Source: Anaerolineaceae bacterium (GTDB lineage Bacteria > Chloroflexota > Anaerolineae > Aggregatilineales > Phototrophicaceae). From it: DNA of 64,000 nucleotides. A program made the position numbers and the translations under genes. The DNA is taken from positions 186,001-250,000 of the forward strand of contig PABP01000009.1 of the NCBI GenBank assembly GCA_002699585.1, in the 5' to 3' direction. How positions within the stretch are numbered: position 1 is the stretch's first letter; each line of letters begins with the position of its first letter. Shown here one piece after another: positions 1-64,000 of this stretch. The notes under the pieces were generated by a model, which was not told the DNA's origin, searched no databases, and saw only the letters and a list, made by a program, of their open reading frames with translations.

Positions 1-3000
1 TTCTTCCAGCAGGTTGCAGTGATAGGCTGCTGTCAGGTCGAAGCCAGCCGTGACAGTCACAGGCCCACGATTGCGTTCGCCTTCATACAGGCGCACGATG
101 ATACCGTTGCCATCTTCTGCCTGCTTGATCGTCTCGACAACCGCGTTGCGCTTGTTGACTGAAACCAACTGCACACCAGGCAGGACGCCTGCCGCTTCTG
201 TTGCCGGAACCAGCAAGACGGGGTCGTTCAGGTCATAGGCATTCTCAGGAACGCCGTTGCGCCAGTCGCCCGTATGTGGCAACAAGCTGTAGACCATCTT
301 ATGCTCGCCCTGATCCGCGATTGGGTCTGGCATCGTAGCCGATTTCAGCAGTGACAGCCGCATGACGTTGTGCAGCACATCGTAACCGTACTTGCTGTCG
401 TTCAGCAGGGCCACGCCGTAATTGCCTTCGCTGAGGTCGGCCCATTTCTGGGCTGCTGTTTCGAATCGGCCCCAGTCCCAGGACGTGTTGCGGTGCGTAT
501 TGCGCTCCACGTTACCCCATTGAATATCAAAGGTCGCGGTCGGGCTGAGGACATCCACCGGGAAGGCGGCTTTCAGCAGGATGTGGCTTTCGTGCCAGTC
601 GATATGCGTATCGAAGTCGATACGTTTGCTGTTGTGGTAGATGTAAATGCGCTGCGTGATTGTGCTGCTGCGATACGCGCGTTCTACCAGCAGGGTGACG
701 CGGATCGGGCCATTTTCGATCACGCTGACATTCTGAATGTGCTCGATCTTCTCGACGCGATCATCATAGAAGATGTCCACATCCCAGGCATCCCAGGCCA
801 ACGGGCGATCTTCCATCGCCAGCAGTTGGTTGCCGATTTCGCCTTCGGACAGCACTTCACGACCGGCTTCCTTGTCGTAAATGCTGCTGATGTCGGCATT
901 GTGCTCAAAGACGACCCGCATCAAGTCGTTCTCGACCACGATGATGCCATCTTTTTCACTGACAGACAGTGCCGATTGCTTGGGTGCAGTCGTGCCGCTA
1001 GCCAGCGGTGTGACTGAGAAAGCAGGTAGTTCTGGCAGATCAACCAGCGTGCCGTTTTCGACAGCTTGCGTCAGCACGGCTTCGCCTTGCTCATTGGCCA
1101 ACCCCCCGGAAATCGCTTGTGGCAGTAGACCGACGCGATTACCAGTGAAGGTGGTCGGGTTCACAGCCAGGACGCTGGTTTCGCTGGCGAAGATGCTCGA
1201 TAGGGCATTCAGCGCATTGTCGCGGGCACTTTCGCCCAGCTCGCGGATGTGCGCGTAGTCACGGTCGCTGTCTTCATAAACAGGCGTGATCGATGAACCC
1301 GGCAGAATGTCATGGAATTGGTTCAAGCACACCAGTTCCCAGGCTTCGTTGAACAGGTCGGTTGGGTATTCAAAGCCTGCATACTGCGCGGCCATCGCTG
1401 CCAGCAGTTCGGCATCGTGCAGCAGGAACTCGCTCTTGCGGTTGTTCCATTTGTTGCGTGCCTGGCTGGTCAGCGTACCGCGATGCAATTCCAGATAGAA
1501 CTCGCCGTTCCATGTGGGTAGCTCATCGGCGACGGTCGCTTCGATGTTTTCCAGGAATTCCTTGACGGTGCCAGGGCGGACTTTTGGCGCACCCGGCATC
1601 GCTGTCAGGCTCTCGATGTTTTCGATCATTTCGCGGGTTGGGCCACCGCCACCATCACCATAACCATAGGCTGTGATCAGCTCGTTATAGGTTTCCTTCT
1701 GATGGAAGTTTTCCCATGTGCCGATGACTTCCTGCGCGTTGACGACCGCGTTATAGGTCGTGGAATAGGGCAGCAGTTCACTGCCGGAAGGCGTCGTCAG
1801 GAAGTGGGTCAGTACTTTCGTGCCGTCGATGCCTTGCCACCACAATAGTTGGTTGGGCATCTGGTTGTACTGGTTCCAGCTCATTTTATGCGTGATGAAG
1901 TAATCCATGCCCGCTTGCTTGATGAGCTGCGGCAGCGCCCAGCTATAGCCGAAGGTATCCGGCAGCCACAAAACGCCCGTATCAACGTCACCAAAATGCT
2001 TACGGAAGTAGGTACGGCCTAGCAGGAACTGGCGTGCCAGGGATTCAGGACCGGTCGCGTTACAATCCGGCTCTACCCATGTGCCACCAATCAATTCCCA
2101 ACGGCCTTCTGCCACCCGCTCTTTGATGCCCTCGAAGATTTCTGGATAGACCTCTTCTGTGTATTTATAGAGCTGCGGTTGGCTCTGTGTGAAGTGATAT
2201 TCCGGGTATTGTTCCATCAGACGCAGCACGTTGCTGAACGTCCGGCCTGCTTTGCGCTTGGTATGGCCCAGTTGCCACAACCACGCCACATCGATATGGG
2301 CATGGCCCACGCCGATGATATTCACGTCCAGCGGTTCGCCAGCCTCATCCAGGCCAGCGATTAAGGTGTCCAACGCTGCCGGGACGCTGTTATAGAAGTC
2401 GTCGCCACCAATCGGGTCGCGTGTATCCAGTACCTTGAAAGCATCGTCTAAGGCATTGAAGATGCGCCCTTTAGCGAAGTCGTTATCGTCCAGCAGCTTG
2501 GCCACATCCAGCGCCATGCGTACGCGCGCGATGAAGTCGCGGGTGGGCTGGTCGACTTGCACGACCGCGCATTCCTTCATATACAGCTTGGTCTTGGAAT
2601 TGGGATCGCGTGTCCAGCCGCCCAAACCTGTCCAACCGTGCAGGGCCAGTTTATGGACCTTGCCGTCGTTGACAACGCTCGGTAGCTGAATTTCGTGGTG
2701 ATGGCGATCTGCTGAAGCATATGATTGGCCGTCGATATAAGCCAGCGCCTCTGGATGGCTGAAGTCGCCCGCTTCTCCTAATGGCAGATATAGCACGACC
2801 GGGCCTTCTTCGCCCCATCCTTCTGGGACGTCAAACTCTGACCGCATGATGAAGTCTGTAAACCATGTTCCCCAATAGGTATTTGGCTCGATGATGGGCC
2901 AGTTGCTATCGTCAATGTCCGTTGCGATGGGCGGATCTACGTCAGGGCTGGCAAGCGTTTGGAACCGGAACGGTGGGATCGGGTGCTTTTTACGATACTC

Positions 3001-3066
3001 CAAGGGTTGGATCAGTTGGAGCCTGGACTCAATCTTCTGAGGTGTCCAGTTAATATTGTGTTTCAT
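1..3066 (-). CDS. Alpha-mannosidase, glycoside hydrolase family 38 (3' end cut by window)
   Basis: The gene runs off the left edge. 1022 codons are visible with no stop, so a short C-terminus is missing. The start at 3066 reads MKHNINWTPQKIESRLQL and has AAGGA about 12 nt upstream. The family hallmark HAHIDVAWLW lies about 255 residues in, where the His and Asp residues bind zinc. A later WLPDTFGYS segment carries the catalytic Asp. There is no signal peptide, so the enzyme is expected in the cytoplasm, trimming alpha-mannosides from imported oligosaccharides. It follows the ABC importer genes on the same strand but is separated from them by a terminator and a palindrome, which suggests its own promoter. 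Family assignment is firm; the exact linkage cleaved is not known. Confidence 0.95.
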   Translation of the reverse strand, partial: MKHNINWTPQKIESRLQLIQPLEYRKKHPIPPFRFQTLASPDVDPPIATDIDDSNWPIIEPNTYWGTWFTDFIMRSEFDVPEGWGEEGPVVLYLPLGEAGDFSHPEALAYIDGQSYASADRHHHEIQLPSVVNDGKVHKLALHGWTGLGGWTRDPNSKTKLYMKECAVVQVDQPTRDFIARVRMALDVAKLLDDNDFAKGRIFNALDDAFKVLDTRDPIGGDDFYNSVPAALDTLIAGLDEAGEPLDVNIIGVGHAHIDVAWLWQLGHTKRKAGRTFSNVLRLMEQYPEYHFTQSQPQLYKYTEEVYPEIFEGIKERVAEGRWELIGGTWVEPDCNATGPESLARQFLLGRTYFRKHFGDVDTGVLWLPDTFGYSWALPQLIKQAGMDYFITHKMSWNQYNQMPNQLLWWQGIDGTKVLTHFLTTPSGSELLPYSTTYNAVVNAQEVIGTWENFHQKETYNELITAYGYGDGGGGPTREMIENIESLTAMPGAPKVRPGTVKEFLENIEATVADELPTWNGEFYLELHRGTLTSQARNKWNNRKSEFLLHDAELLAAMAAQYAGFEYPTDLFNEAWELVCLNQFHDILPGSSITPVYEDSDRDYAHIRELGESARDNALNALSSIFASETSVLAVNPTTFTGNRVGLLPQAISGGLANEQGEAVLTQAVENGTLVDLPELPAFSVTPLASGTTAPKQSALSVSEKDGIIVVENDLMRVVFEHNADISSIYDKEAGREVLSEGEIGNQLLAMEDRPLAWDAWDVDIFYDDRVEKIEHIQNVSVIENGPIRVTLLVERAYRSSTITQRIYIYHNSKRIDFDTHIDWHESHILLKAAFPVDVLSPTATFDIQWGNVERNTHRNTSWDWGRFETAAQKWADLSEGNYGVALLNDSKYGYDVLHNVMRLSLLKSATMPDPIADQGEHKMVYSLLPHTGDWRNGVPENAYDLNDPVLLVPATEAAGVLPGVQLVSVNKRNAVVETIKQAEDGNGIIVRLYEGERNRGPVTVTAGFDLTAAYHCNLLEE

Positions 3067-3099
3067 AGAACGATCATTTTCCTTATTTTTTTGAGCAAC

Positions 3100-3130
3100 C
3101 TACAAATGGGTAGTTACAAATGGGTTGTAA
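3100..3130. promoter_or_regulatory. Candidate operator palindromes upstream of the alpha-mannosidase
   Basis: Two adjacent inverted repeats lie just upstream of the mannosidase start. The first is CTAC-6 nt-GTAG (3100-3113). The second is TTACAA-5 nt-TTGTAA (3114-3130). Both enclose ACAAATGGG-like sequence, so the two sites are also near direct repeats. Size and position suit a dimeric repressor such as the GntR/LacI regulator encoded at 9157-10332. The link to that regulator is inference; no identical copy was seen upstream of the fucosidase or the binding-protein gene. Confidence 0.4.
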
Positions 3131-3141
3131 GATACTCACTA

Positions 3142-3173
3142 GATAAAATAGCCTGGTCAAATTGCGACCAGGC
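3142..3173 (-). terminator. Terminator of the oligosaccharide importer operon
   Basis: On the minus strand a perfect 8-bp stem, GCCTGGTC/GACCAGGC with a 7-nt loop (3151-3173), is followed by TATTTTATC. It lies 22 bp past the stop of the last importer gene and separates the importer transcript from the mannosidase. Confidence 0.75.
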
Positions 3174-3195
3174 AGCAAATACAAATGGCTGGTCC

Positions 3196-4182
3196 TTATG
3201 CCTTCGCCATGACCTCTTCGTCATATAGGTAGCATGACGCTTCATGGCCACGGTCACCGACGGTATACAGCGGCGGCAAATTGTTCTTGCAATGGTCCAT
3301 GCGTTGCGGGCAACGCGGATAAAAACGGCAGCCAGCTTTGGCTGTGGTCCGCATTTCTTCTTCCGGCGGCAGGATGATTTCGCCTTCCCAGCGGATGTTG
3401 GGGTCCGGCTTGGGCACAGAATCCACTAGCAGTTGCACATAGGGGTGCTTGGGGGTGTCGATGACATCGGTCGCAACGCCCGTTTCCGATACGGTGCCCT
3501 GGTACAGCAGCATGATCTTATCGCCGATCTGGTACGCTGTACTCAAGTCATGCGTGATGTACAGGAAGGAGATATTCGATTCTTCCTTCAAGCGCATCAT
3601 GACATCCAAAATTGAGGCACGCAGTGAGGCATCTACCATCGACACTGGCTCATCAGCCACGATCAGCTTAGGTTTGACCATATAGGCTCGTGCCATCATG
3701 ATACGTTGCCGCTGACCACCACTGAGCTGGTGCGGATATTTCCGTAGCACATCCTCGCCGTATAGGCCGACGACGTTCAGGGCTTCTTCGATCATTTCGC
3801 GTGACTGGTTCTTGTTATTGGCCATTTTGAAGTTCTTAACGACCAGATCAAATACATGCTGCACACGATAGTACGGGTTGTAAACGCCAAAGGGATCCTG
3901 GAACACGGCCTGCACATTACGCCGATATTCTCGCATTTCGTTGGCCGTACCTTGGGAAACATCCCTGCCTTCAAACAGGATTTCTCCTGATGTCAGTTCG
4001 ATGAATCCCAGCACGAGGTTCGCAATGGTGGACTTACCACTGCCGCTTTCGCCAGCAATCGTCACGATGGAAGCCGGTTCTTTGGCGATAGTCAGGTTGA
4101 AATCCTGCAATGCGACCACATCGTTCTTGCCTTGCTTGTAGACCTTAGTCGCGTTACGGATTTGTAGCAATGTCTCTGACAT
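3196..4182 (-). CDS. Oligopeptide/oligosaccharide ABC transporter ATPase, OppF type
   Basis: A 328-residue cytoplasmic ATPase of the OppF/DppF class, the second nucleotide-binding subunit of the importer. Visible motifs are Walker A GESGSGKST, signature LSGGQRQRIMMARA, Walker B LIVADEP and the H-loop in YITHDLS. The C-terminal region GCRFYPRCPQRMDHC is the oligopeptide-transporter extension, which binds an Fe-S cluster in some relatives. The ATG at 4182 is chosen because GGGAG sits 8 nt upstream; it overlaps the upstream oppD-type gene by 29 bp, which implies translational coupling. A longer reading to 4254 is open but has no better start signal. In this context the substrate is more likely an oligosaccharide than a peptide. 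Confidence 0.93.
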   Translation of the reverse strand: MSETLLQIRNATKVYKQGKNDVVALQDFNLTIAKEPASIVTIAGESGSGKSTIANLVLGFIELTSGEILFEGRDVSQGTANEMREYRRNVQAVFQDPFGVYNPYYRVQHVFDLVVKNFKMANNKNQSREMIEEALNVVGLYGEDVLRKYPHQLSGGQRQRIMMARAYMVKPKLIVADEPVSMVDASLRASILDVMMRLKEESNISFLYITHDLSTAYQIGDKIMLLYQGTVSETGVATDVIDTPKHPYVQLLVDSVPKPDPNIRWEGEIILPPEEEMRTTAKAGCRFYPRCPQRMDHCKNNLPPLYTVGDRGHEASCYLYDEEVMAKA

Positions 4183-5209
4183 CGATGACGCTCCCATCTT
4201 CTTGTTCTTTGTACAAATGACAGGCGACCTGCTGATGGGGCCGAATTTCCACAATCGGTGGCTCCACGGAGCGGCACTCGTCCATGACGAACGGGCAGCG
4301 CAGTTGGAAGATGCATCCCGGCGGCGGGTTGCGCGGATCGTGGGTGATGCCCTCGGTAATCTTCAAGGGCTTACGTTCCGTCAGTGACGGAACCGACTCA
4401 ATCAGCAGTTGCGAGTAGGGGTGACCCGGTTTGTAGAAGAGTTCTTCCACACCCGCGATTTCAACAATGTGACCGGCATACATCACGGCGATCCGGTTGA
4501 CCATCTGCGCCATCAAGCCCATATCATGGCCGATCATGATCATCGACACGCCCAGCGCTTCCTTCACACGCAGCATGGTCTGGGCGACCACACGCTGCAC
4601 AACCACATCCAGCGCACTGGTGGATTCATCCGCGATGATGACCATCGGGTCCAGCGCAATCGCCATAGCGATACACACGCGCTGCTTCATACCACCACTC
4701 AGTTCATGCGGGTACATATCGTAGATACGCCCCGGCAAACCGACCATCTTGAACAGTTCAAGGATGCGCTCTTTGATGTCGTCGCCGCGTTTGCGGCCTT
4801 CATGTGTCTCAATGACATCACGGATTTGCGCGCTGATGCGCATGGTCGGGTTTAGCGAGTTCATCGCACCCTGTGGGATCAGTGCCAGTTTTGTCCAGCG
4901 GCGTTGGCGCAGCTCTTCTTCAGACATCGCCAGCAGGTTGCTGCTATCCAGCCATACTTCACCAGAAACAATACGACCCGGTGGGGTGATGAGCTGCAAA
5001 ATGCCCATCGCCGCCGTAGATTTGCCGCAGCCGGATTCCCCGACTAGTCCCAGTGTTTCGCCTTCATACAGCTTAAAGTCGATGCCATCGACGGCCAGCA
5101 CATCGCCCTTGGGCGTTTCGTAGTAAACGCGCAGGCCCTTAACGTCGAGGACAACGTCCTTATTTTCATAGGTTTCTGTGATGCTTCTGTTGTTAATTGG
5201 TTGGCTCAT
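4154..5209 (-). CDS. Oligopeptide/oligosaccharide ABC transporter ATPase, OppD type
   Basis: A 351-residue ATPase of the OppD/DppD class that pairs with the OppF-type protein downstream. Walker A is GESGCGKST, the signature is LSGGMKQRVCIAMA, Walker B is VIIADEST, and the H-loop His lies in MIGHDMG. The C-terminus carries the family extension with Cys residues around GCIFQLRCPF. It lies 12 bp downstream of the DppC-type permease gene in the five-gene importer operon. Whether sugars or peptides are carried cannot be read from the ATPases. Confidence 0.93.
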   Translation of the reverse strand: MSQPINNRSITETYENKDVVLDVKGLRVYYETPKGDVLAVDGIDFKLYEGETLGLVGESGCGKSTAAMGILQLITPPGRIVSGEVWLDSSNLLAMSEEELRQRRWTKLALIPQGAMNSLNPTMRISAQIRDVIETHEGRKRGDDIKERILELFKMVGLPGRIYDMYPHELSGGMKQRVCIAMAIALDPMVIIADESTSALDVVVQRVVAQTMLRVKEALGVSMIMIGHDMGLMAQMVNRIAVMYAGHIVEIAGVEELFYKPGHPYSQLLIESVPSLTERKPLKITEGITHDPRNPPPGCIFQLRCPFVMDECRSVEPPIVEIRPHQQVACHLYKEQEDGSVIDVRDIATNP

Positions 5210-5221
5210 GTTTGTTCCCCC

Positions 5222-6184
5222 TTACTGCGATGACCGACGTAGACGTGGGTTCGCAATTTCATCAAAGCCGAGGTTGATAAAGAGCAAACCAATAAACATT
5301 GTTGCTAGCAGCAATGTCGGGATACCCCACCACCACCACATATTGCGTAGTAGGGCGGCGGACTGGATCGCATCATAAATGGTGCCACCGAGTGTGGGCA
5401 CGCGCTGCGGACCCAGGCCCAGTGTTTCTAGACCGACGGCTGCCAGGATCGCGCCTGTCGCGTTACCGATAAAGCTAGCGAACAGATACGGGATCAGGTT
5501 CGGCATCATCTCGCGGAACATGATGTCACGGGTTGATGAACCTGATAGCTTGGCCATCTGCACATAACCGCTCTCGCGCATACTCAGTACCTGCGCCCGG
5601 ATCAGGCGCGTCGGCGACGGCCACGAGAATGCCGCGATGAGCAAGGCCATCGTCGATATATCCACCTGTCTTAATGCCGATTGAATGACGATCAGTACCA
5701 TTAGCGAGGGTATCGTGATCGTCACATCGGAAATTAATCGGATGAGTTCGTCGACCCAACCACCCAGGAACCCAGCGGTAAAACCCAACACAATGCCGAT
5801 GCCCATACCGACTGTCGCCGCGACCACGCCAATCAAGAACGAGTTCGGAGCACCCAGAATAATAACGGCCAGCATGTCGCGGCCACTATTTTCTGTGCCG
5901 AGGGGATGTTCCCATATGCCTTCTTGTCCGCGTGTGTTAACAAAGCCTGGTGGTGGCAGATTCAACGGGGACGATGCTGTATAAGCTAGGTCGGTGTCCC
6001 AGAGAAAACGACCTAGCACCCCAAGCAGCAGAATAATGCCAATGATGGCCGCACCCGTAAGCAGCTTGGGATTGAGCCACGGCGTATCCCATTGGTTAAA
6101 GCGGCCCATCGTCCTCTTTAGTTGCCCGTCGTCAGCAGGTGCTTCGGCTGCGACAGTTTCAGGAGTTGTTTCTACGGTTGACAT
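5222..6184 (-). CDS. ABC transporter permease, DppC/OppC type
   Basis: A 320-residue inner-membrane permease. A polar, Ala/Glu-rich N-terminus of about 45 residues precedes the first membrane segment (around LLTGAAIIGIILLLGVLGRF). Next come the periplasmic loop with HPLGTENSGRDM, typical of the DppC N-terminal region, and the five-helix BPD transport domain. The EAA-type coupling motif appears around QVLSMRESGYVQMAKLSGSS. It is 2 bp from the DppB-type gene upstream and 12 bp from the OppD-type gene downstream, so all are cotranscribed. Confidence 0.92.
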   Translation of the reverse strand: MSTVETTPETVAAEAPADDGQLKRTMGRFNQWDTPWLNPKLLTGAAIIGIILLLGVLGRFLWDTDLAYTASSPLNLPPPGFVNTRGQEGIWEHPLGTENSGRDMLAVIILGAPNSFLIGVVAATVGMGIGIVLGFTAGFLGGWVDELIRLISDVTITIPSLMVLIVIQSALRQVDISTMALLIAAFSWPSPTRLIRAQVLSMRESGYVQMAKLSGSSTRDIMFREMMPNLIPYLFASFIGNATGAILAAVGLETLGLGPQRVPTLGGTIYDAIQSAALLRNMWWWWGIPTLLLATMFIGLLFINLGFDEIANPRLRRSSQ

Positions 6185-6186
6185 CG

Positions 6187-7197
6187 CTATTTACCTCCGT
6201 GAGAAATACGCGGATCGATGAGCGGATAGATAAGGTCGATGATCAGGACGGCCATCGCCGTCATCACAATTAGCATGAACGATGTGCCCTGAATCACCGC
6301 AAAGTCCTGATTCAAAATCGCGTCGTAAATGACCGTACCCATGCCTTTATAGGCGAAGATGTACTCTACAAGAATCTGGCCACTAACCAGCGTACCCAGC
6401 GTAATCGCCAAGGCCGTAATTTGTGGTAGGATGGCGTTGCGCACCATATAGCGGTACAAGATATAGAAAGACTTTAGTCCCTTAGCGCGTGCCAGGTGCA
6501 TATAATCCTCACCCTCGATGGTAATCATCATGCCGCGCATACCGAGTGCCCAGTAACCAAAGCTCACCAGGATGACCGACAGGGCGGGCAGTGTACCATG
6601 CTTAATCACACTACCGATGAACTCCAGATTCAGCCCCGGTGTCACACCCAGCTCGTAAGAACCCAGCATGGGGAACCAGTTGAGCAAAAAGGAGAAAATA
6701 TACAACAAGAAGAGGGCCGCCAGGATCGATGGGATAGAAGTAAAGATCATTGCCGCCGGGATCAGATACTTAAATAGTCTGGGTGTGCTTGACCAGGCCA
6801 GGATCGCACCTAAGAAGTTACCTATTAAGAAGGTAATCGTCACGGCAATCAACAGCAAACCCAGCGTCCACGGCAAAGCCTGGGCGATCAATTGGCTCAC
6901 TGTCGTCGGGAAATACGCCAACGAATAGCCAAAGTCGAGCGTAAGCATATTGCCCAGATAGCGCACATATTGGACGGGCAGCGGGTCATTGAGGCCAAAG
7001 CGTTCCTTCCAGCCTTCAATGATAATATCCGAGTTTTCCACATAGCCGGCTGTGCGTGTCATCCGGTCGATCATGGCAGTGATTGGATCACCCGGTGCCA
7101 GACGCGGGATTAACCAAATAATCGTAGCTGCCAAAAAAATAGTTAAAAAGAAAATGCCTAATCGGCGCATTAGATAATTACGAGGTATAGGTCCCAT
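6187..7197 (-). CDS. ABC transporter permease, DppB/OppB type
   Basis: A 336-residue permease with six predicted membrane segments. The N-terminus MGPIPRNYLMRRLGIFF leads into the first helix, and the periplasmic loop contains PGDP, the DppB family mark. The EAA loop is around GEDYMHLARAKGLKSFYILYRYMVRNAILP. It pairs with the DppC-type permease. It is separated from the binding-protein gene by an 81-bp gap holding a GC-rich hairpin, a common way to keep permease levels below those of the binding protein. Confidence 0.92.
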   Translation of the reverse strand: MGPIPRNYLMRRLGIFFLTIFLAATIIWLIPRLAPGDPITAMIDRMTRTAGYVENSDIIIEGWKERFGLNDPLPVQYVRYLGNMLTLDFGYSLAYFPTTVSQLIAQALPWTLGLLLIAVTITFLIGNFLGAILAWSSTPRLFKYLIPAAMIFTSIPSILAALFLLYIFSFLLNWFPMLGSYELGVTPGLNLEFIGSVIKHGTLPALSVILVSFGYWALGMRGMMITIEGEDYMHLARAKGLKSFYILYRYMVRNAILPQITALAITLGTLVSGQILVEYIFAYKGMGTVIYDAILNQDFAVIQGTSFMLIVMTAMAVLIIDLIYPLIDPRISHGGK

Positions 7198-7239
7198 GAC
7201 GTCCTCTTAAGAAATTGAGCCTCGTTTTAGTTTCAAAAT

Positions 7240-7263
7240 GGGGAGGGGATTGCTCCCCGCCCC
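7240..7263 (-). terminator. Intercistronic hairpin between binding protein and permeases
   Basis: On the minus strand GGGGCGGGG-AGCAAT-CCCCTCCCC forms a 9-bp stem with one internal mismatch, followed by ATTTTG. It lies directly after the binding-protein stop codon (7279). It may act as a partial terminator or a 3' RNA stabiliser. The effect on expression is inferred from position only. Confidence 0.5.
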
Positions 7264-7278
7264 ACTTCTAAGTAGGTG

Positions 7279-9033
7279 TTACCCTGCTTTGGTTAGATTG
7301 TGGATGATCTGGTGCGTGCTGTTCCACCAGGTCGCCGGATGATTGTAGTTATTTTCCTGGGTCGGCCAGCCAGTCCAGTAGGTAGTGTCGAACGGAACCA
7401 GCTTGGAAGCCTGTACCAGCGGAACAATCGGAACTTCGTCATACAGGTATTGGTAAGCTTCTACGACCATGTCGACGATTGCGGGGTCGCCCAATGGCAG
7501 GACGCCGATTTCGCCAACGATCTCACTGTAAGCAGCATTACCTTCGGTGTCCCAACGGACCCAGTTGTTGCTACCAGGTGAGCGTTCGCCAATCGGAACG
7601 AGGAACTGAGCCGTGTAACGGTTCATGGAGTTCCACGGTTCGTTGATGGAGCCACAGCCATCCCAGTCGTATGACAGTTGGAATTCACCGTTGTTGACCA
7701 GATCGCCATGTGTCGCGCCAGTGACCGGGCGGGCCACAGCATCGATACCAGCAGCAATCAACTGCTCGACAATCACGTCAACCGTACGGGTGTATTCAAT
7801 GCTGCTGTTGTTGACAACAACGTCAGCCGTCAGGACTTCGCCGTCTTTTTCGTACAGACCGTTGTCATTCATCGTGTAGCCTTCAGCCTCGATCATTGCC
7901 TGGGCGGCAGCGACGTCGGCAGTCGGTGACAGGGTCATGCCTGCTTCTTCAATGGCGCTGATGATCGGTTCCATACCACCATACTGCACGAAGAAACTAC
8001 GTGAAGGCGTTGTTGTACCTTCATATGCAACATCAATGATCTGCTGACGATCAATGATGAGTGACACAGCTTTACGCATATTGACGTTGTCCCACGGGGC
8101 AACCTGCGTATTGAAGGACATCTGACGTGCACAAGGATCGGCCCATGCATACGGCAGTTCAGGGAACCATGCAACCACATTCGGGTTACGAGCCTGGATG
8201 GCTTCAAAAGCACCCAGTGTCAGGTTCATTACGCTGTCGAGCTGTGCATTCGACATCAGCTGAGCACGGTTTTCTTCAGTGCTGGTGATGATCCAGATCA
8301 GACGTAGCGGTTCAGGGAGATCCTGGAAGCCAGCTGCTGCGCCCCACCAATCATCATCGCGGTCCCAGACCATACGGTCGGTTTCTGCGCTGGTCAGGGT
8401 GTACGGGCCAGTACCAATCGGCCAGCCTTGTTCTTCATCATAGAAAGTGAAGGTAAACGGATCTTTGCCTGCCCAGACGTGCTCAGGCATAATCAGAACA
8501 CTACCCCAGATGCGGACTGAGAAGTAGTCCAACTGGAAGCGAGGGTTCGGCTCTTTGAGGTTGAACTGAACGGTAAGGTCATCGATCTTCTCGATGCTGT
8601 CGATCCACTGCTGCATATTGGCTGCTTCGGCCAATGTCGCAGTTTCGTCGCCAAGTAGCATATTGATCGTGAACATCACGTCATCAGCGTTGAAATCTTC
8701 ACCATCGGACCATTTGACGCCTTCGCGTAGATTCAAGGTCCAGACATCAAGTGTCTCGTTGGCATCGAAGCTGGTGCCCAGCCACGGGTCAATTTGGCCG
8801 GTTTCGTAGTTCAGGATAAAGAGCGGTTCCCACATGGCCTGGTGTGCGCCATGGTTACGTAGTGTGCCCGGGACCAGCCAGTTAAAGTTGGTCGGGTTTG
8901 CGATTTGCGATGAATCGATATCGAAAATAACTGTATCTTCACGAGCGACATCCTGCGCCATTACCCCTATAGTCAGGGACAAAATAGCGAGGACGATGGC
9001 AAGGGTTAAACCCCGTCTAATGGTACTCATCAT
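7279..9033 (-). CDS. Extracellular solute-binding protein, family 5 (OppA/DppA type)
   Basis: A 584-residue exported receptor for the importer. It has a signal peptide with a hydrophobic core (LTLAIVLAILSLTIGVMAQ) and no obvious lipobox Cys. The mature part has the family-5 layout: an early segment WEPLFILNYETGQIDPWLGTS, then LREGVKWSDGEDFNADDVMFT, and a long C-terminal lobe ending near LVPFDTTYWTGWP. The start at 9033 (ATG ATG) has GGAGG about 10 nt upstream. It is the first gene of the importer operon. Family-5 proteins bind peptides or oligosaccharides; GH38 and GH29 neighbours argue for a mannose- or fucose-containing glycan. Confidence 0.93.
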   Translation of the reverse strand: MMSTIRRGLTLAIVLAILSLTIGVMAQDVAREDTVIFDIDSSQIANPTNFNWLVPGTLRNHGAHQAMWEPLFILNYETGQIDPWLGTSFDANETLDVWTLNLREGVKWSDGEDFNADDVMFTINMLLGDETATLAEAANMQQWIDSIEKIDDLTVQFNLKEPNPRFQLDYFSVRIWGSVLIMPEHVWAGKDPFTFTFYDEEQGWPIGTGPYTLTSAETDRMVWDRDDDWWGAAAGFQDLPEPLRLIWIITSTEENRAQLMSNAQLDSVMNLTLGAFEAIQARNPNVVAWFPELPYAWADPCARQMSFNTQVAPWDNVNMRKAVSLIIDRQQIIDVAYEGTTTPSRSFFVQYGGMEPIISAIEEAGMTLSPTADVAAAQAMIEAEGYTMNDNGLYEKDGEVLTADVVVNNSSIEYTRTVDVIVEQLIAAGIDAVARPVTGATHGDLVNNGEFQLSYDWDGCGSINEPWNSMNRYTAQFLVPIGERSPGSNNWVRWDTEGNAAYSEIVGEIGVLPLGDPAIVDMVVEAYQYLYDEVPIVPLVQASKLVPFDTTYWTGWPTQENNYNHPATWWNSTHQIIHNLTKAG

Positions 9034-9156
9034 GACTAAGAATCCTCCATAAAAAAGTTATATAATGCGCTTGTTGCCCTTAGTTCGTTCTATAGCGCCT
9101 CCAAACGTATTCAGTTGTTTAATAATTTGGTTACGATCAGGGTCGTCTTTACGCCA

Positions 9157-10332
9157 CTAATCGTTTAACCGCTGTTTTGTTGGGTGCGGCACGCTCGTTG
9201 TCGCCCGCACGCGCAATTGGGTTGGCAGCAGCACCTGACGAGGTGGACCGCTATAGCACCCTTCAATGCGCTCAATAAGGAGTTCCGCCGCTGATTTCCC
9301 CATCGCATAATAATCCTGGGCGATAGTCGTCATCGGCGTTGGTAAATAACTTACTAGGTCGACATCATCAAAACCGGTTAGCGACAACTCGTCCGGTATG
9401 CTGATGCCCAGGCGGTGGGCTGCTTTTAAGACGAGCAGGGCGACATTGTCGTTAATCGCGACGATAGCCGTCGCTTGCCCCAGGTTCTTTTGAAGTATAT
9501 CAGCAATTTCGCCGACGGTGGAATCATCTTTATTACTGTAGGCTCGCAGCGCCATCTCGCTGTAAATCTCTTGATCTGGCGCGCCAAACATCCAGGGGGC
9601 CATCGGTTCCAGGCCCGCGTTGTGCATCGCATCTTGATAGGCACGATAACGCTCTGCAATCGGTGCCAGGTCCAGGATGCCACAGCTTAAAAAAGCGATG
9701 TGCTCATGGCCTAGCTCAACCAGATGCTCGATCACCCGCGTGGCCCCATGATAATTATCACTGGCCACATAATCGCAGCTGATGCCCTCGAATGTACGGT
9801 CCATCATGGTTACCGGCGGGAAGTCTGGCTCTGATAACTGCGCCACAAAATCCGACTTGCCATTTTCGATGCTCATCCACAGCAAAACGCCCGCAACCTG
9901 ATCGTGCTTAAGTTGCTCCAACATGCGCCGTTCTTCAACCGGGTCAAAGTCAGAATTGCAGAAGAACACCGGATAACCGGCTTCGCGTGCTGCACTTTCT
10001 GCACCTCGTAGGAGTTCCCGTTGTTGGGGATGGTCAAAGTCGATCACCATAAAGGCCAGGGGGCTATGGATGCGATCACGCTCACGTTGGGGAGAGACAA
10101 ACGTACCACGACCAGCGACACGCTCAATCAATCCTTCGATCTCGATTGTTTGCAATGAATGACGCACGGTGCTGCGGCTGATGCTCAAGCGGCGCTGTAG
10201 CTCAGTCTCTGAAGGAACGCGATAACCCGTTTGCCAGCGGCGCGATAAAATCAATTGGCGAATTTGGTTCGTCAACTGCTCGTGCAGCGGGATCACATTA
10301 TCGTGATGTATTTCGATATCGTGATACTTCAA
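9157..10332 (-). CDS. GntR-type HTH / LacI-type ligand-binding transcriptional regulator
   Basis: A 391-residue regulator with AraR-like architecture. Residues 1-75 are a GntR winged helix (PLHEQLTNQIRQLILSRRW, then VPSETELQRRLSISRSTVR and a wing ending GRGTFVSP). Residues 90-380 are a periplasmic-binding-protein-like sensor with NDNVALLVLKAAHRLGISIPDELSLTGFDD, the LacI-family signature segment. It lies upstream of the importer operon on the same strand and divergent from the fucosidase, so it most likely represses both unless a sugar is bound. Ligand unknown; mannose, fucose or an oligosaccharide would fit. Confidence 0.92.
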   Translation of the reverse strand: MKYHDIEIHHDNVIPLHEQLTNQIRQLILSRRWQTGYRVPSETELQRRLSISRSTVRHSLQTIEIEGLIERVAGRGTFVSPQRERDRIHSPLAFMVIDFDHPQQRELLRGAESAAREAGYPVFFCNSDFDPVEERRMLEQLKHDQVAGVLLWMSIENGKSDFVAQLSEPDFPPVTMMDRTFEGISCDYVASDNYHGATRVIEHLVELGHEHIAFLSCGILDLAPIAERYRAYQDAMHNAGLEPMAPWMFGAPDQEIYSEMALRAYSNKDDSTVGEIADILQKNLGQATAIVAINDNVALLVLKAAHRLGISIPDELSLTGFDDVDLVSYLPTPMTTIAQDYYAMGKSAAELLIERIEGCYSGPPRQVLLPTQLRVRATTSVPHPTKQRLND

Positions 10333-10439
10333 CGGTGGGCTCGTTTCACGTAAGCTAGTTACAGGCGAAAGTTTTTGTCCGTACCTGTACCTACATTTCG
10401 TTGAAATTACCGCACCTTACGCGCGCTGTCAAGAAATTC

Positions 10440-10457
10440 GTGCATTGATTTGTGCAC
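10440..10457. promoter_or_regulatory. Possible operator between regulator and fucosidase
   Basis: In the 192-bp divergent space an inverted repeat GTGCA-8 nt-TGCAC lies 68 bp before the fucosidase start. A second site, GTACCTGTAC (10381-10390), is a GTAC repeat closer to the regulator gene. GntR-family proteins often bind sites of this size. There is no second copy to support either, so this is only a candidate. Confidence 0.3.
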
Positions 10458-10524
10458 TTAGCCTAATCGGAATATCATCTGGGGGCTTACAAAATGGCAG
10501 TCTACTTAGTGGAGGATTATAGAA

Positions 10525-11931
10525 ATGACTTTTATGCCTACGCTCGAATCCGTGACGCAGCACAGTGTCCCCGATTGGTTCCATGATGCCAAACTCGGCA
10601 TATTCATCCATTGGGGCCTGTATTCGGTGCCGGCTTGGGCGCCCAACAGCGGCGATCTGAGCCAAGTTGAACACAACCAGGGCTGGCAGGACTGGTTCAA
10701 AAACAACTCCTATGCGGAGTGGTACCTCAACTCGCTCAAGTTTGAAGATGGCGCGACCCGTATCTACCACGACAAAACCTATGGCCCTGACTTCGCCTAC
10801 GATGATTTCATCCCACAGTTTAATCAAGCCATCCAGAATTGGCAGCCAGATGCCTGGGCCAGCTTGTTCCAGAAGATCGGCGCGCGCTATGTGGTTCTAA
10901 CAAGTAAACATCACGATGGCTTCACCTTGTGGCCCAGTAAGCGCCCATGCCCACACAAGTCGAACTATCAGGCCCAGCGCGACATTGTCGGCGACCTGAC
11001 AGCAGCCGTGCGTCAGCAGGGGATGCGCATGGGATTATATTACTCTGGCGGCCTGGATTGGGCCTTTAATCCTGATCGCATTGAAGACAATGGCGACGTA
11101 CGCGGGACCATCGTGCAAGACCCGGCCTTCGTCGAATATTCCGTCGCCCACTGGCATGAACTCATTGATCGTTATCAACCGTCCCTCATGTGGAACGACA
11201 TCGGCTATCCATCCGGCGCGGACCTGGGCGATCTGTTTGCGTATTACTACAACAACGTGCCCGGTGGTGTCATCAACGACCGCTTTGCCCAGTTGACGGA
11301 ACCTCAACTGCGCGGTGAAATCTCGCCCAATGAAACGCCCTACAACCCGCACTTTGACTTCCTTACACCGGAGTATGCTCAGTTCGATGACATCCATCCC
11401 AAAAAATGGGAAGCCACGCGCGGGATCGGTCACTCGTTTGGTTACAATCGCAACGAAACCGATGCGCAATTGCTCTCGGAAACCGAATTGATCCATATGT
11501 TCGTGGATATTGTCAGCAAAAATGGCAACCTGCTTCTGAATGTTGGTCCCATGGCCGACGGCACCATTCCTGAAAATCAGCGTCAACGTTTGGAGCAATT
11601 CGGCGAGTGGCTCAGTCTCTATGGGGAAGCCATCTTCGGTACGCGGCCCTGGCGACATGCCACCAGCCAGACGACCGATGGCCTCGGCGTGCGATTCACC
11701 CGGCAGGGCAGTGCGCTCTACGCCACTGTCCTGGGAACGCCCACCAGCACCCAGGTGACGATCAAAGGGCTGGCTGCGACGACAGATACCACCATCACCC
11801 TGTTGGGTCATGGCAGCGTGCTCGACTATAAGCAGCAGGATGAGGGCCTTGCCATCACCCTGCCGGATCATTTGCCGGATTGGCCGGCACACGCCTTCGA
11901 GCTGCTTGGCGTGGTGGACGACATGGCCTGA
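10525..11931 (+). CDS. Alpha-L-fucosidase, glycoside hydrolase family 29
   Basis: A 468-residue retaining fucosidase without a signal peptide, so likely cytoplasmic. The N-terminal TIM-barrel starts with PDWFHDAKLGIFIHWGLYSVPAW and contains TSKHHDGFTLW, a GH29 hallmark whose His residues line the fucose pocket. The predicted nucleophile is Asp225 in MWNDIGYP. A later LLLNVGPMADG segment and a C-terminal beta-sandwich of about 90 residues complete the family layout. GGAGG lies about 10 nt before the ATG. It is divergent from the regulator. Together with the GH38 enzyme it suggests digestion of fucosylated mannose-containing glycans such as N-glycan fragments. Confidence 0.95.
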   Translation: MTFMPTLESVTQHSVPDWFHDAKLGIFIHWGLYSVPAWAPNSGDLSQVEHNQGWQDWFKNNSYAEWYLNSLKFEDGATRIYHDKTYGPDFAYDDFIPQFNQAIQNWQPDAWASLFQKIGARYVVLTSKHHDGFTLWPSKRPCPHKSNYQAQRDIVGDLTAAVRQQGMRMGLYYSGGLDWAFNPDRIEDNGDVRGTIVQDPAFVEYSVAHWHELIDRYQPSLMWNDIGYPSGADLGDLFAYYYNNVPGGVINDRFAQLTEPQLRGEISPNETPYNPHFDFLTPEYAQFDDIHPKKWEATRGIGHSFGYNRNETDAQLLSETELIHMFVDIVSKNGNLLLNVGPMADGTIPENQRQRLEQFGEWLSLYGEAIFGTRPWRHATSQTTDGLGVRFTRQGSALYATVLGTPTSTQVTIKGLAATTDTTITLLGHGSVLDYKQQDEGLAITLPDHLPDWPAHAFELLGVVDDMA

Positions 11932-12065
11932 GTGCGGACGTATGAAACCGACGCTCGTATGACGACCAATGGCTCATACCTGTATCAAAATCGACTTGTC
12001 CAGTACAATCGCGCCGCTGACTCATCTTGAGTCAACACTGTATCGACCATATGAGGGCACAACGC

Positions 12066-13361
12066 ATGAGCAGAAGGCATCATCAGACGAAGGCACACCG
12101 CGGCTGGATTTGGCTTGGGCTGATGCTGGTTGTCGTGTTCAGTTGGGGGGGCGCGGCACAGGCCCAGGATGCGACACCAACTGTCGACGGTGGTCCGACT
12201 GCCACGCCCACACCGGAGCCAATTACGCCCACATTAACGATCTGGTGGCCGGATACGCTCTACTCGCCCGATGAACCCGGTGTCATTGAAGTGCTCCAGG
12301 CTCAGACCGATGCCTTTGCTGCCAGCGCCGGGGTCAACATAGAAACGCGCATCAAGAGCAATGCGGAAGTCGGCGGCTTGATGGCCACCTTACGCTCGGC
12401 GGATGCCGTCGCACCTGCCGCGTTGCCCCAACTGACGCTGCTGCGCCGCCAGGATCTGGTGACAGCCCAACGCCTGGGCATCATCTATTCATTGGAAGGG
12501 CGCTTTTCATCGGGGGTCATCGGCAGCCTTGAAAACATGCTCCAGCTTGGCCAGATTAGCGAGGAGCTTTACGGGCTGCCCTATATGGTCCAGCTAGAGC
12601 ATGTCGTCTACCAACCCGATAGCGGCATCACCGAGGAAGATAGCTGGGACTATGAAAGCTGGTTCGAGCGTGGTCAGCCGCTGGTGTTCCCCGGTCGCCG
12701 CACACGGGGTCTAAATGATGTGTTTTATCTGCAATACTTGGAATCGGGCGGTAGCTTACTGAGTGATGGCACACTCACGTTTAATCCGGCTTCCCTGACG
12801 CAAACGCTCAGCTTTTACGAGCAGGCCAGCGATGAAGGCCTGATTGATGGCTTCGTCCTCAATTATGGCAGTCCCAGCGACTACCTCCCCAACTTCCTGT
12901 CAGGGGAGATTCAGGCAGCTATTTTCAATTCCAGGGATTACTTCCGTATATTGGAGCAGATACCCGATGTAGGTGTCGCGCCAATCCCCACGCCAGAGGG
13001 CCGTATGGTGACGCTGCTCGATGGTTGGATGTGGGTGCTGGTCACCACCGATGCCGAAGAGCGCCAACTGGTCATCGACTATATAACTGAAATGATGAGT
13101 GCGGAAAATCAGGTAGCAGCGGCGCAGGCCCTGGATATGGTCCCGACACGCCGTACGGTACTGACGCAGGCCCTGCCTGAAGGGGTGGACGTCGCCTTCT
13201 ATCGCAACCTGATTAGCAATGCCCGTCTGCCTCTCTCCGATAATGAGGGCGGGACTCTCGCCCGTGCCTTACAAGAAGCCTTTGCTTCAGTCGTTACTTT
13301 GGAGCAAAATGCGGAAGCCGCCGCCGAAGAGGTCATCGAAGAAGAAACCCGCTCGGAGTAA
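12066..13361 (+). CDS. Extracellular solute-binding protein, family 1 (orphan)
   Basis: A 431-residue exported binding protein. A basic N-terminus (MSRRHHQTKAHRGW) precedes a hydrophobic core and an AQAQ cleavage region. Then come a Thr/Pro linker (TPTPEPITPT) and a family-1 core beginning LTIWWPDTLYSPDEPG, with later LYGLPYMVQLEHVVY. The ATG at 12066 is chosen for GAGG about 9 nt upstream; earlier in-frame codons lack such a site. No permease or ATPase gene of the sugar (CUT1) class is adjacent, so its transporter partner must be elsewhere or shared. The C-terminus is acidic and ends at a terminator. Substrate unknown. Confidence 0.88.
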   Translation: MSRRHHQTKAHRGWIWLGLMLVVVFSWGGAAQAQDATPTVDGGPTATPTPEPITPTLTIWWPDTLYSPDEPGVIEVLQAQTDAFAASAGVNIETRIKSNAEVGGLMATLRSADAVAPAALPQLTLLRRQDLVTAQRLGIIYSLEGRFSSGVIGSLENMLQLGQISEELYGLPYMVQLEHVVYQPDSGITEEDSWDYESWFERGQPLVFPGRRTRGLNDVFYLQYLESGGSLLSDGTLTFNPASLTQTLSFYEQASDEGLIDGFVLNYGSPSDYLPNFLSGEIQAAIFNSRDYFRILEQIPDVGVAPIPTPEGRMVTLLDGWMWVLVTTDAEERQLVIDYITEMMSAENQVAAAQALDMVPTRRTVLTQALPEGVDVAFYRNLISNARLPLSDNEGGTLARALQEAFASVVTLEQNAEAAAEEVIEEETRSE

Positions 13362-13377
13362 GTGAGCGGGACTTTCT
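13348..13377 (+). terminator. Terminator of the orphan binding-protein gene
   Basis: A perfect 7-bp stem CCCGCTC/GAGCGGG with a 9-nt loop is followed by ACTTTCTT. The stem includes the stop codon of the gene in its loop, so termination is tightly coupled to the gene end. Confidence 0.7.
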
Positions 13378-13398
13378 TATGTTATGTGTGGCACTGCA

Positions 13399-15156
13399 TC
13401 AGATGATCGCCTGCAAATTGTGCAGGCTGGCATAGGTGCCGTTCATCGCCAATAGCTCATGATGTGTACCTTGCTCGTCAATGCCATCTTCTGATAGCAT
13501 CACAATCCGCTGCGCATTCCGAATCGTCGATAGGCGGTGAGCGATGACCAGCGTTGTGCGATTGTTTGCCAACCGTTCCATAGATTCCTGCACCGCTTTT
13601 TCGCTCTCGTTATCCAGCGAACTGGTCGCCTCGTCAAAGATGATAATCGGCGGATTTTTGAGGAACACCCGCGCGATGCTCAGGCGCTGCTTTTGTCCCC
13701 CGGAAAGTTTCACCCCGCGTTGGCCGATGTCCGTATCATAGCCATCTGGTAGCGCCATGATGAATTCATGGGCATTGGCTTGTTTGGCTGCTTCCATGAT
13801 CGCTTCTCGGCTGGCCAATGGATCGCCATAAGCGATGTTGTCGGCCACCGTCCCGGCAAACAGATACACATCCTGCTGCACAATGCCGATGTTCTGGCGC
13901 AGACTGTGTTGTGTCACGCGCTGGATGTCCACGCCATCGACCAGAATCGCCCCGGCGTTGATCTCGTAAAAGCGTGGGATCAATGAGCACAGCGTTGTTT
14001 TGCCCACGCCGGATTGTCCCACCAGCGCCACATATTCCCCTGGCTGAATATCCAGCGAGATATTTTTGATGACCTCGCGGTGGTTTTCTTTGTACTTAAA
14101 GCTCACCTCACGGAATTCGATATGGCCCTCCACCGCACCTAGGTCGATGGCACCCGGCGCATCGAGAATATCTGGCTCGATCTCCATCATCTCCACAAAG
14201 CGATTGAAGCCCGTGATGCCTTCCTGATACAACCGCGCGAAGTTGACTGCACGCTTGACGGGTTCAGTCAGTGCGCCCACGTACAGCAAAAACGTCAGCA
14301 GGTCCGGCAAATCCAGCGCCTGATTGACAATCGCCACGCTGCCAAACACGATCACGGCGATAGTAAATAGCTGCGTGGAAGCATCCATACCAGCGGAAAA
14401 ATAGGCTTCGCTGCGGTAGCCATCGTCGCGGCTGCCGACAAATCGCGCATTTTGATGGTCGAATTTGTTTTGCTCAATGGCCTCATTGGTGAATGACTTC
14501 ACTACCCGGATGCCGGACAAGGTGTCCTCGACCTGTGTGTTCACATCGCCGATGCGCTCTTTGCTGCGTCGCAGCGCATGGTTCATACGCTTGTTGAAGT
14601 AAAACGCATACACGGCCATAAATGGCAAAAAGGCGAAGATCAGTAGTGTCAGCGGGATGTTGATGCTCAACAGGATGATGAACGCGCCCAGGAACTTCAA
14701 CACGGCAATGGCCATGTCTTCCGGCCCGTGATGGTAAATCTCCGATAACCAGAACAGGTCGTTGGTCAGCCGTGACATCAACTGCCCGGTTTTTTGTTCG
14801 TCATAGAAACTGAACGACAGCTTCTGGTAATGCGCGAATAGATCGCGGCGCATGTCGCTTTCCATCATGGCGCCCATCATGTGCCCACGATAGTCAATGA
14901 ACAGATTGCAGGCGATATGGATAGCGAGTAGCAGCAGCATGACGCCGCCCATCAGCCCGATCTGTAGCAGGACATCCGGGGCATTTTCTGCGAGTAGCGT
15001 CTGTGTGACGTAACGCGCACACAAGGGGATAATCAGTGTAGTAGCTGACACAATGAAGGCACACACCAGGTCGATGGCGAGGAGGCCCAGGTAAGGTTTG
15101 TAATACGCCAGGAATCGTCTGCCGCGTGCGAACGACAGCGCCTTGGAAACTGTCAT
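13399..15156 (-). CDS. ABC exporter half-transporter (MsbA/LmrA type)
   Basis: A 585-residue fused membrane-ATPase protein. The first ~310 residues form a six-helix type I exporter domain. The ATPase domain has Walker A GQSGVGKTTL, signature LSGGQKQRLSIARV, Walker B IIIFDEATSSLD and H-loop VIAHRLST. It would work as a homodimer exporting lipids, drugs or peptides. No partner half-transporter gene is adjacent. The start MTVSKALSFARGRRFLAYYKPY is typical. It is convergent with the binding-protein gene upstream in the window. Confidence 0.93.
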   Translation of the reverse strand: MTVSKALSFARGRRFLAYYKPYLGLLAIDLVCAFIVSATTLIIPLCARYVTQTLLAENAPDVLLQIGLMGGVMLLLLAIHIACNLFIDYRGHMMGAMMESDMRRDLFAHYQKLSFSFYDEQKTGQLMSRLTNDLFWLSEIYHHGPEDMAIAVLKFLGAFIILLSINIPLTLLIFAFLPFMAVYAFYFNKRMNHALRRSKERIGDVNTQVEDTLSGIRVVKSFTNEAIEQNKFDHQNARFVGSRDDGYRSEAYFSAGMDASTQLFTIAVIVFGSVAIVNQALDLPDLLTFLLYVGALTEPVKRAVNFARLYQEGITGFNRFVEMMEIEPDILDAPGAIDLGAVEGHIEFREVSFKYKENHREVIKNISLDIQPGEYVALVGQSGVGKTTLCSLIPRFYEINAGAILVDGVDIQRVTQHSLRQNIGIVQQDVYLFAGTVADNIAYGDPLASREAIMEAAKQANAHEFIMALPDGYDTDIGQRGVKLSGGQKQRLSIARVFLKNPPIIIFDEATSSLDNESEKAVQESMERLANNRTTLVIAHRLSTIRNAQRIVMLSEDGIDEQGTHHELLAMNGTYASLHNLQAII

Positions 15157-15472
15157 AACGTCTCCGCATGTTTTTCATCATTGGGTTGTGAATGTCGATG
15201 GGGCAGCACAAAAGCCACCTGCAATGTCAAGGCAAAAACGGCCTCTTAGACAAAGGGCAACAGGCGCGGTGGGGTATTCTGGCGGTTATTGCTGAGGAAG
15301 GGTGTGGTCGTTAAAAGCTCACAGCTTCATCGTACAAGAAGACCCGCGCACCGTTGTTGATGAAAACATGATAGTTTGCTGCATGAGAGCCTCCTTATTA
15401 GGGTTAATTTGCCAACAGAGGGCATCCTAACGTACATAGAGCTATCTGTCAATCACAAAAGGCCATATTGGT
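15157..15472. other. Intergenic space between ABC exporter and glycosyltransferase
   Basis: This is 316 bp without a full-size gene. It should hold the exporter promoter on the minus strand. The only coding-like signal is the short minus-strand reading frame at 15319-15384 behind a strong GGAGG site. I see no REP copy or clear terminator here. Confidence 0.5.
15319..15384 (-). CDS. Possible 21-residue small ORF with strong ribosome binding site
   Basis: On the minus strand GGAGG stands 5 nt before ATG and opens a 21-residue frame beginning MQQTIMFSSTTVRG and ending CTMKL. A second, shifted frame through the same bases reads SHAANYHVFINNGARVFL and then YDEAVSF before a stop. That looks more protein-like but has no good start. 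It could be a real small gene, the remnant of a larger one, or chance. No function can be assigned. Confidence 0.25.
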   Translation of the reverse strand: MQQTIMFSSTTVRGSSCTMKL

Positions 15473-16930
15473 TCACTCGGCCTCCGGTGACAGGTCATAC
15501 AGCGTCAGAGTGGATAAATCGCCCGGTCGCTTCAGGGTAGTAATTATCTCGCCGGGAATCCCCGCGGGTACATAGGGGCTGTTCTCTGTGATGACATACA
15601 CGCCTTCCTGACGGCTTTCCGCTAACAGTTGCGTCAACGCCTCGACTTCGCTGCCATCCGGGTTAATCGGTGGGCACAGGACAGGCAGGTCACTGCTCAT
15701 GTACAGCAGCGCCCAGCAGTGTGCGATCAGCCCGATGACCTGTGTCGGCTCTTCCTGGCGCACGATGTCGGCCATCTCGCGTACCCCAAATCCCGATCCA
15801 TCCGACTCTATATACTGCCGCTGGTCGTGTGTCGGTAGCGGGATGTCTGCCGGGTGCGTGTAGGCGGGTATCACAAACGGCAGCCAGATGATGACCGTAT
15901 ACGCGCCGACCGCACCCACAATCGCCCATTGAACTGCCCGCTGCATCCTGGGCCATAGTCGCCCGATGACCACACTCAGGATTAGCAGCAAGATCGCGAC
16001 TGCACCCACCCAGTAACGCGGCGTCTGGCGCGGATTGATGAGCTGTACGGCCAGCGGCGCAAACGCCACCGCCAGCAAGAAGAAGTCGCGCCGTACCAGC
16101 AGGACCACGCAAGCTGCCATCAGCAGTAAGAAGACAGGTGCACTCAAATAGCTACTGATCCAGCCCGCGAAGTCACCTACGTTGGCTAGCCACCGTGTCA
16201 GCAGATGGCTGGTTTCGGCTGTGTTGTGCGTCAGCAGCAGCCCGAACGGGTTGTATCCGCGCCATGCGGCCAGCAGGATATAGCTCCCGAACAGGCCCCC
16301 GGCTACCAACAGCGCCGTTCCCGCCCAGGTGATGCGCTGCTTCCAGGTGATGCCTGCATTACGAATGAAGAGCACTGCCGCCACCGGAATCCCAAAGAAG
16401 GCTAGCGTCGTCAATTTGAACATAACCATCGTAAATAGGCTGATGCCCACGAAAACGGCGTCCCACAGGCTGTAGCGTTTGCCCAATCGCAGGCTGAAAT
16501 AGACCGCCACCAGCATCACCGACCCCGCCAGCGTATCCGCCAGCGCCAGCCGATCATAGAAGAAGTGATAGGTGCTCAGGGTATAGGCAATGCCAATGAA
16601 AACCATGCCGGGAACGCCTGCCAAAATACGACCACTGGCCAGCAGCGCACTGAACCCGACTGTGACGACCAAAATCGTCGCCGCCCGGATCACGAATAGG
16701 CTGCTGTTATCCCCCGGCTGGAAAGCGAGAAAGTACCAGTAGGTGAATTGCCGCCCCTCGACCGCATTCGCCAGCGGCCCCGACGCCGCAATCTCCTGCC
16801 CGTGGAACACATGCTGGCCCTCATCAATGAACATGGGGAAGGCGGTCAGCGCCCACACCCGCGTCAGGAAGAACAGCAGTACCAGTATGGTCGCCAGAAA
16901 TAAGGGGAGATTTCGCTGGGGTCGATTCAT
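15473..16930 (-). CDS. Membrane glycosyltransferase, PMT/ArnT-like (GT-C fold)
   Basis: A 485-residue polytopic membrane protein with about ten hydrophobic segments. The first outer loop has an acidic pair in FPMFIDEGQHVFHGQEI, the place of the catalytic Asp/Glu in the GT39/GT83 families, which take sugars from polyprenyl phosphates. The C-terminal ~120 residues are soluble and presumably extracytoplasmic. The start is MNRPQRNLPLFLATILV. A paralogue-like membrane glycosyltransferase lies at 50829-52694. The acceptor is unknown. Confidence 0.75.
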   Translation of the reverse strand: MNRPQRNLPLFLATILVLLFFLTRVWALTAFPMFIDEGQHVFHGQEIAASGPLANAVEGRQFTYWYFLAFQPGDNSSLFVIRAATILVVTVGFSALLASGRILAGVPGMVFIGIAYTLSTYHFFYDRLALADTLAGSVMLVAVYFSLRLGKRYSLWDAVFVGISLFTMVMFKLTTLAFFGIPVAAVLFIRNAGITWKQRITWAGTALLVAGGLFGSYILLAAWRGYNPFGLLLTHNTAETSHLLTRWLANVGDFAGWISSYLSAPVFLLLMAACVVLLVRRDFFLLAVAFAPLAVQLINPRQTPRYWVGAVAILLLILSVVIGRLWPRMQRAVQWAIVGAVGAYTVIIWLPFVIPAYTHPADIPLPTHDQRQYIESDGSGFGVREMADIVRQEEPTQVIGLIAHCWALLYMSSDLPVLCPPINPDGSEVEALTQLLAESRQEGVYVITENSPYVPAGIPGEIITTLKRPGDLSTLTLYDLSPEAE

Positions 16931-17016
16931 GAAGAAAATAGTCCAAGGGCCTGGGTAGTTATCGGGAGATTTTACAGGAAATTTGATGCTGTGTGATGAT
17001 ATGTTTGGGCTTTGAG

Positions 17017-17044
17017 TTCTTGTTCTACTGATTCTTGTTATAAT
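17017..17044 (+). promoter_or_regulatory. Candidate promoter of the toxin-antitoxin pair
   Basis: A perfect TATAAT box at 17039-17044 lies 28 bp before the antitoxin start. A weak -35 (TTCTTG) stands 16 bp upstream. The -10 is convincing, the -35 is not; autoregulation by the antitoxin could compensate. Confidence 0.45.
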
Positions 17045-17072
17045 GATCTTATGATGTAGAAAGGGTGCTTAT

Positions 17073-17300
17073 ATGACAGTTGCCGAAGAAATCATGCACC
17101 AACTGGATAAACTGGATGAAGCTCAACAACAGCGCCTCCTGAATTTCGCCCGCATTTTGGCAAGAACACCGGTAGTCAAAGGTGAATCAGGTCAGAGCAT
17201 TGTCGCTGCAACTGGCTTTTTCGATGCGCAATCCCTTGATGAAATGGCAAAGGCCATTCAAGAAGGGTGTGAAGGGATAGACTGGGGTGGCTGGGAATAA
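17073..17300 (+). CDS. Type II toxin-antitoxin system antitoxin (small, VapB-like role)
   Basis: A 75-residue acidic protein, MTVAEEIMHQLDKLDEAQQQ onward, whose N-terminal helical half resembles the DUF2281-like antitoxins found before PIN toxins. The C-terminal half (SLDEMAKAIQEGCEGIDWGGWE) is the likely toxin-wrapping tail. Its last four codons overlap the toxin start, so the two are translated together. By analogy it neutralises the toxin and represses the pair. No clear AbrB or RHH fold motif is visible, so the DNA-binding class is uncertain. Confidence 0.75.
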   Translation: MTVAEEIMHQLDKLDEAQQQRLLNFARILARTPVVKGESGQSIVAATGFFDAQSLDEMAKAIQEGCEGIDWGGWE

Positions 17301-17679
17301 GCTTCTGCTAGATACAAATGCTATCATTGCGCTGCAAAAAGAGAATTCACAACTCATTGCGCAAATAAGCAAAGCAACCGATGTATTTCTTCCTGCAATT
17401 GTCGTTGGAGAACTTTATTTCGGTGCATATAATTCCCAGCGCGTAGAAGAAAATCGTAAGCGGGTCGCTGTGTACATATCGGAACGGTCCGTACTTTCCA
17501 TTGATTCCGATACAGCTGATGTCTACGGTCAACTAAAACAACAGCTTCGTGCTAAAGGCCGTCCCATCCCTGAAAATGACATTTGGATAGCTGCACTCGC
17601 CATACAGTACGATTTAACGCTCATCACGGATGATGCCCATTTCGATGTTATCGACGGTCTTGATGTCCAGAATTGGTAG
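17287..17679 (+). CDS. PIN-domain toxin (VapC type)
   Basis: A 130-residue PIN-domain ribonuclease toxin. The acidic metal-binding residues are in place: Asp9 in LLLDTNAIIAL, Glu in IVVGELYFGA, Asp in PENDIWIAALA and Asp in LITDDAHFDVI. It starts at GTG (17287) inside the end of the antitoxin gene, a layout typical of VapBC pairs. Relatives cut tRNA or rRNA; the target here is unknown. It is convergent with the GNAT gene that follows. Confidence 0.9.
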   Translation: MAGNKLLLDTNAIIALQKENSQLIAQISKATDVFLPAIVVGELYFGAYNSQRVEENRKRVAVYISERSVLSIDSDTADVYGQLKQQLRAKGRPIPENDIWIAALAIQYDLTLITDDAHFDVIDGLDVQNW

Positions 17680-17724
17680 ACATCAAAAAACATCTCTGCG
17701 ATTACGTTTGCTTATAGTGTTCTT

Positions 17725-18885
17725 TTACTCCAACGCCTTCTCATAAAATCGATGCGTCTTGTAGACCTTTAGCCCCAGGCTCTTGGTCATCTTCACCAGT
17801 GGATTCGTTTCGAGCACCCAGCCGCAGTCGATGGACTTGTAGTTCGACGGGATAATCGAGCTGAAAACGGCTTCAATCAAGGCGATGACCACACCCGTAT
17901 CACGGAACTCCTGTTTGACGCCCAGCAGCGGCAGACGTGTCCCCCGAATACCGCGTTTGATCTTCCAGAACCAGGCCACCTTCAGCAGCGAGAGAATCTC
18001 CGGCGTTCCCGGCTTGGGATACGCGTATTTGAGCGCCTCATTAAAGTCAGGGACAGGTAGGGCGAACCCGGCTGGCTCCCCATGCACCTCAGCAAAGAAG
18101 GCCATCTTGGGGTCCACGAACTGGCCCAGGCTCTCGACCAGGGCATCAAGCTCGCGGTCGGTCTGCGGCACAAAGCCCCAGTTATTGATCCAGGCATCGT
18201 TGTACAGGTCGCGGAACAGTTTGAACTCTTCGCGCTTGCGTTTGATGTCCAATGGCCGGATGCTGACGCCGCCGCGTTCTTTCGCCCGCTTGGTGATGCG
18301 CTTTAGTCGGTCGCCGAACTCTTGCACCGTGCCAAACTCGCGCTCATAGTAAAAGCTAACGACATCCATCGCTTTTTCAAAACCGGCATTCTCTACCAGA
18401 TTTTGATAATAGGGCGGGTTGTAGGGCATCAGAACAACCGGGTCATCGAAGTTGTCAATCAGCAGGCCGCATTCTTCATGCAGGGTCATATTGGCCGGGC
18501 CGAGGATGCGCGAGTAACCGCGTTTTTCGCCCCATTCACAGGCTATGTTGAGCAGGGCAGTCGCGGCTTCCTGGTCGTTATAGCACTCAAACAAGCCCCA
18601 CCAGGAGGCATTATCGTCGTTGAACTGGTTGTGCCGATGGCTGACGAAGGCTGCAATGATGCCGACCAGCGTATCCCCGCGCCATGCGCCAAAATAGTCA
18701 CCCTCGATATACTCCCAGGAAGCACCCTTCTCCTTATCGAGGATTTCCTTGCGCATACTTAGCAGCGGCGGCACCCAATGGGGATCTTCTTTGTGTACAA
18801 TCCAGGGGAACTCAAAGAATGCTTTATAATCCTCAGCCGTTTCTACCTTGCGGATGGTCAATGGGGCGCTGCTTGGGCTGTTCAT
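17725..18885 (-). CDS. GNAT-fold N-acetyltransferase-like protein
   Basis: A 386-residue protein that looks like a two-domain GNAT member. The N-terminal half contains RKVETAEDYKAFFEFPW and WRGDTLVGIIAAFVSHRHN. The middle has GYSRILGPANMTLHEECGLL. The C-terminal half holds a second acyltransferase-like segment ending VLETNPLVKMTKSLGLKVYKTHRFYEK, a pattern common to GNAT domains (near-C-terminal YKTHRFYEK). No substrate can be predicted. It is monocistronic, with GAGAGG before the ATG. Confidence 0.65.
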   Translation of the reverse strand: MNSPSSAPLTIRKVETAEDYKAFFEFPWIVHKEDPHWVPPLLSMRKEILDKEKGASWEYIEGDYFGAWRGDTLVGIIAAFVSHRHNQFNDDNASWWGLFECYNDQEAATALLNIACEWGEKRGYSRILGPANMTLHEECGLLIDNFDDPVVLMPYNPPYYQNLVENAGFEKAMDVVSFYYEREFGTVQEFGDRLKRITKRAKERGGVSIRPLDIKRKREEFKLFRDLYNDAWINNWGFVPQTDRELDALVESLGQFVDPKMAFFAEVHGEPAGFALPVPDFNEALKYAYPKPGTPEILSLLKVAWFWKIKRGIRGTRLPLLGVKQEFRDTGVVIALIEAVFSSIIPSNYKSIDCGWVLETNPLVKMTKSLGLKVYKTHRFYEKALE

Positions 18886-19002
18886 GGTATTTTATACCTC
18901 TCGCTCGTGAGGTCTAGTAATAGGTATACGCTTGTTGGGGCCGATAGGGTTGTTGGCTCCCCTAGAGGCTAAATATGGGCCAATACCTGTCTAATTTACA
19001 GA

Positions 19003-19031
19003 TTGACTGCCATTTTGCCCTATGATAGGAT
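19003..19031 (+). promoter_or_regulatory. Candidate promoter of infC-rpmI-rplT
   Basis: TTGACT (19003-19008), a 17-bp spacer and TAGGAT (19026-19031) form a plausible sigma-70-type promoter. It leaves a leader of about 60 nt before the infC ATT codon. Within the leader GGCAAT/ATTGCC (19045-19065) can form a 6-bp hairpin. Confidence 0.6.
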
Positions 19032-19100
19032 TATGAACCATATGGGCAATGTAACATAGATTGCCTCACATGCAATAAAAAGTGATGAAAGGTCAACGCG

Positions 19101-19643
19101 ATTTCTGGCTCTGATTATCGCATAAATCATCAAATCCGCGCGCGTGAAGTGCGTTTGATTGTTGAGGAACCGGGTCCGAAAGGTCCAGTTTCTGAAAATA
19201 TTGGCATCGTGCCTTTGAGCGACGCTATGACTATGGCGCAAGAACGCGGCATGGACTTGGTTGAAGTTGCTCCCGATGCAAACCCGCCGGTCTGCAAGGT
19301 CATGGACTTTGGTAAGTTCCAGTACGAGCAGAAGCGCAAAGAAAAACGGGCTAAGAAAAACCAGGTCAAAATCGAGGTCAAAGAGATTCAGCTCAAGCCC
19401 AAGACCGACGATTATCACCTTGGCATCAGCCTCAAGCGCGCCCGGAAGTGGCTTGAAGAAGGCAAGAAGGTCAAAGTACGTCTTCGCTTCCGTGGTAGAG
19501 AAATCACCCATGCCTATATTGGCCGGGAGCGCCTGGAAGGCGTCAAAGAAGAATTAAGCGATGTCAGTGTGGTTGAGCAAATGCCCAACATGGAAGGCCG
19601 TGACATGCTGATGGTGTTGGCTCCCATCGCTGATAGTAAATAA
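19101..19643 (+). CDS. infC: Translation initiation factor IF-3, ATT start
   Basis: A 180-residue IF-3 of normal length when read from ATT at 19101: SGSDYRINHQIRAREVR follows, and this is the conserved IF-3 N-terminus. The next in-frame start, GTG at 19149, would cut off the first 16 residues, including part of that conserved block. No ATG, GTG or TTG lies between the upstream in-frame TGA and 19149. AAAGG stands 8 nt before the ATT. Rare AUU starts on infC are the basis of IF-3 autocontrol in other bacteria. The C-terminal domain (KTDDYHLGISLKRARKWLEEG) is intact. The operon order infC-rpmI-rplT is standard. Confidence 0.93.
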   Translation: MSGSDYRINHQIRAREVRLIVEEPGPKGPVSENIGIVPLSDAMTMAQERGMDLVEVAPDANPPVCKVMDFGKFQYEQKRKEKRAKKNQVKIEVKEIQLKPKTDDYHLGISLKRARKWLEEGKKVKVRLRFRGREITHAYIGRERLEGVKEELSDVSVVEQMPNMEGRDMLMVLAPIADSK

Positions 19644-19693
19644 AGCAAGTCCAAAGCAAGTCGTAAGAAATCCATCGACGGAGTAAGCGTAAA

Positions 19694-19942
19694 GTGGCTA
19701 AGAAGAAGCAGAAGAAATACAAGCTGAAGACACACAAAGCGACGGCCAAGCGTTTCCGTACGACGGGCAGCGGTAAGGTCGTCCGTACCAAAGGTGGCAA
19801 GAGCCACTTCCGCCGTCGCCGTTCATCGCGTGTCAAGCATCAGCTCGACAAGATGCAGACGGTTTCCCATACCGGGACCATCAAGCGCATTCGCAAACTG
19901 GCCCCTTACCTGGGTCGCTATAAAGCCAATCCGCCCGCATAG
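19694..19942 (+). CDS. rpmI: 50S ribosomal protein bL35
   Basis: An 82-residue basic ribosomal protein with the family pattern KYKLKTHKATAKRFRTTGSG and RRRRSSRVKHQL. It starts at GTG (19694), with GGAG about 10 nt upstream. The C-terminus is about 15 residues longer than in E. coli. It lies 50 bp after infC and before rplT, the usual position. Confidence 0.97.
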   Translation: MAKKKQKKYKLKTHKATAKRFRTTGSGKVVRTKGGKSHFRRRRSSRVKHQLDKMQTVSHTGTIKRIRKLAPYLGRYKANPPA

Positions 19943-19991
19943 TTGTCAATCTCGACAACCTGCTATTGCCGGGTTTTGTAAGAATAAAATG

Positions 19992-20019
19992 ACCCAGGGC
20001 TTGTCCCTGGGTGTTTTCT
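19992..20019 (+). terminator. Hairpin between rpmI and rplT
   Basis: An 8-bp perfect stem ACCCAGGG/CCCTGGGT with a 5-nt loop is followed by GTTTTCT. It lies inside the operon, 17 bp before rplT. It may be a leaky terminator or a translation-control element; L20 binds its own mRNA in several bacteria. No experiment-independent evidence separates these. Confidence 0.5.
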
Positions 20020-20035
20020 GTCAGGAGTAACGAAC

Positions 20036-20389
20036 ATGCCAAGAGCACGGACCGGTGTTGTACGCCGCCGCAAGCACAATAAAATTCGTAAGATGGTCAA
20101 GGGCCAGTGGGGCACTCGTGGTCGCTTGTTCAAGCGCTCGAACGAGGCCATGCTGAAGAGCCTCTTCTATGCCTATCGTGACCGTCGCCAGCGCCGTCGT
20201 CAGTTCCGCCGCCTGTGGATTACCCGCATCAACGCGGCGTCGCGCCTCAATGGCCTCACCTACAGCCGCCTGATTTATGGTCTGAAGCAAGCTGGTGTGG
20301 AAATTGATCGCAAGATGATGGCTGACATCGCTGTACGCGATGCGGTTGCCTTCACCAAATTGGTGGATGTCAGCAAAGCCAACCAGTAA
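20036..20389 (+). CDS. rplT: 50S ribosomal protein bL20
   Basis: A 117-residue basic protein of normal length starting MPRARTGVVRRRKHNKIRKM, with AGGAG about 8 nt upstream. The pattern YAYRDRRQRRRQFRRLWITRINAA is the RNA-binding signature of L20. It is the last gene of the infC operon and is followed by an intrinsic terminator. Confidence 0.98.
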   Translation: MPRARTGVVRRRKHNKIRKMVKGQWGTRGRLFKRSNEAMLKSLFYAYRDRRQRRRQFRRLWITRINAASRLNGLTYSRLIYGLKQAGVEIDRKMMADIAVRDAVAFTKLVDVSKANQ

Positions 20390-20415
20390 AACATCCCTCG
20401 TTTGTGATGTCGCAG

Positions 20416-20445
20416 GGCAGTTCTTGTAACTGCCTTGTTTGCTTT
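20416..20445 (+). terminator. Terminator of the infC-rpmI-rplT operon
   Basis: A perfect 7-bp stem GGCAGTT/AACTGCC with a 5-nt loop is followed by TTGTTTGCTTT. It lies 27 bp after the rplT stop. Confidence 0.75.
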
Positions 20446-20519
20446 AATGCCCCAGAGGTTTACCTCGACATTCTGTAGTAAAATAGCAGCCTGAATCACA
20501 ATCCCAGATGAGATAACCT

Positions 20520-21296
20520 ATGGCCGATCAAATTACCAGCACCCAAAATTCCCGTGTCAAGTTGACCCGTACTTTGCAGACCAAAGCGCGTGCCCGTCGT
20601 GGCGAACGCAAAATGGTGCTGGAAGGTTATCGCCTGATTGAAGACGCCCTCAAGGCCAACAAGCGGCCCCTGTTTGCTTTCTTTTCCCAGGATAATGCCG
20701 ATACTAAGCTCATCGGTCAGCTAGGCGCTGCGGGCACGGAATTGCTGCCTGCCACTGACGAGGTGATTCGCTACGTAAGCGATACGGAAACGCCAGCGGG
20801 TATCGTCGCTGTTTTTACCATCCCCAGGCCGGAGTTCCCCGAAACGTTGACGCGCGTCCTCATTCTGGATGCCATCCGTGAACCGGGTAACATGGGCACG
20901 ATCCTGCGTACAGCCGGGGCGGCTGGCGTCGAACTGGTGGTTGCTGCCCCTGGCTGCGTCGACATCTATAACCCGAAAGTCATTCGCAGTGGCATGGGCG
21001 CGCATTTCCGCGTGCCTCTTGTGGATGCCAACTGGCAGGAAATTGGCCAGTTTTGCCAGAACATGCCCGTCTATTTAGCTACAGGCGATGCTGAAATCAG
21101 CTACACTACTGTCGACTGGAACCAACCCTGGGCGTTGATCGTTGGCAACGAAGCCCACGGTGTTAGCGACACCGCCCGTGACATCGCCACCACACCGATT
21201 GCCATTCCCATGGCCGCCGAAACTGAATCGCTCAATGCGGCCACCGCCACTGCCGTTATCCTTTTTGAAGCCGCCCGCCAGCGATCCGTTACCTAG
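20520..21296 (+). CDS. TrmH/SpoU-family RNA 2'-O-methyltransferase
   Basis: A 258-residue SPOUT methyltransferase. The N-terminal ~95 residues form a SpoU substrate-binding domain (ITSTQNSRVKLTRTLQTKAR onward). The C-terminal trefoil-knot domain has the three family motifs: DAIREPGNMGTILRTA, then ALIVGNEAHGVS, then PMAAETESLNAATATAVILFE. It likely methylates a ribose in tRNA or 23S rRNA. Proximity to rplT is common for this family. Confidence 0.93.
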   Translation: MADQITSTQNSRVKLTRTLQTKARARRGERKMVLEGYRLIEDALKANKRPLFAFFSQDNADTKLIGQLGAAGTELLPATDEVIRYVSDTETPAGIVAVFTIPRPEFPETLTRVLILDAIREPGNMGTILRTAGAAGVELVVAAPGCVDIYNPKVIRSGMGAHFRVPLVDANWQEIGQFCQNMPVYLATGDAEISYTTVDWNQPWALIVGNEAHGVSDTARDIATTPIAIPMAAETESLNAATATAVILFEAARQRSVT

Positions 21297-21381
21297 CCTA
21301 AAGATTATTTTTGAACACAATTTTTTGATGGTGCGTATAGGCAAGTACAAACTGGGATTTTTATCAAGAGGTTAGTTCTAT

Positions 21382-22290
21382 ATGCCTGTCCATCAATCGA
21401 TGCACGACCAACTGCTTTCTCGACCCAAACTCAACCAGAAAATGATGCTCAAAGATGGGCGCACGCTCGGTTTTGCTGAATACGGTGCACAAGACGGCAC
21501 CCCTGTGTTGTATTTTCATGGTGGCAATGGGTCACGGTTGGAAGCAGGATTGTTTGCCCAGGCCGCAATGGCTCAGAATGTTCGCCTAATTGCCCCGGAT
21601 CGCCCTGGATTTGGCCTCTCAGACTTCCAGCCTCGCCGTCAGCTCAAAGATTGGATTGCAGATATCGTAGAGCTAGCTGACCATATGGGCATCGACAGAT
21701 TTGCGATCTTTGGACTATCGGGTGGTGGGCCCTATGTTGCGGTAGTAGTGCGTTTCTTGAGTGAACGCATCACACATGCGGCAATCGTGAGTGGCACAGC
21801 ACCGCCTGTTGCCGAAGGTCGTTTTCAAGGGATGTGGTTTCCAGTCCGCATGATTTTCTTTCTGGCTCGCCGAGTGCCTGCGCTTAACCGTATTGTGCTC
21901 AAGCAAATGGGGAAATTCTATTCCAATCCCGATCAGATGCGCAAAAACATGATCAAAGGCATGCCCAAGCCTGATGTTGCGTTTCTACAACGGGTTCCAC
22001 AAGCTGTCGATATATTCTCTGCGGATGCTGTCGAGTCTCATCGGCAGGGTGTAGATGGCGATGCCTATGAGTGGCAACTCTATGTCCATGATTGGGGATT
22101 CCGCATTGAGGACATACAGATGGAAGTCGCCTTATGGTATGGCAAGCACGACATTCAGGTGACCCCGGCTATGGGGCGCTACTTCGCAGATACGCTTCCC
22201 CATAATCAATTTCATCTGGTTGATGATGGCGGTCACTTCTCGACGATCAACAATCATATTGGCGAGATCTTCAACTATTTAGCAGATTAA
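21382..22290 (+). CDS. Alpha/beta hydrolase
   Basis: A 302-residue cytoplasmic hydrolase. The oxyanion-hole segment is YFHGGNGSRLEAG, the nucleophile Ser113 is in FGLSGGGPYVA, and a C-terminal His lies in DDGGHFSTINNH. The acid residue is probably the Asp of WYGKHDIQVTP. The HGGNGSR pattern resembles uncharacterised hydrolases acting on small esters. GAGG lies upstream of the ATG. It stands alone in front of the sigma factor gene. Substrate unknown. Confidence 0.88.
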   Translation: MPVHQSMHDQLLSRPKLNQKMMLKDGRTLGFAEYGAQDGTPVLYFHGGNGSRLEAGLFAQAAMAQNVRLIAPDRPGFGLSDFQPRRQLKDWIADIVELADHMGIDRFAIFGLSGGGPYVAVVVRFLSERITHAAIVSGTAPPVAEGRFQGMWFPVRMIFFLARRVPALNRIVLKQMGKFYSNPDQMRKNMIKGMPKPDVAFLQRVPQAVDIFSADAVESHRQGVDGDAYEWQLYVHDWGFRIEDIQMEVALWYGKHDIQVTPAMGRYFADTLPHNQFHLVDDGGHFSTINNHIGEIFNYLAD

Positions 22291-22510
22291 TCTGTGGCGG
22301 AATAAATTCATCCAGTCGCTCTAAATAGACTTCTGCTGTACCCATAGCAGGATGCTCTTTCTGGTATTCGACATATTACAATAGGTCAGAGTGCCTTTAG
22401 TGCACTTCGTGCCGTTAAGTGTAGCCGAAGAGCTTCAGCCCGCAGCCTCCCTCAGTATCATATTCTTCAATTTTCTCCCAAATCCGATGCAGTAAATTGC
22501 CGCCGCGCAC
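22271..22510 (-). pseudogene. Remnant of a degraded minus-strand gene
   Basis: Two minus-strand pieces look like protein but cannot be a working gene. The piece at 22415-22510 reads RGGNLLHRIWEKIEEYDTEG, then CGLKLFGYT and a stop. The piece at 22271-22375 reads YVEYQKEHPAMGTAEVYLER, then LDEFIPPQINLLNS and a stop, overlapping the end of the hydrolase gene. Stops and a frame change separate them. They may be two C-terminal ends from one decayed locus or two. Family not recognised. Confidence 0.4.
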
Positions 22511-22552
22511 GTTTTAATAGTCAAAGGCCGTGTGCAGGAGGCAGTCAAGCGA

Positions 22553-23164
22553 TTGGATGCATGGATGCCAGATCACCAACAAATAGATGATGAACATATT
22601 CTCATTCGGGATGCCGCCCATCACCCGGAAGCATTCCGCCAGTTGTATCGACGTTACTTCCCGCGTGTGTTCGGTTATGTCGCCGCACGCATGGGGTCCC
22701 GTCAGGATGCCGAGGACGTCACATCGACCGTTTTCATGCGCGTTGTGAGCGGTTTGTCCGGGTTCGACTATCGCGGGCCAGGGACGTTTGCCGCCTGGGT
22801 ATTTCGGATCGCCAGCAATGAAGTTGCTCAGTTCTACCGCGACCACAAGCGAGAACGCGGCCAGACCCCGCTCACGGAACTGCCGGAAATCGCCGACCAT
22901 GCCCTGGCCCCGGACGAGCGCTTGGTCCGCAAAGAACTGTTTGGGCGGGTGCGTGGTCACATCACGGCGCTGTCAGCCCGTCGTCAGGAAGTGATTATGC
23001 TGCGCTTCTTCGCGGGCTTACGCAATCAGGAGATTGCTGCTGTGCTCAATCTCGACGAACGCACGGTTGCCAGCCACCTGGCGCGTGCTCTGGACGACTT
23101 ACGTCGTCGCCTACAGGTCAATGATGGTCAATTGGAGGGCTTTTCCGATGACGAATCCACCTAA
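22553..23164 (+). CDS. ECF-type RNA polymerase sigma factor
   Basis: About 203 residues with the sigma-70 region 2 (AFRQLYRRYFPRVFGYVAAR, then EDVTSTVFMRVVSGL, AWVFRIASNEVAQFYR) and region 4 (LSARRQEVIMLRFFAGLRNQEIA with the helix-turn-helix LDERTVASHLARALDDLR). The start is uncertain: TTG at 22553 has AGGAGG 11 nt upstream, GTG at 22532 has only a weak site, ATG at 22565 is too far from it. The stop overlaps the next gene by 17 bp, so sigma and anti-sigma are coupled. The trigger is unknown. Confidence 0.9.
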   Translation: MDAWMPDHQQIDDEHILIRDAAHHPEAFRQLYRRYFPRVFGYVAARMGSRQDAEDVTSTVFMRVVSGLSGFDYRGPGTFAAWVFRIASNEVAQFYRDHKRERGQTPLTELPEIADHALAPDERLVRKELFGRVRGHITALSARRQEVIMLRFFAGLRNQEIAAVLNLDERTVASHLARALDDLRRRLQVNDGQLEGFSDDEST

Positions 23165-23954
23165 TGAAACACCCCAATCCAATCGGCCAGATGACACGCT
23201 GGACCAGCAGATCAGCGATGCCCAGCGCGGCGTCACCAGCGGCGATGACCTCATAGACATGCTCGCGTCCCTGCAACCCGCGCCCGATGCCGATTTTCAG
23301 AAGCGTCTAGAAGCCGAACTCATCCAGCGAGTATCGAAGGCATCGGCCAATGGCGCCAGCCACATACCCGATAAACCAATGACACTGACCAGAGGAGAAC
23401 TCAACATGTACCCAGAGAAGAACAAGAACCGCGCGACATCCCGTCTCAGTTGGATCGCAGGCATTGCCGCAGCCCTGATGCTCGTTTTTGTCGGTGGCAT
23501 GTGGATTGGCAGCGGAGCCAATGTACCCGCTTTCCTGGCTCCTCAGGCGGATAACACCCCGGAACAGGCCCCACCAATCGTCGTGACCTCCACACCCATG
23601 TCTACGCCTATTCCGCCGACTGTTTTTCCGCCGACCCCAACTCCGGCACCTTCAGCGACCTTCGTACCCACGGTGACAGCGCCCTCGTTCCCGCCGACCT
23701 CGCTGGACTTTTCGCCTACACCGGCGCCAACAACTGTATCAGGCCCGCTTGAGGTCTCCGGCTTTACGGCTCAAATGGATATCGAGCCAGGTACTATGAT
23801 TGAACTGCCCATGTTGCAGCAGCAGGCTTTCCCATCGGGCATGGTTCCTGGCGATGCCGCCCTCACCGCTGACGACCTTATCGGTCGTACAGCAGCCGTG
23901 CAAATCTTCGAGGGTCAGGTCATCATCGAGCGCATGCTTGAGCCTGAAGAATAG
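23148..23954 (+). CDS. Membrane anti-sigma-like protein with C-terminal SAF-like domain
   Basis: A 268-residue single-pass membrane protein. Residues 1-100 are cytoplasmic and presumably bind the sigma factor, although no HxxxCxxC zinc motif is present. Residues 102-121 are the membrane helix, followed by a long Pro/Thr linker (about 135-200). Residues 208-264 resemble a SAF domain as in CpaB and pilus or antifreeze-like proteins: DIEPGTMIELPML, then GRTAAVQIFEGQVIIERML. The ATG at 23148 overlaps the sigma gene. An outward SAF domain could sense a surface glycan or polymer; this is inference. A strong terminator follows. Confidence 0.7.
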   Translation: MTNPPNETPQSNRPDDTLDQQISDAQRGVTSGDDLIDMLASLQPAPDADFQKRLEAELIQRVSKASANGASHIPDKPMTLTRGELNMYPEKNKNRATSRLSWIAGIAAALMLVFVGGMWIGSGANVPAFLAPQADNTPEQAPPIVVTSTPMSTPIPPTVFPPTPTPAPSATFVPTVTAPSFPPTSLDFSPTPAPTTVSGPLEVSGFTAQMDIEPGTMIELPMLQQQAFPSGMVPGDAALTADDLIGRTAAVQIFEGQVIIERMLEPEE

Positions 23955-24008
23955 CTCGTCCAGTCGCTAACGGCGCTACCCATTGCCATTGACTTTCGAT
24001 ACACTAGG

Positions 24009-24037
24009 AGCACTTGCCGAAAGGCAGGTGCTTTTTT
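24009..24037 (+). terminator. Terminator of the sigma/anti-sigma operon
   Basis: AGCACTTGCC-GAAA-GGCAGGTGCT forms a 10-bp stem with one G-U pair and a GNRA loop, followed by a run of six T. It lies 55 bp after the anti-sigma gene and before lpdA. Confidence 0.9.
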
Positions 24038-24122
24038 GTCCTTTCCATAGCACAACTTATCTGGCTGTAATGCGTTTCAAGTATCATAGCCAGACTCAAC
24101 CAAACAATCAGGAGAAACCTTC

Positions 24123-25523
24123 ATGGCGAAAGAATATGATGTCGTCATCGTCGGCGCGGGACCCGGTGGTTATATTGCTGCCGTGCGCTGCGGACAACTC
24201 GGCCTGAAGACGGCCATCATCGAGAAAAAATACTGGGGCGGCGTCTGCCTGAATGTCGGCTGCATCCCTTCAAAAGCCCTGCTGCACAACGCGGAAGTCG
24301 TCCACACGCTTAAGCACGAAGCTGATGATCTTGGCATTTCTGGCGACTTTACCTATGACTACAAGCGGGCCTTCGAGCGCAGCCGTGAAGTTAGCGGGCG
24401 TCTGGTCAAGGGCGTTCACTACCTCATGAAGAAGAACAAGGCCGATGAATACGACGGCTGGGCCACCTTCAAAGATGCCAACACCGTCGAAGTCGCCCTG
24501 GAAGATGGCAACACGGAAACGCTCAAGTTCAAGAATGCCATCATCGCTACCGGCGCGGTCGATAACAAACTGCCCGGTGTCGAATTCAGCGATAACGTGG
24601 TCGGCTGGGAAACACAGATCATGACCGATCACCTGCCGGAGAGCATCGTCATCGCTGGTGGCGGCGTCATCGGCGTGGAATTCGCCTACGTCATGTCCAA
24701 CTATGGCGTTGATGTCACCATCGTCGAATTTCTCGACCGTGTGCTGCCCCTGGAAGACCCGGAAATCAGCAAGGAATTGGCCAAGCAGTACAAGCGCATG
24801 GGTGTCAAAATTCTGGCTTCCCACAGTGTGGATAGCATCGAAGACACGGGCAAGGGCGTTAAAGTCACCGTCACCAACCGCAAGAAAGAGGAGCAGGTCG
24901 TCCTTGAAGCCGATAAGGCGATGGTTGCCATCGGCTTCCGTCCGCGTACCCAGGGCTACGGCTTGGAGAACACGGGCGTCAAGCTGACTGAACGCGGCGC
25001 GATTGACATCAACGAGAAGATGCAGACCAACGTACCCAACATCTACGCCATTGGGGATGTCACCGCCAAGCTGATGCTGGCTCATGTGGCTGAAACAATG
25101 GGCGTCATCGCCGCTGAAAACATCGCTGGTGCTGAAACCACCACCCTTGATTTCGACTTCATGCCGCGCGCCATCTACTGCAACCCGCAGATCGCGGCCT
25201 TTGGTTACACCGAGCAGCAAGCCAAGGACAAGGGGTATGAGATCGACGTTGCCAAATTCCCCTTCCAGGTGAACGGCAAATCACTCGGCCTGAACAACAC
25301 AGTCGGTTGGGTCAAGCTCATCAGCGACAAGAAATACGGTGAGCTGCTGGGTGCCCATATGATCGGCCCCCACGTCACCGAACTGCTGCCGGAACTTACC
25401 CTGGCACATCGCTCGGAACTGACTGCTGAAGAAATTGCGCGCAACGTGCATGCGCATCCCACGCTCAGTGAAGCGATCAAAGAAGCGGCTCACGGCTTAG
25501 AAGGCCACATGCTGAACATGTAA
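24123..25523 (+). CDS. lpdA: Dihydrolipoyl dehydrogenase
   Basis: A 466-residue FAD/NAD disulfide oxidoreductase, E3 of 2-oxo-acid dehydrogenase or glycine cleavage complexes. FAD binding is at [18 protein letters not shown], the redox-active Cys pair is in [19 protein letters not shown] binding is at [12 protein letters not shown], and the active-site His-Glu pair is in [21 protein letters not shown] lies about 8 nt before the ATG. No E1 or E2 genes are adjacent, so it is a shared or stand-alone E3. No N-terminal lipoyl domain is present. Confidence 0.97.
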
Positions 25524-25546
25524 TTTCGCTGCAACGCGAAGATATA

Positions 25547-25577
25547 AGAGGGCGGTCATCAGGCTGACCCTCTTTTT
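25547..25577 (+). terminator. Terminator of lpdA
   Basis: AGAGGG...CCCTCT with an inner TCA/TGA pairing (3-nt bulge) is followed by TTTTTATTT, 24 bp after the lpdA stop. Confidence 0.8.
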
Positions 25578-25694
25578 ATTTACCATGTCGTTTGGGGCAT
25601 TAAATCAAAAAATCGCTCAATCGCGATTGCACCGTTGTGTTTGTTGTGTGGAGGACTGTCAGATAAAAAGTATTATGAGGAATATGACGCTGAA

Positions 25695-27137
25695 CTAACC
25701 GTTATTGCCCTTGCCATTGTTGCCATTGCCGCCGCCATTATTGCCGCTGTTACCACCGCTGTTACCACCGCCGTTGCCGCCGCTGTTACCACCGCCGTTG
25801 CCGCCGCTGTTACCACCGCCGTTGCCGCCGCCATTCCCTGAATTACCACCGCCGCTACTGGCCCCAGAATCATCAGAGGCGGAGGAACGTCCTCCGCCAT
25901 TGTTATTATCATTACCGCCACTGTTGCCCCCTCCAGAGCTATTGTCGCCACTGGGTGGGCTATTCCCGCCACCGGAGTTACCTCCTGCATTGCTGTTTTC
26001 ATTCGCTGGAGGGCTGACATCTTCACTCTTTGGCGGTGGGGCGAAGTTCTCATCGTTACCAATGCCTGCGTTGCCATCGGTCGGGTCGCCATCACGACCA
26101 TCATTTGGATTGGTGCTGGTCGTGTTGATGGCGTCGGGGATGTTTCCATCCTCATCATCAATGATCTCATCATCGCCGCCATCTTCGATGTATTCTGGTG
26201 GATCACCATCCCAATCAACATCACCCGGTAACATATCTTCTCGGCTGACAACCGGTAGCATGCTGTCACAATCAGGTAGGCTGGCTTCACCACAGGGGAG
26301 TTCCCCGGCCATCAGATGATCAATGACGTCGCTAATTTGTGATGAGGTCATCGGTGGAGCGATGTCAATATGACGGTCCAGCATATCGATGGGCAAGGCT
26401 GCGACATCTTCCCAGGCATAGGGTTCAGGCCAGCTTGGATGCCCGCTGATTGTGCCGTTTTCATCAATGGGCATACGGATTCGTGATCCAGCAATAGCCG
26501 GGTAAGCCTGAGAGTCCTCCATCACCACAGCGGAGCCTTCCACCGTTGTGACGATAAACTCATCTTCTGTTGTCTGGAATAGCACTGTCGAGCCAAGTGC
26601 AACGTCGGTCCCGTTGATATTCAGCACGACTTCATCCGCGCCATCCGGCGACTGTATGAGGATGCCACTTTGAGGTACTTCGGAGCAGCGCGGACGCCCC
26701 AGGCCTGTATGCAGGTAAAAAGCATGCGTGTTGTCATCTTCGGCGATATTCTCAATATCGACATCGCCGAACAACACCACAACTGCATTCTGCCCCGGTA
26801 AGGTATCCGGTAGATTGGCTTGCAGGCGCATCAAGGCCACACCCCATACGCCTTCATCCTCATTGAGGTCAAACAGGTGCATGCTGTCGAAGCGGCTAAC
26901 AGCTTCAATATCGCCGACACTGGCGAATTCAAACTGACTTACATCATCACGAGGCTCGGCTTCAATCGCGAGGTTGCCGTAACAGGCTTCGTTTCGTTCG
27001 GTCGTTTTACAATGACGATCGATGGATACATAGGCGCGTTGGACAATTTCCGGGCAGGATTGTGCCTGAGCACTCACAATGCTGACTAGCATCAGGGTCA
27101 AAACGCCCGTGATGAGCCAGAACGAGTGTGCTTTCAT
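25695..27137 (-). CDS. Secreted protein of unknown function, paralogue A, Gly/Asn-rich tail
   Basis: 480 residues. The signal peptide spans 1-25 (WLITGVLTLMLVSIVSAQAQ). Residues 26-295 match the two following paralogues in order: RNEACYGN, VWGVALMRLQANLPDTLPGQ, LFGDVDIE, RCSEVPQSGILIQSPDGADE, VLNINGTDVALGSTVLFQ and a FecR-like stretch TTVEGSAVV...PAIAGSRIRMPID. Six Cys (28, 43, 52, 151, 282, 290) recur in the paralogues, suggesting disulfides outside the cell. Residues 300-380 are acidic. Residues about 385-480 are GGNSGGNG-type repeats ending NNGKGNNG. No enzyme motif is seen. The FecR-like segment suggests a surface or ligand-binding role, not proven. Confidence 0.8.
   Translation of the reverse strand: MKAHSFWLITGVLTLMLVSIVSAQAQSCPEIVQRAYVSIDRHCKTTERNEACYGNLAIEAEPRDDVSQFEFASVGDIEAVSRFDSMHLFDLNEDEGVWGVALMRLQANLPDTLPGQNAVVVLFGDVDIENIAEDDNTHAFYLHTGLGRPRCSEVPQSGILIQSPDGADEVVLNINGTDVALGSTVLFQTTEDEFIVTTVEGSAVVMEDSQAYPAIAGSRIRMPIDENGTISGHPSWPEPYAWEDVAALPIDMLDRHIDIAPPMTSSQISDVIDHLMAGELPCGEASLPDCDSMLPVVSREDMLPGDVDWDGDPPEYIEDGGDDEIIDDEDGNIPDAINTTSTNPNDGRDGDPTDGNAGIGNDENFAPPPKSEDVSPPANENSNAGGNSGGGNSPPSGDNSSGGGNSGGNDNNNGGGRSSASDDSGASSGGGNSGNGGGNGGGNSGGNGGGNSGGNGGGNSGGNSGNNGGGNGNNGKGNNG
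25745..25832. repeat. 24-bp tandem repeats encoding GGNSGGNG units
   Basis: A 24-bp unit with core TTACCACCGCCGTTGCCGCC is repeated about three times with flanking partial copies inside the tail of paralogue A. The unit is in phase with codons (8 residues), so copy-number change would lengthen or shorten the tail without a frameshift. Confidence 0.75.
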
Positions 27138-27401
27138 AAGATGTAACCATCAACTTTCAAATAGGTTTACATAGTGTCATTGTATGGCACCGTGTCCTGC
27201 GATGATGCGTAAGGAGTTGTAAGAAATTTGTCCATACTATGGGCGACGACAGCTTATGACAAAATGTTAGCATTGACCAGCGCCCTTGCCAACAATTTCT
27301 CATTAATCTTGATCGTCTTTTCATGCACTCTATCACGTTTTATATGCTTTTTTCAGACAACCCCGTCTGGACATGCGGCGACGACCACCTCGAAGCCATA
27401 C

Positions 27402-28664
27402 TTAATCCTCTTGTGCCCGGTCCATCGGCGTAGGTGGATTGCTCGCTTCGGGGTCATCTTCACAGAAAGGCCGTGTTTCTTCTGGGGGCAGCGGCGGGTC
27501 TTCCGGTCTGGGGCGGTAGACGCATGGGCGGTTGTCAATCGGCAGCGATCCTATGGGTAGGCCAAAGCGTGTCCCACCTATCTCTGCTTCTTCAGTGCCC
27601 AAGATATTGTCACATAGGGGCATACGACGCACCAGGCCGATGCGCTGTTGGGCGCATTCTCGCCCATCGAACAACCTGTATACGCCTGCATCCCGGCTCC
27701 ATGTATCGCCAGCACCGAGCATGTTAAGCCGTCGCATCACCGGGCTGATGTCCACGCAGTCTGGTAAACCCTCGATATCGCATGGCGCTTCCCCGGTTTC
27801 GAGACGTTCATGCAGCCGTTTGAGCGCCTCGTTGGTTAGTGGCTCCCGTATGCGGATCTCGCGCTGTAACAGACCAATAGGCAGTGGATTAACATCCTCA
27901 TTGGTATAGGCTTCTGGTAAATTTGGTCTACCAACCGGACGCATTTGCCCATCAATTGGCAAGCGTAGCCGTGTCCCGGCAATGACCGGATAGGCTGTAT
28001 CACCGATCCGCATCATGGCTGAGCCTTCAATCGTGCTGACGACCATCTCGCGCTGGGGAGCTGCCTGAAAAAATACTGTCGAGCCAAGAGCCACATCGAC
28101 GCCGTTGATGTTAAACGCTACCTCATCAATGCCATCGGGCGTCTGGACCAACAGACCGCTCTGTGGGGCTTCGTTACATTGCGTCGCGCCGATCCCCGTC
28201 CGCAAGTAGAAGGCCTGCATAGGCGCATTCGGGTCGTTTACAGATGGATTGCTGTCGTCAATCGGGTCGGCTGGTGCGATAGCTACGTCACCAAACAAGA
28301 GGAATGTTACATTCTGGCCGGGCAGGCTGTCGGGAATATTGGCTTGTAAGCGCATAAGGGCGATACCCCACACGCCTTCGCTGGCATCCAGATCGACCAG
28401 TTGCAGGACCTGCAGCTTACCGACGTCCTCTATGTCTCCCTTTGTATTAAACACAAAGCTGCTGATGTCTGCCTGCGGATAGGCCTCGATAGCTGCATTG
28501 CCATAGCACATCTCATTGCGGCCTGTGTCTGCGCACAGCTCATCGACCGTGCGCAGCGCCGTCTGCACGATATCCGGGCACTGTTTCATCTGGGCGATGG
28601 TTGTCCCTATACTGAGCAAAACAGCGAGCAAACTCAACACGATGGCCGATTTTGGAATGCGCAT
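27402..28664 (-). CDS. Secreted protein of unknown function, paralogue B
   Basis: 420 residues. The signal peptide is IVLSLLAVLLSIGTTIAQ. The conserved domain matches paralogues A and C: RNEMCYGNAAIEAYP, VWGIALMRLQANIPDSLPGQ, LFGDVAI, QCNEAPQSGLLVQTPDGIDE, FNINGVDVALGSTVFFQ and STIEGSAMM...PVIAGTRLRLPID. It carries a short insert (PADPIDDSNPSVNDPNAP) after LFGDV. The C-terminal part lacks low-complexity repeats. Instead it has a Cys-containing region (FDGRECAQQRIGLV, LCDNILGTEEAEIGGTRFGL) and ends with a Pro/Glu-rich tail. No known function. It is the middle gene of the tandem set, with its own 264-bp upstream gap before A and 174 bp after C. Confidence 0.78.
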   Translation of the reverse strand: MRIPKSAIVLSLLAVLLSIGTTIAQMKQCPDIVQTALRTVDELCADTGRNEMCYGNAAIEAYPQADISSFVFNTKGDIEDVGKLQVLQLVDLDASEGVWGIALMRLQANIPDSLPGQNVTFLLFGDVAIAPADPIDDSNPSVNDPNAPMQAFYLRTGIGATQCNEAPQSGLLVQTPDGIDEVAFNINGVDVALGSTVFFQAAPQREMVVSTIEGSAMMRIGDTAYPVIAGTRLRLPIDGQMRPVGRPNLPEAYTNEDVNPLPIGLLQREIRIREPLTNEALKRLHERLETGEAPCDIEGLPDCVDISPVMRRLNMLGAGDTWSRDAGVYRLFDGRECAQQRIGLVRRMPLCDNILGTEEAEIGGTRFGLPIGSLPIDNRPCVYRPRPEDPPLPPEETRPFCEDDPEASNPPTPMDRAQED

Positions 28665-28771
28665 ACCATGACCTTGTATCTGAGAATAGACCTGTGTTTA
28701 ATCCCTAAAGTAGCATAGCCTATCTCGCAGCAGCACAAAGAAGCATACCAGGGCATCAGCCATGAAACTGA

Positions 28772-28799
28772 AAGCGGATGAGCAATCGTCCATCCGCTT
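28772..28799 (-). terminator. Hairpin downstream of paralogue C
   Basis: A perfect 9-bp stem AAGCGGATG/CATCCGCTT with a 10-nt loop lies 40 bp past the stop. On the minus strand it is followed by TCAGTTTC, a weak U-tract, so termination may be partial. Confidence 0.5.
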
Positions 28800-28838
28800 G
28801 AGTACTGCGTTGCTGTTATCGGCTAATTATCACAGCAG

Positions 28839-30269
28839 TTAATCATCACAGGAGTCAAAAAGTCCTAACAACCCTGGGTCGCAATCGTCCTCGTCACCTG
28901 GATTGAGAAGGTCGTCCAGGGGATCAGTGATCGGGTCGGTGATGTCTCCAATGGGTTCCAATATTTCCCCCACAGGCTCTGTGATGTCCTCAATCGGGTC
29001 CAAAATCTCGTCAACAGGTTCTGTGATGTCCTCAATCGGGTCCAAAATCTCGTCAACGGGTTCAGTGATGTCCTCAATTGGATCTAGGACTTCATCAACG
29101 GCTTCACCGACCGGTTCAGTTACCGTGTCCACTGTCGATGAGATCGCTTCGATGGGTTCTTCAACGATGTTGCCAACAGGTTCAACCACGGTATCAACCG
29201 TGTTTCCTACAGCATCGACTGTGTTATCCACTGTATTTTCGACTGTATTTTCGACTGTATTTTCGACTGTATCCAGCGTGTTGGCAGCCAGCGGAATCAC
29301 ATCAGCAACCGGGTCATATACCACATCCCACAAGGCGATGTTAGCTACATCTGTCAACCGGGCCAGAACAGGTAGCATGGTGTCGCACGCCGCTAATTCG
29401 TCGATACCACAGGGTGCAAGCCCATTGACCAGCAAATCAGTCGTCTGTTCCAGTCTGTCACTGGGCATCGGCGGCGCAATCTCGATCTCGCGCTCAAGCA
29501 GGCTGGTCGGCATGGCCGCCACGTCGTCAAACGCATAGCTCTCCGGTAGGCTGGGTGTGCCAATGGCATTCAAGTTGTCATCTAGCGGAATGCTGACCTG
29601 TGTGCCCGCCAGCACCGGGAACTGCTGGCCGTCCATTTCGATGACGGCAGAGCCTTCTATGGTAGTGATTTGCATCGCCTCGCCAGCCTGCGCCTGGAAC
29701 AAAACAGTTGATCCCATGACCACATCCAGCCCATTGATATTGAGCTTGACTTCACCAGCACCGTGCGGCGTTTGCACGATCAAACCATGCTGCGGCACTT
29801 CAGAGCAGCGTGGATGGCCCAGGCCTGTTTCCAGGAAGAAGGCTTGCATCGGATTCTGTTCCATATCTACGCGGCGCTCAATGCCGACATCACCGAACAA
29901 GATGATCGTCGCATTTTGACCCGGCAGGCTTTCTGGGAGGGTGGCTTGCAGTCGCATTAATGCCAGACCCCATTCGCCGCGAGCTTCGTCCATGCCATGT
30001 AACTGTAGCGATTGAATGCGGCTGACGTTTTCTATATCGCCTGTGTGGGAAAAATTAAAGTCACGGACTTGGGCCTGAGGGATGGCGTCCAGGGCAATGT
30101 TGCCATAGCAGACCTCATTGCGGCCTGTTTCCTGGCATGATCTATCCACAGCAGAAAATGCTCGCTCCACAATATCGGCGCATGGCTCCGCCTGGGCAAC
30201 GATGATCCCCACAGAGAGGAGAAATATCACGATCGTCATGAGAAGGGAGCGTTTGCCAACGCGCATCAT
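28839..30269 (-). CDS. Secreted protein of unknown function, paralogue C, Val/Glu/Thr repeat tail
   Basis: 476 residues. The signal peptide is LLMTIVIFLLSVGIIVAQ. The conserved domain matches A and B: RNEVCYGNIALDAIP, EWGLALMRLQATLPESLPGQ, LFGDVGIE, RCSEVPQHGLIVQTPHGAGE, LNINGLDVVMGSTVLFQ and TTIEGSAVIE...PVLAGTQVSIPLD. From about residue 335 the tail changes to ENTV repeats and then to 14-residue units DPIEDITEPVDEIL, ending with the acidic DEDDCDPGLLGLFDSCDD. The repeats should be extended and acidic or helical. The tail is unrelated to those of A and B, so the conserved domain appears to be a constant head with exchangeable tails. Function unknown. Confidence 0.78.
   Translation of the reverse strand: MMRVGKRSLLMTIVIFLLSVGIIVAQAEPCADIVERAFSAVDRSCQETGRNEVCYGNIALDAIPQAQVRDFNFSHTGDIENVSRIQSLQLHGMDEARGEWGLALMRLQATLPESLPGQNATIILFGDVGIERRVDMEQNPMQAFFLETGLGHPRCSEVPQHGLIVQTPHGAGEVKLNINGLDVVMGSTVLFQAQAGEAMQITTIEGSAVIEMDGQQFPVLAGTQVSIPLDDNLNAIGTPSLPESYAFDDVAAMPTSLLEREIEIAPPMPSDRLEQTTDLLVNGLAPCGIDELAACDTMLPVLARLTDVANIALWDVVYDPVADVIPLAANTLDTVENTVENTVENTVDNTVDAVGNTVDTVVEPVGNIVEEPIEAISSTVDTVTEPVGEAVDEVLDPIEDITEPVDEILDPIEDITEPVDEILDPIEDITEPVGEILEPIGDITDPITDPLDDLLNPGDEDDCDPGLLGLFDSCDD
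28957..29124. repeat. 42-bp tandem repeats encoding DPIEDITEPVDEIL units
   Basis: Units begin at 28957, 28999, 29041 and 29083. The middle two are nearly identical at DNA level, the outer two diverged. The period of 42 bp is a whole number of codons. The near-identity of the inner copies points to recent duplication. Confidence 0.8.
29233..29268. repeat. 12-bp tandem repeat encoding ENTV
   Basis: Three exact copies of GTATTTTCGACT stand head to tail in the coding region of paralogue C, giving VENTVENTV-type sequence on the minus strand. Exact identity suggests slippage-type expansion. Confidence 0.8.
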
Positions 30270-30451
30270 AAGGACTTCCCCGTCTGAATTGATCTACTGA
30301 ATAACAAACTGACTTCAACAGTCGAAATATGAGTAGAAAATAAATAAAAACCACATCTTTTATCTATTATAACATTGATTTTGCCAACTAATTTTTAGGT
30401 AACTTAATAGTTTCTTTAGAATATGTTGAAAAGGTAGCTTCCAGGCCATCA

Positions 30452-30491
30452 GGAAAAAGAAACTCCCGCCTTAATAAAAGAACGGGAGTTT
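30452..30491 (-). terminator. Terminator of the membrane Fe-S oxidoreductase gene
   Basis: On the minus strand a perfect 9-bp stem AAACTCCCG/CGGGAGTTT with a 14-nt loop is followed by CTTTTTCC, about 34 bp past the stop at 30525. Confidence 0.8.
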
Positions 30492-30524
30492 GCCAGTATT
30501 GGATTTGATAGGGTGGATTTTAAG

Positions 30525-32573
30525 CTAGTCGCCAGCGACAGGTGACATCTGCTCGGCGATGAGTTCGACCACATCCTTCACCACTGGGCCTTCGCCCAGG
30601 TCACTGCGCGCGGCATCGAACATCTGCATACAGAAGGGGCAGCCTACTGCGACTACGTCCGCGCCGGTTTGCGCGGCTTCTTCGTAGCGCGCCAGGTTGA
30701 CCGCCTGTGTCCCGTGTTCTTCTTCTTTCCAGAACTGTGCGCCACCCGCGCCACAGCAGAACGAATTTTCCTTGTTGCGCGGCATCTCAATCAGGTCCAC
30801 ACTGAGCGCACCCAATGCCTTACGCGGCGCTTCGACCACATCGTTGTGACGGCCCAGATAACATGGGTCATGGAAGGTGACGTTGCTCCAGGTGGTTGGC
30901 CGTGCTGTCTGGGGCAGTTTGCCCGCAGCGATCAATTCTTCAATTAGCTCAGTATGGTGAATGACCTCATACTCGCCACCAAACTGGTGATATTCTTTGC
31001 CCAGGTTGTGCAAGCAGTGCGGGCAGGTCGCCACGATACGCTGCGGGTTGACTTCATTGAGTGTTTCCACATTGGCGCTGGCCAGTTCAAAGTACAGGTA
31101 TTCATTGCCAGCGCGACGCGCACTATCGCCTGTGCAGTTTTCCATCTCGCCCAGCACCGCGAAGTTGACCCCGGCGGCGTTCATCACCTTGACCAGCGAC
31201 CGGGCCGTATTCTTAGCACGGTCATCGTGGCTGGCGGCACAGCCTACCCAGTACAAAATATCGAAATCAGGGTTTTCTTCCACAGTCGGCACGGGAACAT
31301 CCAGGCCTTCCGCCCAGGCGAAGCGGCTCTCGTTGATGCCCCAGGGATTGCCTTGACGCTCCATGCCGTTGAACGCTGCTGCCAGTTCTTCGGGGAAATC
31401 GGCCTCCATTAACACCTGATTGCGCCGTATATCCAAGATGTCCAGCATCGGTTCGTTGCCCGTTGGGCAGATGTCGATGCAGGCTGCGCAGCTTGTACAG
31501 GCCCACACCGCCGATTCGCTGATGACCGAGCCGATCATCGGCACGGATTCCTCGCCATTGGCCAGGGCGGTCATATTCTGGTTGATGTAATAGCGCTTAT
31601 TGACTTCCAGCGCTGAGGGCGACAGTTCCTTGCCCGTGACGTACGCCGGACACACATCCTGGCAGCGATTGCACTGAATACAGGCGAAGGCATCCAGAAT
31701 TTGCGTCATGGGCAGGTCTTCGATCTTGCCTGCACCGAATTGCTCGCGGTCTTCATCCTCGAAGTCAATCGGCGTCATTTCACCCAGGGAAGTGCGTTTA
31801 GGCCGCGTCAGATAATTGACCGGGGCCATCATCAGGTGCAGATGCTTGGTATAGGGGAAATAGGGGAAGAACAGCAAAATCGCGCCCAGGGCCAACCACC
31901 ACATGAGGTGGCTCAACCCGGTCAGGGTCGCCCCATCAGCCCAGCCAAATAGCGGCGATACCAGCGTCGAAAACGGCATGAACACATCCGCGCCGTGTTG
32001 TGCCACATAAACCGATTCACCCAGAAAGCGTGTGCCCACATGCAGCAGGATGAAAATTGCCACAATCATGGAGTCATTTAGTTGGCCGCCCGCCGCCACT
32101 TTGGGATGCAGCAGGACGTTATCGTGGTAGGTCAGGTCGCTGCGATTGGGCAGTGCCAGCCGCCGCAGGATGAAATACGCCACGCCGACGATCACCACCA
32201 CGCTGAACACATCCGCCAGCAGCCGATAGCCATCGAACAGCACCGCGCCGAAGCCATCCAGGTTGTACAGGCTTTCATCAAAGCCCTCAACCATGCCGAT
32301 CAGCACATCCAGGGCATTCACCAAAAAGTACAGGGTAAAGCCCAGCACCACGCCCCAGTGCAGCACACTGACCAGCTTGCGTGTTTTGAGCGTCGTTGTT
32401 TGTAAGAGGTACTCACGCAGGGCACGCATCACCCGGCTGACAATACCTTTTAGCGATAAGTCGCCCTCGCCGCGCTTGATGACATGGTAAACATCTAAAA
32501 AGCCGACATACGTCGCCCCCAGGGCGAACAGAGTCAGCATCACAAAAACAAGTTTCTCAATCGGGGATAACAT
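30525..32573 (-). CDS. Membrane-bound Fe-S oxidoreductase, HdrD-like (possible ETF:menaquinone oxidoreductase)
   Basis: About 682 residues. The N-terminal ~240 residues hold five or six membrane helices, a NarI-like b-heme type domain with His residues in helices. Two 4Fe-4S motifs follow: CIQCNRCQDVCP (about residue 298) and CTSCAACIDICP (about 365). Then come two CCG-type domains with the pairs GCAAS..., CPHC, and NSFCCGAGGAQFW, CPFCMQMF. The ATG at 32573 has GAGG 7 nt upstream; the longer frame has none. This layout is that of proteins shown or proposed to oxidise electron-transfer flavoprotein and reduce menaquinone (EMO) in beta-oxidising bacteria. The beta-oxidation block at 57.8-61.7 kb fits. 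Partner ETF genes are not in the window. Confidence 0.8.
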   Translation of the reverse strand: MLSPIEKLVFVMLTLFALGATYVGFLDVYHVIKRGEGDLSLKGIVSRVMRALREYLLQTTTLKTRKLVSVLHWGVVLGFTLYFLVNALDVLIGMVEGFDESLYNLDGFGAVLFDGYRLLADVFSVVVIVGVAYFILRRLALPNRSDLTYHDNVLLHPKVAAGGQLNDSMIVAIFILLHVGTRFLGESVYVAQHGADVFMPFSTLVSPLFGWADGATLTGLSHLMWWLALGAILLFFPYFPYTKHLHLMMAPVNYLTRPKRTSLGEMTPIDFEDEDREQFGAGKIEDLPMTQILDAFACIQCNRCQDVCPAYVTGKELSPSALEVNKRYYINQNMTALANGEESVPMIGSVISESAVWACTSCAACIDICPTGNEPMLDILDIRRNQVLMEADFPEELAAAFNGMERQGNPWGINESRFAWAEGLDVPVPTVEENPDFDILYWVGCAASHDDRAKNTARSLVKVMNAAGVNFAVLGEMENCTGDSARRAGNEYLYFELASANVETLNEVNPQRIVATCPHCLHNLGKEYHQFGGEYEVIHHTELIEELIAAGKLPQTARPTTWSNVTFHDPCYLGRHNDVVEAPRKALGALSVDLIEMPRNKENSFCCGAGGAQFWKEEEHGTQAVNLARYEEAAQTGADVVAVGCPFCMQMFDAARSDLGEGPVVKDVVELIAEQMSPVAGD

Positions 32574-33003
32574 CGACCGTCCTCTCAAAAAGGGCCATCG
32601 GTGACTAAATTCAGGGTGATGGCATATGCTGTCATGGTCCGCTGTCAGGCTGATTTCGCGGCCTTCATACGGCCTGCCTTCAGCAACCCATGAGCGCTTG
32701 CGAGTGTACCACCAGGGCCATGTTTCTCCAATTCAATTTGCACACCATCCGGTCAATTGCGCGATTTCTCCATCAGGTCACAACGTGTCACAATGTATCG
32801 TAGGGGCGCAGCATGCTGCGCCCGATCAAACAAATTGAGCACTTACGCCCTTTATAAATAGGTTGTGAGCTTTATAGAACCAGTTAGGGTGTTATCAGAC
32901 AGCATAGATGGAAATGACTGGTCCATTTCGTAAGCATTTTTGGCCTGTGCTCGTCTAGGGATCGTTACCTATCATTTCCACAACGCTACTTCAAGAGGAT
33001 ATT
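32574..33003. other. Divergent intergenic space, 430 bp
   Basis: This lies between the Fe-S oxidoreductase (minus) and the DinB-like gene (plus), so both promoters must be here. It holds one REP-like element (32800-32824). No protein-like frame was found beyond chance ones, and no structured leader. Confidence 0.6.
32800..32824 (+). repeat. REP-like element, copy 1 (GC type)
   Basis: GTAG at 32800 followed by a perfect 10-bp-arm palindrome, GGGCGCAGCA/TGCTGCGCCC, no loop. It is in the divergent space before the DinB-like gene. See the family finding. Confidence 0.8.
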
Positions 33004-33606
33004 ATGAGCCTGACCACCATCGACTTCACGCCCTGGTTCAATAAAGAGAAAAAACTCGATGAACTGGGCCTCAACCTGACCATCGATGACCTGCGCAAGG
33101 CATCTAATGAAAGCATTGACTACCTGCTCAGTCTGCTCGATGGCCTGACTGACGCCGATGTCGCCTTTGAACCGCATGATCCTGAGGCGCACGATGAGCA
33201 CGCTACCGAAGGTGAAGAACACATCGGCTGGACCATCGGCCATCTGATTGCTCATACCACAGCCAGCAGTGATGAAGGCGCGGCTATCAGCTCTTTACTG
33301 GCGCGCGGTGTGGAAGAAATCAAGCGCCCACGTTACGAAACACCCTGGCGCGACATGAACACGGTTGAAAGTTGTGTGCAGCGTTTAGAAGAGAGCCGTC
33401 GTATGCGCCTGGCCTATCTCGATACCTGGCCGGACATGCCGCACTTTGATAATTATCGTGGGGGCGTCTCTGAGCGTTTTATCGAGTACTTCGGCAATTT
33501 GAATGCCATAGGCGCATTCTTGATGGGCCTCAGCCACGAAGTCGGTCACTATGACCAGATCATTGATGCCAAGCAGCAGGCCCTCGCCGCTCGCGAACAG
33601 GCCTAG
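33004..33606 (+). CDS. DinB-like / DUF664-type four-helix protein
   Basis: A 200-residue protein with the four-helix DinB superfamily pattern. Helix 1 contains LTIDDLRKASNESIDYLLSL, helix 2 GWTIGHLIAHTTASSDEGAA, and helix 4 GLSHEVGHYDQIIDAKQQAL. His residues in the second and last helices are where the family binds a divalent metal. Such proteins include thiol-dependent S-transferases (bacillithiol, mycothiol); the thiol here is unknown. AAGAGG lies upstream of the ATG. Monocistronic; a REP element follows. Confidence 0.7.
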   Translation: MSLTTIDFTPWFNKEKKLDELGLNLTIDDLRKASNESIDYLLSLLDGLTDADVAFEPHDPEAHDEHATEGEEHIGWTIGHLIAHTTASSDEGAAISSLLARGVEEIKRPRYETPWRDMNTVESCVQRLEESRRMRLAYLDTWPDMPHFDNYRGGVSERFIEYFGNLNAIGAFLMGLSHEVGHYDQIIDAKQQALAAREQA

Positions 33607-33631
33607 TCCTGGCTAAAAACCTGTTTCAAAA

Positions 33632-33657
33632 GTAGGGGCACAGCATTGCTGTGCCCG
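33632..33657 (+). repeat. REP-like element, copy 2 (AC type)
   Basis: GTAG at 33632, arms GGGCACAGCA/TGCTGTGCCC with a 1-nt loop. It lies between the convergent ends of the DinB-like gene and the MFS gene, only 6 bp from the latter, and could act as a bidirectional terminator-like structure. Confidence 0.8.
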
Positions 33658-33663
33658 TTTGCG

Positions 33664-34863
33664 TTAAGCAAACCGCTTCCGTTTGCGGCTGACCAACTGG
33701 CTCACCAACAGAATACCGCCGCCCATGACCATCAACGCAGCACAAATACTGAAGAAGATAATAGGCTCGGCATTGTCATATACGTAGCCCAGGGGGGCAC
33801 TTGCCAGTAGGGCTGCCAAACTGGGGATCGTGATTTGTATCAAGGCCTGGTTTGTAGACACATTGCGTGGATGGCTGACTTTGTTGACGTGGACCAGCAT
33901 CGAGAGATTCACCATCGCGAACATCGGTCCACGGAGTACCATGATTGCCATGACCCATAAGAGGCTTGTCGCCGAGCCAATCAGCACCCAGATAACTCCA
34001 AAGCCCAGCGCGCCCGCAATATAAAACCAGACAGCACTATGCTTACGCAATGGACCGTCTAGGATGTTGTACCAGGGGATTTCCATCAGAGAACTGACGA
34101 CAACAATTAAGGTGATTTGCTCGGTTGCAATGCCCAGATTTTCCTGAAAGTGCAGGAGCCAGAAGGCGAACCCTGTCCGCAGCCCCATCATCGCAAAGAA
34201 TTGTGCGACGAATACTGGGTAAAGCTGGCGGCGGCTGGTCGCCTGTGTATTATTTATATCGTCAGTGGGTTTATCTGATGTATTGATTGGCAATGCGTTG
34301 GAGAGGCCAATAACGGCCAATCCGCTGGCAATCGCTGCCAGGAACAATCCGGTAAATTGTGCAATGCTAAAGATCAGCCCGGAAATAAGATTACCAACCA
34401 CGAACCCACTCGCCGATATTGAACGAACACGTCCAAAATTGGATTTGCCGACCTGTTCCAGTTTGGTGAATGCCAATTGTATAACGAAGATAAATGTGCT
34501 GCGGAAGCAGACCTGGGCCACAATCATGCCCGCAAATAGAACTGCCGTGATCGGGAAAGCCAACATCAGGAAAATAGCCGAGATATACGCCAGCACAATG
34601 CCCCGATACATCGTCCGATGTCGGTTGGTGCGATCGGCAAGGTTACTTAGCATCGGGATGCCCACCAGTTCGACCAGCGCGGCGATGCTCAGCACAATGC
34701 CGATCAATGTACCCGAAAAATCTTGTGCATCCAGATATAGGTTGAAATATGGAGCGCTGAAGCCGCGCATCGTCCCGCTAAAGAAGATGACCAGCAGTAA
34801 TTGGGGATACATCTCGTTGATATGGGAGGCAATATCAGAACGCTTGAGTGCTTTGGGGAACAA
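33664..34863 (-). CDS. MFS transporter
   Basis: A 399-residue protein with twelve predicted membrane segments in two halves. The loop 2-3 motif reads PMLSNLADRTNRHRTM, a variant of the MFS signature. The polar centre is short (NTSDKPTDDINNTQATSRR). It ends with the basic SRKRKRFA. The start is uncertain: TTG at 34863 opens the frame, but ATG at 34812 just before the first helix is also possible; neither has a strong ribosome site. Relatives include nucleoside- or sugar-type permeases, but nothing here fixes the substrate. Confidence 0.85.
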   Translation of the reverse strand: MFPKALKRSDIASHINEMYPQLLLVIFFSGTMRGFSAPYFNLYLDAQDFSGTLIGIVLSIAALVELVGIPMLSNLADRTNRHRTMYRGIVLAYISAIFLMLAFPITAVLFAGMIVAQVCFRSTFIFVIQLAFTKLEQVGKSNFGRVRSISASGFVVGNLISGLIFSIAQFTGLFLAAIASGLAVIGLSNALPINTSDKPTDDINNTQATSRRQLYPVFVAQFFAMMGLRTGFAFWLLHFQENLGIATEQITLIVVVSSLMEIPWYNILDGPLRKHSAVWFYIAGALGFGVIWVLIGSATSLLWVMAIMVLRGPMFAMVNLSMLVHVNKVSHPRNVSTNQALIQITIPSLAALLASAPLGYVYDNAEPIIFFSICAALMVMGGGILLVSQLVSRKRKRFA

Positions 34864-34964
34864 AAGACTTGCTTTCTGGTTGGCTGGCAGAAGACACTAG
34901 CCAGCCTAAACCATACACAACCGATGTATAGGACCATTACGATTGGTTATAACCCATACGTTGG

Positions 34965-34993
34965 TTGCTTTTTGACCCTGACTTTTTTATACT
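34965..34993 (+). promoter_or_regulatory. Candidate promoter of the hisS leader
   Basis: TTGCTT (34965-34970), a 17-bp spacer and TATACT (34988-34993) place a transcription start near 35000. The resulting leader is about 220 nt and contains the His-rich peptide, the antiterminator and the terminator. Confidence 0.6.
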
Positions 34994-35045
34994 CTTAACA
35001 ACGTCAATTGCGCCCCGGCGCACTCAAAACAAGGCGAGCAACCGC

Positions 35046-35093
35046 ATGATCAACCTGAACAACAGCCGCAGCCATCATGCACATCATGCATAA
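35046..35093 (+). CDS. Histidine leader peptide (hisS attenuator)
   Basis: A 15-residue frame, MINLNNSRSHHAHHA, followed by TAA. Four of the last six codons are CAT (35073-35078 and 35082-35087). AAGG stands 11 nt before the ATG. It is too short for ordinary gene calling. The stop codon touches the 5' strand of an antiterminator stem, and a terminator follows 30 bp later, ahead of hisS. A ribosome waiting for His-tRNA on these codons would leave 35092-35108 free. This arrangement matches the classic his, trp and pheST leader peptides in logic. Confidence 0.85.
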   Translation: MINLNNSRSHHAHHA

Positions 35094-35147
35094 GCGTTAA
35101 CTGACGTCACGGATTGAACTTCCAAAGCGCGACGTTGGTTCGCGCTT
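35092..35147 (+). promoter_or_regulatory. Antiterminator of the hisS attenuator
   Basis: Bases 35092-35108 (AAGCGTTAACTGACGTC) can pair with 35131-35147 (GACGTTGGTTCGCGCTT): 16 of 17 positions pair, three as G-U, with one T-C mismatch. This duplex uses the loop and the whole 3' arm of the downstream terminator, so the two structures exclude each other. The 5' strand begins inside the leader stop codon. A ribosome that finishes the peptide would cover it; one stalled on the first His codon would not. Confidence 0.8.
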
Positions 35148-35151
35148 TTTT
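35124..35151 (+). terminator. Attenuator terminator upstream of hisS
   Basis: A perfect 8-bp stem AAAGCGCG/CGCGCTTT with a 9-nt loop is followed by an uninterrupted T run (to 35151, then ATTTG). It lies 71 bp before the hisS start codon, within the same transcript, so it must be bypassed for hisS expression. Confidence 0.9.
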
Positions 35152-35222
35152 ATTTGTATCCACAGCGCGACAAACCGTATTCAATCGATTCAAAGCAAGC
35201 GACCTTTAAGGACAGGCACAGT

Positions 35223-36572
35223 ATGGCACAGACAAAAATCAAACCCCGGTTGGCCAAGGGCTTCCGCGACTTTTTACCCGCGGAAATGCTCAAGCGCCAG
35301 TATGTCATCGACACCGTTGAAGGTGTCTTCCAGCTATATGGCTACGAGCCGTTGCAAACGCCCGTATTGGAAATGCGCGATACGTTGTTTGGCAAATATG
35401 GTGAAGACGCCGAGCAGCTCATCTACAGCGCCCAACATGGCCGCAGCAAGAGTGACGAAGTCGCCATGCGTTACGACCTGACTGTGCCGCTGTCGCGTGT
35501 CGTCGCCCAGTATGAAAATGACATCACGTTCCCATTCCGCCGCTATCAGATCAGCCCGGTTTGGCGTGGGGAACGCCCCCAAAAGGGCCGCTACCGTGAG
35601 TTCTACCAGTGCGATGCCGATATTGTCGGCGTCAGTGGCATGGAAGCTGATGCTGAAGTCATCAGCGTCATGCACACTGTGTATCAGCGTCTGAACCTGC
35701 CGCAGCCCATCATCAAGATCAACAATCGCAAGCTGCTGACAGGTATGGGCATTTTCTCTGGTGTGCCCGATGGCCAACTGCCGGATCTCTACCGCAGCAT
35801 CGACAAGTTCGACAAAATCGGCGCGGATGGCGTGGAAAAAGAACTCGTCGAGCGTGGCATCCCTGCCGAAGCCGTCGCCCGAATGATGAACCTCATTCAA
35901 TCGCGGGAAGCAGGCGTCAAAAATCTGGACGTGCTCGATAACCAGATGGGCGATCTGGAAGCGGCCCAGGTAGGTATCGCCGAGCTGCGTTCGATGGCGA
36001 CTTATCTGGATGCTTTAGGCGTGCCGACTTCAGCCTATGAATTTGACTTTACGATGGTGCGCGGCCTGAGCTACTACACCGGCCCCATTTTCGAGACCAT
36101 CATCCAGGAGCCAAACCTGGGCAGCGTCACCGGTGGCGGTCGTTACGATGACCTCATTGGCCTGTTCCGCCGCGAGAGCCTGCCGACGGTGGGTATGTCG
36201 CTCGGCATTGAGCGCATCATCGACATTATGACCGAACTCGACTTGTTCCCCTCACACATTGGCGATACGGTCGTCGATCTGCTGGTGACGGTCTTCGACG
36301 ACGAAACGCAGATTGCATCGGCGCGGCTGGCCAGCCAACTGCGCAAGATGAACATCCGCACCGAGCTGTACATGAGCGACAGCAAATTCAAGCTGGGTAA
36401 GCAGTTCGCCTATGCTGATAAGAAGGGCATTCCGCTGGTTGCCACCCTGGGACCTGAAGAAGTCGCCCAGGGGCGCGTTAGTCTCAAGCGCCTCAGCGAT
36501 GGCGAAGAGGTCGATGTTTTGCAGGCCGATGCCGTCGATGCGGTCGTCAATCTGATGCAAACCGAGTTCTAA
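35223..36572 (+). CDS. hisS: Histidyl-tRNA synthetase
   Basis: A 449-residue class II aminoacyl-tRNA synthetase that charges tRNA-His. Motifs: motif 1 region GFRDFLPAEMLKRQYV, motif 2 RYDLTVPLSR and RYQISPVWRGERPQKGRYREF, HisRS-specific RGLSYYTGPIFE, motif 3 TGGGRYDDLIG...GMSLGIERI. A C-terminal anticodon-binding domain follows from about residue 345. The ATG at 35223 begins MAQTKIKPRLAKGFRDFLPA; a longer open frame from 35154 runs through the leader and is not used. Regulation by histidine-dependent attenuation is indicated by the leader. Confidence 0.98.
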   Translation: MAQTKIKPRLAKGFRDFLPAEMLKRQYVIDTVEGVFQLYGYEPLQTPVLEMRDTLFGKYGEDAEQLIYSAQHGRSKSDEVAMRYDLTVPLSRVVAQYENDITFPFRRYQISPVWRGERPQKGRYREFYQCDADIVGVSGMEADAEVISVMHTVYQRLNLPQPIIKINNRKLLTGMGIFSGVPDGQLPDLYRSIDKFDKIGADGVEKELVERGIPAEAVARMMNLIQSREAGVKNLDVLDNQMGDLEAAQVGIAELRSMATYLDALGVPTSAYEFDFTMVRGLSYYTGPIFETIIQEPNLGSVTGGGRYDDLIGLFRRESLPTVGMSLGIERIIDIMTELDLFPSHIGDTVVDLLVTVFDDETQIASARLASQLRKMNIRTELYMSDSKFKLGKQFAYADKKGIPLVATLGPEEVAQGRVSLKRLSDGEEVDVLQADAVDAVVNLMQTEF

Positions 36573-36607
36573 AGCACGTCTATTTTCTGCTCGGCACTGG
36601 TAGACAG

Positions 36608-36636
36608 CGAGGGGCACGATATATACGTACCCCTCG
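36608..36636 (+). terminator. Hairpin after hisS
   Basis: A CGAGGGG/CCCCTCG 7-bp stem encloses an inner ACG...CGT pairing, 36 bp after the hisS stop. No T run follows, so it is a weak or factor-dependent end, or a stability hairpin. Confidence 0.4.
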
Positions 36637-36699
36637 TCACCCTTGATCGCATGGATCCATGCGTCTTTTCCACAACCTACTGATCTGGGCGAACGACAC

Positions 36700-36728
36700 T
36701 TGGGGTCTAGCGCCTTCCTGATTACAAT
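36700..36728 (+). promoter_or_regulatory. Candidate malQ promoter
   Basis: TTGGGG, a 17-bp spacer and TACAAT (36723-36728) form a reasonable promoter, with a start near 36735. A terminator hairpin (36752-36775) stands between it and malQ. Confidence 0.45.
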
Positions 36729-36751
36729 AGACGGAACCATAACACGTTGAA

Positions 36752-36775
36752 AGCGGGTGAATGCCCGCTTTTTCG
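36752..36775 (+). terminator. Terminator hairpin just upstream of malQ
   Basis: A perfect 8-bp stem AAAGCGGG/CCCGCTTT with a 6-nt loop is followed by TTTTT. It lies 28 bp before the malQ start. It may end hisS transcripts, or, if the promoter at 36700 is used, sit in the malQ leader. Confidence 0.8.
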
Positions 36776-36803
36776 TAAGGCTTTTTCTTAAGGGAGTTTG
36801 CCC

Positions 36804-38345
36804 ATGACCTTATTCCCGCGTTCTTGTGGGGTTCTGATGCATCCGACATCGCTGCCCGGTCGCTACGGTATCGGTGACCTGGGGGCGAATGCGTATCGAT
36901 TTGTCGATTGGCTGGAAGAAACAGGTCAGTCGATTTGGCAGGTACTGCCGCTGGGACCAACCAGTTACGGCGATTCGCCTTATCAAACCTTATCGGCCTT
37001 TGCCGGAAATCCCAACCTCATCAGCCTGGACCTGCTTGTAGAAGCCGGCTATCTCACGGCGGATGACTTGGCCGATGTACCCGACTTCCCGGAAGACACG
37101 GTCGATTACGGTTGGATCATTCCTTATCACGATACCAAACTGAACGTGGCTTACAGTCGCTTCGCCGATTCTGCCTCCGATGCTGATAAGGCCGCTTACG
37201 AAGAGTGGTGCCAGCAAGAGGCACACTGGTTGGATGACTTCGCCCTGTTTGCGGCCCTCAAGCGCCACTTTGGCGGCGCGCCCTGGGTCAAATGGCCGGA
37301 AAAGGGCCTCATCCGCTATGAAAATTCCGCCCTGGCCAAAGCGAGGGAAACGCGCGCCAAGGACATCGACGAGCAGCGTTTCCGTCAGTGGTTGTTCTTC
37401 AAGCAGTGGCTGGCCCTCAAAGAATATGCCAACCAGAAGGGCATCCGCCTTTTTGGTGATCTGCCGATTTTTGTGGCCCACGATAGCAGCGACGTCTGGG
37501 CCAACCAGTCGCTTTATTATCTGCACGAAGACGGCAACCCGACCGTCATCGCTGGCGTACCGCCCGATTATTTTAGCCCGACTGGCCAGCGCTGGGGCAA
37601 TCCGCTTTATCGCTGGGGCAAGATGAAAAATAGTGGCTATGCTTGGTGGATCAAACGCTTCAAAGCCATCCTCAGCCAGGTAGATTACATCCGTGTCGAT
37701 CATTTCCGCGGCTTTGAAGCCTACTGGGAAATCCCGGCGACGGAAGAAACAGCGATCAATGGCCGCTGGGTACCCGGTCCAGGCCATGATTTCTTCAAGA
37801 CAGTTGAAGAAGCCCTGGGTGAGCTGCCCATCATCGCCGAAGACCTGGGTGTCATCACCGAAGGCGTGGAAGCGCTGCGCGATGACTTCGGCTTACCGGG
37901 CATGAAAGTGTTGCAATTCGCCTGGAGCGATCCCAAGAATGTCTTCCTGCCGCACAACCACGTTCCTAATTGTGTCGTCTATAGCGGCACCCACGACAAC
38001 AATACGACTGTGGGCTGGTGGGAAAATGAAATGGACGATGGCAGCCGCCAGTTCATGCAAGATTACCTCGCCCGTGAAGTCAAAGAGCCGCAATGGATTC
38101 TGATCCGGCTGGCGCTGGGTTCACCTGCGCATACGGCCATCTATCCCATGCAGGATGTCCTCGCTCTAGGCGCGGAAACCCGCATGAATACCCCTGGTAA
38201 GCAGGGAGGTAACTGGGGCTGGCGTATGACGGAAGCCGATTTTGACCATGCCAATAAGGACTTGCTGGCTCAGCTAACCTGGCTCTATATGCGTCGCCCG
38301 GACCAGCAAGAAAAAGTCTATGGTGATGCGGCCGTAAAGGATTAG
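36804..38345 (+). CDS. malQ: 4-alpha-glucanotransferase (amylomaltase)
   Basis: A 513-residue GH77 enzyme that moves alpha-1,4-glucan segments between maltodextrins. Key segments are SCGVLMHPTSLPGRYGIGDLG at the N-terminus, LFGDLPIFVAHDSSDVWAN, the nucleophile Asp in YIRVDHFRGFEAYW, the acid Glu in IIAEDLGVIT and the second Asp in VVYSGTHDNNTTVGWW. GGGAG lies 7 nt before the ATG at 36804. With the GH13 enzyme at 40286 it forms an internal glycogen/maltodextrin processing set. Length is normal. Confidence 0.97.
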   Translation: MTLFPRSCGVLMHPTSLPGRYGIGDLGANAYRFVDWLEETGQSIWQVLPLGPTSYGDSPYQTLSAFAGNPNLISLDLLVEAGYLTADDLADVPDFPEDTVDYGWIIPYHDTKLNVAYSRFADSASDADKAAYEEWCQQEAHWLDDFALFAALKRHFGGAPWVKWPEKGLIRYENSALAKARETRAKDIDEQRFRQWLFFKQWLALKEYANQKGIRLFGDLPIFVAHDSSDVWANQSLYYLHEDGNPTVIAGVPPDYFSPTGQRWGNPLYRWGKMKNSGYAWWIKRFKAILSQVDYIRVDHFRGFEAYWEIPATEETAINGRWVPGPGHDFFKTVEEALGELPIIAEDLGVITEGVEALRDDFGLPGMKVLQFAWSDPKNVFLPHNHVPNCVVYSGTHDNNTTVGWWENEMDDGSRQFMQDYLAREVKEPQWILIRLALGSPAHTAIYPMQDVLALGAETRMNTPGKQGGNWGWRMTEADFDHANKDLLAQLTWLYMRRPDQQEKVYGDAAVKD

Positions 38346-38390
38346 TGGTTTGCGTATGGCTCATATGCTGATGACAGGGCAGGCTGCATC

Positions 38391-39140
38391 GTGACCGAAA
38401 CGCACATCTGGACGATGGGTAATGCTGCCAAAACCTACTGCTTGCGGTGGATTGCTGCCGAGGTGGAGCGACGGGGCGAAGATGCCCCGTTGACCATCCT
38501 TGACCTGGGCAGCGGTACCTCGGCCAACTTTGCCTCGTTTTTAGAAGCTTATCCACAAGTGGGCTATATCGGTGTGGACCCCGCCGCAGGTGCTTGTGAT
38601 GTCGCTCGCCAGACCTTGCCGCAGCGCGACAACATTCGCGTCATCAACGCGCTGGCCTATGATCTTTACGGGCGCGTCATCACGGAACCCGTCGATGTCA
38701 TTGTCTCGTTCAGTGTGCTGGAGCATGTCGTTCAGCGACCGCGCTACTTGCAAACGGCCTATGACTGCCTCAAGCCCGGTGGCACCTTCTTGATTAACTA
38801 CGATAGCGGTCATTTTAACCCCAATCGGGATCTCAAGGAGAAGCTCAAAACCTGGCTCAGCCCCTGGATGGCACGGCTTGGCATGGAAGGCCATTATCAG
38901 AAGTTCGTTCGCGAACAGGATTTTCAGCAGTGGATCAAGCAGGTCGGCTTTGAACTCATTGAAGCCAAGTCCTTCAATACCCAGCTCAAAGGCCTACACA
39001 AACGCATTCCTGCTCAGTACAAAGAGGAGCACCAGCGCCGCTGGTTGGCATACGAAGAATGGCTCAATACAGTCGTCACTGACTATAACGATGGCGATGC
39101 GTTTCTTTGGTTGTCTCGCAACTTCATCCTGCGCAAATAG
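38391..39140 (+). CDS. SAM-dependent class I methyltransferase
   Basis: A 249-residue protein with the Rossmann methyltransferase motifs ILDLGSGTSANFASFL (motif I), YIGVDPAA (motif II), DVIVSFSVLEHVVQRPRYL (motif IV) and LKPGGTFLINYDSGHF (motif V/VI). The start is GTG at 38391, 45 bp after malQ, so probably cotranscribed. Substrate unknown; the C-terminal half (about 130 residues) is basic and not recognised. Confidence 0.85.
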   Translation: MTETHIWTMGNAAKTYCLRWIAAEVERRGEDAPLTILDLGSGTSANFASFLEAYPQVGYIGVDPAAGACDVARQTLPQRDNIRVINALAYDLYGRVITEPVDVIVSFSVLEHVVQRPRYLQTAYDCLKPGGTFLINYDSGHFNPNRDLKEKLKTWLSPWMARLGMEGHYQKFVREQDFQQWIKQVGFELIEAKSFNTQLKGLHKRIPAQYKEEHQRRWLAYEEWLNTVVTDYNDGDAFLWLSRNFILRK

Positions 39141-39231
39141 GAGTCTGCACAAGGTGAGGCAAGACACATCTTACCATTGCTCCCAGACGTCCCCAGGCCT
39201 TTTATTTGATGCTAAGCGGCTTAGAAAGGCA

Positions 39232-39275
39232 TCCTTCCACCTCATGGGGGAAGGACTGAGGAAGGGGGTCTTTTT
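39232..39275. repeat. Intergenic hairpin repeat of the CCTTCC/GGAAGG type
   Basis: TCCTTCC/GGAAGGA inverted repeat (39232-39255) is followed by a G-rich GAGGAAGGGGG stretch and a T run. The element is similar in style to 62795-62834 and to a type of repeat seen in intergenic regions of many Chloroflexota. It is in the 224-bp gap after the methyltransferase. Confidence 0.4.
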
Positions 39276-39313
39276 AGACTGAGGTATGTTAATTGATTTC
39301 TCGAATAGCCAAC

Positions 39314-39344
39314 AAAAAAGCACGGCCAAATGACCGTGCTTTTT
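39314..39344. terminator. Bidirectional terminator before the flavodoxin gene end
   Basis: An 11-bp perfect stem AAAAAGCACGG/CCGTGCTTTTT with an 8-nt loop has A and T runs on either side, so it can end both the minus-strand flavodoxin transcript and plus-strand read-through. Confidence 0.9.
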
Positions 39345-39364
39345 GCTATCGAGATATCGGCACG

Positions 39365-39889
39365 CTACACGCCAAATTCTTCTTTGACCTGCTTAACCCA
39401 CTTTTCAATGCGGTCATCGGTCATGCTCGCCTGACCTTCTACATCGACGCCCAAACCCAGTAGTGCTTCGCCATTTTCTTCTGTGGCCAGGGATTCTTCA
39501 AACTGGTAGCGCTGTGCTGACCACAAGCCTAACACGGTCGCACCCTGGATCAGAACCTCATCGGCTAGGATGCCCATCGCATCCAGGAAGTTGAAGCCAT
39601 AGCCGTTCTGGTCGCCCAGGCCGAACAGGGCCACTTTCTTCCCTTTGAAGTCCATGCCTTCCATCTTGGGCAGGAAGATCGCCCAGTCATCCTGTAACTG
39701 GCCAACATTCCAGGTGGGGATGCCGAAGATAATGTATTCATATCCCAGGATTTGCTCAGGTGTAGACCCGCCGATGTTATGCACATCGACCAGGCCGCTT
39801 TCCGTCTCGTTGAATTTTTCTGCCATTTGATAGGCGACAGCTTCCGTGTTGCCGGTATTGCTGCCGAAGAATAAGCCAATCTTACCCAT
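39365..39889 (-). CDS. fldA: Flavodoxin
   Basis: A 174-residue long-chain flavodoxin. The FMN phosphate loop is FGSNTGNTEAVA, the isoalloxazine loops are TWNVGQLQDDW and FGLGDQNGYGFNFLDAMG, and a long-chain insertion follows (GLWSAQRYQFEESLATEENG). It carries one- or two-electron transfer in the cytoplasm, replacing ferredoxin under iron limitation in many bacteria. No redox partner is adjacent. TAGGAG lies upstream of the ATG. Confidence 0.97.
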   Translation of the reverse strand: MGKIGLFFGSNTGNTEAVAYQMAEKFNETESGLVDVHNIGGSTPEQILGYEYIIFGIPTWNVGQLQDDWAIFLPKMEGMDFKGKKVALFGLGDQNGYGFNFLDAMGILADEVLIQGATVLGLWSAQRYQFEESLATEENGEALLGLGVDVEGQASMTDDRIEKWVKQVKEEFGV

Positions 39890-40285
39890 AATTGGGAACT
39901 CCTAATGAAAGCTAACACGCTATCGAAACAAAGTCTGCTCAGAAATATAACAAAACTTCGTCGTCTTGTCTGCTCTTGTGATTAATAGCACAATGAAAGT
40001 ATAGACTGCCACAGCCTTTTTGACTGCCCATACTTCAGTAAAAATGAACAATTTGTTTGTAAATCACCTGATGTTATGAACAATCAGGTCATGCTATCCT
40101 GCTCGTTACATAGTTTCGTTACATGATTATGGGGCTTCATTTGTGGCTGCTTACCGCATTTGGGTGCGCCCTGTAGGGCAACTTGTTGTGCCCATCAATG
40201 CCGAATCATTTTCTGCGTACGGACGCAGCACGCTGTTTGCGTCTGGAACAATAATCTCGTTCAGTAATCAGAAAGCAAAATAGTT
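39890..40285. other. Divergent intergenic space, 396 bp, AT-rich
   Basis: It contains the flavodoxin promoter region (minus) and that of the GH13 gene (plus). An inverted repeat ACCTGAT/ATCAGGT with a 10-nt loop lies at 40066-40089. A degenerate REP-like element is at 40173-40193 and a possible worn second one near 40217-40246. No gene was found. Confidence 0.55.
40173..40193 (+). repeat. Degenerate REP-like element
   Basis: GTAGGG at 40173 and TGTGCCC at its end resemble the AC-type REP copies, but the centre (AACTTGTTG) is shortened and only imperfectly self-complementary. It is counted apart from the eleven clear copies. Confidence 0.4.
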
Positions 40286-42157
40286 ATGGCCGCATTGCCA
40301 GCCTGGACCGCAGGCGTCCATCACGATGGGTCGATTATGCATATCTCGAACCCACTGCCTGCCCTCAATGAAACCGTCTCGCTTACCCTGCGTACGCCTG
40401 CTAACGCGCCCATCAATCATATCTTCTTGCGCGCCATCATCGACGGCGAATATCATCGTGTTGAGATGACCATCAGCAGCCACAATGACGTTGCTAAAAT
40501 CTGGACCGCCGACCTCAAGCTGCCCCAGGCGCACGTCGATTATTGCTTCAAGCTGATGACGACCGAAGGCTCATATTACTATACGGCGCGCGGTATATAC
40601 CGCAGCGATACGCCCGATAGCGATTACTTCACCTTGCTGGCAGGCTATCAGGCCCCGGCATGGGTACACGATGCCATCTTCTACCAGATTTTCCCGGATC
40701 GCTTCAATAACGGCGACCCCAGCAACGATACTCGACCGGGCGAAACCGAAGTGCTGGGTCACAAGAGCACCAAGCCGGAGTGGGGCGAGCTACCCACACC
40801 CTGGGAAAAAAGCGGCAGCATGGATTTCTTCGGTGGCGATTTGCAGGGCATCACCAATCGGCTGGACTACTTGCAAGACCTGGGCGTGAATGCCCTTTAC
40901 CTGTGTCCGATCTTCAAAGCCGGGACCAACCACAAATACGATATTCAGGATTTCTGGCAGATTGATAAGCACTTTGGCGGTAACGAGGCCCTCGTCGCCC
41001 TGCGCGAAGAACTGGATCGCCGCGGTATGCATATCATTCTGGACATCACCACCAACCATATCGGCAATGGCAATCCCTGGTATCTGGATGCCAAAGACAA
41101 CCCCAATGCCTCTACGGCGGATTTCTTCGACTACGACCCGGAAACAGGCAAAATCGATACTTGGCTGGGCGTGCCGTTGCTCATCAAGCTCAACTACAAA
41201 AGCCAGTTGCTGCGCGACCGCATGTATCGTGATAAAGACGCGGCCCTGCGTTATTGGCTCAATGAACCCTATCGTATCGATGGCTGGCGGTTGGACGTCG
41301 CCAACATGACTGGCAACCTGCGCGAAAATCAGCTCGATCACGAAGTTTGGCGCGAGATGCGCCCCTACATCAAGAACGAGCATTCTGAGGCTTACCTGCT
41401 CGGCGAATACTTCATGGACGGCACGCCCCACCTCACTGGCGATGAACTCGATGCCTCCATGAATTACACAGGCTTCAATGTGCCCATTCGCCGCTGGATC
41501 GGCGGTGAGGATGTGGGTGTGGCTGATGGCAACCCTTACGGTGATACCGAACTGCTGCCATCAGATGCCGTCGCAGGTCAATGGCAGCGATTTATGGCCG
41601 CTGTGCCTTATGCCATCTCACTACAGCAGTTCAACCAGCTAGGCAGCCACGATACGACCCGTATCTTGCACGTCGCAGGCGAGGACAAAGCCCTTGTTCG
41701 GGTGGGCTTGGCCCTGCTGATTGGCTTCCCTGGGACGCCCTGCATCTATTACGGCGACGAGATCGGCATGACGGGCGGCAAAGATCCTGACAACCGCCGT
41801 TGTATGCCCTGGGACGAATCCCAGTGGGATACCAACATGCTGGCCTACTATCGCAAGCTGCTGAGCATCCGTAAGAGCAGTTCGGCGCTCAAATATGGCG
41901 GCTTCCAGATGTTGTTCGCTGATGGTGACCTGTTGGCATATCAACGCCACACGCCCGACCAGACCCTTATCGTGGTGGGTTATCGCGGTATTGGTACATC
42001 GCCCAGCTACCAGATCCCCGCATGGCAGGGCGGCTTGGTCGATGGCACGCAGCTTAAGGATTTGCTCTCCGGGGAAGTGTATTCAGTCGCCAATGGCATG
42101 CTGCCACTGTCCGGCCTGGAGCATGGTCAGGCCCTCATTTTGGAACTGCAAAGATAA
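40286..42157 (+). CDS. GH13 alpha-glucosidase / neopullulanase-like enzyme
   Basis: A 623-residue alpha-amylase-family enzyme without a signal peptide. Residues 1-125 are a beta-sandwich domain as in maltodextrin glucosidase MalZ and neopullulanases. The barrel has DITTNHIG, the nucleophile Asp in DGWRLDVANM, the acid Glu in LLGEYFMDG and the third acid in NQLGSHDTTR. A C-terminal beta domain ends at QRHTPDQTLIVV and onward. It should split maltodextrins or cyclodextrins inside the cell and so complements MalQ. The start at 40286 has only a weak ribosome site; ATG at 40337 is an alternative. Confidence 0.93.
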   Translation: MAALPAWTAGVHHDGSIMHISNPLPALNETVSLTLRTPANAPINHIFLRAIIDGEYHRVEMTISSHNDVAKIWTADLKLPQAHVDYCFKLMTTEGSYYYTARGIYRSDTPDSDYFTLLAGYQAPAWVHDAIFYQIFPDRFNNGDPSNDTRPGETEVLGHKSTKPEWGELPTPWEKSGSMDFFGGDLQGITNRLDYLQDLGVNALYLCPIFKAGTNHKYDIQDFWQIDKHFGGNEALVALREELDRRGMHIILDITTNHIGNGNPWYLDAKDNPNASTADFFDYDPETGKIDTWLGVPLLIKLNYKSQLLRDRMYRDKDAALRYWLNEPYRIDGWRLDVANMTGNLRENQLDHEVWREMRPYIKNEHSEAYLLGEYFMDGTPHLTGDELDASMNYTGFNVPIRRWIGGEDVGVADGNPYGDTELLPSDAVAGQWQRFMAAVPYAISLQQFNQLGSHDTTRILHVAGEDKALVRVGLALLIGFPGTPCIYYGDEIGMTGGKDPDNRRCMPWDESQWDTNMLAYYRKLLSIRKSSSALKYGGFQMLFADGDLLAYQRHTPDQTLIVVGYRGIGTSPSYQIPAWQGGLVDGTQLKDLLSGEVYSVANGMLPLSGLEHGQALILELQR

Positions 42158-42212
42158 GGTTATGTGTCGTAGCGATGCAGCAGGCTGTAATAATCAACGC
42201 CTGCTATCTACC

Positions 42213-42237
42213 GTAGGGGCGCAATATATTGCGCCCG
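42213..42237 (+). repeat. REP-like element, copy 3 (GC/AATA type)
   Basis: GTAG at 42213, perfect arms GGGCGCAATA/TATTGCGCCC. It is located in the space between the convergent GH13 and P450 genes. Confidence 0.8.
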
Positions 42238-42256
42238 ACCCACTCTGAAATCTACT

Positions 42257-42282
42257 GTAGGGACGCAGCACTGCTGCGTCCG
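42257..42282 (+). repeat. REP-like element, copy 4 (GACG type)
   Basis: GTAG at 42257, arms GGACGCAGCA/TGCTGCGTCC with a single C between them. It lies 20 bp after copy 3, in the same orientation, and 12 bp from the P450 stop. Confidence 0.8.
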
Positions 42283-42293
42283 GATCTTGTTTG

Positions 42294-43613
42294 CTACCGC
42301 CGCTGGAACCGAACCTGCATCCCATCTTTGGGCATCAACGTCGGTCGATAGACCATCTTCAAGTTCTGCCCCTCGACCAACCCCCACTCAAAATGCCGCA
42401 GCAAATACGATAGCAAAATCTTCATTTCCATCTGGGCGAAGGCATAACCCACGCACACTCGCGCACCGCCACCGAACCCCACCAGGCTGAACGGCACGTT
42501 GCTTTCGTTGCGCTCTGGACTGAACCTCTCTGGATCAAAGGTGTTGGGGTCGGTGTAAATGGCCGGATCACGGTGGGCGGCATTGATCGGATACAGCGCG
42601 GTCCAGCCTTTGGGCACATGGTAGCCATTGAACTCGAACGACTCAACCACGCCTCGGAAACCCGCTGGAACCGGTGGGTACATGCGCTCGACTTCTTTGA
42701 GCACCATGTCCAGGTAGGGCATTTGCCGCAGATGCTCCATCGTCATCTGCCCGCCGATGCCCAGTTCAGCCTGCTCAATGCGGGCTTTTTCCAGCACCTG
42801 CGGATTTTGATAGAGGATCATCACCAGCGAGGTCAACATACTGGCGCTGGTCTCGTGTCCAGCGAAGAGCATCAGCAGCGTCTGTGCCTGTAGCTCCGCA
42901 TTGCTCAACGCCTGACCGTCCTCGTCGCGCGTCTGCACCAATAAACTCAGCGCATCATGGGTCGGGTTCGCCCGCCGATTATCAATCGCGGCATCAATAT
43001 AGGTGAGCAATTCTTGACGTGCTGCCAACGCCTGACCGTAAGGCGTCCACGGCCAGCGAAGGGGTACAGTCACAAAGCCGCGCGTCAGTGTGACGAACAA
43101 CTTGCTCAGGCGTTCGATGTCATCACCGGGTTGGCTGCCCGTCAGCAGTGTACTGGCGACCTCAAACGTATATTGCTTGTTCTGTTCCAGCCAGCGGAAC
43201 GTGCCTGTCGATGCCCATTTTTTGACATAGCGTTGGGCAATGGTATCCATCGTATCCAGGTAGTTATGTAGCGCCTGCCGATGGAACGCGGGCATAATCA
43301 GCCTGCGCTTCTGCCGATGTTCCTCGCCATCCTGCACAAACAGCGATTCGCCCAACAGCTCTTTGAAGGTCGGTGGCCAGCCATCCCGCCAGGAAAAATA
43401 CTTCGCCCCTGTTTGCAGCACGAACCGATTGGCTTCCGGCCCCATGAAAACGGCAATATCGCGTCCCAGCACCCGTGTCTTCCAGATTGGACCGTATTTT
43501 TCGTATTGTGCCATCAAAAAACCGAGATCGAGCAAGCGCGGTGGTTCCCCGATGAAGGGCAAGCCCATCGTGCCCGGTGGCAGCGGCTTGTCGTGCAATG
43601 AAGTTGTGGCCAT
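42294..43613 (-). CDS. Cytochrome P450
   Basis: A 439-residue soluble P450. The I-helix oxygen-binding motif is LMLFAGHETSAS, the K-helix ExxR is in LKEVERMYPPVP, the PERF-type motif is DPERFSPER, and the heme loop is FGGGARVCVGYAFAQ with Cys387 as the iron ligand. It oxidises a hydrophobic substrate, probably using a ferredoxin or flavodoxin; no reductase is adjacent. The substrate class cannot be read from the sequence. Confidence 0.96.
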   Translation of the reverse strand: MATTSLHDKPLPPGTMGLPFIGEPPRLLDLGFLMAQYEKYGPIWKTRVLGRDIAVFMGPEANRFVLQTGAKYFSWRDGWPPTFKELLGESLFVQDGEEHRQKRRLIMPAFHRQALHNYLDTMDTIAQRYVKKWASTGTFRWLEQNKQYTFEVASTLLTGSQPGDDIERLSKLFVTLTRGFVTVPLRWPWTPYGQALAARQELLTYIDAAIDNRRANPTHDALSLLVQTRDEDGQALSNAELQAQTLLMLFAGHETSASMLTSLVMILYQNPQVLEKARIEQAELGIGGQMTMEHLRQMPYLDMVLKEVERMYPPVPAGFRGVVESFEFNGYHVPKGWTALYPINAAHRDPAIYTDPNTFDPERFSPERNESNVPFSLVGFGGGARVCVGYAFAQMEMKILLSYLLRHFEWGLVEGQNLKMVYRPTLMPKDGMQVRFQRR

Positions 43614-43679
43614 ATCAGCCCATTCTAACGAAACGATTCATAGGCTCGATTATGGCAAATTGCGGGTTTAATAGCTACC

Positions 43680-43724
43680 GTAGGGGCAACCACCGTAGGG
43701 CCGCAGCATGCTGCGGCCGCCTGT
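43680..43724 (+). repeat. REP-like elements, copy 5 (GGCC type) apparently nested in another
   Basis: Copy 5 has GTAG at 43695 and perfect arms GGCCGCAGCA/TGCTGCGGCC (43699-43718). A second GTAGGGGCA starts at 43680 and a matching TGTGCCC ends at 43728 on the far side, as if copy 5 had landed inside an AC-type copy, with a repeated ACC at the junction. Confidence 0.65.
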
Positions 43725-43741
43725 GCCCTCATCGGTATTTG

Positions 43742-44215
43742 CTACACCACCGGATGCTCACGCTCCAGCAAAAACGTCGGCGCGGTGATGCCCAACGCCA
43801 AACAGCCCAACAGGGCCACCGTCCGCACCCCATTGACTGCTGCTTCGCCCAGGCTGACCGCAATCTGACCGGGTTCCTGGTGGATCATCTCGCCCAGGCT
43901 GATCATGGTCTGGTAAGCGAACACACCCGGAACCATCGGGATCGCGCCTGTAATGCCGAAGATCATTGATGGCATCTTGAGCTTACGCGCGATGAACTTG
44001 GACATGAAGCCCACCACCAGCGCACCGATGAGCGTGGCGGTGGTGATGCCCATATTGAACTGGGTCATCATCAGTGCCCGGACAGCATGGCCGCAGGCCC
44101 CCACCAGCGCACAATAAACCAGCGCTCGCTTGGGGACATTAAACAGCACGCCAAACCCGACCGCCGCTACACCCGACCATAACGCATCTTCGAGTATCGT
44201 TATAAGAATGTTCAT
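43742..44215 (-). CDS. Threonine/serine exporter C-terminal-like membrane subunit (ThrE_2 type)
   Basis: A 157-residue membrane protein with four or five helices, starting MNILITILEDALWSGVAAVG. The segments FMSKFIARKLKMPSMIFGITG and IPMVPGVFAYQTM are hallmarks of the small subunit of split ThrE-family exporters. The start codon overlaps the stop of the larger subunit gene in an ATGA sequence, so the two are translationally coupled. Together they should export threonine, serine or related small acids. Confidence 0.9.
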   Translation of the reverse strand: MNILITILEDALWSGVAAVGFGVLFNVPKRALVYCALVGACGHAVRALMMTQFNMGITTATLIGALVVGFMSKFIARKLKMPSMIFGITGAIPMVPGVFAYQTMISLGEMIHQEPGQIAVSLGEAAVNGVRTVALLGCLALGITAPTFLLEREHPVV

Positions 44216-45018
44216 AAGCCGCTGACCCTCATTGTTGTGATCGCCAGAGAAAGGCCCATGGCAATCGCCAGAGATAGGATCGCGCCCCATACGCTGCGTG
44301 CTAGACCATTGGTGATGTGCCCATTCAGGAAGTCTTCCGAGCCGTTGATGAGAGGCACTCCTGGGACCAGCAGCAGCACGGAAGCCGCCAGGGCGGTGCT
44401 CGATAGCGGACTGAGCGACAATAGCTCGGCGAGGCTGGCAATGATGCCCGCTACGAATGCCGTTATCACCCAGTTCAGGACTGTATTCAGTTCCAGTGAA
44501 TGCAGCCATTGCCTGACGTACATGGCCGCACTCGATGCGAAAAAAGTCACTGCAAAGGTGGCCACATCGCCCCCGAACAGGCGATTGAAGGCCGCGCACG
44601 CCAACCCCACCGCCAGGACAACCGTCCAGCGATTATAGTGAGGCCGCTTGTCGATTTCGATCAGCTTTTCCCCGACCCCAAAGCGGTCCATCTTGCCAGC
44701 CTGCACCTTGTAGGATAGTTCGCTGATTTCAGCGATCACGGTCATATCCACGCCGCGGCTGGGTGCGCGCCGTACCTTAGTACGGAATTCATAGTTATTG
44801 ATGGTGGTGGCGACGATGGCATCTGGCGTAACCAGGATGTCCATCCAATCTGCGCCCAGGCCCGTACCCAGTCGGTGGATGATCTGCTCTACGCGGTTGG
44901 TATCGGCCCCGTATTGCAACAGCATCTGGCCCGCCCACAGGGACAGGCGGATCACGTCGCGCAGGGCTTCTCGGTCAAGTTGGGGTTTATGGGAATGATG
45001 GTCAGCGGCAACGGCCAC
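44212..45018 (-). CDS. Threonine/serine exporter N-terminal-like subunit (ThrE, DUF1212)
   Basis: A 268-residue protein. The cytoplasmic first ~125 residues carry the DUF1212 pattern LWAGQMLLQYGADTNRVEQII and later RRAPSRGVDMTVIAEIS. Five hydrophobic helices follow, with LLVPGVPLINGSEDFLNGH. It is the partner of the small subunit downstream. In Corynebacterium both parts are one protein (ThrE); the split form is common in other phyla. Confidence 0.9.
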   Translation of the reverse strand: MAVAADHHSHKPQLDREALRDVIRLSLWAGQMLLQYGADTNRVEQIIHRLGTGLGADWMDILVTPDAIVATTINNYEFRTKVRRAPSRGVDMTVIAEISELSYKVQAGKMDRFGVGEKLIEIDKRPHYNRWTVVLAVGLACAAFNRLFGGDVATFAVTFFASSAAMYVRQWLHSLELNTVLNWVITAFVAGIIASLAELLSLSPLSSTALAASVLLLVPGVPLINGSEDFLNGHITNGLARSVWGAILSLAIAMGLSLAITTMRVSGL

Positions 45019-45155
45019 AATTTGCCTCTCTCAGTCGTTAAAGCATCATGTTGAACCTGGCAAGAAGAACTAAGTAGCGGGCTTAAGTGAGAAGAAACTG
45101 GGCCGTTGCTTTTGTGCTCATTATACGCTTGATCTGCTGCCTTGTAGGGATGACA

Positions 45156-45536
45156 TCAATCATATTGACCGGTGACATACAGCCACTTGCCCTTAACGCA
45201 TCTAAAGCTGCTTTTCTCGGTAAAGCTGCTATCGCGCAAGTTTTGCATCAAACCCGCCCGGAACGTTACCGTATCCTCAGTTGTCTCCAGGATATTCAGC
45301 GCGATGAACTGCGTTTGCGTGGCAAAAGCCAATATCTCCGCTATCCACAGCCGCCGATCTTCCTTGCGATGTGGGCTGTCCTCGTGGGTCGTGCGCATGA
45401 TGAAATCGGCATCGTGTAAGGCAAAGGCACTGTAACGTGCCCGCATCAGGGCTTCCGGTGTTGGGGCTTCCTGGCCCTTGTGATAGGGTTGGCAGCATTC
45501 GCTGTAAGATTGCCCACTGTGGCAGGGGCAGGTCAT
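45156..45536 (-). CDS. YchJ-like protein with SEC-C zinc motif
   Basis: A 126-residue protein of the YchJ family (UPF0225). The N-terminus has the SEC-C-type Cys set CPCHSGQSYSECCQPYH, then the family signature PTPEALMRARYSAFALHDADF. The rest is an NTF2-like domain. The start is taken at the ATG at 45536 (MTCPCHSG); the frame opens nine codons earlier at TTG. Role unknown; SEC-C motifs bind zinc and often link to SecA or nucleic-acid proteins. Confidence 0.9.
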   Translation of the reverse strand: MTCPCHSGQSYSECCQPYHKGQEAPTPEALMRARYSAFALHDADFIMRTTHEDSPHRKEDRRLWIAEILAFATQTQFIALNILETTEDTVTFRAGLMQNLRDSSFTEKSSFRCVKGKWLYVTGQYD

Positions 45537-45625
45537 TTTTTCGCTAATGAGTTTCTCTCGCAAATAGTGTTGTTTCGACGAGCCATCATCAGCCCGCTTA
45601 ATTATTACATTTTACAGCATAATTC

Positions 45626-47041
45626 TTACAAGCCAATACGCTTATGTGTATTCGCTATTTTTTGCATGGCGACGACTAGCGCTGCCGTTCGGAAATCGAC
45701 AATGTCATTGTGTTCGTTAAACGTTTCCTTGATCTCCTGATAAGCTTCGCGCATGGTGTCATCCAAGCCGGAGCGCACCATCGACAGTTCGTCGCTGCCT
45801 TGCATGATGTGGTGTTTGAGCTTCGCCTCAATTTCTTTGCCGGTAGCGGATTCGATGGCTTCGACAATCGCCGCCGCCCGGAATTCATCCAGCCGCCGCT
45901 GCATACGCCCAAAACGGATATGTGACAGATTCTTGATCCACTCAAAGTAGGATACGGTCACGCCGCCCGCATTAGCATAGAAATCCGGGATGACCATGAT
46001 GCCACGCTCATTCAAAATGCGGTCCGCTTCGTAGGTGATGGGGCCGTTGGCCGCTTCCACCACCAGCCGCGCCTGAATATCAGCAGCATTCTCTACCGTG
46101 ATCTGGCCTTCAAGCGCTGCCGGAACCAGAATATCACACGGGTAGGTTAGCAGTTTACGGCTTTCCAGATGATACGTGCCATAGGGGTAGCCCGTTACAC
46201 CGCCATGCACATCAATCCACTGGCGCAGGTCATCAATATCGATGCCGTCTTCATTGACAATCGCTCCGTCCCATTCCAGCACCGCGATAATTTTGGCATC
46301 GTCTTCCGCCAGGAACTTGGCCGCATGGTAGCCGACGTTACCCAACCCTTGCACAACGATCTTCTTCCCGGCTACTGTGCCCGTGAGTCCAGTGCGTGCC
46401 ACGTCATCCACATTGCGGAAGAACTCCCGAATGACATACATCACGCCGCGCCCGGTGGCTTCTGTCCGCCCGCGCACGCCACCCATATCGACGGGCTTAC
46501 CCGTCACGCAGCCCAGGTAGTTGATGTCCTCTGGCTTAAGCGTCTGGTAGGTATCGACGATCCAGGCCATTTCACGTTCACCTGTTCCCATATCCGGTGC
46601 AGGTACGTTGTCGCTTGGCCCGATGAAGCCCTTATTAATCAGCGCCTGGGCGAAGCGCCGCGTGATGCGCTCCAGCTCGCCAACCGAGTGCTCACGAGGG
46701 TTGATGCGTAACCCGCCTTTGGAGCCACCATAGGGCACGTTCACCAGTGCGCACTTATAAGTCATCAGCGCTGCCAACGCCTCAACCTCGTCTTCGTTCA
46801 CAATGCTCGCATACCGAATGCCACCTTTGGCGGGCAGACGATGTTCGCTGTGGGTACAGCGCCAGCCAGTGAACGTCTTCCAGGTATCATCGTCCATCTG
46901 CACCGGGAATTGCACTTTGATTGTAGTATCCGGTGCTTGGATTTCTTCAGCCCAACCGGGCGGCAAATCGAGGTAACGAACCGTCTTTGCGACCATGCGC
47001 TCGACATTTTGTAAGAATGTGCCGTTTTTAGGTATGCCCAT
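45626..47041 (-). CDS. gdhA: Glutamate dehydrogenase (Glu/Leu/Phe/Val family)
   Basis: A 471-residue NAD(P)-dependent glutamate dehydrogenase. Substrate residues are in KGGIRYASIVNEDE and PYGGSKGGLRINPRE (catalytic Lys), the catalytic Asp is in NVPAPDMGTGEREMAW, and the nucleotide-binding loop is VVQGLGNVGYHAAKFL. The length and the ALEGQITVENAADIQARLVVE segment suit the hexameric class. It connects 2-oxoglutarate and ammonia metabolism. Cofactor preference cannot be settled by eye. Confidence 0.95.
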   Translation of the reverse strand: MGIPKNGTFLQNVERMVAKTVRYLDLPPGWAEEIQAPDTTIKVQFPVQMDDDTWKTFTGWRCTHSEHRLPAKGGIRYASIVNEDEVEALAALMTYKCALVNVPYGGSKGGLRINPREHSVGELERITRRFAQALINKGFIGPSDNVPAPDMGTGEREMAWIVDTYQTLKPEDINYLGCVTGKPVDMGGVRGRTEATGRGVMYVIREFFRNVDDVARTGLTGTVAGKKIVVQGLGNVGYHAAKFLAEDDAKIIAVLEWDGAIVNEDGIDIDDLRQWIDVHGGVTGYPYGTYHLESRKLLTYPCDILVPAALEGQITVENAADIQARLVVEAANGPITYEADRILNERGIMVIPDFYANAGGVTVSYFEWIKNLSHIRFGRMQRRLDEFRAAAIVEAIESATGKEIEAKLKHHIMQGSDELSMVRSGLDDTMREAYQEIKETFNEHNDIVDFRTAALVVAMQKIANTHKRIGL

Positions 47042-47198
47042 GAGGATAAGCGTCCTTTCTTAAAGAGAAGTCAGTAAGTGAGATGGCCTAATCTTTGGGG
47101 CTCAATGCGACGGCCTCAACCTACTGTAACCTACACGCATTAATATTTAGAGAATAAGCGCCATAGCAAGCAATCAGAATTTACGCTTCGGAACCCCT

Positions 47199-48005
47199 TT
47201 ATGCCTTTGATTTGGCGGTTTCATAAAGCTGCTGCATCATCGGTACAGCATAAGCCAGCCGTTTGAACACTTCCTGCTGGCTGGTCTCGCGTTGTGCTTT
47301 GAGTGTTTGCGCGTCTACATTAAAAATATACGGATCTTCCCACGCTAACCAATCGACCGCTTTATGGTGTATCACATCGCATAGCCCAATGACGATTTCA
47401 GCGACCATGCTGATATTGGGGTTATCAATGGATTCGAGAGCCGTGTTGAGTTACTCCGGCGTGGCGACCAGATGGCACCAACCCAAGTCCCACGACTTGC
47501 CAAAAAGCAGCTCGCCGACCCGCGTCACCATATGCTCAATCTCTCGATAATTCTGGGGATGTGTCTCCCAGGCTTTTGCCGAGCGCTCAAAGATAAGCGG
47601 TGCATTGTCCACGCTGACCGAGCGAATATCGTTGATGCAGGCCTCACGGTAGTCTGTCTCCAGCGCGAATGCCAGTCGGTCGATATAGCACAGGTGCAGC
47701 AGGTCATCCGGCTGGCTGTGACGCGCACTATAACGATATAGCTCAGCGAAATAATGCCCAACGGGCAGGTCGCCTTCGCAACGCTGCACGACAAAAAATG
47801 GATCTGACTCAATCCATGCCACATAGTCTGCCTGCTTTTGAATAGTCGTTGCTGGAATGCTGACAAATGCTTTAGCGAAGATGGTCTTAAGCAGTGGGGT
47901 AAGCTGTTGTAAATGCGCGAACATCGTTCCTTCAGGGTCGTTCATCGGCGTAACGAGGATATGCTGCATGCAAGTGTTCCCATATAGATGGTGTGGATAA
48001 AACAT
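47199..48005 (-). pseudogene. Gene of unknown function interrupted by an in-frame TAA
   Basis: One reading frame runs from about 48005 to 47199 (about 268 codons) with a single TAA at 47451-47453. Before it the frame ends WDLGWCHLVATPE. After it, LNTALESIDNPNISMVAEIV continues in the same frame through protein-like sequence (DAQTLKAQRETSQQEVFKRL) to a normal stop. A CAA-to-TAA or GAA-to-TAA change would explain it; a sequencing error is the main alternative. Family not recognised. The N-terminus is uncertain (ATG at 48005 or 47969). Confidence 0.65.
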
Positions 48006-48108
48006 CAACGACCGAAATTCTTGAGTTAATGAAAATAATATGTCCCAAAGGGTTGATCAAGACTTTGTTGCTGAAAACTTTTATTTTCACAATAAGCGTT
48101 TTTTTGGT

Positions 48109-48134
48109 GTCACCTTTTTTGCAAAAAAGGTGAC
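48109..48134. repeat. 26-bp perfect palindrome with T6/A6 core, copy 1
   Basis: Arms of 13 bp, GTCACCTTTTTTG and its exact complement, meet without a loop. It lies 12 bp past the stop of the dienelactone-hydrolase-like gene. A closely similar sequence with the same leading TTTTTTGGT is at 59229-59261. The structure could stop transcription on either strand. Confidence 0.7.
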
Positions 48135-48145
48135 AGAATAAATAA

Positions 48146-48895
48146 TTAATATTGGGCGTATTCGCTCATATCGGGTCGTTCGATGTATTTCTCCAAAAAG
48201 GCCAGCGTCAAGTTGATCACCTGCTTGCCGACATCGCGGCTTTCGTTGGTGGGCGTTTCGCTGAAGAAATCATGGGCTGCCCCCGGCACGATAGCGACGG
48301 CGTGGTCGTCATGCCGCAGCGATCGCTTGAGGATCTTTTTCAGCCGTGCGATCTCCTCTTGCTTGATGTAGGGTTCCTCACTGCCATACAATGCCAGGAT
48401 TGGCGTTGTGCAACGGTCGAAGCCATTCCAGTAGCGCTGTGGGAATCCGCTGTAGGCTACCACCGCTTCCAGATCACGCCGATGGATAGCCGCTTCAAAC
48501 GCCAGTGAACCGCCCATGCCCTGGCCGATGATCGCCGTATGGCTGTTGGTCTGGTGATGCTTTTCCAGCACGTTGAGTGTCGTCTCGACCGTCTGATAAC
48601 GTGTTTTTTCCGTATCGGTCATCAGACGTAGGGCATGCTGTGGTTTTGTTGCCACCTGCCCATAGAACATATCCGGCACAATCACGTAAAAGCCCAGGTG
48701 CGCGTAAAAATTGGCCAGCAAACGCTGCACATTTGTCAGGCCCCACCAATCATGGAGCAGGGCAATCCCTGGGAAGGTATCGCCAGAAACCGGATGCGCC
48801 CAGTAGGCGGGCAGCGATTCGCCGCTGCCGGAACTAATATGGATGTTGCCATTCTCGATGGCGAACTCGATGCGGTTAGAATCATGAATCGGCAT
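48146..48895 (-). CDS. Dienelactone hydrolase-like protein lacking the nucleophile
   Basis: A 249-residue alpha/beta-hydrolase of the dienelactone hydrolase family: PGIALLHDWWGLTNVQRLLA with the oxyanion region, DMFYGQVATKP, and the catalytic-type His in GAAHDFFSE. The nucleophile elbow, normally GxCxGG or GxSxGG, reads GQGMGG, so Gly126 stands where Cys or Ser should be. The acid position is ALYGSEEPYI, with Glu in place of Asp. The fold should be intact but normal hydrolase chemistry is not expected. A binding or regulatory role, or a changed mechanism, is possible. GGAG precedes the ATG. Confidence 0.85.
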   Translation of the reverse strand: MPIHDSNRIEFAIENGNIHISSGSGESLPAYWAHPVSGDTFPGIALLHDWWGLTNVQRLLANFYAHLGFYVIVPDMFYGQVATKPQHALRLMTDTEKTRYQTVETTLNVLEKHHQTNSHTAIIGQGMGGSLAFEAAIHRRDLEAVVAYSGFPQRYWNGFDRCTTPILALYGSEEPYIKQEEIARLKKILKRSLRHDDHAVAIVPGAAHDFFSETPTNESRDVGKQVINLTLAFLEKYIERPDMSEYAQY

Positions 48896-48927
48896 TGGGC
48901 ATGCTCCTTAGGAACGAGGGGCAAAAC

Positions 48928-49887
48928 TCAGGCATCGCGCGCATAAATGGCGGTCTGAGGGCTGCCAATGTCGTCGTCTGCGGCTAATTTCGCCAGTTTT
49001 TCATCACCCGTCAGGTACAGCGTACGATAACCTTCGCGGTGCGCCCAGTCCTTGATCGCTACCAATAGCTGTGAACTGACGCCCTTATGGGACCAGCAGT
49101 ACACCGTCGCGCCACGCGGGTCATAGAGGTGCTGCTGATACAGCACATAGGCATCCTGCGCTGCTGCGGAAAAAAGCAGGCGGTGGGTTTTCTGGGCTTT
49201 GATTTGTGGCAGGGCGTCCCAATGGCTCGGCCACTGCATCTCCCACTGATGCCGTGCGCTGGTTGTGCAGCCAATCGGCATCACCAACTCTTTGATCTGC
49301 GCCGGGTCCGCGTTGGGGTGCTCCGAGGTGCGATAAAATCCCTGGCCTTGTTGGGCGCTCACCTGAATGCTATATAGCGTCAGCAGGGGCTTAAAGCCGT
49401 AGCGCTCATAATAGGCATGCTGCTCGTTGTCATAATTGGCAAAGCTGACCGTGATACGTTTGGCTTCTTGCCGCTGGTCGATCCAGTACTGCATCAAAAA
49501 GTCACGCGCGATGTCATCCTGCGTGACGATCTCATGCACATAGACGTGCTTGCCCAGGGGTGCCAGCTCCTGGCCCTGGTACGCTTCGGTATAGCCCATG
49601 ATCGTATTCTCATCATCGACCAGTACCAGCGCCGTACCTGCGCCCCGCGCCAGATGGCTCAACCAGATAGCGCCGGTTTCGGTGCTCATCCAGGCACCGC
49701 CATGCAGCCAGCGCTCATACAGCGTCAGCTCCTGATAGGGCACATCCTCAACGCGACCATCGTCACACCAGCGCTGCCAGCGCCGGATGCGCGTTCGCAT
49801 CAGGGCGCAGATCGCCTGGGTATCGTCTAACGTAGCTGGGCGAATTTGCATCATCGCATCCTGCATGACTTGCTGATTTAGCTTCAT
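48928..49887 (-). CDS. GNAT family N-acetyltransferase
   Basis: About 319 residues. The N-terminal GNAT domain has MMQIRPATLDDTQAICALMR, GTALVLVDDENTIMGYTEAY, VHEIVTQDDIARDFLMQYWI in the acetyl-CoA loop region and NYDNEQHAYYERYGFKPLLT, the family C-terminal pattern. Residues 185-319 form a second, poorly conserved GNAT-like half with SHKGVSSQLLVAIKDWAHRE. The start could be 49905, 49887 or further in. Substrate unknown. Confidence 0.8.
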   Translation of the reverse strand: MKLNQQVMQDAMMQIRPATLDDTQAICALMRTRIRRWQRWCDDGRVEDVPYQELTLYERWLHGGAWMSTETGAIWLSHLARGAGTALVLVDDENTIMGYTEAYQGQELAPLGKHVYVHEIVTQDDIARDFLMQYWIDQRQEAKRITVSFANYDNEQHAYYERYGFKPLLTLYSIQVSAQQGQGFYRTSEHPNADPAQIKELVMPIGCTTSARHQWEMQWPSHWDALPQIKAQKTHRLLFSAAAQDAYVLYQQHLYDPRGATVYCWSHKGVSSQLLVAIKDWAHREGYRTLYLTGDEKLAKLAADDDIGSPQTAIYARDA

Positions 49888-49971
49888 TGTAACACTTTCG
49901 CCCATTCCTGAGTTAGAATGCAGGCGTCATGTTTAGTGAAGATTCATGGTAGATGAGCAAAGGCGTATTCC

Positions 49972-50742
49972 ATGCTGCTGGCAGTCGATATTGGCAATAC
50001 CAACATTCATATGGGCTTATGGGATGGCAGCAGTTGGCGCCTAAACTGGCGTGCGCGTACTGTCGCGGAAAAAATGCCCGACGAATATGGCGTGCTCGTG
50101 CGTAATTTCCTCAGCAGCGCCGACCTGGGCTATGCGGTTGTGAGTGGGGTTATTATCAGCAGCGTGGTCCCGCCACTAACGGCCACCTTCCGCGAATTGA
50201 TCGACCGCTATATCGAACAGACGCCGCTCATCGTCAATCACAAGACCAACATCGGCGTGGAAATCGCCATCGATCAGCCACAGCAAGCCGGTGCGGATCG
50301 TCTGGTGAACTCGGCGGCAGTGATCGGTTTTCATGGCGGAGGTCCTGCTGTGGTGGTGGATTTCGGCACATCGACCAACTTTGACGTGGTTTCGGCTCAG
50401 AACCAGTACATCGGCGGGGCAATTGCACCCGGCATCAATCTGGCGCACGATGCCCTCGTAAGCCGTGCCGCCAAACTCCACAAAGTCGATATTCAGCCGC
50501 CGCCGGATGCCATTGGCCGCAATACGATCCATGCCATGCAGTCCGGTATTTTCTGGGGTTACGTCGGCCTGGTGGATGGCATCCTCTCGCGCATCATCAA
50601 ATCCCTGGACGATCCTGATACCAAAGTCATCGCCACCGGCGGTCTCGCAAGCCTATTTAACGAGCACGTCGCCGCCATCGATACCATCGCGCCCAATCTC
50701 ACCCTCGATGGCCTGCGCTACATCTACGAACTAAATACCTAA
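49972..50742 (+). CDS. coaX: Type III pantothenate kinase
   Basis: A 256-residue ASKHA-fold kinase for the first step of coenzyme A synthesis. The phosphate loop is AVDIGNTNIHMGLW. The pantothenate region is QAGADRLVNSAAV, the catalytic Asp region is VVVDFGTSTNFDVV, and the dimer and ATP region is AIAPGINLAHDALVSRAAKLH. The length matches the family. It stands alone, with a REP element after it and a convergent glycosyltransferase. Confidence 0.97.
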   Translation: MLLAVDIGNTNIHMGLWDGSSWRLNWRARTVAEKMPDEYGVLVRNFLSSADLGYAVVSGVIISSVVPPLTATFRELIDRYIEQTPLIVNHKTNIGVEIAIDQPQQAGADRLVNSAAVIGFHGGGPAVVVDFGTSTNFDVVSAQNQYIGGAIAPGINLAHDALVSRAAKLHKVDIQPPPDAIGRNTIHAMQSGIFWGYVGLVDGILSRIIKSLDDPDTKVIATGGLASLFNEHVAAIDTIAPNLTLDGLRYIYELNT

Positions 50743-50802
50743 TATGCTACTGCCGTGATGAGCGCAATCTACCGCGCTAACAAAACAATTATTACAAGCA
50801 TC

Positions 50803-50827
50803 GTAGGGACGCAGCATGCTGCGTCCG
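50803..50827 (+). repeat. REP-like element, copy 6 (GACG type)
   Basis: GTAG at 50803 and the perfect palindrome GGACGCAGCATGCTGCGTCC (50807-50826). It sits between the convergent coaX and glycosyltransferase genes, touching the latter's stop codon. Confidence 0.85.
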
Positions 50828-50828
50828 C

Positions 50829-52694
50829 TTACTCCCCAATCGTGACTGACGTCATCACCACATGATCGCTGCCATCCGGCAGTACCAACCGTGTATTATC
50901 CTCCCACCAGTACACAATCAATTCCAGCGTATACGTACCCGGCGGAACCTCACTGACATCCAGTGTGCGCACATCGACATAAATCAAATTAGGAATCATA
51001 TTAATGGTCGCAACTTGCTCACCACCATTGAAATAGGATGTGATCGGCCCATCCGTCTGCGCGACGAGAGCGCCGTTGCTGTCCAGCATCTGCACACTGA
51101 TCGAATAATCACGCTCAACCGCATCTGGGTTTTTCCACCATAGATGCAGAGTGATTGTGTCTTCTGTAATGCTCTCTACATCCACGCCCCGAAAACCGAT
51201 CTGGTCGCCAAATAAAGTCGCTTCTTCCTGGGGTGGCCCGACCAGTAATTGTGCTCTATAGCACCACCAACGGTTACAGTCTGATCCGGGTGGTTCGTAC
51301 ATCCTTACGCGGTCCTCTATCAGGGCGTTGAACCTGTCCTTAACGGGCAGTGTCAAAAATTCATTGGTGATGTGCCACACGCGCCGATGCCCAACTGTAT
51401 CCTCGACGTCATAAACCAGGCTGTCATCCATCATGTACGCGGGCAGATAACGTTCCATCATCTCGTATAAGAAGTGATCCGGCCCATGATCGACCAGAAT
51501 CAGATCATCGTCTTCTGCGACCTGGCCCATCGGCGTGTAGATGTCTCTCAGAGGCACTCGCCCGATTATATGGCTGGTCACGGTGTTGTAGCACAGTGGC
51601 ACGATGATGATCAGCGCTACCCAGCCCACGCGCCGGGGCAGGGCCGCCAGACCTGCCGCGAACACCAGCCCCAGCCCGACCATCAGGAAGGAGACATAGC
51701 GCTGTGTAAAAATCGTGCTCTGTGTATTGACCAGCAGCACCAGCGCCGGAACGCCGACGCCCCACAGCATCGCCAGCCAGAAGCCACCGCGCTGCCACCA
51801 GCGCCACAGCGCCAGCAGCATCAGCGGAATGAAGATGAACCCATAGCCATTGGTGACGACCCGCACCAGTTCGTTGACCGTCTGCATATTGGTGGGGGAG
51901 GTCGGTATCTTCAAGCCGCCTGCATCGCCGAAATCAATCCGCGAGAACTGGTGGTAGATGATGATCGCACCCGGCGACCATACGATGATCGCCAGCAGGG
52001 CCGCACCGAGTGCTTGCAGCCACAATCGCCAATTCAGGCCGTGCCGCAGCACAAAATAGATAATCTGCACGATCACAATGAAGCCCAGGTAATAATGCGT
52101 ATAGAGCATCAGCGGCACCGTCAGGCCATACATCAGCGCCAGATGCCACTTTCGCTTTTGCAGCCACAAACTGAAGAAGTGCATACTCAATACACTGGTC
52201 AACGTCGCCAGCGCGTACATGCGCATTTCCAGCGCATAGGTGAAGAAAAACGCGTTCACTGCCAGCAGAATGATGGCAAACGTACCGATCAGCCGCCCCT
52301 TATCTCGTCGCCGATGTGGGTTCGCGCCACGTTCCTTAAACCAGTTCCTAGCGATCTGATAGGTAATCGCCAAACTCAGCATCGACCACAAAATGGAGTT
52401 CACGCGCATGGGCACTTCATGGGTGCCGACCAGCCGCTGCCACACCCAGATATTGGTGCCCCACAACTGCGCCTGATTGTCCTCAAAGGCCAGCCGTGTG
52501 ATCGATCGCTCGAAGCTCCATTGATAATTGGTGAAGGCATAGCCCTCATCTGGCCGCATATGCACCCGGTAGATGCCAAACACCAGCACGCCAAAGGCAA
52601 ACAGCAGCGCGATGACCGCTGGCCACCAGGCAGGTAACTGTATCGGGGAGGTTTGGCGCTGGGTGGATGGTGCCATATCGGTAGGCGTGGCCAA
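50829..52694 (-). CDS. Membrane glycosyltransferase, GT-C/PMT-like, with C-terminal beta domain
   Basis: About 621 residues. Roughly ten membrane helices are followed by an outer domain of about 220 residues that ends in beta-rich repeats (TLHLWWKNPDAVERDYSISV, then PPGTYTLELIVYWWEDN). The first outer loop has MRPDEGYAFTNY, an acidic pair in the place of the PMT catalytic residue. TTG at 52694 is chosen because GGAG lies 7 nt upstream; ATG at 52676 is the alternative. The open frame continues upstream through the tRNA and is not coding there. Acceptor unknown. Confidence 0.8.
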   Translation of the reverse strand: MATPTDMAPSTQRQTSPIQLPAWWPAVIALLFAFGVLVFGIYRVHMRPDEGYAFTNYQWSFERSITRLAFEDNQAQLWGTNIWVWQRLVGTHEVPMRVNSILWSMLSLAITYQIARNWFKERGANPHRRRDKGRLIGTFAIILLAVNAFFFTYALEMRMYALATLTSVLSMHFFSLWLQKRKWHLALMYGLTVPLMLYTHYYLGFIVIVQIIYFVLRHGLNWRLWLQALGAALLAIIVWSPGAIIIYHQFSRIDFGDAGGLKIPTSPTNMQTVNELVRVVTNGYGFIFIPLMLLALWRWWQRGGFWLAMLWGVGVPALVLLVNTQSTIFTQRYVSFLMVGLGLVFAAGLAALPRRVGWVALIIIVPLCYNTVTSHIIGRVPLRDIYTPMGQVAEDDDLILVDHGPDHFLYEMMERYLPAYMMDDSLVYDVEDTVGHRRVWHITNEFLTLPVKDRFNALIEDRVRMYEPPGSDCNRWWCYRAQLLVGPPQEEATLFGDQIGFRGVDVESITEDTITLHLWWKNPDAVERDYSISVQMLDSNGALVAQTDGPITSYFNGGEQVATINMIPNLIYVDVRTLDVSEVPPGTYTLELIVYWWEDNTRLVLPDGSDHVVMTSVTIGE

Positions 52695-52816
52695 AATGGA
52701 ACTCCTCAGGCTAGATAGACAATCTATTGTAGTGAGGGCATGTATACTGCAAGTCGCATCATCGCAAAAGGGGCAAATGCCATATGAAGCGGCTGCGAGC
52801 ATGGGATGAGGGTAAC

Positions 52817-52843
52817 AAAAAAGCCCCGCAATATGCGAGGCTT
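52817..52843 (-). terminator. Terminator of tRNA-Asn
   Basis: On the minus strand AAGCCTCGC-ATATT-GCGGGGCTT forms a 9-bp stem with one G-U pair, followed by TTTTG. It begins 5 bp after the tRNA 3' end. Confidence 0.9.
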
Positions 52844-52847
52844 CTTG

Positions 52848-52919
<72 letters not shown>

Positions 52920-53099
52920 ATACTGCGTGTTCAACGCGCTTGGAAATATATCAGAGGCCTCTTTGAGTGTCAAGACTGGGGTCGGTTTTAACACGTTTTT
53001 TGCGTACCAAATCCAGCATCGACCCTGAAAAGCAGTATACTGCTCATACGATCATTAAGATTGCGGTCACGATACGGTGGCCTGAGGAGAAGAAACATC

Positions 53100-54482
53100 A
53101 TGAAACGCCTTATTTTGCTGGTAGTGGCCATTTGTTTGCTGGCCGTACCGAGCGCTTTCGCCCAAACAGTGGAGCGCCTTCAATTTGCTGCTGGGGCCAC
53201 CAGCGCGACCGTCACAGGGACGGTCAATGGGGCAGGTATCTCGTCCCATACCTATATCTTGTATGCGTTTGCTGGCCAGCAGATGACCATCAACCTGAAC
53301 CCGGTTGCCCTGACAGTGACCTCACCATCCGGTACGCTCCTGACGAATAACACTACCGGACCTTACACTGTCACGCTGCCGGAAACCGGGGATTACTATG
53401 TGACGGCTTCGGTGCCGCTTGCCGCCGGGAACACACCCTATACCATGACGGTATCTATCGTCGGCTCACCGATCCGCAAAGCCAGCGCGGAGCGCATCAG
53501 CTTTTTACCGGGTGCGACTAGCGCCAGCGTCAATGGCTGGGTGACTGGCTCCGCCTCGGATACCTACGTGCTCTACGCCTTCGCCGGCCAGGAGATGACG
53601 CTTTCGCTTGATCTGTTGTCGGCGTCCATCAACCTGATCTCGCCATCGGGCACATACGTCATCAACAACGGCCAGAACCTCGCCAGCGGGGCCAATCAGG
53701 TCTTTGTGGTGACGCTGCCACAAACAGGCGATTATCGCATCCAGGTGATGGTGCCTTCCGGGACTGCTTTGTCAGCTTATAACTTGTCCGTCGCTATTGG
53801 CGCGTTGCCGACTTCATCACCGACGCTACAGCGCATCAGCTTTGATCCGGGTGCCACCAGTGATCTGACGACGGGCCGCCTGGATGGCGTCAGCCCCCGA
53901 ACTTACGTGCTCTATGCTTTTTCGGGTCAGCAGATGGCCATCACCTTGGAGCCGCGCGGCTTGATGACAGTGGTATCACCATCGGGTATTCCGCTGCTGG
54001 TCAATGCCAGCAATACCAGCGGTGGCATCGCCGAACTGTTTAACCAGACCTTGCCGGAAACAGGTGATTACTACATCACACTATCGCTGCCCTCTGGCTC
54101 CACAGCCACCGATTTCAACATGGTCGTGACCATCACGGGCACGCCCAGTCGTGTTAGCACCACTGAGCGCATCAGTTTCATGCCGGGGACGGTCGGCACA
54201 ACCGTTAGCGGCTCAGTTGATGCCGGTTCGATTGACAATTACGTGCTGTATGCATTCGCAGGGCAGCTCCTCCAGGTGAACGTCTGGCCCGGTGCCAAAG
54301 TGACGCTGCTGTCGCCCTCCGGCGCTGTGCTGGCGACTGATAGCGCCTTGCCGAGTAGTTCCGCAACGGCTGGCTTCAGTCATTTGCTGCCCGCCACAGG
54401 GGATTACACCGTGCAAGTGACCATGCCTTCCGGTGTTGGGGCGACATCCTACGATCTGTCGGTCATCATCACTGGGGCGTAA
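53100..54482 (+). CDS. Secreted protein with four PPC-like beta-sandwich repeats
   Basis: 460 residues. The signal peptide is LILLVVAICLLAVPSAFAQ. Four repeats of about 110 residues follow, each with a start like ERISFLPGATSASVNGWV, a YVLYAFAGQ motif, an SPSG turn and an end like LPETGDYYITLSLPSG. They resemble bacterial pre-peptidase C-terminal (PPC) domains, which are surface or substrate-binding modules. There is no catalytic domain and no anchor. GAGGAG lies 10 nt before the ATG at 53100; the longer frame from 53061 lacks a signal peptide start. Confidence 0.8.
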   Translation: MKRLILLVVAICLLAVPSAFAQTVERLQFAAGATSATVTGTVNGAGISSHTYILYAFAGQQMTINLNPVALTVTSPSGTLLTNNTTGPYTVTLPETGDYYVTASVPLAAGNTPYTMTVSIVGSPIRKASAERISFLPGATSASVNGWVTGSASDTYVLYAFAGQEMTLSLDLLSASINLISPSGTYVINNGQNLASGANQVFVVTLPQTGDYRIQVMVPSGTALSAYNLSVAIGALPTSSPTLQRISFDPGATSDLTTGRLDGVSPRTYVLYAFSGQQMAITLEPRGLMTVVSPSGIPLLVNASNTSGGIAELFNQTLPETGDYYITLSLPSGSTATDFNMVVTITGTPSRVSTTERISFMPGTVGTTVSGSVDAGSIDNYVLYAFAGQLLQVNVWPGAKVTLLSPSGAVLATDSALPSSSATAGFSHLLPATGDYTVQVTMPSGVGATSYDLSVIITGA

Positions 54483-54640
54483 TCAAGGGCAGCAATCGAT
54501 TGGTTGAGTGCAACAAATGCGGTCGTGATTGCGTAAATGGCGGTAGTAGATCTAACGACGCAGCAGCCTGTGTCCGGTAGATTGTAGGGATCCGCTCGTG
54601 TTGCCTTATGGCAAACCTCTTATGTAATCAGTGAAGCATA

Positions 54641-54668
54641 AAGGCGGGTTTATGACCCGTCTTTTTTT
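54641..54668 (+). terminator. Terminator upstream of the VanZ-RDD gene
   Basis: AGGCGGGT/ACCCGTCT, an 8-bp stem with one G-U pair and a 5-nt loop, is followed by seven T. It probably ends transcription of the four-repeat protein 160 bp upstream. A smaller TTGCC-TTAT-GGCAA hairpin lies at 54601-54614. Confidence 0.85.
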
Positions 54669-54716
54669 ATCTATACTATCTGGCTGTTCTGGATATGCGT
54701 CAGGGGAGCATTGAAC

Positions 54717-55814
54717 ATGTTGAATGTGCTGTCAGCCTATGTGGATCCCATTCGCACGGCTGTTTTGCTATTCCCCGTAGCGCTTTTCTTTTTCTTCATT
54801 CCCTTTACTATTGCTCAATATCGCCGCTTTGGACGTTTTGTCGGCTGGCGTATGACGGTCATTTACGCTTTCATCTTCTTCCTGATGTCGGCCTATGCGC
54901 TGGTCCTGCTGCCGCTGCCGGAAGTCACCGCCGATTTTTGTTCGCCTTTCCGTCACATGATTACCCCACAGCTAGAGCCGTTCCTGTTCGTCAGCAACAT
55001 CCGCGATTATCTGGCAGACCATACCCTGCTTGAAACAGTGCAGAGCTTCGTCTTTTTAGAAGTGTTCTTTAACTTCCTGTTGCTGCTGCCACTGGGATTC
55101 TTCCTGCGTTACCTGTTCCAGATGAAGTTCTATCAGGTTTTGTTGATCGGCTTTCTGGTATCGCTTTCGTTTGAAGTCACCCAGCTAACGGGCATGTACG
55201 GCATTTATCCCTGCCCATACCGACTGTTTTCCGTCGATGACCTCATCATGAATACGGCTGGGGCGGTGGTTGGCTATCTTATTGTGCCGCTGTTTTTCTT
55301 CCTGCCCCGCATCGACCGCGATAGCCTCCTGGCAGACCCCACCGATACGGTATCGCTGCTGCGGCGTTTTATTGCCCTCATCACGGATTTGTTTGTCATT
55401 TCAATCGTTGAGTCATTTGTGCCGCAGTCGTCTTTCAACAGCTTCGTTCTGTATACGCTCTGGTTTGTTCTCATTCCCTGGCGGACGGGGGGCCTCACTT
55501 TTGGCAAGTGGCTGGTACGTATCCGCCTGATCGACATCTCTGGCAAACCTGCGCGTCTGTGGCAGCTTGTGCTGCGTTATTTTTTGCTGTTTGTATCGCC
55601 GAATTTGGTAGCGGCGCTGGCGGTACTCATTTCCCTGCCAAATGCCGAAGGCGATGTCGATGGCATGCGAGCCGTGTTATCCATCGCACTGGTGATCGCG
55701 TTCTATATCGTGTACCTCATCGTGCCTTTGTTTCGTTCGGATCATCGTGGCTTCCATGAGTGGTTTTCCCATACGGCCCATCATGTCGTCCCGATTGATA
55801 CGCGCAAGCAGTAA
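54717..55814 (+). CDS. VanZ-RDD fusion membrane protein
   Basis: A 365-residue membrane protein. Residues 1-195 are a VanZ-like domain with the signature LLLLPLGFFLRYLF, then VSLSFEVTQLTGMYGIYPCP and DDLIMNTAGAVVGYLI. Residues 205-355 are an RDD domain: RRFIALITDLFVISIVES and later GGLTFGKWLVRIRLIDISGK. VanZ confers low-level teicoplanin resistance in enterococci, but most homologues have no known role. The ATG at 54717 has GGGGAG 8 nt upstream. Its stop abuts the convergent ACT-domain gene. Confidence 0.88.
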   Translation: MLNVLSAYVDPIRTAVLLFPVALFFFFIPFTIAQYRRFGRFVGWRMTVIYAFIFFLMSAYALVLLPLPEVTADFCSPFRHMITPQLEPFLFVSNIRDYLADHTLLETVQSFVFLEVFFNFLLLLPLGFFLRYLFQMKFYQVLLIGFLVSLSFEVTQLTGMYGIYPCPYRLFSVDDLIMNTAGAVVGYLIVPLFFFLPRIDRDSLLADPTDTVSLLRRFIALITDLFVISIVESFVPQSSFNSFVLYTLWFVLIPWRTGGLTFGKWLVRIRLIDISGKPARLWQLVLRYFLLFVSPNLVAALAVLISLPNAEGDVDGMRAVLSIALVIAFYIVYLIVPLFRSDHRGFHEWFSHTAHHVVPIDTRKQ

Positions 55815-56198
55815 TCAGGCATCCTCATTGAGGATCGTAAATCCATTGTCGCGATAAATATCTATGGCCTGGGTGACGTTATCCGCATGCACAAGGACAT
55901 AATCGCGGTCATGGGTACTAACCAGAAACAGGCTGATGCCCGCGTCGGCAATCGGCGCTGAAACCCGTGCCACGACACCAATTTCCTCGAAGTCCAGATC
56001 GCCATCAACCCGGAAGCAAATCCAGTCACGGCTGGCTTCGATTTCCGCTGGAACCTCGCTTTGTGGGCATATAATGGATAGCTCATCATCCGTTCTGGCG
56101 ATGAAAAATAGGCTTGCCTGTGTAGACCAATCTGGCAGTTTTGCGTCGGCTGGTAGCTTGCAAATAGCGAACCCTGGCGAAAGGCGTTTAAGAATCAT
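55815..56198 (-). CDS. ACT-domain-containing protein
   Basis: A 127-residue protein with two ACT-like halves. The N-terminal half has GFAICKLPADAKLPDW and FFIARTDDELSIICPQ, the C-terminal half VVARVSAPIADAGISLFLVS and DYVLVHADNVTQAID. The arrangement is that of small stand-alone ACT proteins resembling the CASTOR/amino-acid sensor type. It likely binds an amino acid and regulates a partner that is not adjacent. Its stop codon abuts that of the VanZ-RDD gene. Confidence 0.85.
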   Translation of the reverse strand: MILKRLSPGFAICKLPADAKLPDWSTQASLFFIARTDDELSIICPQSEVPAEIEASRDWICFRVDGDLDFEEIGVVARVSAPIADAGISLFLVSTHDRDYVLVHADNVTQAIDIYRDNGFTILNEDA

Positions 56199-56383
56199 AG
56201 AGGATGCCTACAGTCAATTTGAGTTTGTCCAGGCAGCCATTATAGCGCAACCGATTCTTCGTCAAATTGGCCGACCATTGCAATGGTTATGCAACTGTGG
56301 TCTAGCTTGGACTTAATGCATGAAGTCCCCGGTTTGTGCCATCCTTTTAGTAAATTCGTTAAGCAAAGATAGTTGGATCACCC

Positions 56384-57628
56384 GTGGCTACAATTGCACA
56401 AACACCAGCAGAATCAACACACACCAGCGTCTTTTCAGCCCTACGGCACAGCAATTTTCGTTGGTACTTTGGTGGACAATTCATCTCCATTTCTGGGACC
56501 TGGATGCAGATGTTGGCCCAGGGATGGTTGGTTTTCTATCTCACCCGCTCGGAGCTGGCACTGGGATTAGTGACTTTTGCATCGGGTGTTCCCGCGCTGT
56601 TTCTATCGCCCTTCGCGGGCGTTGTCGTTGATAGGTTCTCGCGTCGCGCCTTATTGCTTGTGACCCAAATCGTACAGATGATATTGGCATTCGTGCTGGC
56701 TGCGCTGGTCTTTACAGAATTGGTGCAGGTCTGGCATATTGTGTTTTTGGCCTTTTTGTTGGGCCTTACCAAGTCGCTCGATGCCCCTGCGCGTCAGGCA
56801 TTTATCAAGGACATGGTTGGCCATGAAGATATGTCGAGTGGCATAACCCTCAACTCCATCATGGTCAATGGGGGCCGAGTGATCGGACCGTCGTTGGCCG
56901 GTGTGCTGCTGGCATCACTGGGGGCGGGTTGGTGCTTTTTGCTGAACGGGGTGACCTTCATAGCGGTTATTTTCTCTCTATTTGTCATCCGAGAAAAATA
57001 TCGTGTGCCCGGTGTGGGTAAAGGGTCGCCAATTAAGCAAATGCGGGAAGGCCTGGCTTTCTCCCGCCGTCATCAGACCATTTTGCCACTGTTACTGCTG
57101 GCTGCCGTGGCTGCGATGTCCGTTGTGAATACCATCACCTTGTTGCCTGCATTTGCAGATGTCGTTCTGCGATCTCCGGTGGATGGCCTCTCGCTGTTGA
57201 GTGCGGCCCAGGGCGTTGGTGCGATCATCGGTGGCTTTATGCTCACAGTCTTGGTGAATCGCTTTGGTCATGGACGTGTAGCGGCAATCATGATGCTGGT
57301 TTGGTCCGTTGCTGTCATCAGCCTGGGGAATACGACCCAGGTTCCAATTGCAGCTTTCCTGATGGGACTTTTTGGGGCCTCACTGGTATTGTTTTTCGTC
57401 AATACCAACACCATGATTCAGCTTGTCGTGCCCGATAATTACCGGGGGCGTGTCATGAGCTTGTTTACGCTCTCGTTTGTCAGCCTGACACCACTGAGCG
57501 CCTTATTCATCGGTGCCATTGCAAATAGTATCGGCACACCAGCAATGCTAACCATTCTCGGAACTATTAATGGTGGCCTTGCGCTTGCGATCCTCATGCG
57601 CTGGCCGGCTGTCTGGCGTATTGAATAG
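56384..57628 (+). CDS. MFS transporter (EntS-like)
   Basis: A 414-residue twelve-helix transporter of the MFS_3/EntS group. The first helix follows LRHSNFRWYFGGQFISISGTW, the loop motif is FAGVVVDRFSRRALLL, and LGLTKSLDAPARQAFIKDMV is typical of this group, as is NTNTMIQLVVPDNYRGRVMS. Relatives export siderophores or drugs; no biosynthetic genes are nearby. The start is GTG at 56384. Confidence 0.9.
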   Translation: MATIAQTPAESTHTSVFSALRHSNFRWYFGGQFISISGTWMQMLAQGWLVFYLTRSELALGLVTFASGVPALFLSPFAGVVVDRFSRRALLLVTQIVQMILAFVLAALVFTELVQVWHIVFLAFLLGLTKSLDAPARQAFIKDMVGHEDMSSGITLNSIMVNGGRVIGPSLAGVLLASLGAGWCFLLNGVTFIAVIFSLFVIREKYRVPGVGKGSPIKQMREGLAFSRRHQTILPLLLLAAVAAMSVVNTITLLPAFADVVLRSPVDGLSLLSAAQGVGAIIGGFMLTVLVNRFGHGRVAAIMMLVWSVAVISLGNTTQVPIAAFLMGLFGASLVLFFVNTNTMIQLVVPDNYRGRVMSLFTLSFVSLTPLSALFIGAIANSIGTPAMLTILGTINGGLALAILMRWPAVWRIE

Positions 57629-57655
57629 CTGCCAATTTCGCCTCTCTCTAAATGC

Positions 57656-57685
57656 AAAAGGAGCGCCCATCGGCACTCCTTTTTG
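57656..57685 (+). terminator. Terminator of the EntS-like MFS gene
   Basis: AAAAGGAG/CTCCTTTT, an 8-bp stem with an inner GCC/GGC pairing, is followed by a T run, 28 bp after the stop. Confidence 0.85.
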
Positions 57686-57736
57686 TTTGTGATCATGCGT
57701 ATTGCTTACGCTGGTCTGTCACACCTTTATTCATCA

Positions 57737-57812
57737 TTTCGGCGTGCCGCGCCGAAAGCATGGGGTCAAGGGGCGAAAGTCCCTTGTGGGAGCACGAGGG
57801 TGAAACCCTCGT
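57737..57812. other. Cluster of three hairpins between convergent MFS and thiolase genes
   Basis: TTTCGGCG/CGCCGAAA (57737-57757), AAGGG/CCCTT (57768-57785) and ACGAGGGT-GAA-ACCCTCGT (57794-57812) stand in a row, with short spacers. The last is only 5 bp from the thiolase stop and may end its transcript. The group has the look of a composite intergenic repeat unit. Confidence 0.5.
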
Positions 57813-57816
57813 TTCC

Positions 57817-59001
<1,185 letters not shown>

Positions 59002-59094
59002 AATCAAGTATCCTCATAAAACTAAAGGTCAATTTTCTGTCGTAGGAGCAAAAAACATGCCTTGCCCTGAAAAACTCGCCGTGCTTATTTGGGC

Positions 59095-59118
59095 GTAGGG
59101 GCACAATATATTGTGCCC
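59095..59118 (+). repeat. REP-like element, copy 7 (AC/AATA type)
   Basis: GTAG at 59095, perfect arms GGGCACAATA/TATTGTGCCC. It is the first of three in a row between fadN and fadA. Confidence 0.8.
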
Positions 59119-59145
59119 TCAACCTCTATGCTTGCACTGTCTACC

Positions 59146-59170
59146 GTAGAGGCGCAATACATTGCGCCCT
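59146..59170 (+). repeat. REP-like element, copy 8 (GC/AAT type)
   Basis: GTAG at 59146, arms GGCGCAAT/ATTGCGCC with an AC loop. The second of three. Confidence 0.8.
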
Positions 59171-59195
59171 CAATCGTTATGTTCGCTTGCCTACC

Positions 59196-59220
59196 GTAGG
59201 GACGCAGCATGCTGCGTCCG
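59196..59220 (+). repeat. REP-like element, copy 9 (GACG type)
   Basis: GTAG at 59196, the perfect 20-bp palindrome GGACGCAGCATGCTGCGTCC. The third of three; spacing between successive GTAG starts is 51 and 50 bp. Confidence 0.85.
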
Positions 59221-59228
59221 AAATGCCG

Positions 59229-59261
59229 TTTTTTGGTGTCACCTTTTTGCAAAAAAGATGA
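59229..59261. repeat. T/A-core palindrome repeat, copy 2
   Basis: TTTTTTGGTGTCACCTTTTT then GCAAAAAAGATGA matches the palindrome at 48101-48134 except for a worn right arm. It lies 22 bp past the fadN stop. Confidence 0.6.
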
Positions 59262-59282
59262 TAATTCCTAAAAATTTTTACG

Positions 59283-61679
59283 CTAATTCCGCAATGGCTT
59301 GTTATTCTGCAACATATACATCATGCGCTCCTGCGATTTCGGCTCCATGAACAACGCAATGAAACCCTGCCGCTCCAGCGCGAAGAATACATCCTGCGAT
59401 AGCCACTGTGGCTGTGACAGCGCCCCGCCGGAAAGCACCTTGGCCACTTTACTGGCGATCACGCCGTCATGCTCACTGGCATAACCGCCTTCTTTAAAGC
59501 CCTCAACCGCCAGCATCATGGCGCTGTAAGCATCACGCCCCGCCGCATAGATTTCTTCCGGGGCTTTGGGTTCATAACTGGCGGCCATCCCCAGTGCAAA
59601 GGCTTTGGCCTCGCCCAGCAGATGATCCCGATTCATGACGATCTTGTCCGTGTTGCTCAGGAAACCCATATCGCGGGCTTGTTTGGCGCTCTCCGCGACC
59701 TTGGCCGTGGCGATGTTCTCGAAGGCTTTTTGTAGCGGGGCCAGCAGATCATCGCTGCCGCTGCGTACAACCGGGTTCACCAGCCGCCGGACCAATTCCT
59801 TGCAGCCGCCGCCTGCGGGCAAAATCCCCACGCCGACTTCCACCAGCCCGATGTATAGCTCCATATGGGCGACAATCGCATCACCCGCCATGACCATCTC
59901 CGCGCCACCACCCAGGGCCATATTGCTCGGCGCGACAATCACGGGCTTGGGTGCATACTTCAGATCATAGGTCAGGTATTGCAGCCGTTTGACATACTCG
60001 TCCAGCCCTTCGATGCCTGTCTCTTGAATGCCCTGCATGACATCCATCAAGTTGGCCCCAATCGAGAAGCGCTCTTTATCATGCCCGATGACCAGTGCCT
60101 TCCATTCCGGCTGTTTGAGCAGGTCAATCGCCTTGTAGCCAGCGTCAATGAACCCCTGCGTGATAGTCTGCTGCTTAGTAGCGAACTCCCACAGCAGGAC
60201 GCCATCGCCCATATCGTAAAGGTTGCCGTCGCCGTTGCTCCACACCTGCTTGCCATCAGCCTGCAAATCATCGACCTTGATGACCAGCGGGTCATGTTCC
60301 AGCGGCACATAATCGCTTACCTGTGGGCTGTAATAACCAATGACTTTGCCATTCTCGTCCGTCTGATAGAACGTCTTATAGCCACCAACGACCATACCCT
60401 TGACCCACTGTGCGACCGGGTAGCCTACCGCTTCAAAGGCGTCGATGGTCTCCGCGACACCAATCGCATCCCAGATTTCAAACGGTCCCATCTGATGGCC
60501 GAAACCCCATTTCTGGGCGTTGTCGATGTTGACAATGCTCTCGGTGATTTCCGGCACGCGGTTGGAGGCATACGCCAGATAGAAAGCGTGCATATGCCAC
60601 AGGAATTCGCCCGCGCGGTCGTCAGCGTTCATCAGCAGCCGGATGCGCTCACCCAGCGGCTTGACCTTGCCGTGTTCCTTCACGCTGTCAAATTTGGGAT
60701 TGCTGGGCGGCTCATACTCGCGCGTCTTGAGGTTCAGCGCCCATAGCTCTTTCTTGCCATCCTCGCGCCGCATCCAGTAGAAACCCTTGCCCGTTTTACG
60801 ACCAAGCTGATTTTGCTCCAGCATATAGTCAGATAACTCGTTCGCCGCCGGATGATTGAGTACGTCGCGTGCCGGATCATCGGGGATATTGGGGTACAGG
60901 TTGCGCGCCACATGCACGGCGATGTCAAACCCGACCAGGTCGTTCAAATTAAACGTCGCTGTCTTTGGGCGACCGATCAGCGGCCCGGTCAGCGCATCGA
61001 CTTCTTCGACGGTGTAGTCATGGTCCAGCGCGTAATTCATAGCCTGCATACCGGACATCGACATGAAGCGGTTGCCGATGAAATTCGGTGTGTCTTTGCA
61101 CAGCACCACGCCCTTACCGAGCGTCTTGCTTCCAAAGTCCATCATGAAATCGAGGAGTTCCGGGTCAGTATCCGGTGTGGGGATGACTTCCAGCAGCCGT
61201 AAATAGCGTGGCGGATTGAAGAAGTGCGTGCCCAAAAAGCGCTTGCGCAAATCTTCCGGCAAGCCCTCAGCAATCTGGTGAATCGGCAAGCCGGACGTGT
61301 TGGTGCTGATGATCGTATTTTCGCCGACGACATTCGCTAGCTTGCCCATCAAATCACGCTTGATGTCCAACCGTTCGACGATGACTTCAATCACCCAATC
61401 GACATCGGCCAGCTTATCCAGGTCATCTTCCAGGTTACCCGTGCTGATGCGCTTCAAATCGTCCTGGCTGAACAACTGCGCCGGACGCATTTTTTGCATG
61501 GCTTTGACATTGGCATCAACGATGGCGTTGCGTTTAGCTGCCGGGTCGCCAGGGGAGGTGTCTTTGGCCGGGATGTCCAGCAGCAAAGTCGGAATACCGA
61601 CGCCAGCCAGCAGGGCCGCGATACCGCCACCCATCGTCCCACTACCGATGACCGCCGCTCTTTTTATCGAATAGGTCAT
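59283..61679 (-). CDS. fadN: 3-hydroxyacyl-CoA dehydrogenase / enoyl-CoA hydratase (FadN type)
   Basis: A 798-residue bifunctional beta-oxidation enzyme. The order is dehydrogenase first, as in Bacillus FadN (about 789 residues), and not hydratase first as in E. coli FadB. The NAD site is AAVIGSGTMGGGIAALLAG. The dehydrogenase catalytic His lies in FLGTHFFNPPRYLRLLEVIP. Two C-terminal helical dehydrogenase domains follow (NFIGNRFMSMSGMQAMNYA; GFGHQMGPFEIWDAIG). From about residue 490 comes a crotonase-like domain, VIGHDKERFSIGANLMDVMQ and PVIVAPSNMALGGGAEMVMA. It works with the thiolase downstream. Confidence 0.95.
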   Translation of the reverse strand: MTYSIKRAAVIGSGTMGGGIAALLAGVGIPTLLLDIPAKDTSPGDPAAKRNAIVDANVKAMQKMRPAQLFSQDDLKRISTGNLEDDLDKLADVDWVIEVIVERLDIKRDLMGKLANVVGENTIISTNTSGLPIHQIAEGLPEDLRKRFLGTHFFNPPRYLRLLEVIPTPDTDPELLDFMMDFGSKTLGKGVVLCKDTPNFIGNRFMSMSGMQAMNYALDHDYTVEEVDALTGPLIGRPKTATFNLNDLVGFDIAVHVARNLYPNIPDDPARDVLNHPAANELSDYMLEQNQLGRKTGKGFYWMRREDGKKELWALNLKTREYEPPSNPKFDSVKEHGKVKPLGERIRLLMNADDRAGEFLWHMHAFYLAYASNRVPEITESIVNIDNAQKWGFGHQMGPFEIWDAIGVAETIDAFEAVGYPVAQWVKGMVVGGYKTFYQTDENGKVIGYYSPQVSDYVPLEHDPLVIKVDDLQADGKQVWSNGDGNLYDMGDGVLLWEFATKQQTITQGFIDAGYKAIDLLKQPEWKALVIGHDKERFSIGANLMDVMQGIQETGIEGLDEYVKRLQYLTYDLKYAPKPVIVAPSNMALGGGAEMVMAGDAIVAHMELYIGLVEVGVGILPAGGGCKELVRRLVNPVVRSGSDDLLAPLQKAFENIATAKVAESAKQARDMGFLSNTDKIVMNRDHLLGEAKAFALGMAASYEPKAPEEIYAAGRDAYSAMMLAVEGFKEGGYASEHDGVIASKVAKVLSGGALSQPQWLSQDVFFALERQGFIALFMEPKSQERMMYMLQNNKPLRN

Positions 61680-61756
61680 AGACGAAAAAATCCTTTCAAA
61701 AAATCCAAGTTGCTAACTTCTGTGAGGCCAATGTCGCCCCATGTTTTTTATTTATT

Positions 61757-61781
61757 GTAGGGACGCAGCATGCTGCGTCCG
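61757..61781 (+). repeat. REP-like element, copy 10 (GACG type)
   Basis: GTAG at 61757 and the perfect 20-bp palindrome (61761-61780). A stray right arm, GCTGCGTCCGC, recurs near 61821-61832, perhaps from a deleted copy. It lies upstream of fadN. Confidence 0.85.
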
Positions 61782-61854
61782 CTTGTTGCCCAAAATTGGC
61801 CTTTGTCGGACAACAAAACGCGCTGCGTCCGCTGCAAAATGATCCGAATCTATC

Positions 61855-61881
61855 GTAGGGGCACAATACATTGTGCCCCTA
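61855..61881 (+). repeat. REP-like element, copy 11 (AC/AAT type)
   Basis: GTAG at 61855. Arms of 12 bp, TAGGGGCACAAT/ATTGTGCCCCTA, around AC: the palindrome here extends into the GTAG box. It is near the end of the SDR gene at 61903. Confidence 0.85.
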
Positions 61882-61902
61882 TAATCTATTGCCGATTTCA
61901 AA

Positions 61903-62604
61903 TTACCACTCGTGATGACCACCATCGTAAATCCGATAACCACCCGTATCGGCCACGCTCAAGCCGTTGATGACATTCCACTGGCCGCTGGTGCTGGTCT
62001 CGACCGTGATGCTGGCACTTGGCCCACCCATATCGGTCTGAACCCAACCTGGGTCCATGGCAATGACGATGATGCCATCATCCTTAAGGTCAACAGCTAA
62101 ACTTTTTGCTTCCATGTTGATGGCCGCCTTGCTCATGCGGTAAGCATAGCTGCCACCTGTTGACCCGCTAATCGACCCCATGCCCGATGACATCATTACG
62201 ACACGCGGTGTTTCGCCACTTTTCAAAAGCGGATAATACGCTTCAGTGACCATCAGCGGCCCGGTGACATTGATGTGCAGAATTTTAGTGATCCGATCCA
62301 TATCGAGGTCGCCGAGTTGGCTGGCTTTTGCGCCTGGGTTGACCGCTGCGTTATTGATGAGCACATCCAGCGAATCGGTATGGGCTTTAACAGCGTCAGC
62401 ACTGGCTTTAATCGACGCCGCATCGCTGACATCCAACTGAATAATGTGTAGCTGTTCACTATATTGGGTTGCCAACGCGTTTAGCTCACTGGCATCTTCT
62501 GGATTGCGGCAAGCTGCGAAGACGACATCGCCGTTTTCTAATGCTTGCTTGACCAGGCCTAGCCCAATACCGCGATTACTCCCTGTGATGAGTACCTTTT
62601 GCAT
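61903..62604 (-). CDS. Short-chain dehydrogenase/reductase (sniffer/CsgA-like)
   Basis: A 233-residue SDR. The NAD(P) loop is ITGSNRGIGLGLVKQAL, the structural NNA is in DVLINNAAVNPG, the catalytic Ser in VVMMSSGMGSISG, and Tyr-Lys in YAYRMSKAAINMEA. It is of the group that includes C-signal factor and carbonyl reductases. It ends with GGYRIYDGGHHEW. Substrate unknown; it is upstream of fadN on the same strand but separated by 223 bp and two REP copies. Confidence 0.9.
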   Translation of the reverse strand: MQKVLITGSNRGIGLGLVKQALENGDVVFAACRNPEDASELNALATQYSEQLHIIQLDVSDAASIKASADAVKAHTDSLDVLINNAAVNPGAKASQLGDLDMDRITKILHINVTGPLMVTEAYYPLLKSGETPRVVMMSSGMGSISGSTGGSYAYRMSKAAINMEAKSLAVDLKDDGIIVIAMDPGWVQTDMGGPSASITVETSTSGQWNVINGLSVADTGGYRIYDGGHHEW

Positions 62605-62654
62605 CTAATCTCCCTTATTCGCTGATTAATCAAATCTGGATTTAATTAATAGGA

Positions 62655-62697
62655 TACAGCATTCCCACTTGTCTGACATGAGAATGCTGTAAGTTGT
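62655..62697 (+). terminator. Hairpin with T run in the gap between the two SDR genes
   Basis: A perfect 10-bp stem TACAGCATTC/GAATGCTGTA with a 17-nt loop is followed by AGTTGTTTTTT on the plus strand, opposite to the flanking genes. It could block antisense transcription or be part of a small RNA; on the minus strand it has no U run. Confidence 0.45.
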
Positions 62698-62794
62698 TTT
62701 TTAGAATAAGTGCTTAACTGTACACACTGTCATCAGCAATCAGTCAGGGTGACTTTAATCGTTAACCCACGCTCCCATCTTTGCTTTTAAGCGT

Positions 62795-62834
62795 CCCCTC
62801 TCCTTCGGGGAGGGGATTTAGGGGTGGGGTTTAG
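62795..62834. repeat. CCCCTCTCC/GGGGAGGGG intergenic hairpin repeat
   Basis: A 9-bp stem (one G-U) with a 3-nt loop is followed by ATTTAGGGGTGGGGT. Elements of this pattern are widely scattered in intergenic DNA of many bacteria; I recognise the type but not its mechanism. Confidence 0.5.
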
Positions 62835-62887
62835 CTAAAATTGCTGTCACACTCTGCTGAAGCTTTCCTGGCTGCCAACAGCTCTTT

Positions 62888-63706
62888 TTACATGCCACCA
62901 GCGATTTCCAGCACCTGGCCGCTAACATAGTTGGAGAGCGGGCTGGCGAAGAACAACATCGGCCCAGCAGCTTCATCGACCGAGCCAGGGCGGCCCATCG
63001 GGATTGTCTTGAACAGCATGTCGCGTACTTTGTCCGGCATTCCCAGTGTGATCGTCTGACCTTCGCGTTCGGTTTCGTCGCCGCCGCGCGTCTGCGTCAG
63101 GCGCGTATCGATGTAACCGAAGGCAATCGCGTTCACCTGAATATTGAAGATGCCCCATTCTTTGGAGAGTGTTTTGGTCATGCCGATGACGCCCGCCTTG
63201 CCGGAGGCATAATTGACCTGGCCGATGTTGCCGCGCGTGCCCGTCGTGCTGCTGACGTTGATGATCTTACGCGCCTGGGCCACGCCATTATCGGCGATTT
63301 CCTGCTTGGCGACTTCCCGCATATACGGGATCGCTGCCTTGATGATCTTGAAGGGGGCAGTCAGGTGGATTGCGATAATCGCGTCCCACTGGTCGTCAGT
63401 CATCTTGTGGATGAGCGCATCCCAGGTGTACCCGGCATTATTCACCAGAATATCCAACTTGCCGAAGCGGTCAATCGTATTGCCGATTAGGGCTTCGATG
63501 TCGCTGTCTTTGGTGACATCTCCGGCGATGGCCAGCGCTTCGCCGCCTGCCGCTTCGATTTCAGCGACCAGTGCATTGGCTGGCACCGGATCAATGTCAT
63601 TGATGACGACTTTCGCGCCGTATTGCGCATAGAGCTTGGCAGTCGCCGCACCAATGCCGCGTCCACTGCCCGTAACGATGGCTACTTTGTCTTGTAATAG
63701 GGTCAT
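62888..63706 (-). CDS. Short-chain dehydrogenase/reductase, FabG-like 3-oxoacyl reductase
   Basis: A 272-residue SDR. The ATG at 63706 (MTLLQDKVAIVTGSGRGIGA) has GAGG 5 nt upstream; the longer frame to 63754 lacks one. Motifs are TGSGRGIG, DILVNNAGYTWDALI, catalytic Ser in NVSSTTGTRG and Tyr-Lys in YASGKAG. The loop after NAIAFGYIDTRLTQTRGGDE is longer than in FabG. Next to a TetR regulator and beta-oxidation genes it is likely an acyl-chain dehydrogenase or reductase rather than the housekeeping FabG. Confidence 0.9.
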   Translation of the reverse strand: MTLLQDKVAIVTGSGRGIGAATAKLYAQYGAKVVINDIDPVPANALVAEIEAAGGEALAIAGDVTKDSDIEALIGNTIDRFGKLDILVNNAGYTWDALIHKMTDDQWDAIIAIHLTAPFKIIKAAIPYMREVAKQEIADNGVAQARKIINVSSTTGTRGNIGQVNYASGKAGVIGMTKTLSKEWGIFNIQVNAIAFGYIDTRLTQTRGGDETEREGQTITLGMPDKVRDMLFKTIPMGRPGSVDEAAGPMLFFASPLSNYVSGQVLEIAGGM

Positions 63707-63808
63707 GTTTTGCCTCTTAATACATAAAGGCGATGGCCGTGGACCATCGCACAATAAATCGCAAGTTTGTTATGCAGCAGGGGATGTCCGCAGGCCGGGT
63801 CATCGTGC

Positions 63809-64000
63809 TCAGGCCAGTTCTTCTTTGACAGCCGTTAGCGACACCAGGAACGTATCGCTCATGATCTCGGCGACCTGTTCACCGGATAGGCGGCCATTGG
63901 GTTTGAACCACACGCCGACCCAGTTATGGGCGCCCAGCATGGCCTTGGCGACAATCGCCGCGTCCACCTGCCGGAATGCCCCGGCGGCCATGCCTTCTTC
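63809..64000 (-). CDS. TetR-family regulator, C-terminal end (cut by window)
   Basis: The last 63 residues of a minus-strand gene that enters from the right edge; no start is visible. The sequence AGAFRQVDAAIVAKAMLGAH, then NWVGVWFKPNGRLSGEQVAE matches the C-terminal helices of TetR regulators of fatty-acid degradation, where a similar LGALNW...WYRP...GPLS pattern is common. It probably controls the SDR/fadN/fadA block. DNA-binding domain not in the window. Confidence 0.75.
   Translation of the reverse strand, partial: EEGMAAGAFRQVDAAIVAKAMLGAHNWVGVWFKPNGRLSGEQVAEIMSDTFLVSLTAVKEELA

Follow-up and report, generated by a model that had tools for sequence, protein, structure and literature searches.

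A candidate ribosome-mediated histidine attenuator upstream of hisS in Anaerolineae of the phylum Chloroflexota

Introduction

In Escherichia coli, the pheST synthetase gene is attenuated through pheM, a leader peptide that carries the amino acid the synthetase loads. The enterobacterial his leader has a protector hairpin, and antitermination in the absence of a ribosome is not expected there.

Histidine leaders have also been predicted in Firmicutes; the papers cited here were consulted in part, and statements about them refer to those parts. In bacilli, a computational prediction with a terminator screen placed a His leader before hisS* (a hisS paralogue) and hisZ (Naville and Gautheret 2010, PMC2965389), in a text in which the word Chloroflexi is absent. 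His attenuators of his operons are predicted for the Bacillus cereus group, the Eubacteriales (mainly Peptostreptococcaceae), and the Erysipelotrichales, in a text that does not contain hisS (PMC9413887). The same source describes the T-box, which senses uncharged tRNA directly and without a ribosome. T-box, His, Trp, Thr, and Leu leader families are listed in PMC3766115, which has Chloroflexi among its lineages and states no His leader for them in the portion examined. In the portion covered, PMC4833913 mentions Chloroflexi solely as a group in which few genomes have been sequenced, and the title of PMC5794164 refers to a leucine-rich attenuator peptide in Staphylococcus aureus.

The locus studied here lies in a window of 64,000 nucleotides from an Anaerolineaceae bacterium (contig PABP01000009.1), whose genome of 6.7 Mb is spread over 42 contigs and is 96% complete. 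An earlier reading of this sequence (the original prediction) had proposed a complete histidine attenuator before hisS, and had known of no described hisS leader peptide in this phylum. For the Chloroflexota, we found no paper on leader-peptide attenuation (under the name Chloroflexi or Chloroflexota) in a literature search with partial coverage of subscription journals. As a hisS* leader had already been predicted in bacilli (PMC2965389, in part), hisS leaders themselves have a precedent among bacteria.

Results

Anatomy of the hisS leader

The window contains a divergent gene pair, an MFS transporter gene on the minus strand and hisS on the plus strand, with the leader elements between them on the plus strand (Table 1). 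The hisS product matches TIGR00442 with 387.5 bits (cut-off 286.75), and PF13393 also matches.

Table 1. Features of the hisS locus in the window, and related elements elsewhere
Feature	Position	Strand	Basis or remark
MFS transporter gene	33664-34863	minus	PF12832/PF07690
Promoter-like site: TTGCTT (34965-34970), 17-nt spacer, TATACT (34988-34993)	34965-34993	plus	8/12 consensus; TATACT recurrence in relatives
Possible ribosome binding site of leader frame, AAGGCGAG	35031-35038	plus	inferred from sequence reading
Leader peptide frame MINLNNSRSHHAHHA, ATG 35046, stop TAA 35091-35093	35046-35093	plus	sequence; HH frames in relatives
Antiterminator 5' arm, first bases inside leader stop codon	35092-35108	plus	16/17 pairing; re-pairing and register tests over relatives
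Intrinsic terminator hairpin, T-rich tail to about 35155	35124-35148	plus	terminator scan; fold z -3.13
Antiterminator 3' arm (terminator loop and 3' arm)	35131-35147	plus	pairing, folding, ribosome model
hisS, histidine--tRNA ligase, proposed regulated gene	35223-36572	plus	TIGR00442, PF13393
hisG leaders	L270 1152-1238; L275 1177-1266; L278 1206-1256; L282 1142-1216		e.g., MIVKTNRHHHHSVTRG, then stop
hisG leader	L274 1102-1212	reverse complement
T-box	G000:C35:459429-459676		before methyltransferase-valS pair
T-box	G000:C35:276606-276882		before trpE
T-box, below cut-off	G000:C23:111364-111641		before pheS

The three parts of the original prediction were all recovered. The leader frame has 15 codons, of which four are CAT (35073-35078 and 35082-35087), and its stop codon is separated by a gap of 30 nt from a terminator with 9 pairs, a loop of 7, and the tail TTTATTT. 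The 17-nt segment that begins in the stop codon pairs with the terminator loop and 3' arm at 16 of 17 positions, three of them as G-U. The region spanning both structures (35092-35151) folds with -25.8 kcal/mol (z -4.27), which none of 200 shuffles equalled, and the terminator (35120-35152) with -13.2 kcal/mol (z -3.13; 2/200 shuffles equally stable). The full 259-nt leader showed no unusual fold stability (z -0.73; 44/200 shuffles at least as stable). Counting both strands, four terminator-like sites were present in 1.2 kb, compared to 1.3 (sd 1.0) in shuffles.

A promoter scan requiring 9 of 12 consensus bases found none in the window, the site at 34965-34993 scoring 8. The best site within 130 nt before each leader frame was then compared over 46 loci (selected as described below). 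TATACT was part of the best site in 29 of these, the window included (shuffled mean 0.39, maximum 2), in 24 of the 29 with a 17-nt spacer, and TTGCAA stood at 17 nt in 16 of the 46 (shuffled 0.05, maximum 1). The site in the window is partly conserved with G001 and ends 52 nt before the frame, where 24 of the 29 end at 25-46 nt. The recurrence of TATACT before the frames suggests that transcription very probably starts upstream of the leader. A start downstream of 35151, which the original prediction had named as evidence against itself, is disfavoured by these promoter-like sites.

His-rich leader frames recur upstream of hisS

We searched for hisS in 61 relatives (59 matched), 133 genomes of the order (125 matched), and 121 genomes of the class (50 matched), sets that overlap. 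From the order and class, 150 upstream regions were analysed: 30 loci from the window's genome and its relatives, and 120 that were fetched in addition. Two genomes of the order set with matches lacking a gene start (G083, G090), second gene pieces in that set, genomes without a match, and the 22 lowest-scoring of the 50 class matches were left out. The first 18 named contigs listed with related hisS genes (L032-L049) are labelled Anaerolineae, Anaerolineaceae, Anaerolineales, or Chloroflexi. One locus, L106, is labelled as a Klebsiella pneumoniae MAG and encodes a HisS 43% identical to the query; this label looks doubtful.

A leader frame was defined as 5-45 codons containing HH and ending 8-75 nt before a terminator, which itself had to start within 230 nt of hisS. 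Such a terminator was found in 75 of the 150 regions; 47 of the 75 had an HH frame before it, and 28 an HHH frame. When each of the remaining 19 amino acids was counted in the same place, the highest number was 22 for doubles (Arg) and 6 for triples (Ser). When the sequence before the terminator was shuffled (200 rounds), HH frames averaged 2.15 (maximum 7) and HHH frames 0.045 (maximum 1), so that HH frames are about 20 times commoner here than in shuffles. One locus that satisfies the mechanical rule, L204, has a long, Arg-rich frame that looks like a product of chance. It is counted in the 47 and in the shuffle test, and was omitted (n = 46) from the pairing, ribosome-model, promoter, and family counts.

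Without L204, the mechanical rule gave a frame and terminator before hisS in 44 of 128 regions of the order, representing 25 of 49 genera, which bears out the conservation in close relatives by which the original prediction was to be judged. Additions by eye (L004, L014, L175, L176, L183, and L169, with the leader element further upstream of hisS in L183 and L169) raised this to 50 regions and 29 genera. The other 78 order regions had no recognisable element, among them 32 of the 33 from genus g17. Outside the order, 2 of 22 regions fit the rule (L210 and L230), both doubtful.

In many relatives, a DinB-like gene tail, identified by a sequence motif alone, closely precedes a hisS that has no leader; in genus g17 this tail is present in 29 of the 33 regions, at a distance of 9-254 nt from hisS. 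In the window, a DinB-like gene (PF12867) lies at 33004-33606.

The body of the peptide is not conserved while its His codons are kept: another genome of the same genus has MMIIEYGFGHHFSHL. In that genome, the stop codon with the next 17 nt, as well as 25 nt covering the terminator core and the T run, are identical to the window. Across the 46 loci, the first HH codon precedes the stop by 15-45 nt in 43 (median 27), and the terminator lies 19-48 nt past the stop codon (median 25.5). This spacing suits a ribosome that leaves the post-stop stretch free when on the His codons and covers it when at the stop. In two loci (L252 and L253), leader and terminator head a gene run leading to hisS, of which the first gene encodes a low-molecular-weight phosphatase; in L253, an alpha/beta hydrolase gene also lies between the leader element and hisS.

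Two of the loci added by eye carry His-rich leaders with no terminator by the rule (L004 and L014, the latter with an imperfect hairpin by eye), as could be the case if the leader worked mainly via translation or Rho-dependent termination and not via an intrinsic terminator. We consider this highly improbable, since the window and 46 relatives have a terminator whose stem counts 6 pairs or more and which has a T-rich tail and ends 10-172 nt before the hisS start, and the antiterminator uses the 3' arm of that terminator.

The post-stop stretch is matched to its own terminator

In the 46 loci, the post-stop stretch pairs with the 3' half of its own terminator at a mean of -11.7 kcal/mol, compared to -10.0 (sd 0.35) with exchanged partners, and none of 10,000 permutations, which ignore phylogeny, was as good. 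When a single locus was drawn from each of the 27 genera (200 draws), z had a median of -4.0 (range -4.9 to -3.1). A register test was carried out on the 29 loci with a placeable 20-nt hairpin core, in which bases 2-3 of the stop codon plus six bases were set against core positions 15 to 8; the window, with a longer pairing in another register, falls outside this set. At this fixed register, 170 of 232 cells pair, as opposed to 146.8 (sd 4.0) with exchanged partners (0/5000), and registers slid by 1-3 give 56-107 cells. Pairs change on both sides, for example from C-G to T-A, or from A-T to G-C or C-G. The covariation expected by the original prediction is thus present as a preference for the own partner with changes in both arms, by permutations that ignore phylogeny.

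Taken one by one, 7 of the 46 loci were in the best 5% against shuffled spacers of the same composition (35 above the median), and 8 were in the best 10% against exchanged partners (32 above the median). As few loci are individually significant, the pairing signal resides in the set rather than in each locus. The type of stop codon, tabulated against the facing terminator base in the 29 aligned loci (G-C 11, A-C 11, A-T 6, G-T 1; Fisher p 0.19), is suggestive at most of covariation.

These results also bear on the possibility that the hairpin merely ends the transcript of a neighbouring gene and that the frame is an unimportant small ORF. The 28 of 75 terminator-bearing regions without an HH frame would fit this, and in some of these the hairpin comes after a DinB-like gene tail, whose transcript it may simply end. 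In the window, however, the upstream MFS gene is divergent, and a plus-strand terminator therefore has only the hisS transcript to end. As the spacer and terminator arm coevolve in addition, and the frame is His-rich in the remaining 47 regions, we regard a mere neighbour's terminator as very improbable.

Predicted folding depends on ribosome position

The effect of a ribosome on the leader fold was modelled with a footprint that extends 13 nt beyond the A-site codon; footprints of 10-16 nt were also run. For the window, the terminator probability was 0.000, 0.000, 0.014, and 0.277 when the ribosome occupied the four CAT codons in turn, and 0.998 when it was at the stop. In the model, the geometry of stall site, stop codon, and stem start thus works as the original prediction held, the terminator going from 0.00 to 1.00. 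Over the 46 loci, the mean rise from stalled to stop was 0.44, compared to 0.04 (maximum 0.09, 20 rounds) with shuffled spacers. The change exceeded 0.5 in 21 loci, against 2.0 (maximum 4) with shuffled spacers, and in 12 of 27 genera; between 17 and 25 loci stayed above 0.5 when the footprint was varied over 10-16 nt.

As counter-evidence, 25 of the 46 loci change by 0.5 or less, and in 15 of the 27 genera no locus exceeds 0.5. In most of these low-change loci, the terminator wins at equilibrium even when the ribosome is stalled. A switch in such loci would therefore have to be kinetic or weak, and would need the antiterminator to form first. In L023 and L168, no terminator forms in the model even with the ribosome at the stop. 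Without a ribosome, the window favours the antiterminator (terminator probability 0.00), but for most of the set the terminator is favoured (mean 0.74; below 0.5 in 12 of 46).

Specificity within genomes

To cover whole genomes, the post-stop stretch and terminator of 38 sequences were built into a covariance model (R1). A search of 61 genomes with this model, with an E limit of 0.1, yielded 43 matches in 31 genomes. All 21 matches at E of 4.6e-4 or below lie directly upstream of a hisS match, and 2 of these (G023 and a second G002 contig) were absent from the training set. In the window's genome, R1 finds the hisS site only, under the stricter filters used over 40 genomes. The other 22 matches are weaker than E 0.001, and 4 of them were inspected. 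Two of these, in G038 and G056 (both E 0.009), are His leaders. Each precedes a gene for a low-molecular-weight phosphatase (PF01451) upstream of hisS, with an alpha/beta hydrolase gene (PF00561) after the phosphatase gene in G056. The matches in G008 and G013 are not His leaders on inspection.

The survey of hisG covered about 1.5 kb before the hisG match, so that the operon head is mostly outside it where a hisZ-like frame precedes. Among 23 hisG loci of relatives, 5 have a His-rich frame with a terminator-like hairpin recognised by eye (Table 1). In the window's genome, no His-rich frame was found by the rule in the 480 nt before the hisZ-hisG frames.

In nine loci (L049, L210, L211, L220-L223, L227, and L231), hisS is closely preceded on the same strand by a tRNA-His(GTG) gene, with a terminator-like hairpin in between (in L049, the tRNA is at 2369-2443). 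As far as they are numbered, these belong to class families other than those of the window's order, and L049 is a named Anaerolineales contig. Here, the tRNA gene and hisS may share a promoter, with hisS expressed by readthrough.

T-boxes are in use in the lineage, with matches in all 61 genomes searched and above the family cut-off in 60. The window's genome has three (Table 1). The pheS that follows the sub-threshold one has PF01409 and PF02912, and a piece of 200 residues reaches 101.1 bits against TIGR00468, below the whole-protein cut-off of 237.45. Control of hisS itself by a T-box or another tRNA- or metabolite-binding riboswitch, with the short frame due to chance, would agree with this usage but is extremely improbable, as no Rfam family (T-box RF00230 and His_leader RF00514 included) exceeds its cut-off in the hisS leader, as neither of these two appears at E up to 10 (where only STnc320, DapZ, MIR4387, and suhB match at chance level, E 1.6 to 8.5), as the T-box matches of this genome precede other genes, and as HH frames are so strongly enriched at the site.

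Proposed mechanism

Judging from sequence comparison and the folding model, we consider it highly probable (roughly 0.93) that hisS is controlled by a classical ribosome-mediated transcription attenuator, and hisS would very probably be turned on when charged His-tRNA runs short. RNA polymerase would start near 35000, and a ribosome would translate the 15-codon leader. When charged His-tRNA is ample, the ribosome would get to the stop codon at 35091-35093 and mask most of 35092-35108, upon which the terminator at 35124-35148 would form and hisS would go unread. When charged His-tRNA is short, the ribosome would stall on the CAT codons, leaving 35092-35108 free to pair with 35131-35147 once that has been made; no terminator would form, hisS would be transcribed, and the extra histidyl-tRNA synthetase would restore charging. 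We infer leader translation, stalling, termination or readthrough, and the physiological signal from the observed anatomy, its conservation and covariation, and the modelled dependence of the fold on ribosome position. The same three lines of evidence argue for the central claim of the original prediction, in which low His-tRNA leads to the antiterminator and lets hisS be read.

Discussion

Leader-peptide attenuation has been described in Proteobacteria, Actinobacteria, and Firmicutes, and would by these predictions extend to the Chloroflexota, where it appears side by side with T-boxes in one genome. This raises the question of why a ribosome would read the charging of His, while T-boxes read that of Val, of Trp, and probably also of Phe. 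In this group, hisS does not seem to be the sole target of ribosome-sensed His control, with hisG as an apparent second one. More tentatively, and with odds somewhat short of even, such control could be an old trait of this order of Anaerolineae, acting on hisS in at least 25 genera and on a hisG-first his operon in other members, beside T-boxes for other amino acids; the stop codon would be part of the antiterminator, so that the choice of TGA or TAA would be adjusted to suit the terminator arm. With some 50 natural variants, in which the pairing changes on both sides, there is a resource for dissecting a small attenuator.

Several known systems resemble the one proposed here. The likeness to pheM-pheST, which concerns Phe and Proteobacteria, is one of mechanism. 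The T-box (RF00230) also reads the charging state for synthetase genes, and does so in the same genome, but is absent at hisS. The his-operon attenuators of the three Firmicutes groups likewise combine 3-5 His codons with a terminator and antiterminator, but unlike the hisS leader they control a biosynthetic operon (PMC9413887, in part). Closer in its target is the leader of hisS* and hisZ in bacilli, also a His-rich peptide before a histidyl-tRNA synthetase gene and also predicted; it belongs to Firmicutes and to a hisS paralogue, and is set beside the Chloroflexota leader by description only (PMC2965389, in part).

With the enterobacterial his leader (RF00514) and the trp and his attenuators in general, the hisS leader has in common tandem control codons, a terminator, an exclusive antiterminator, and a predicted switch by the ribosome (PMC9413887, in part). 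It differs in that it does not match RF00514, that a synthetase gene would be controlled instead of biosynthesis, and that the antiterminator arm starts within the stop codon. Moreover, the predicted ribosome-free fold of the window is antiterminated, and its basal control would therefore differ from that of enterobacterial his.
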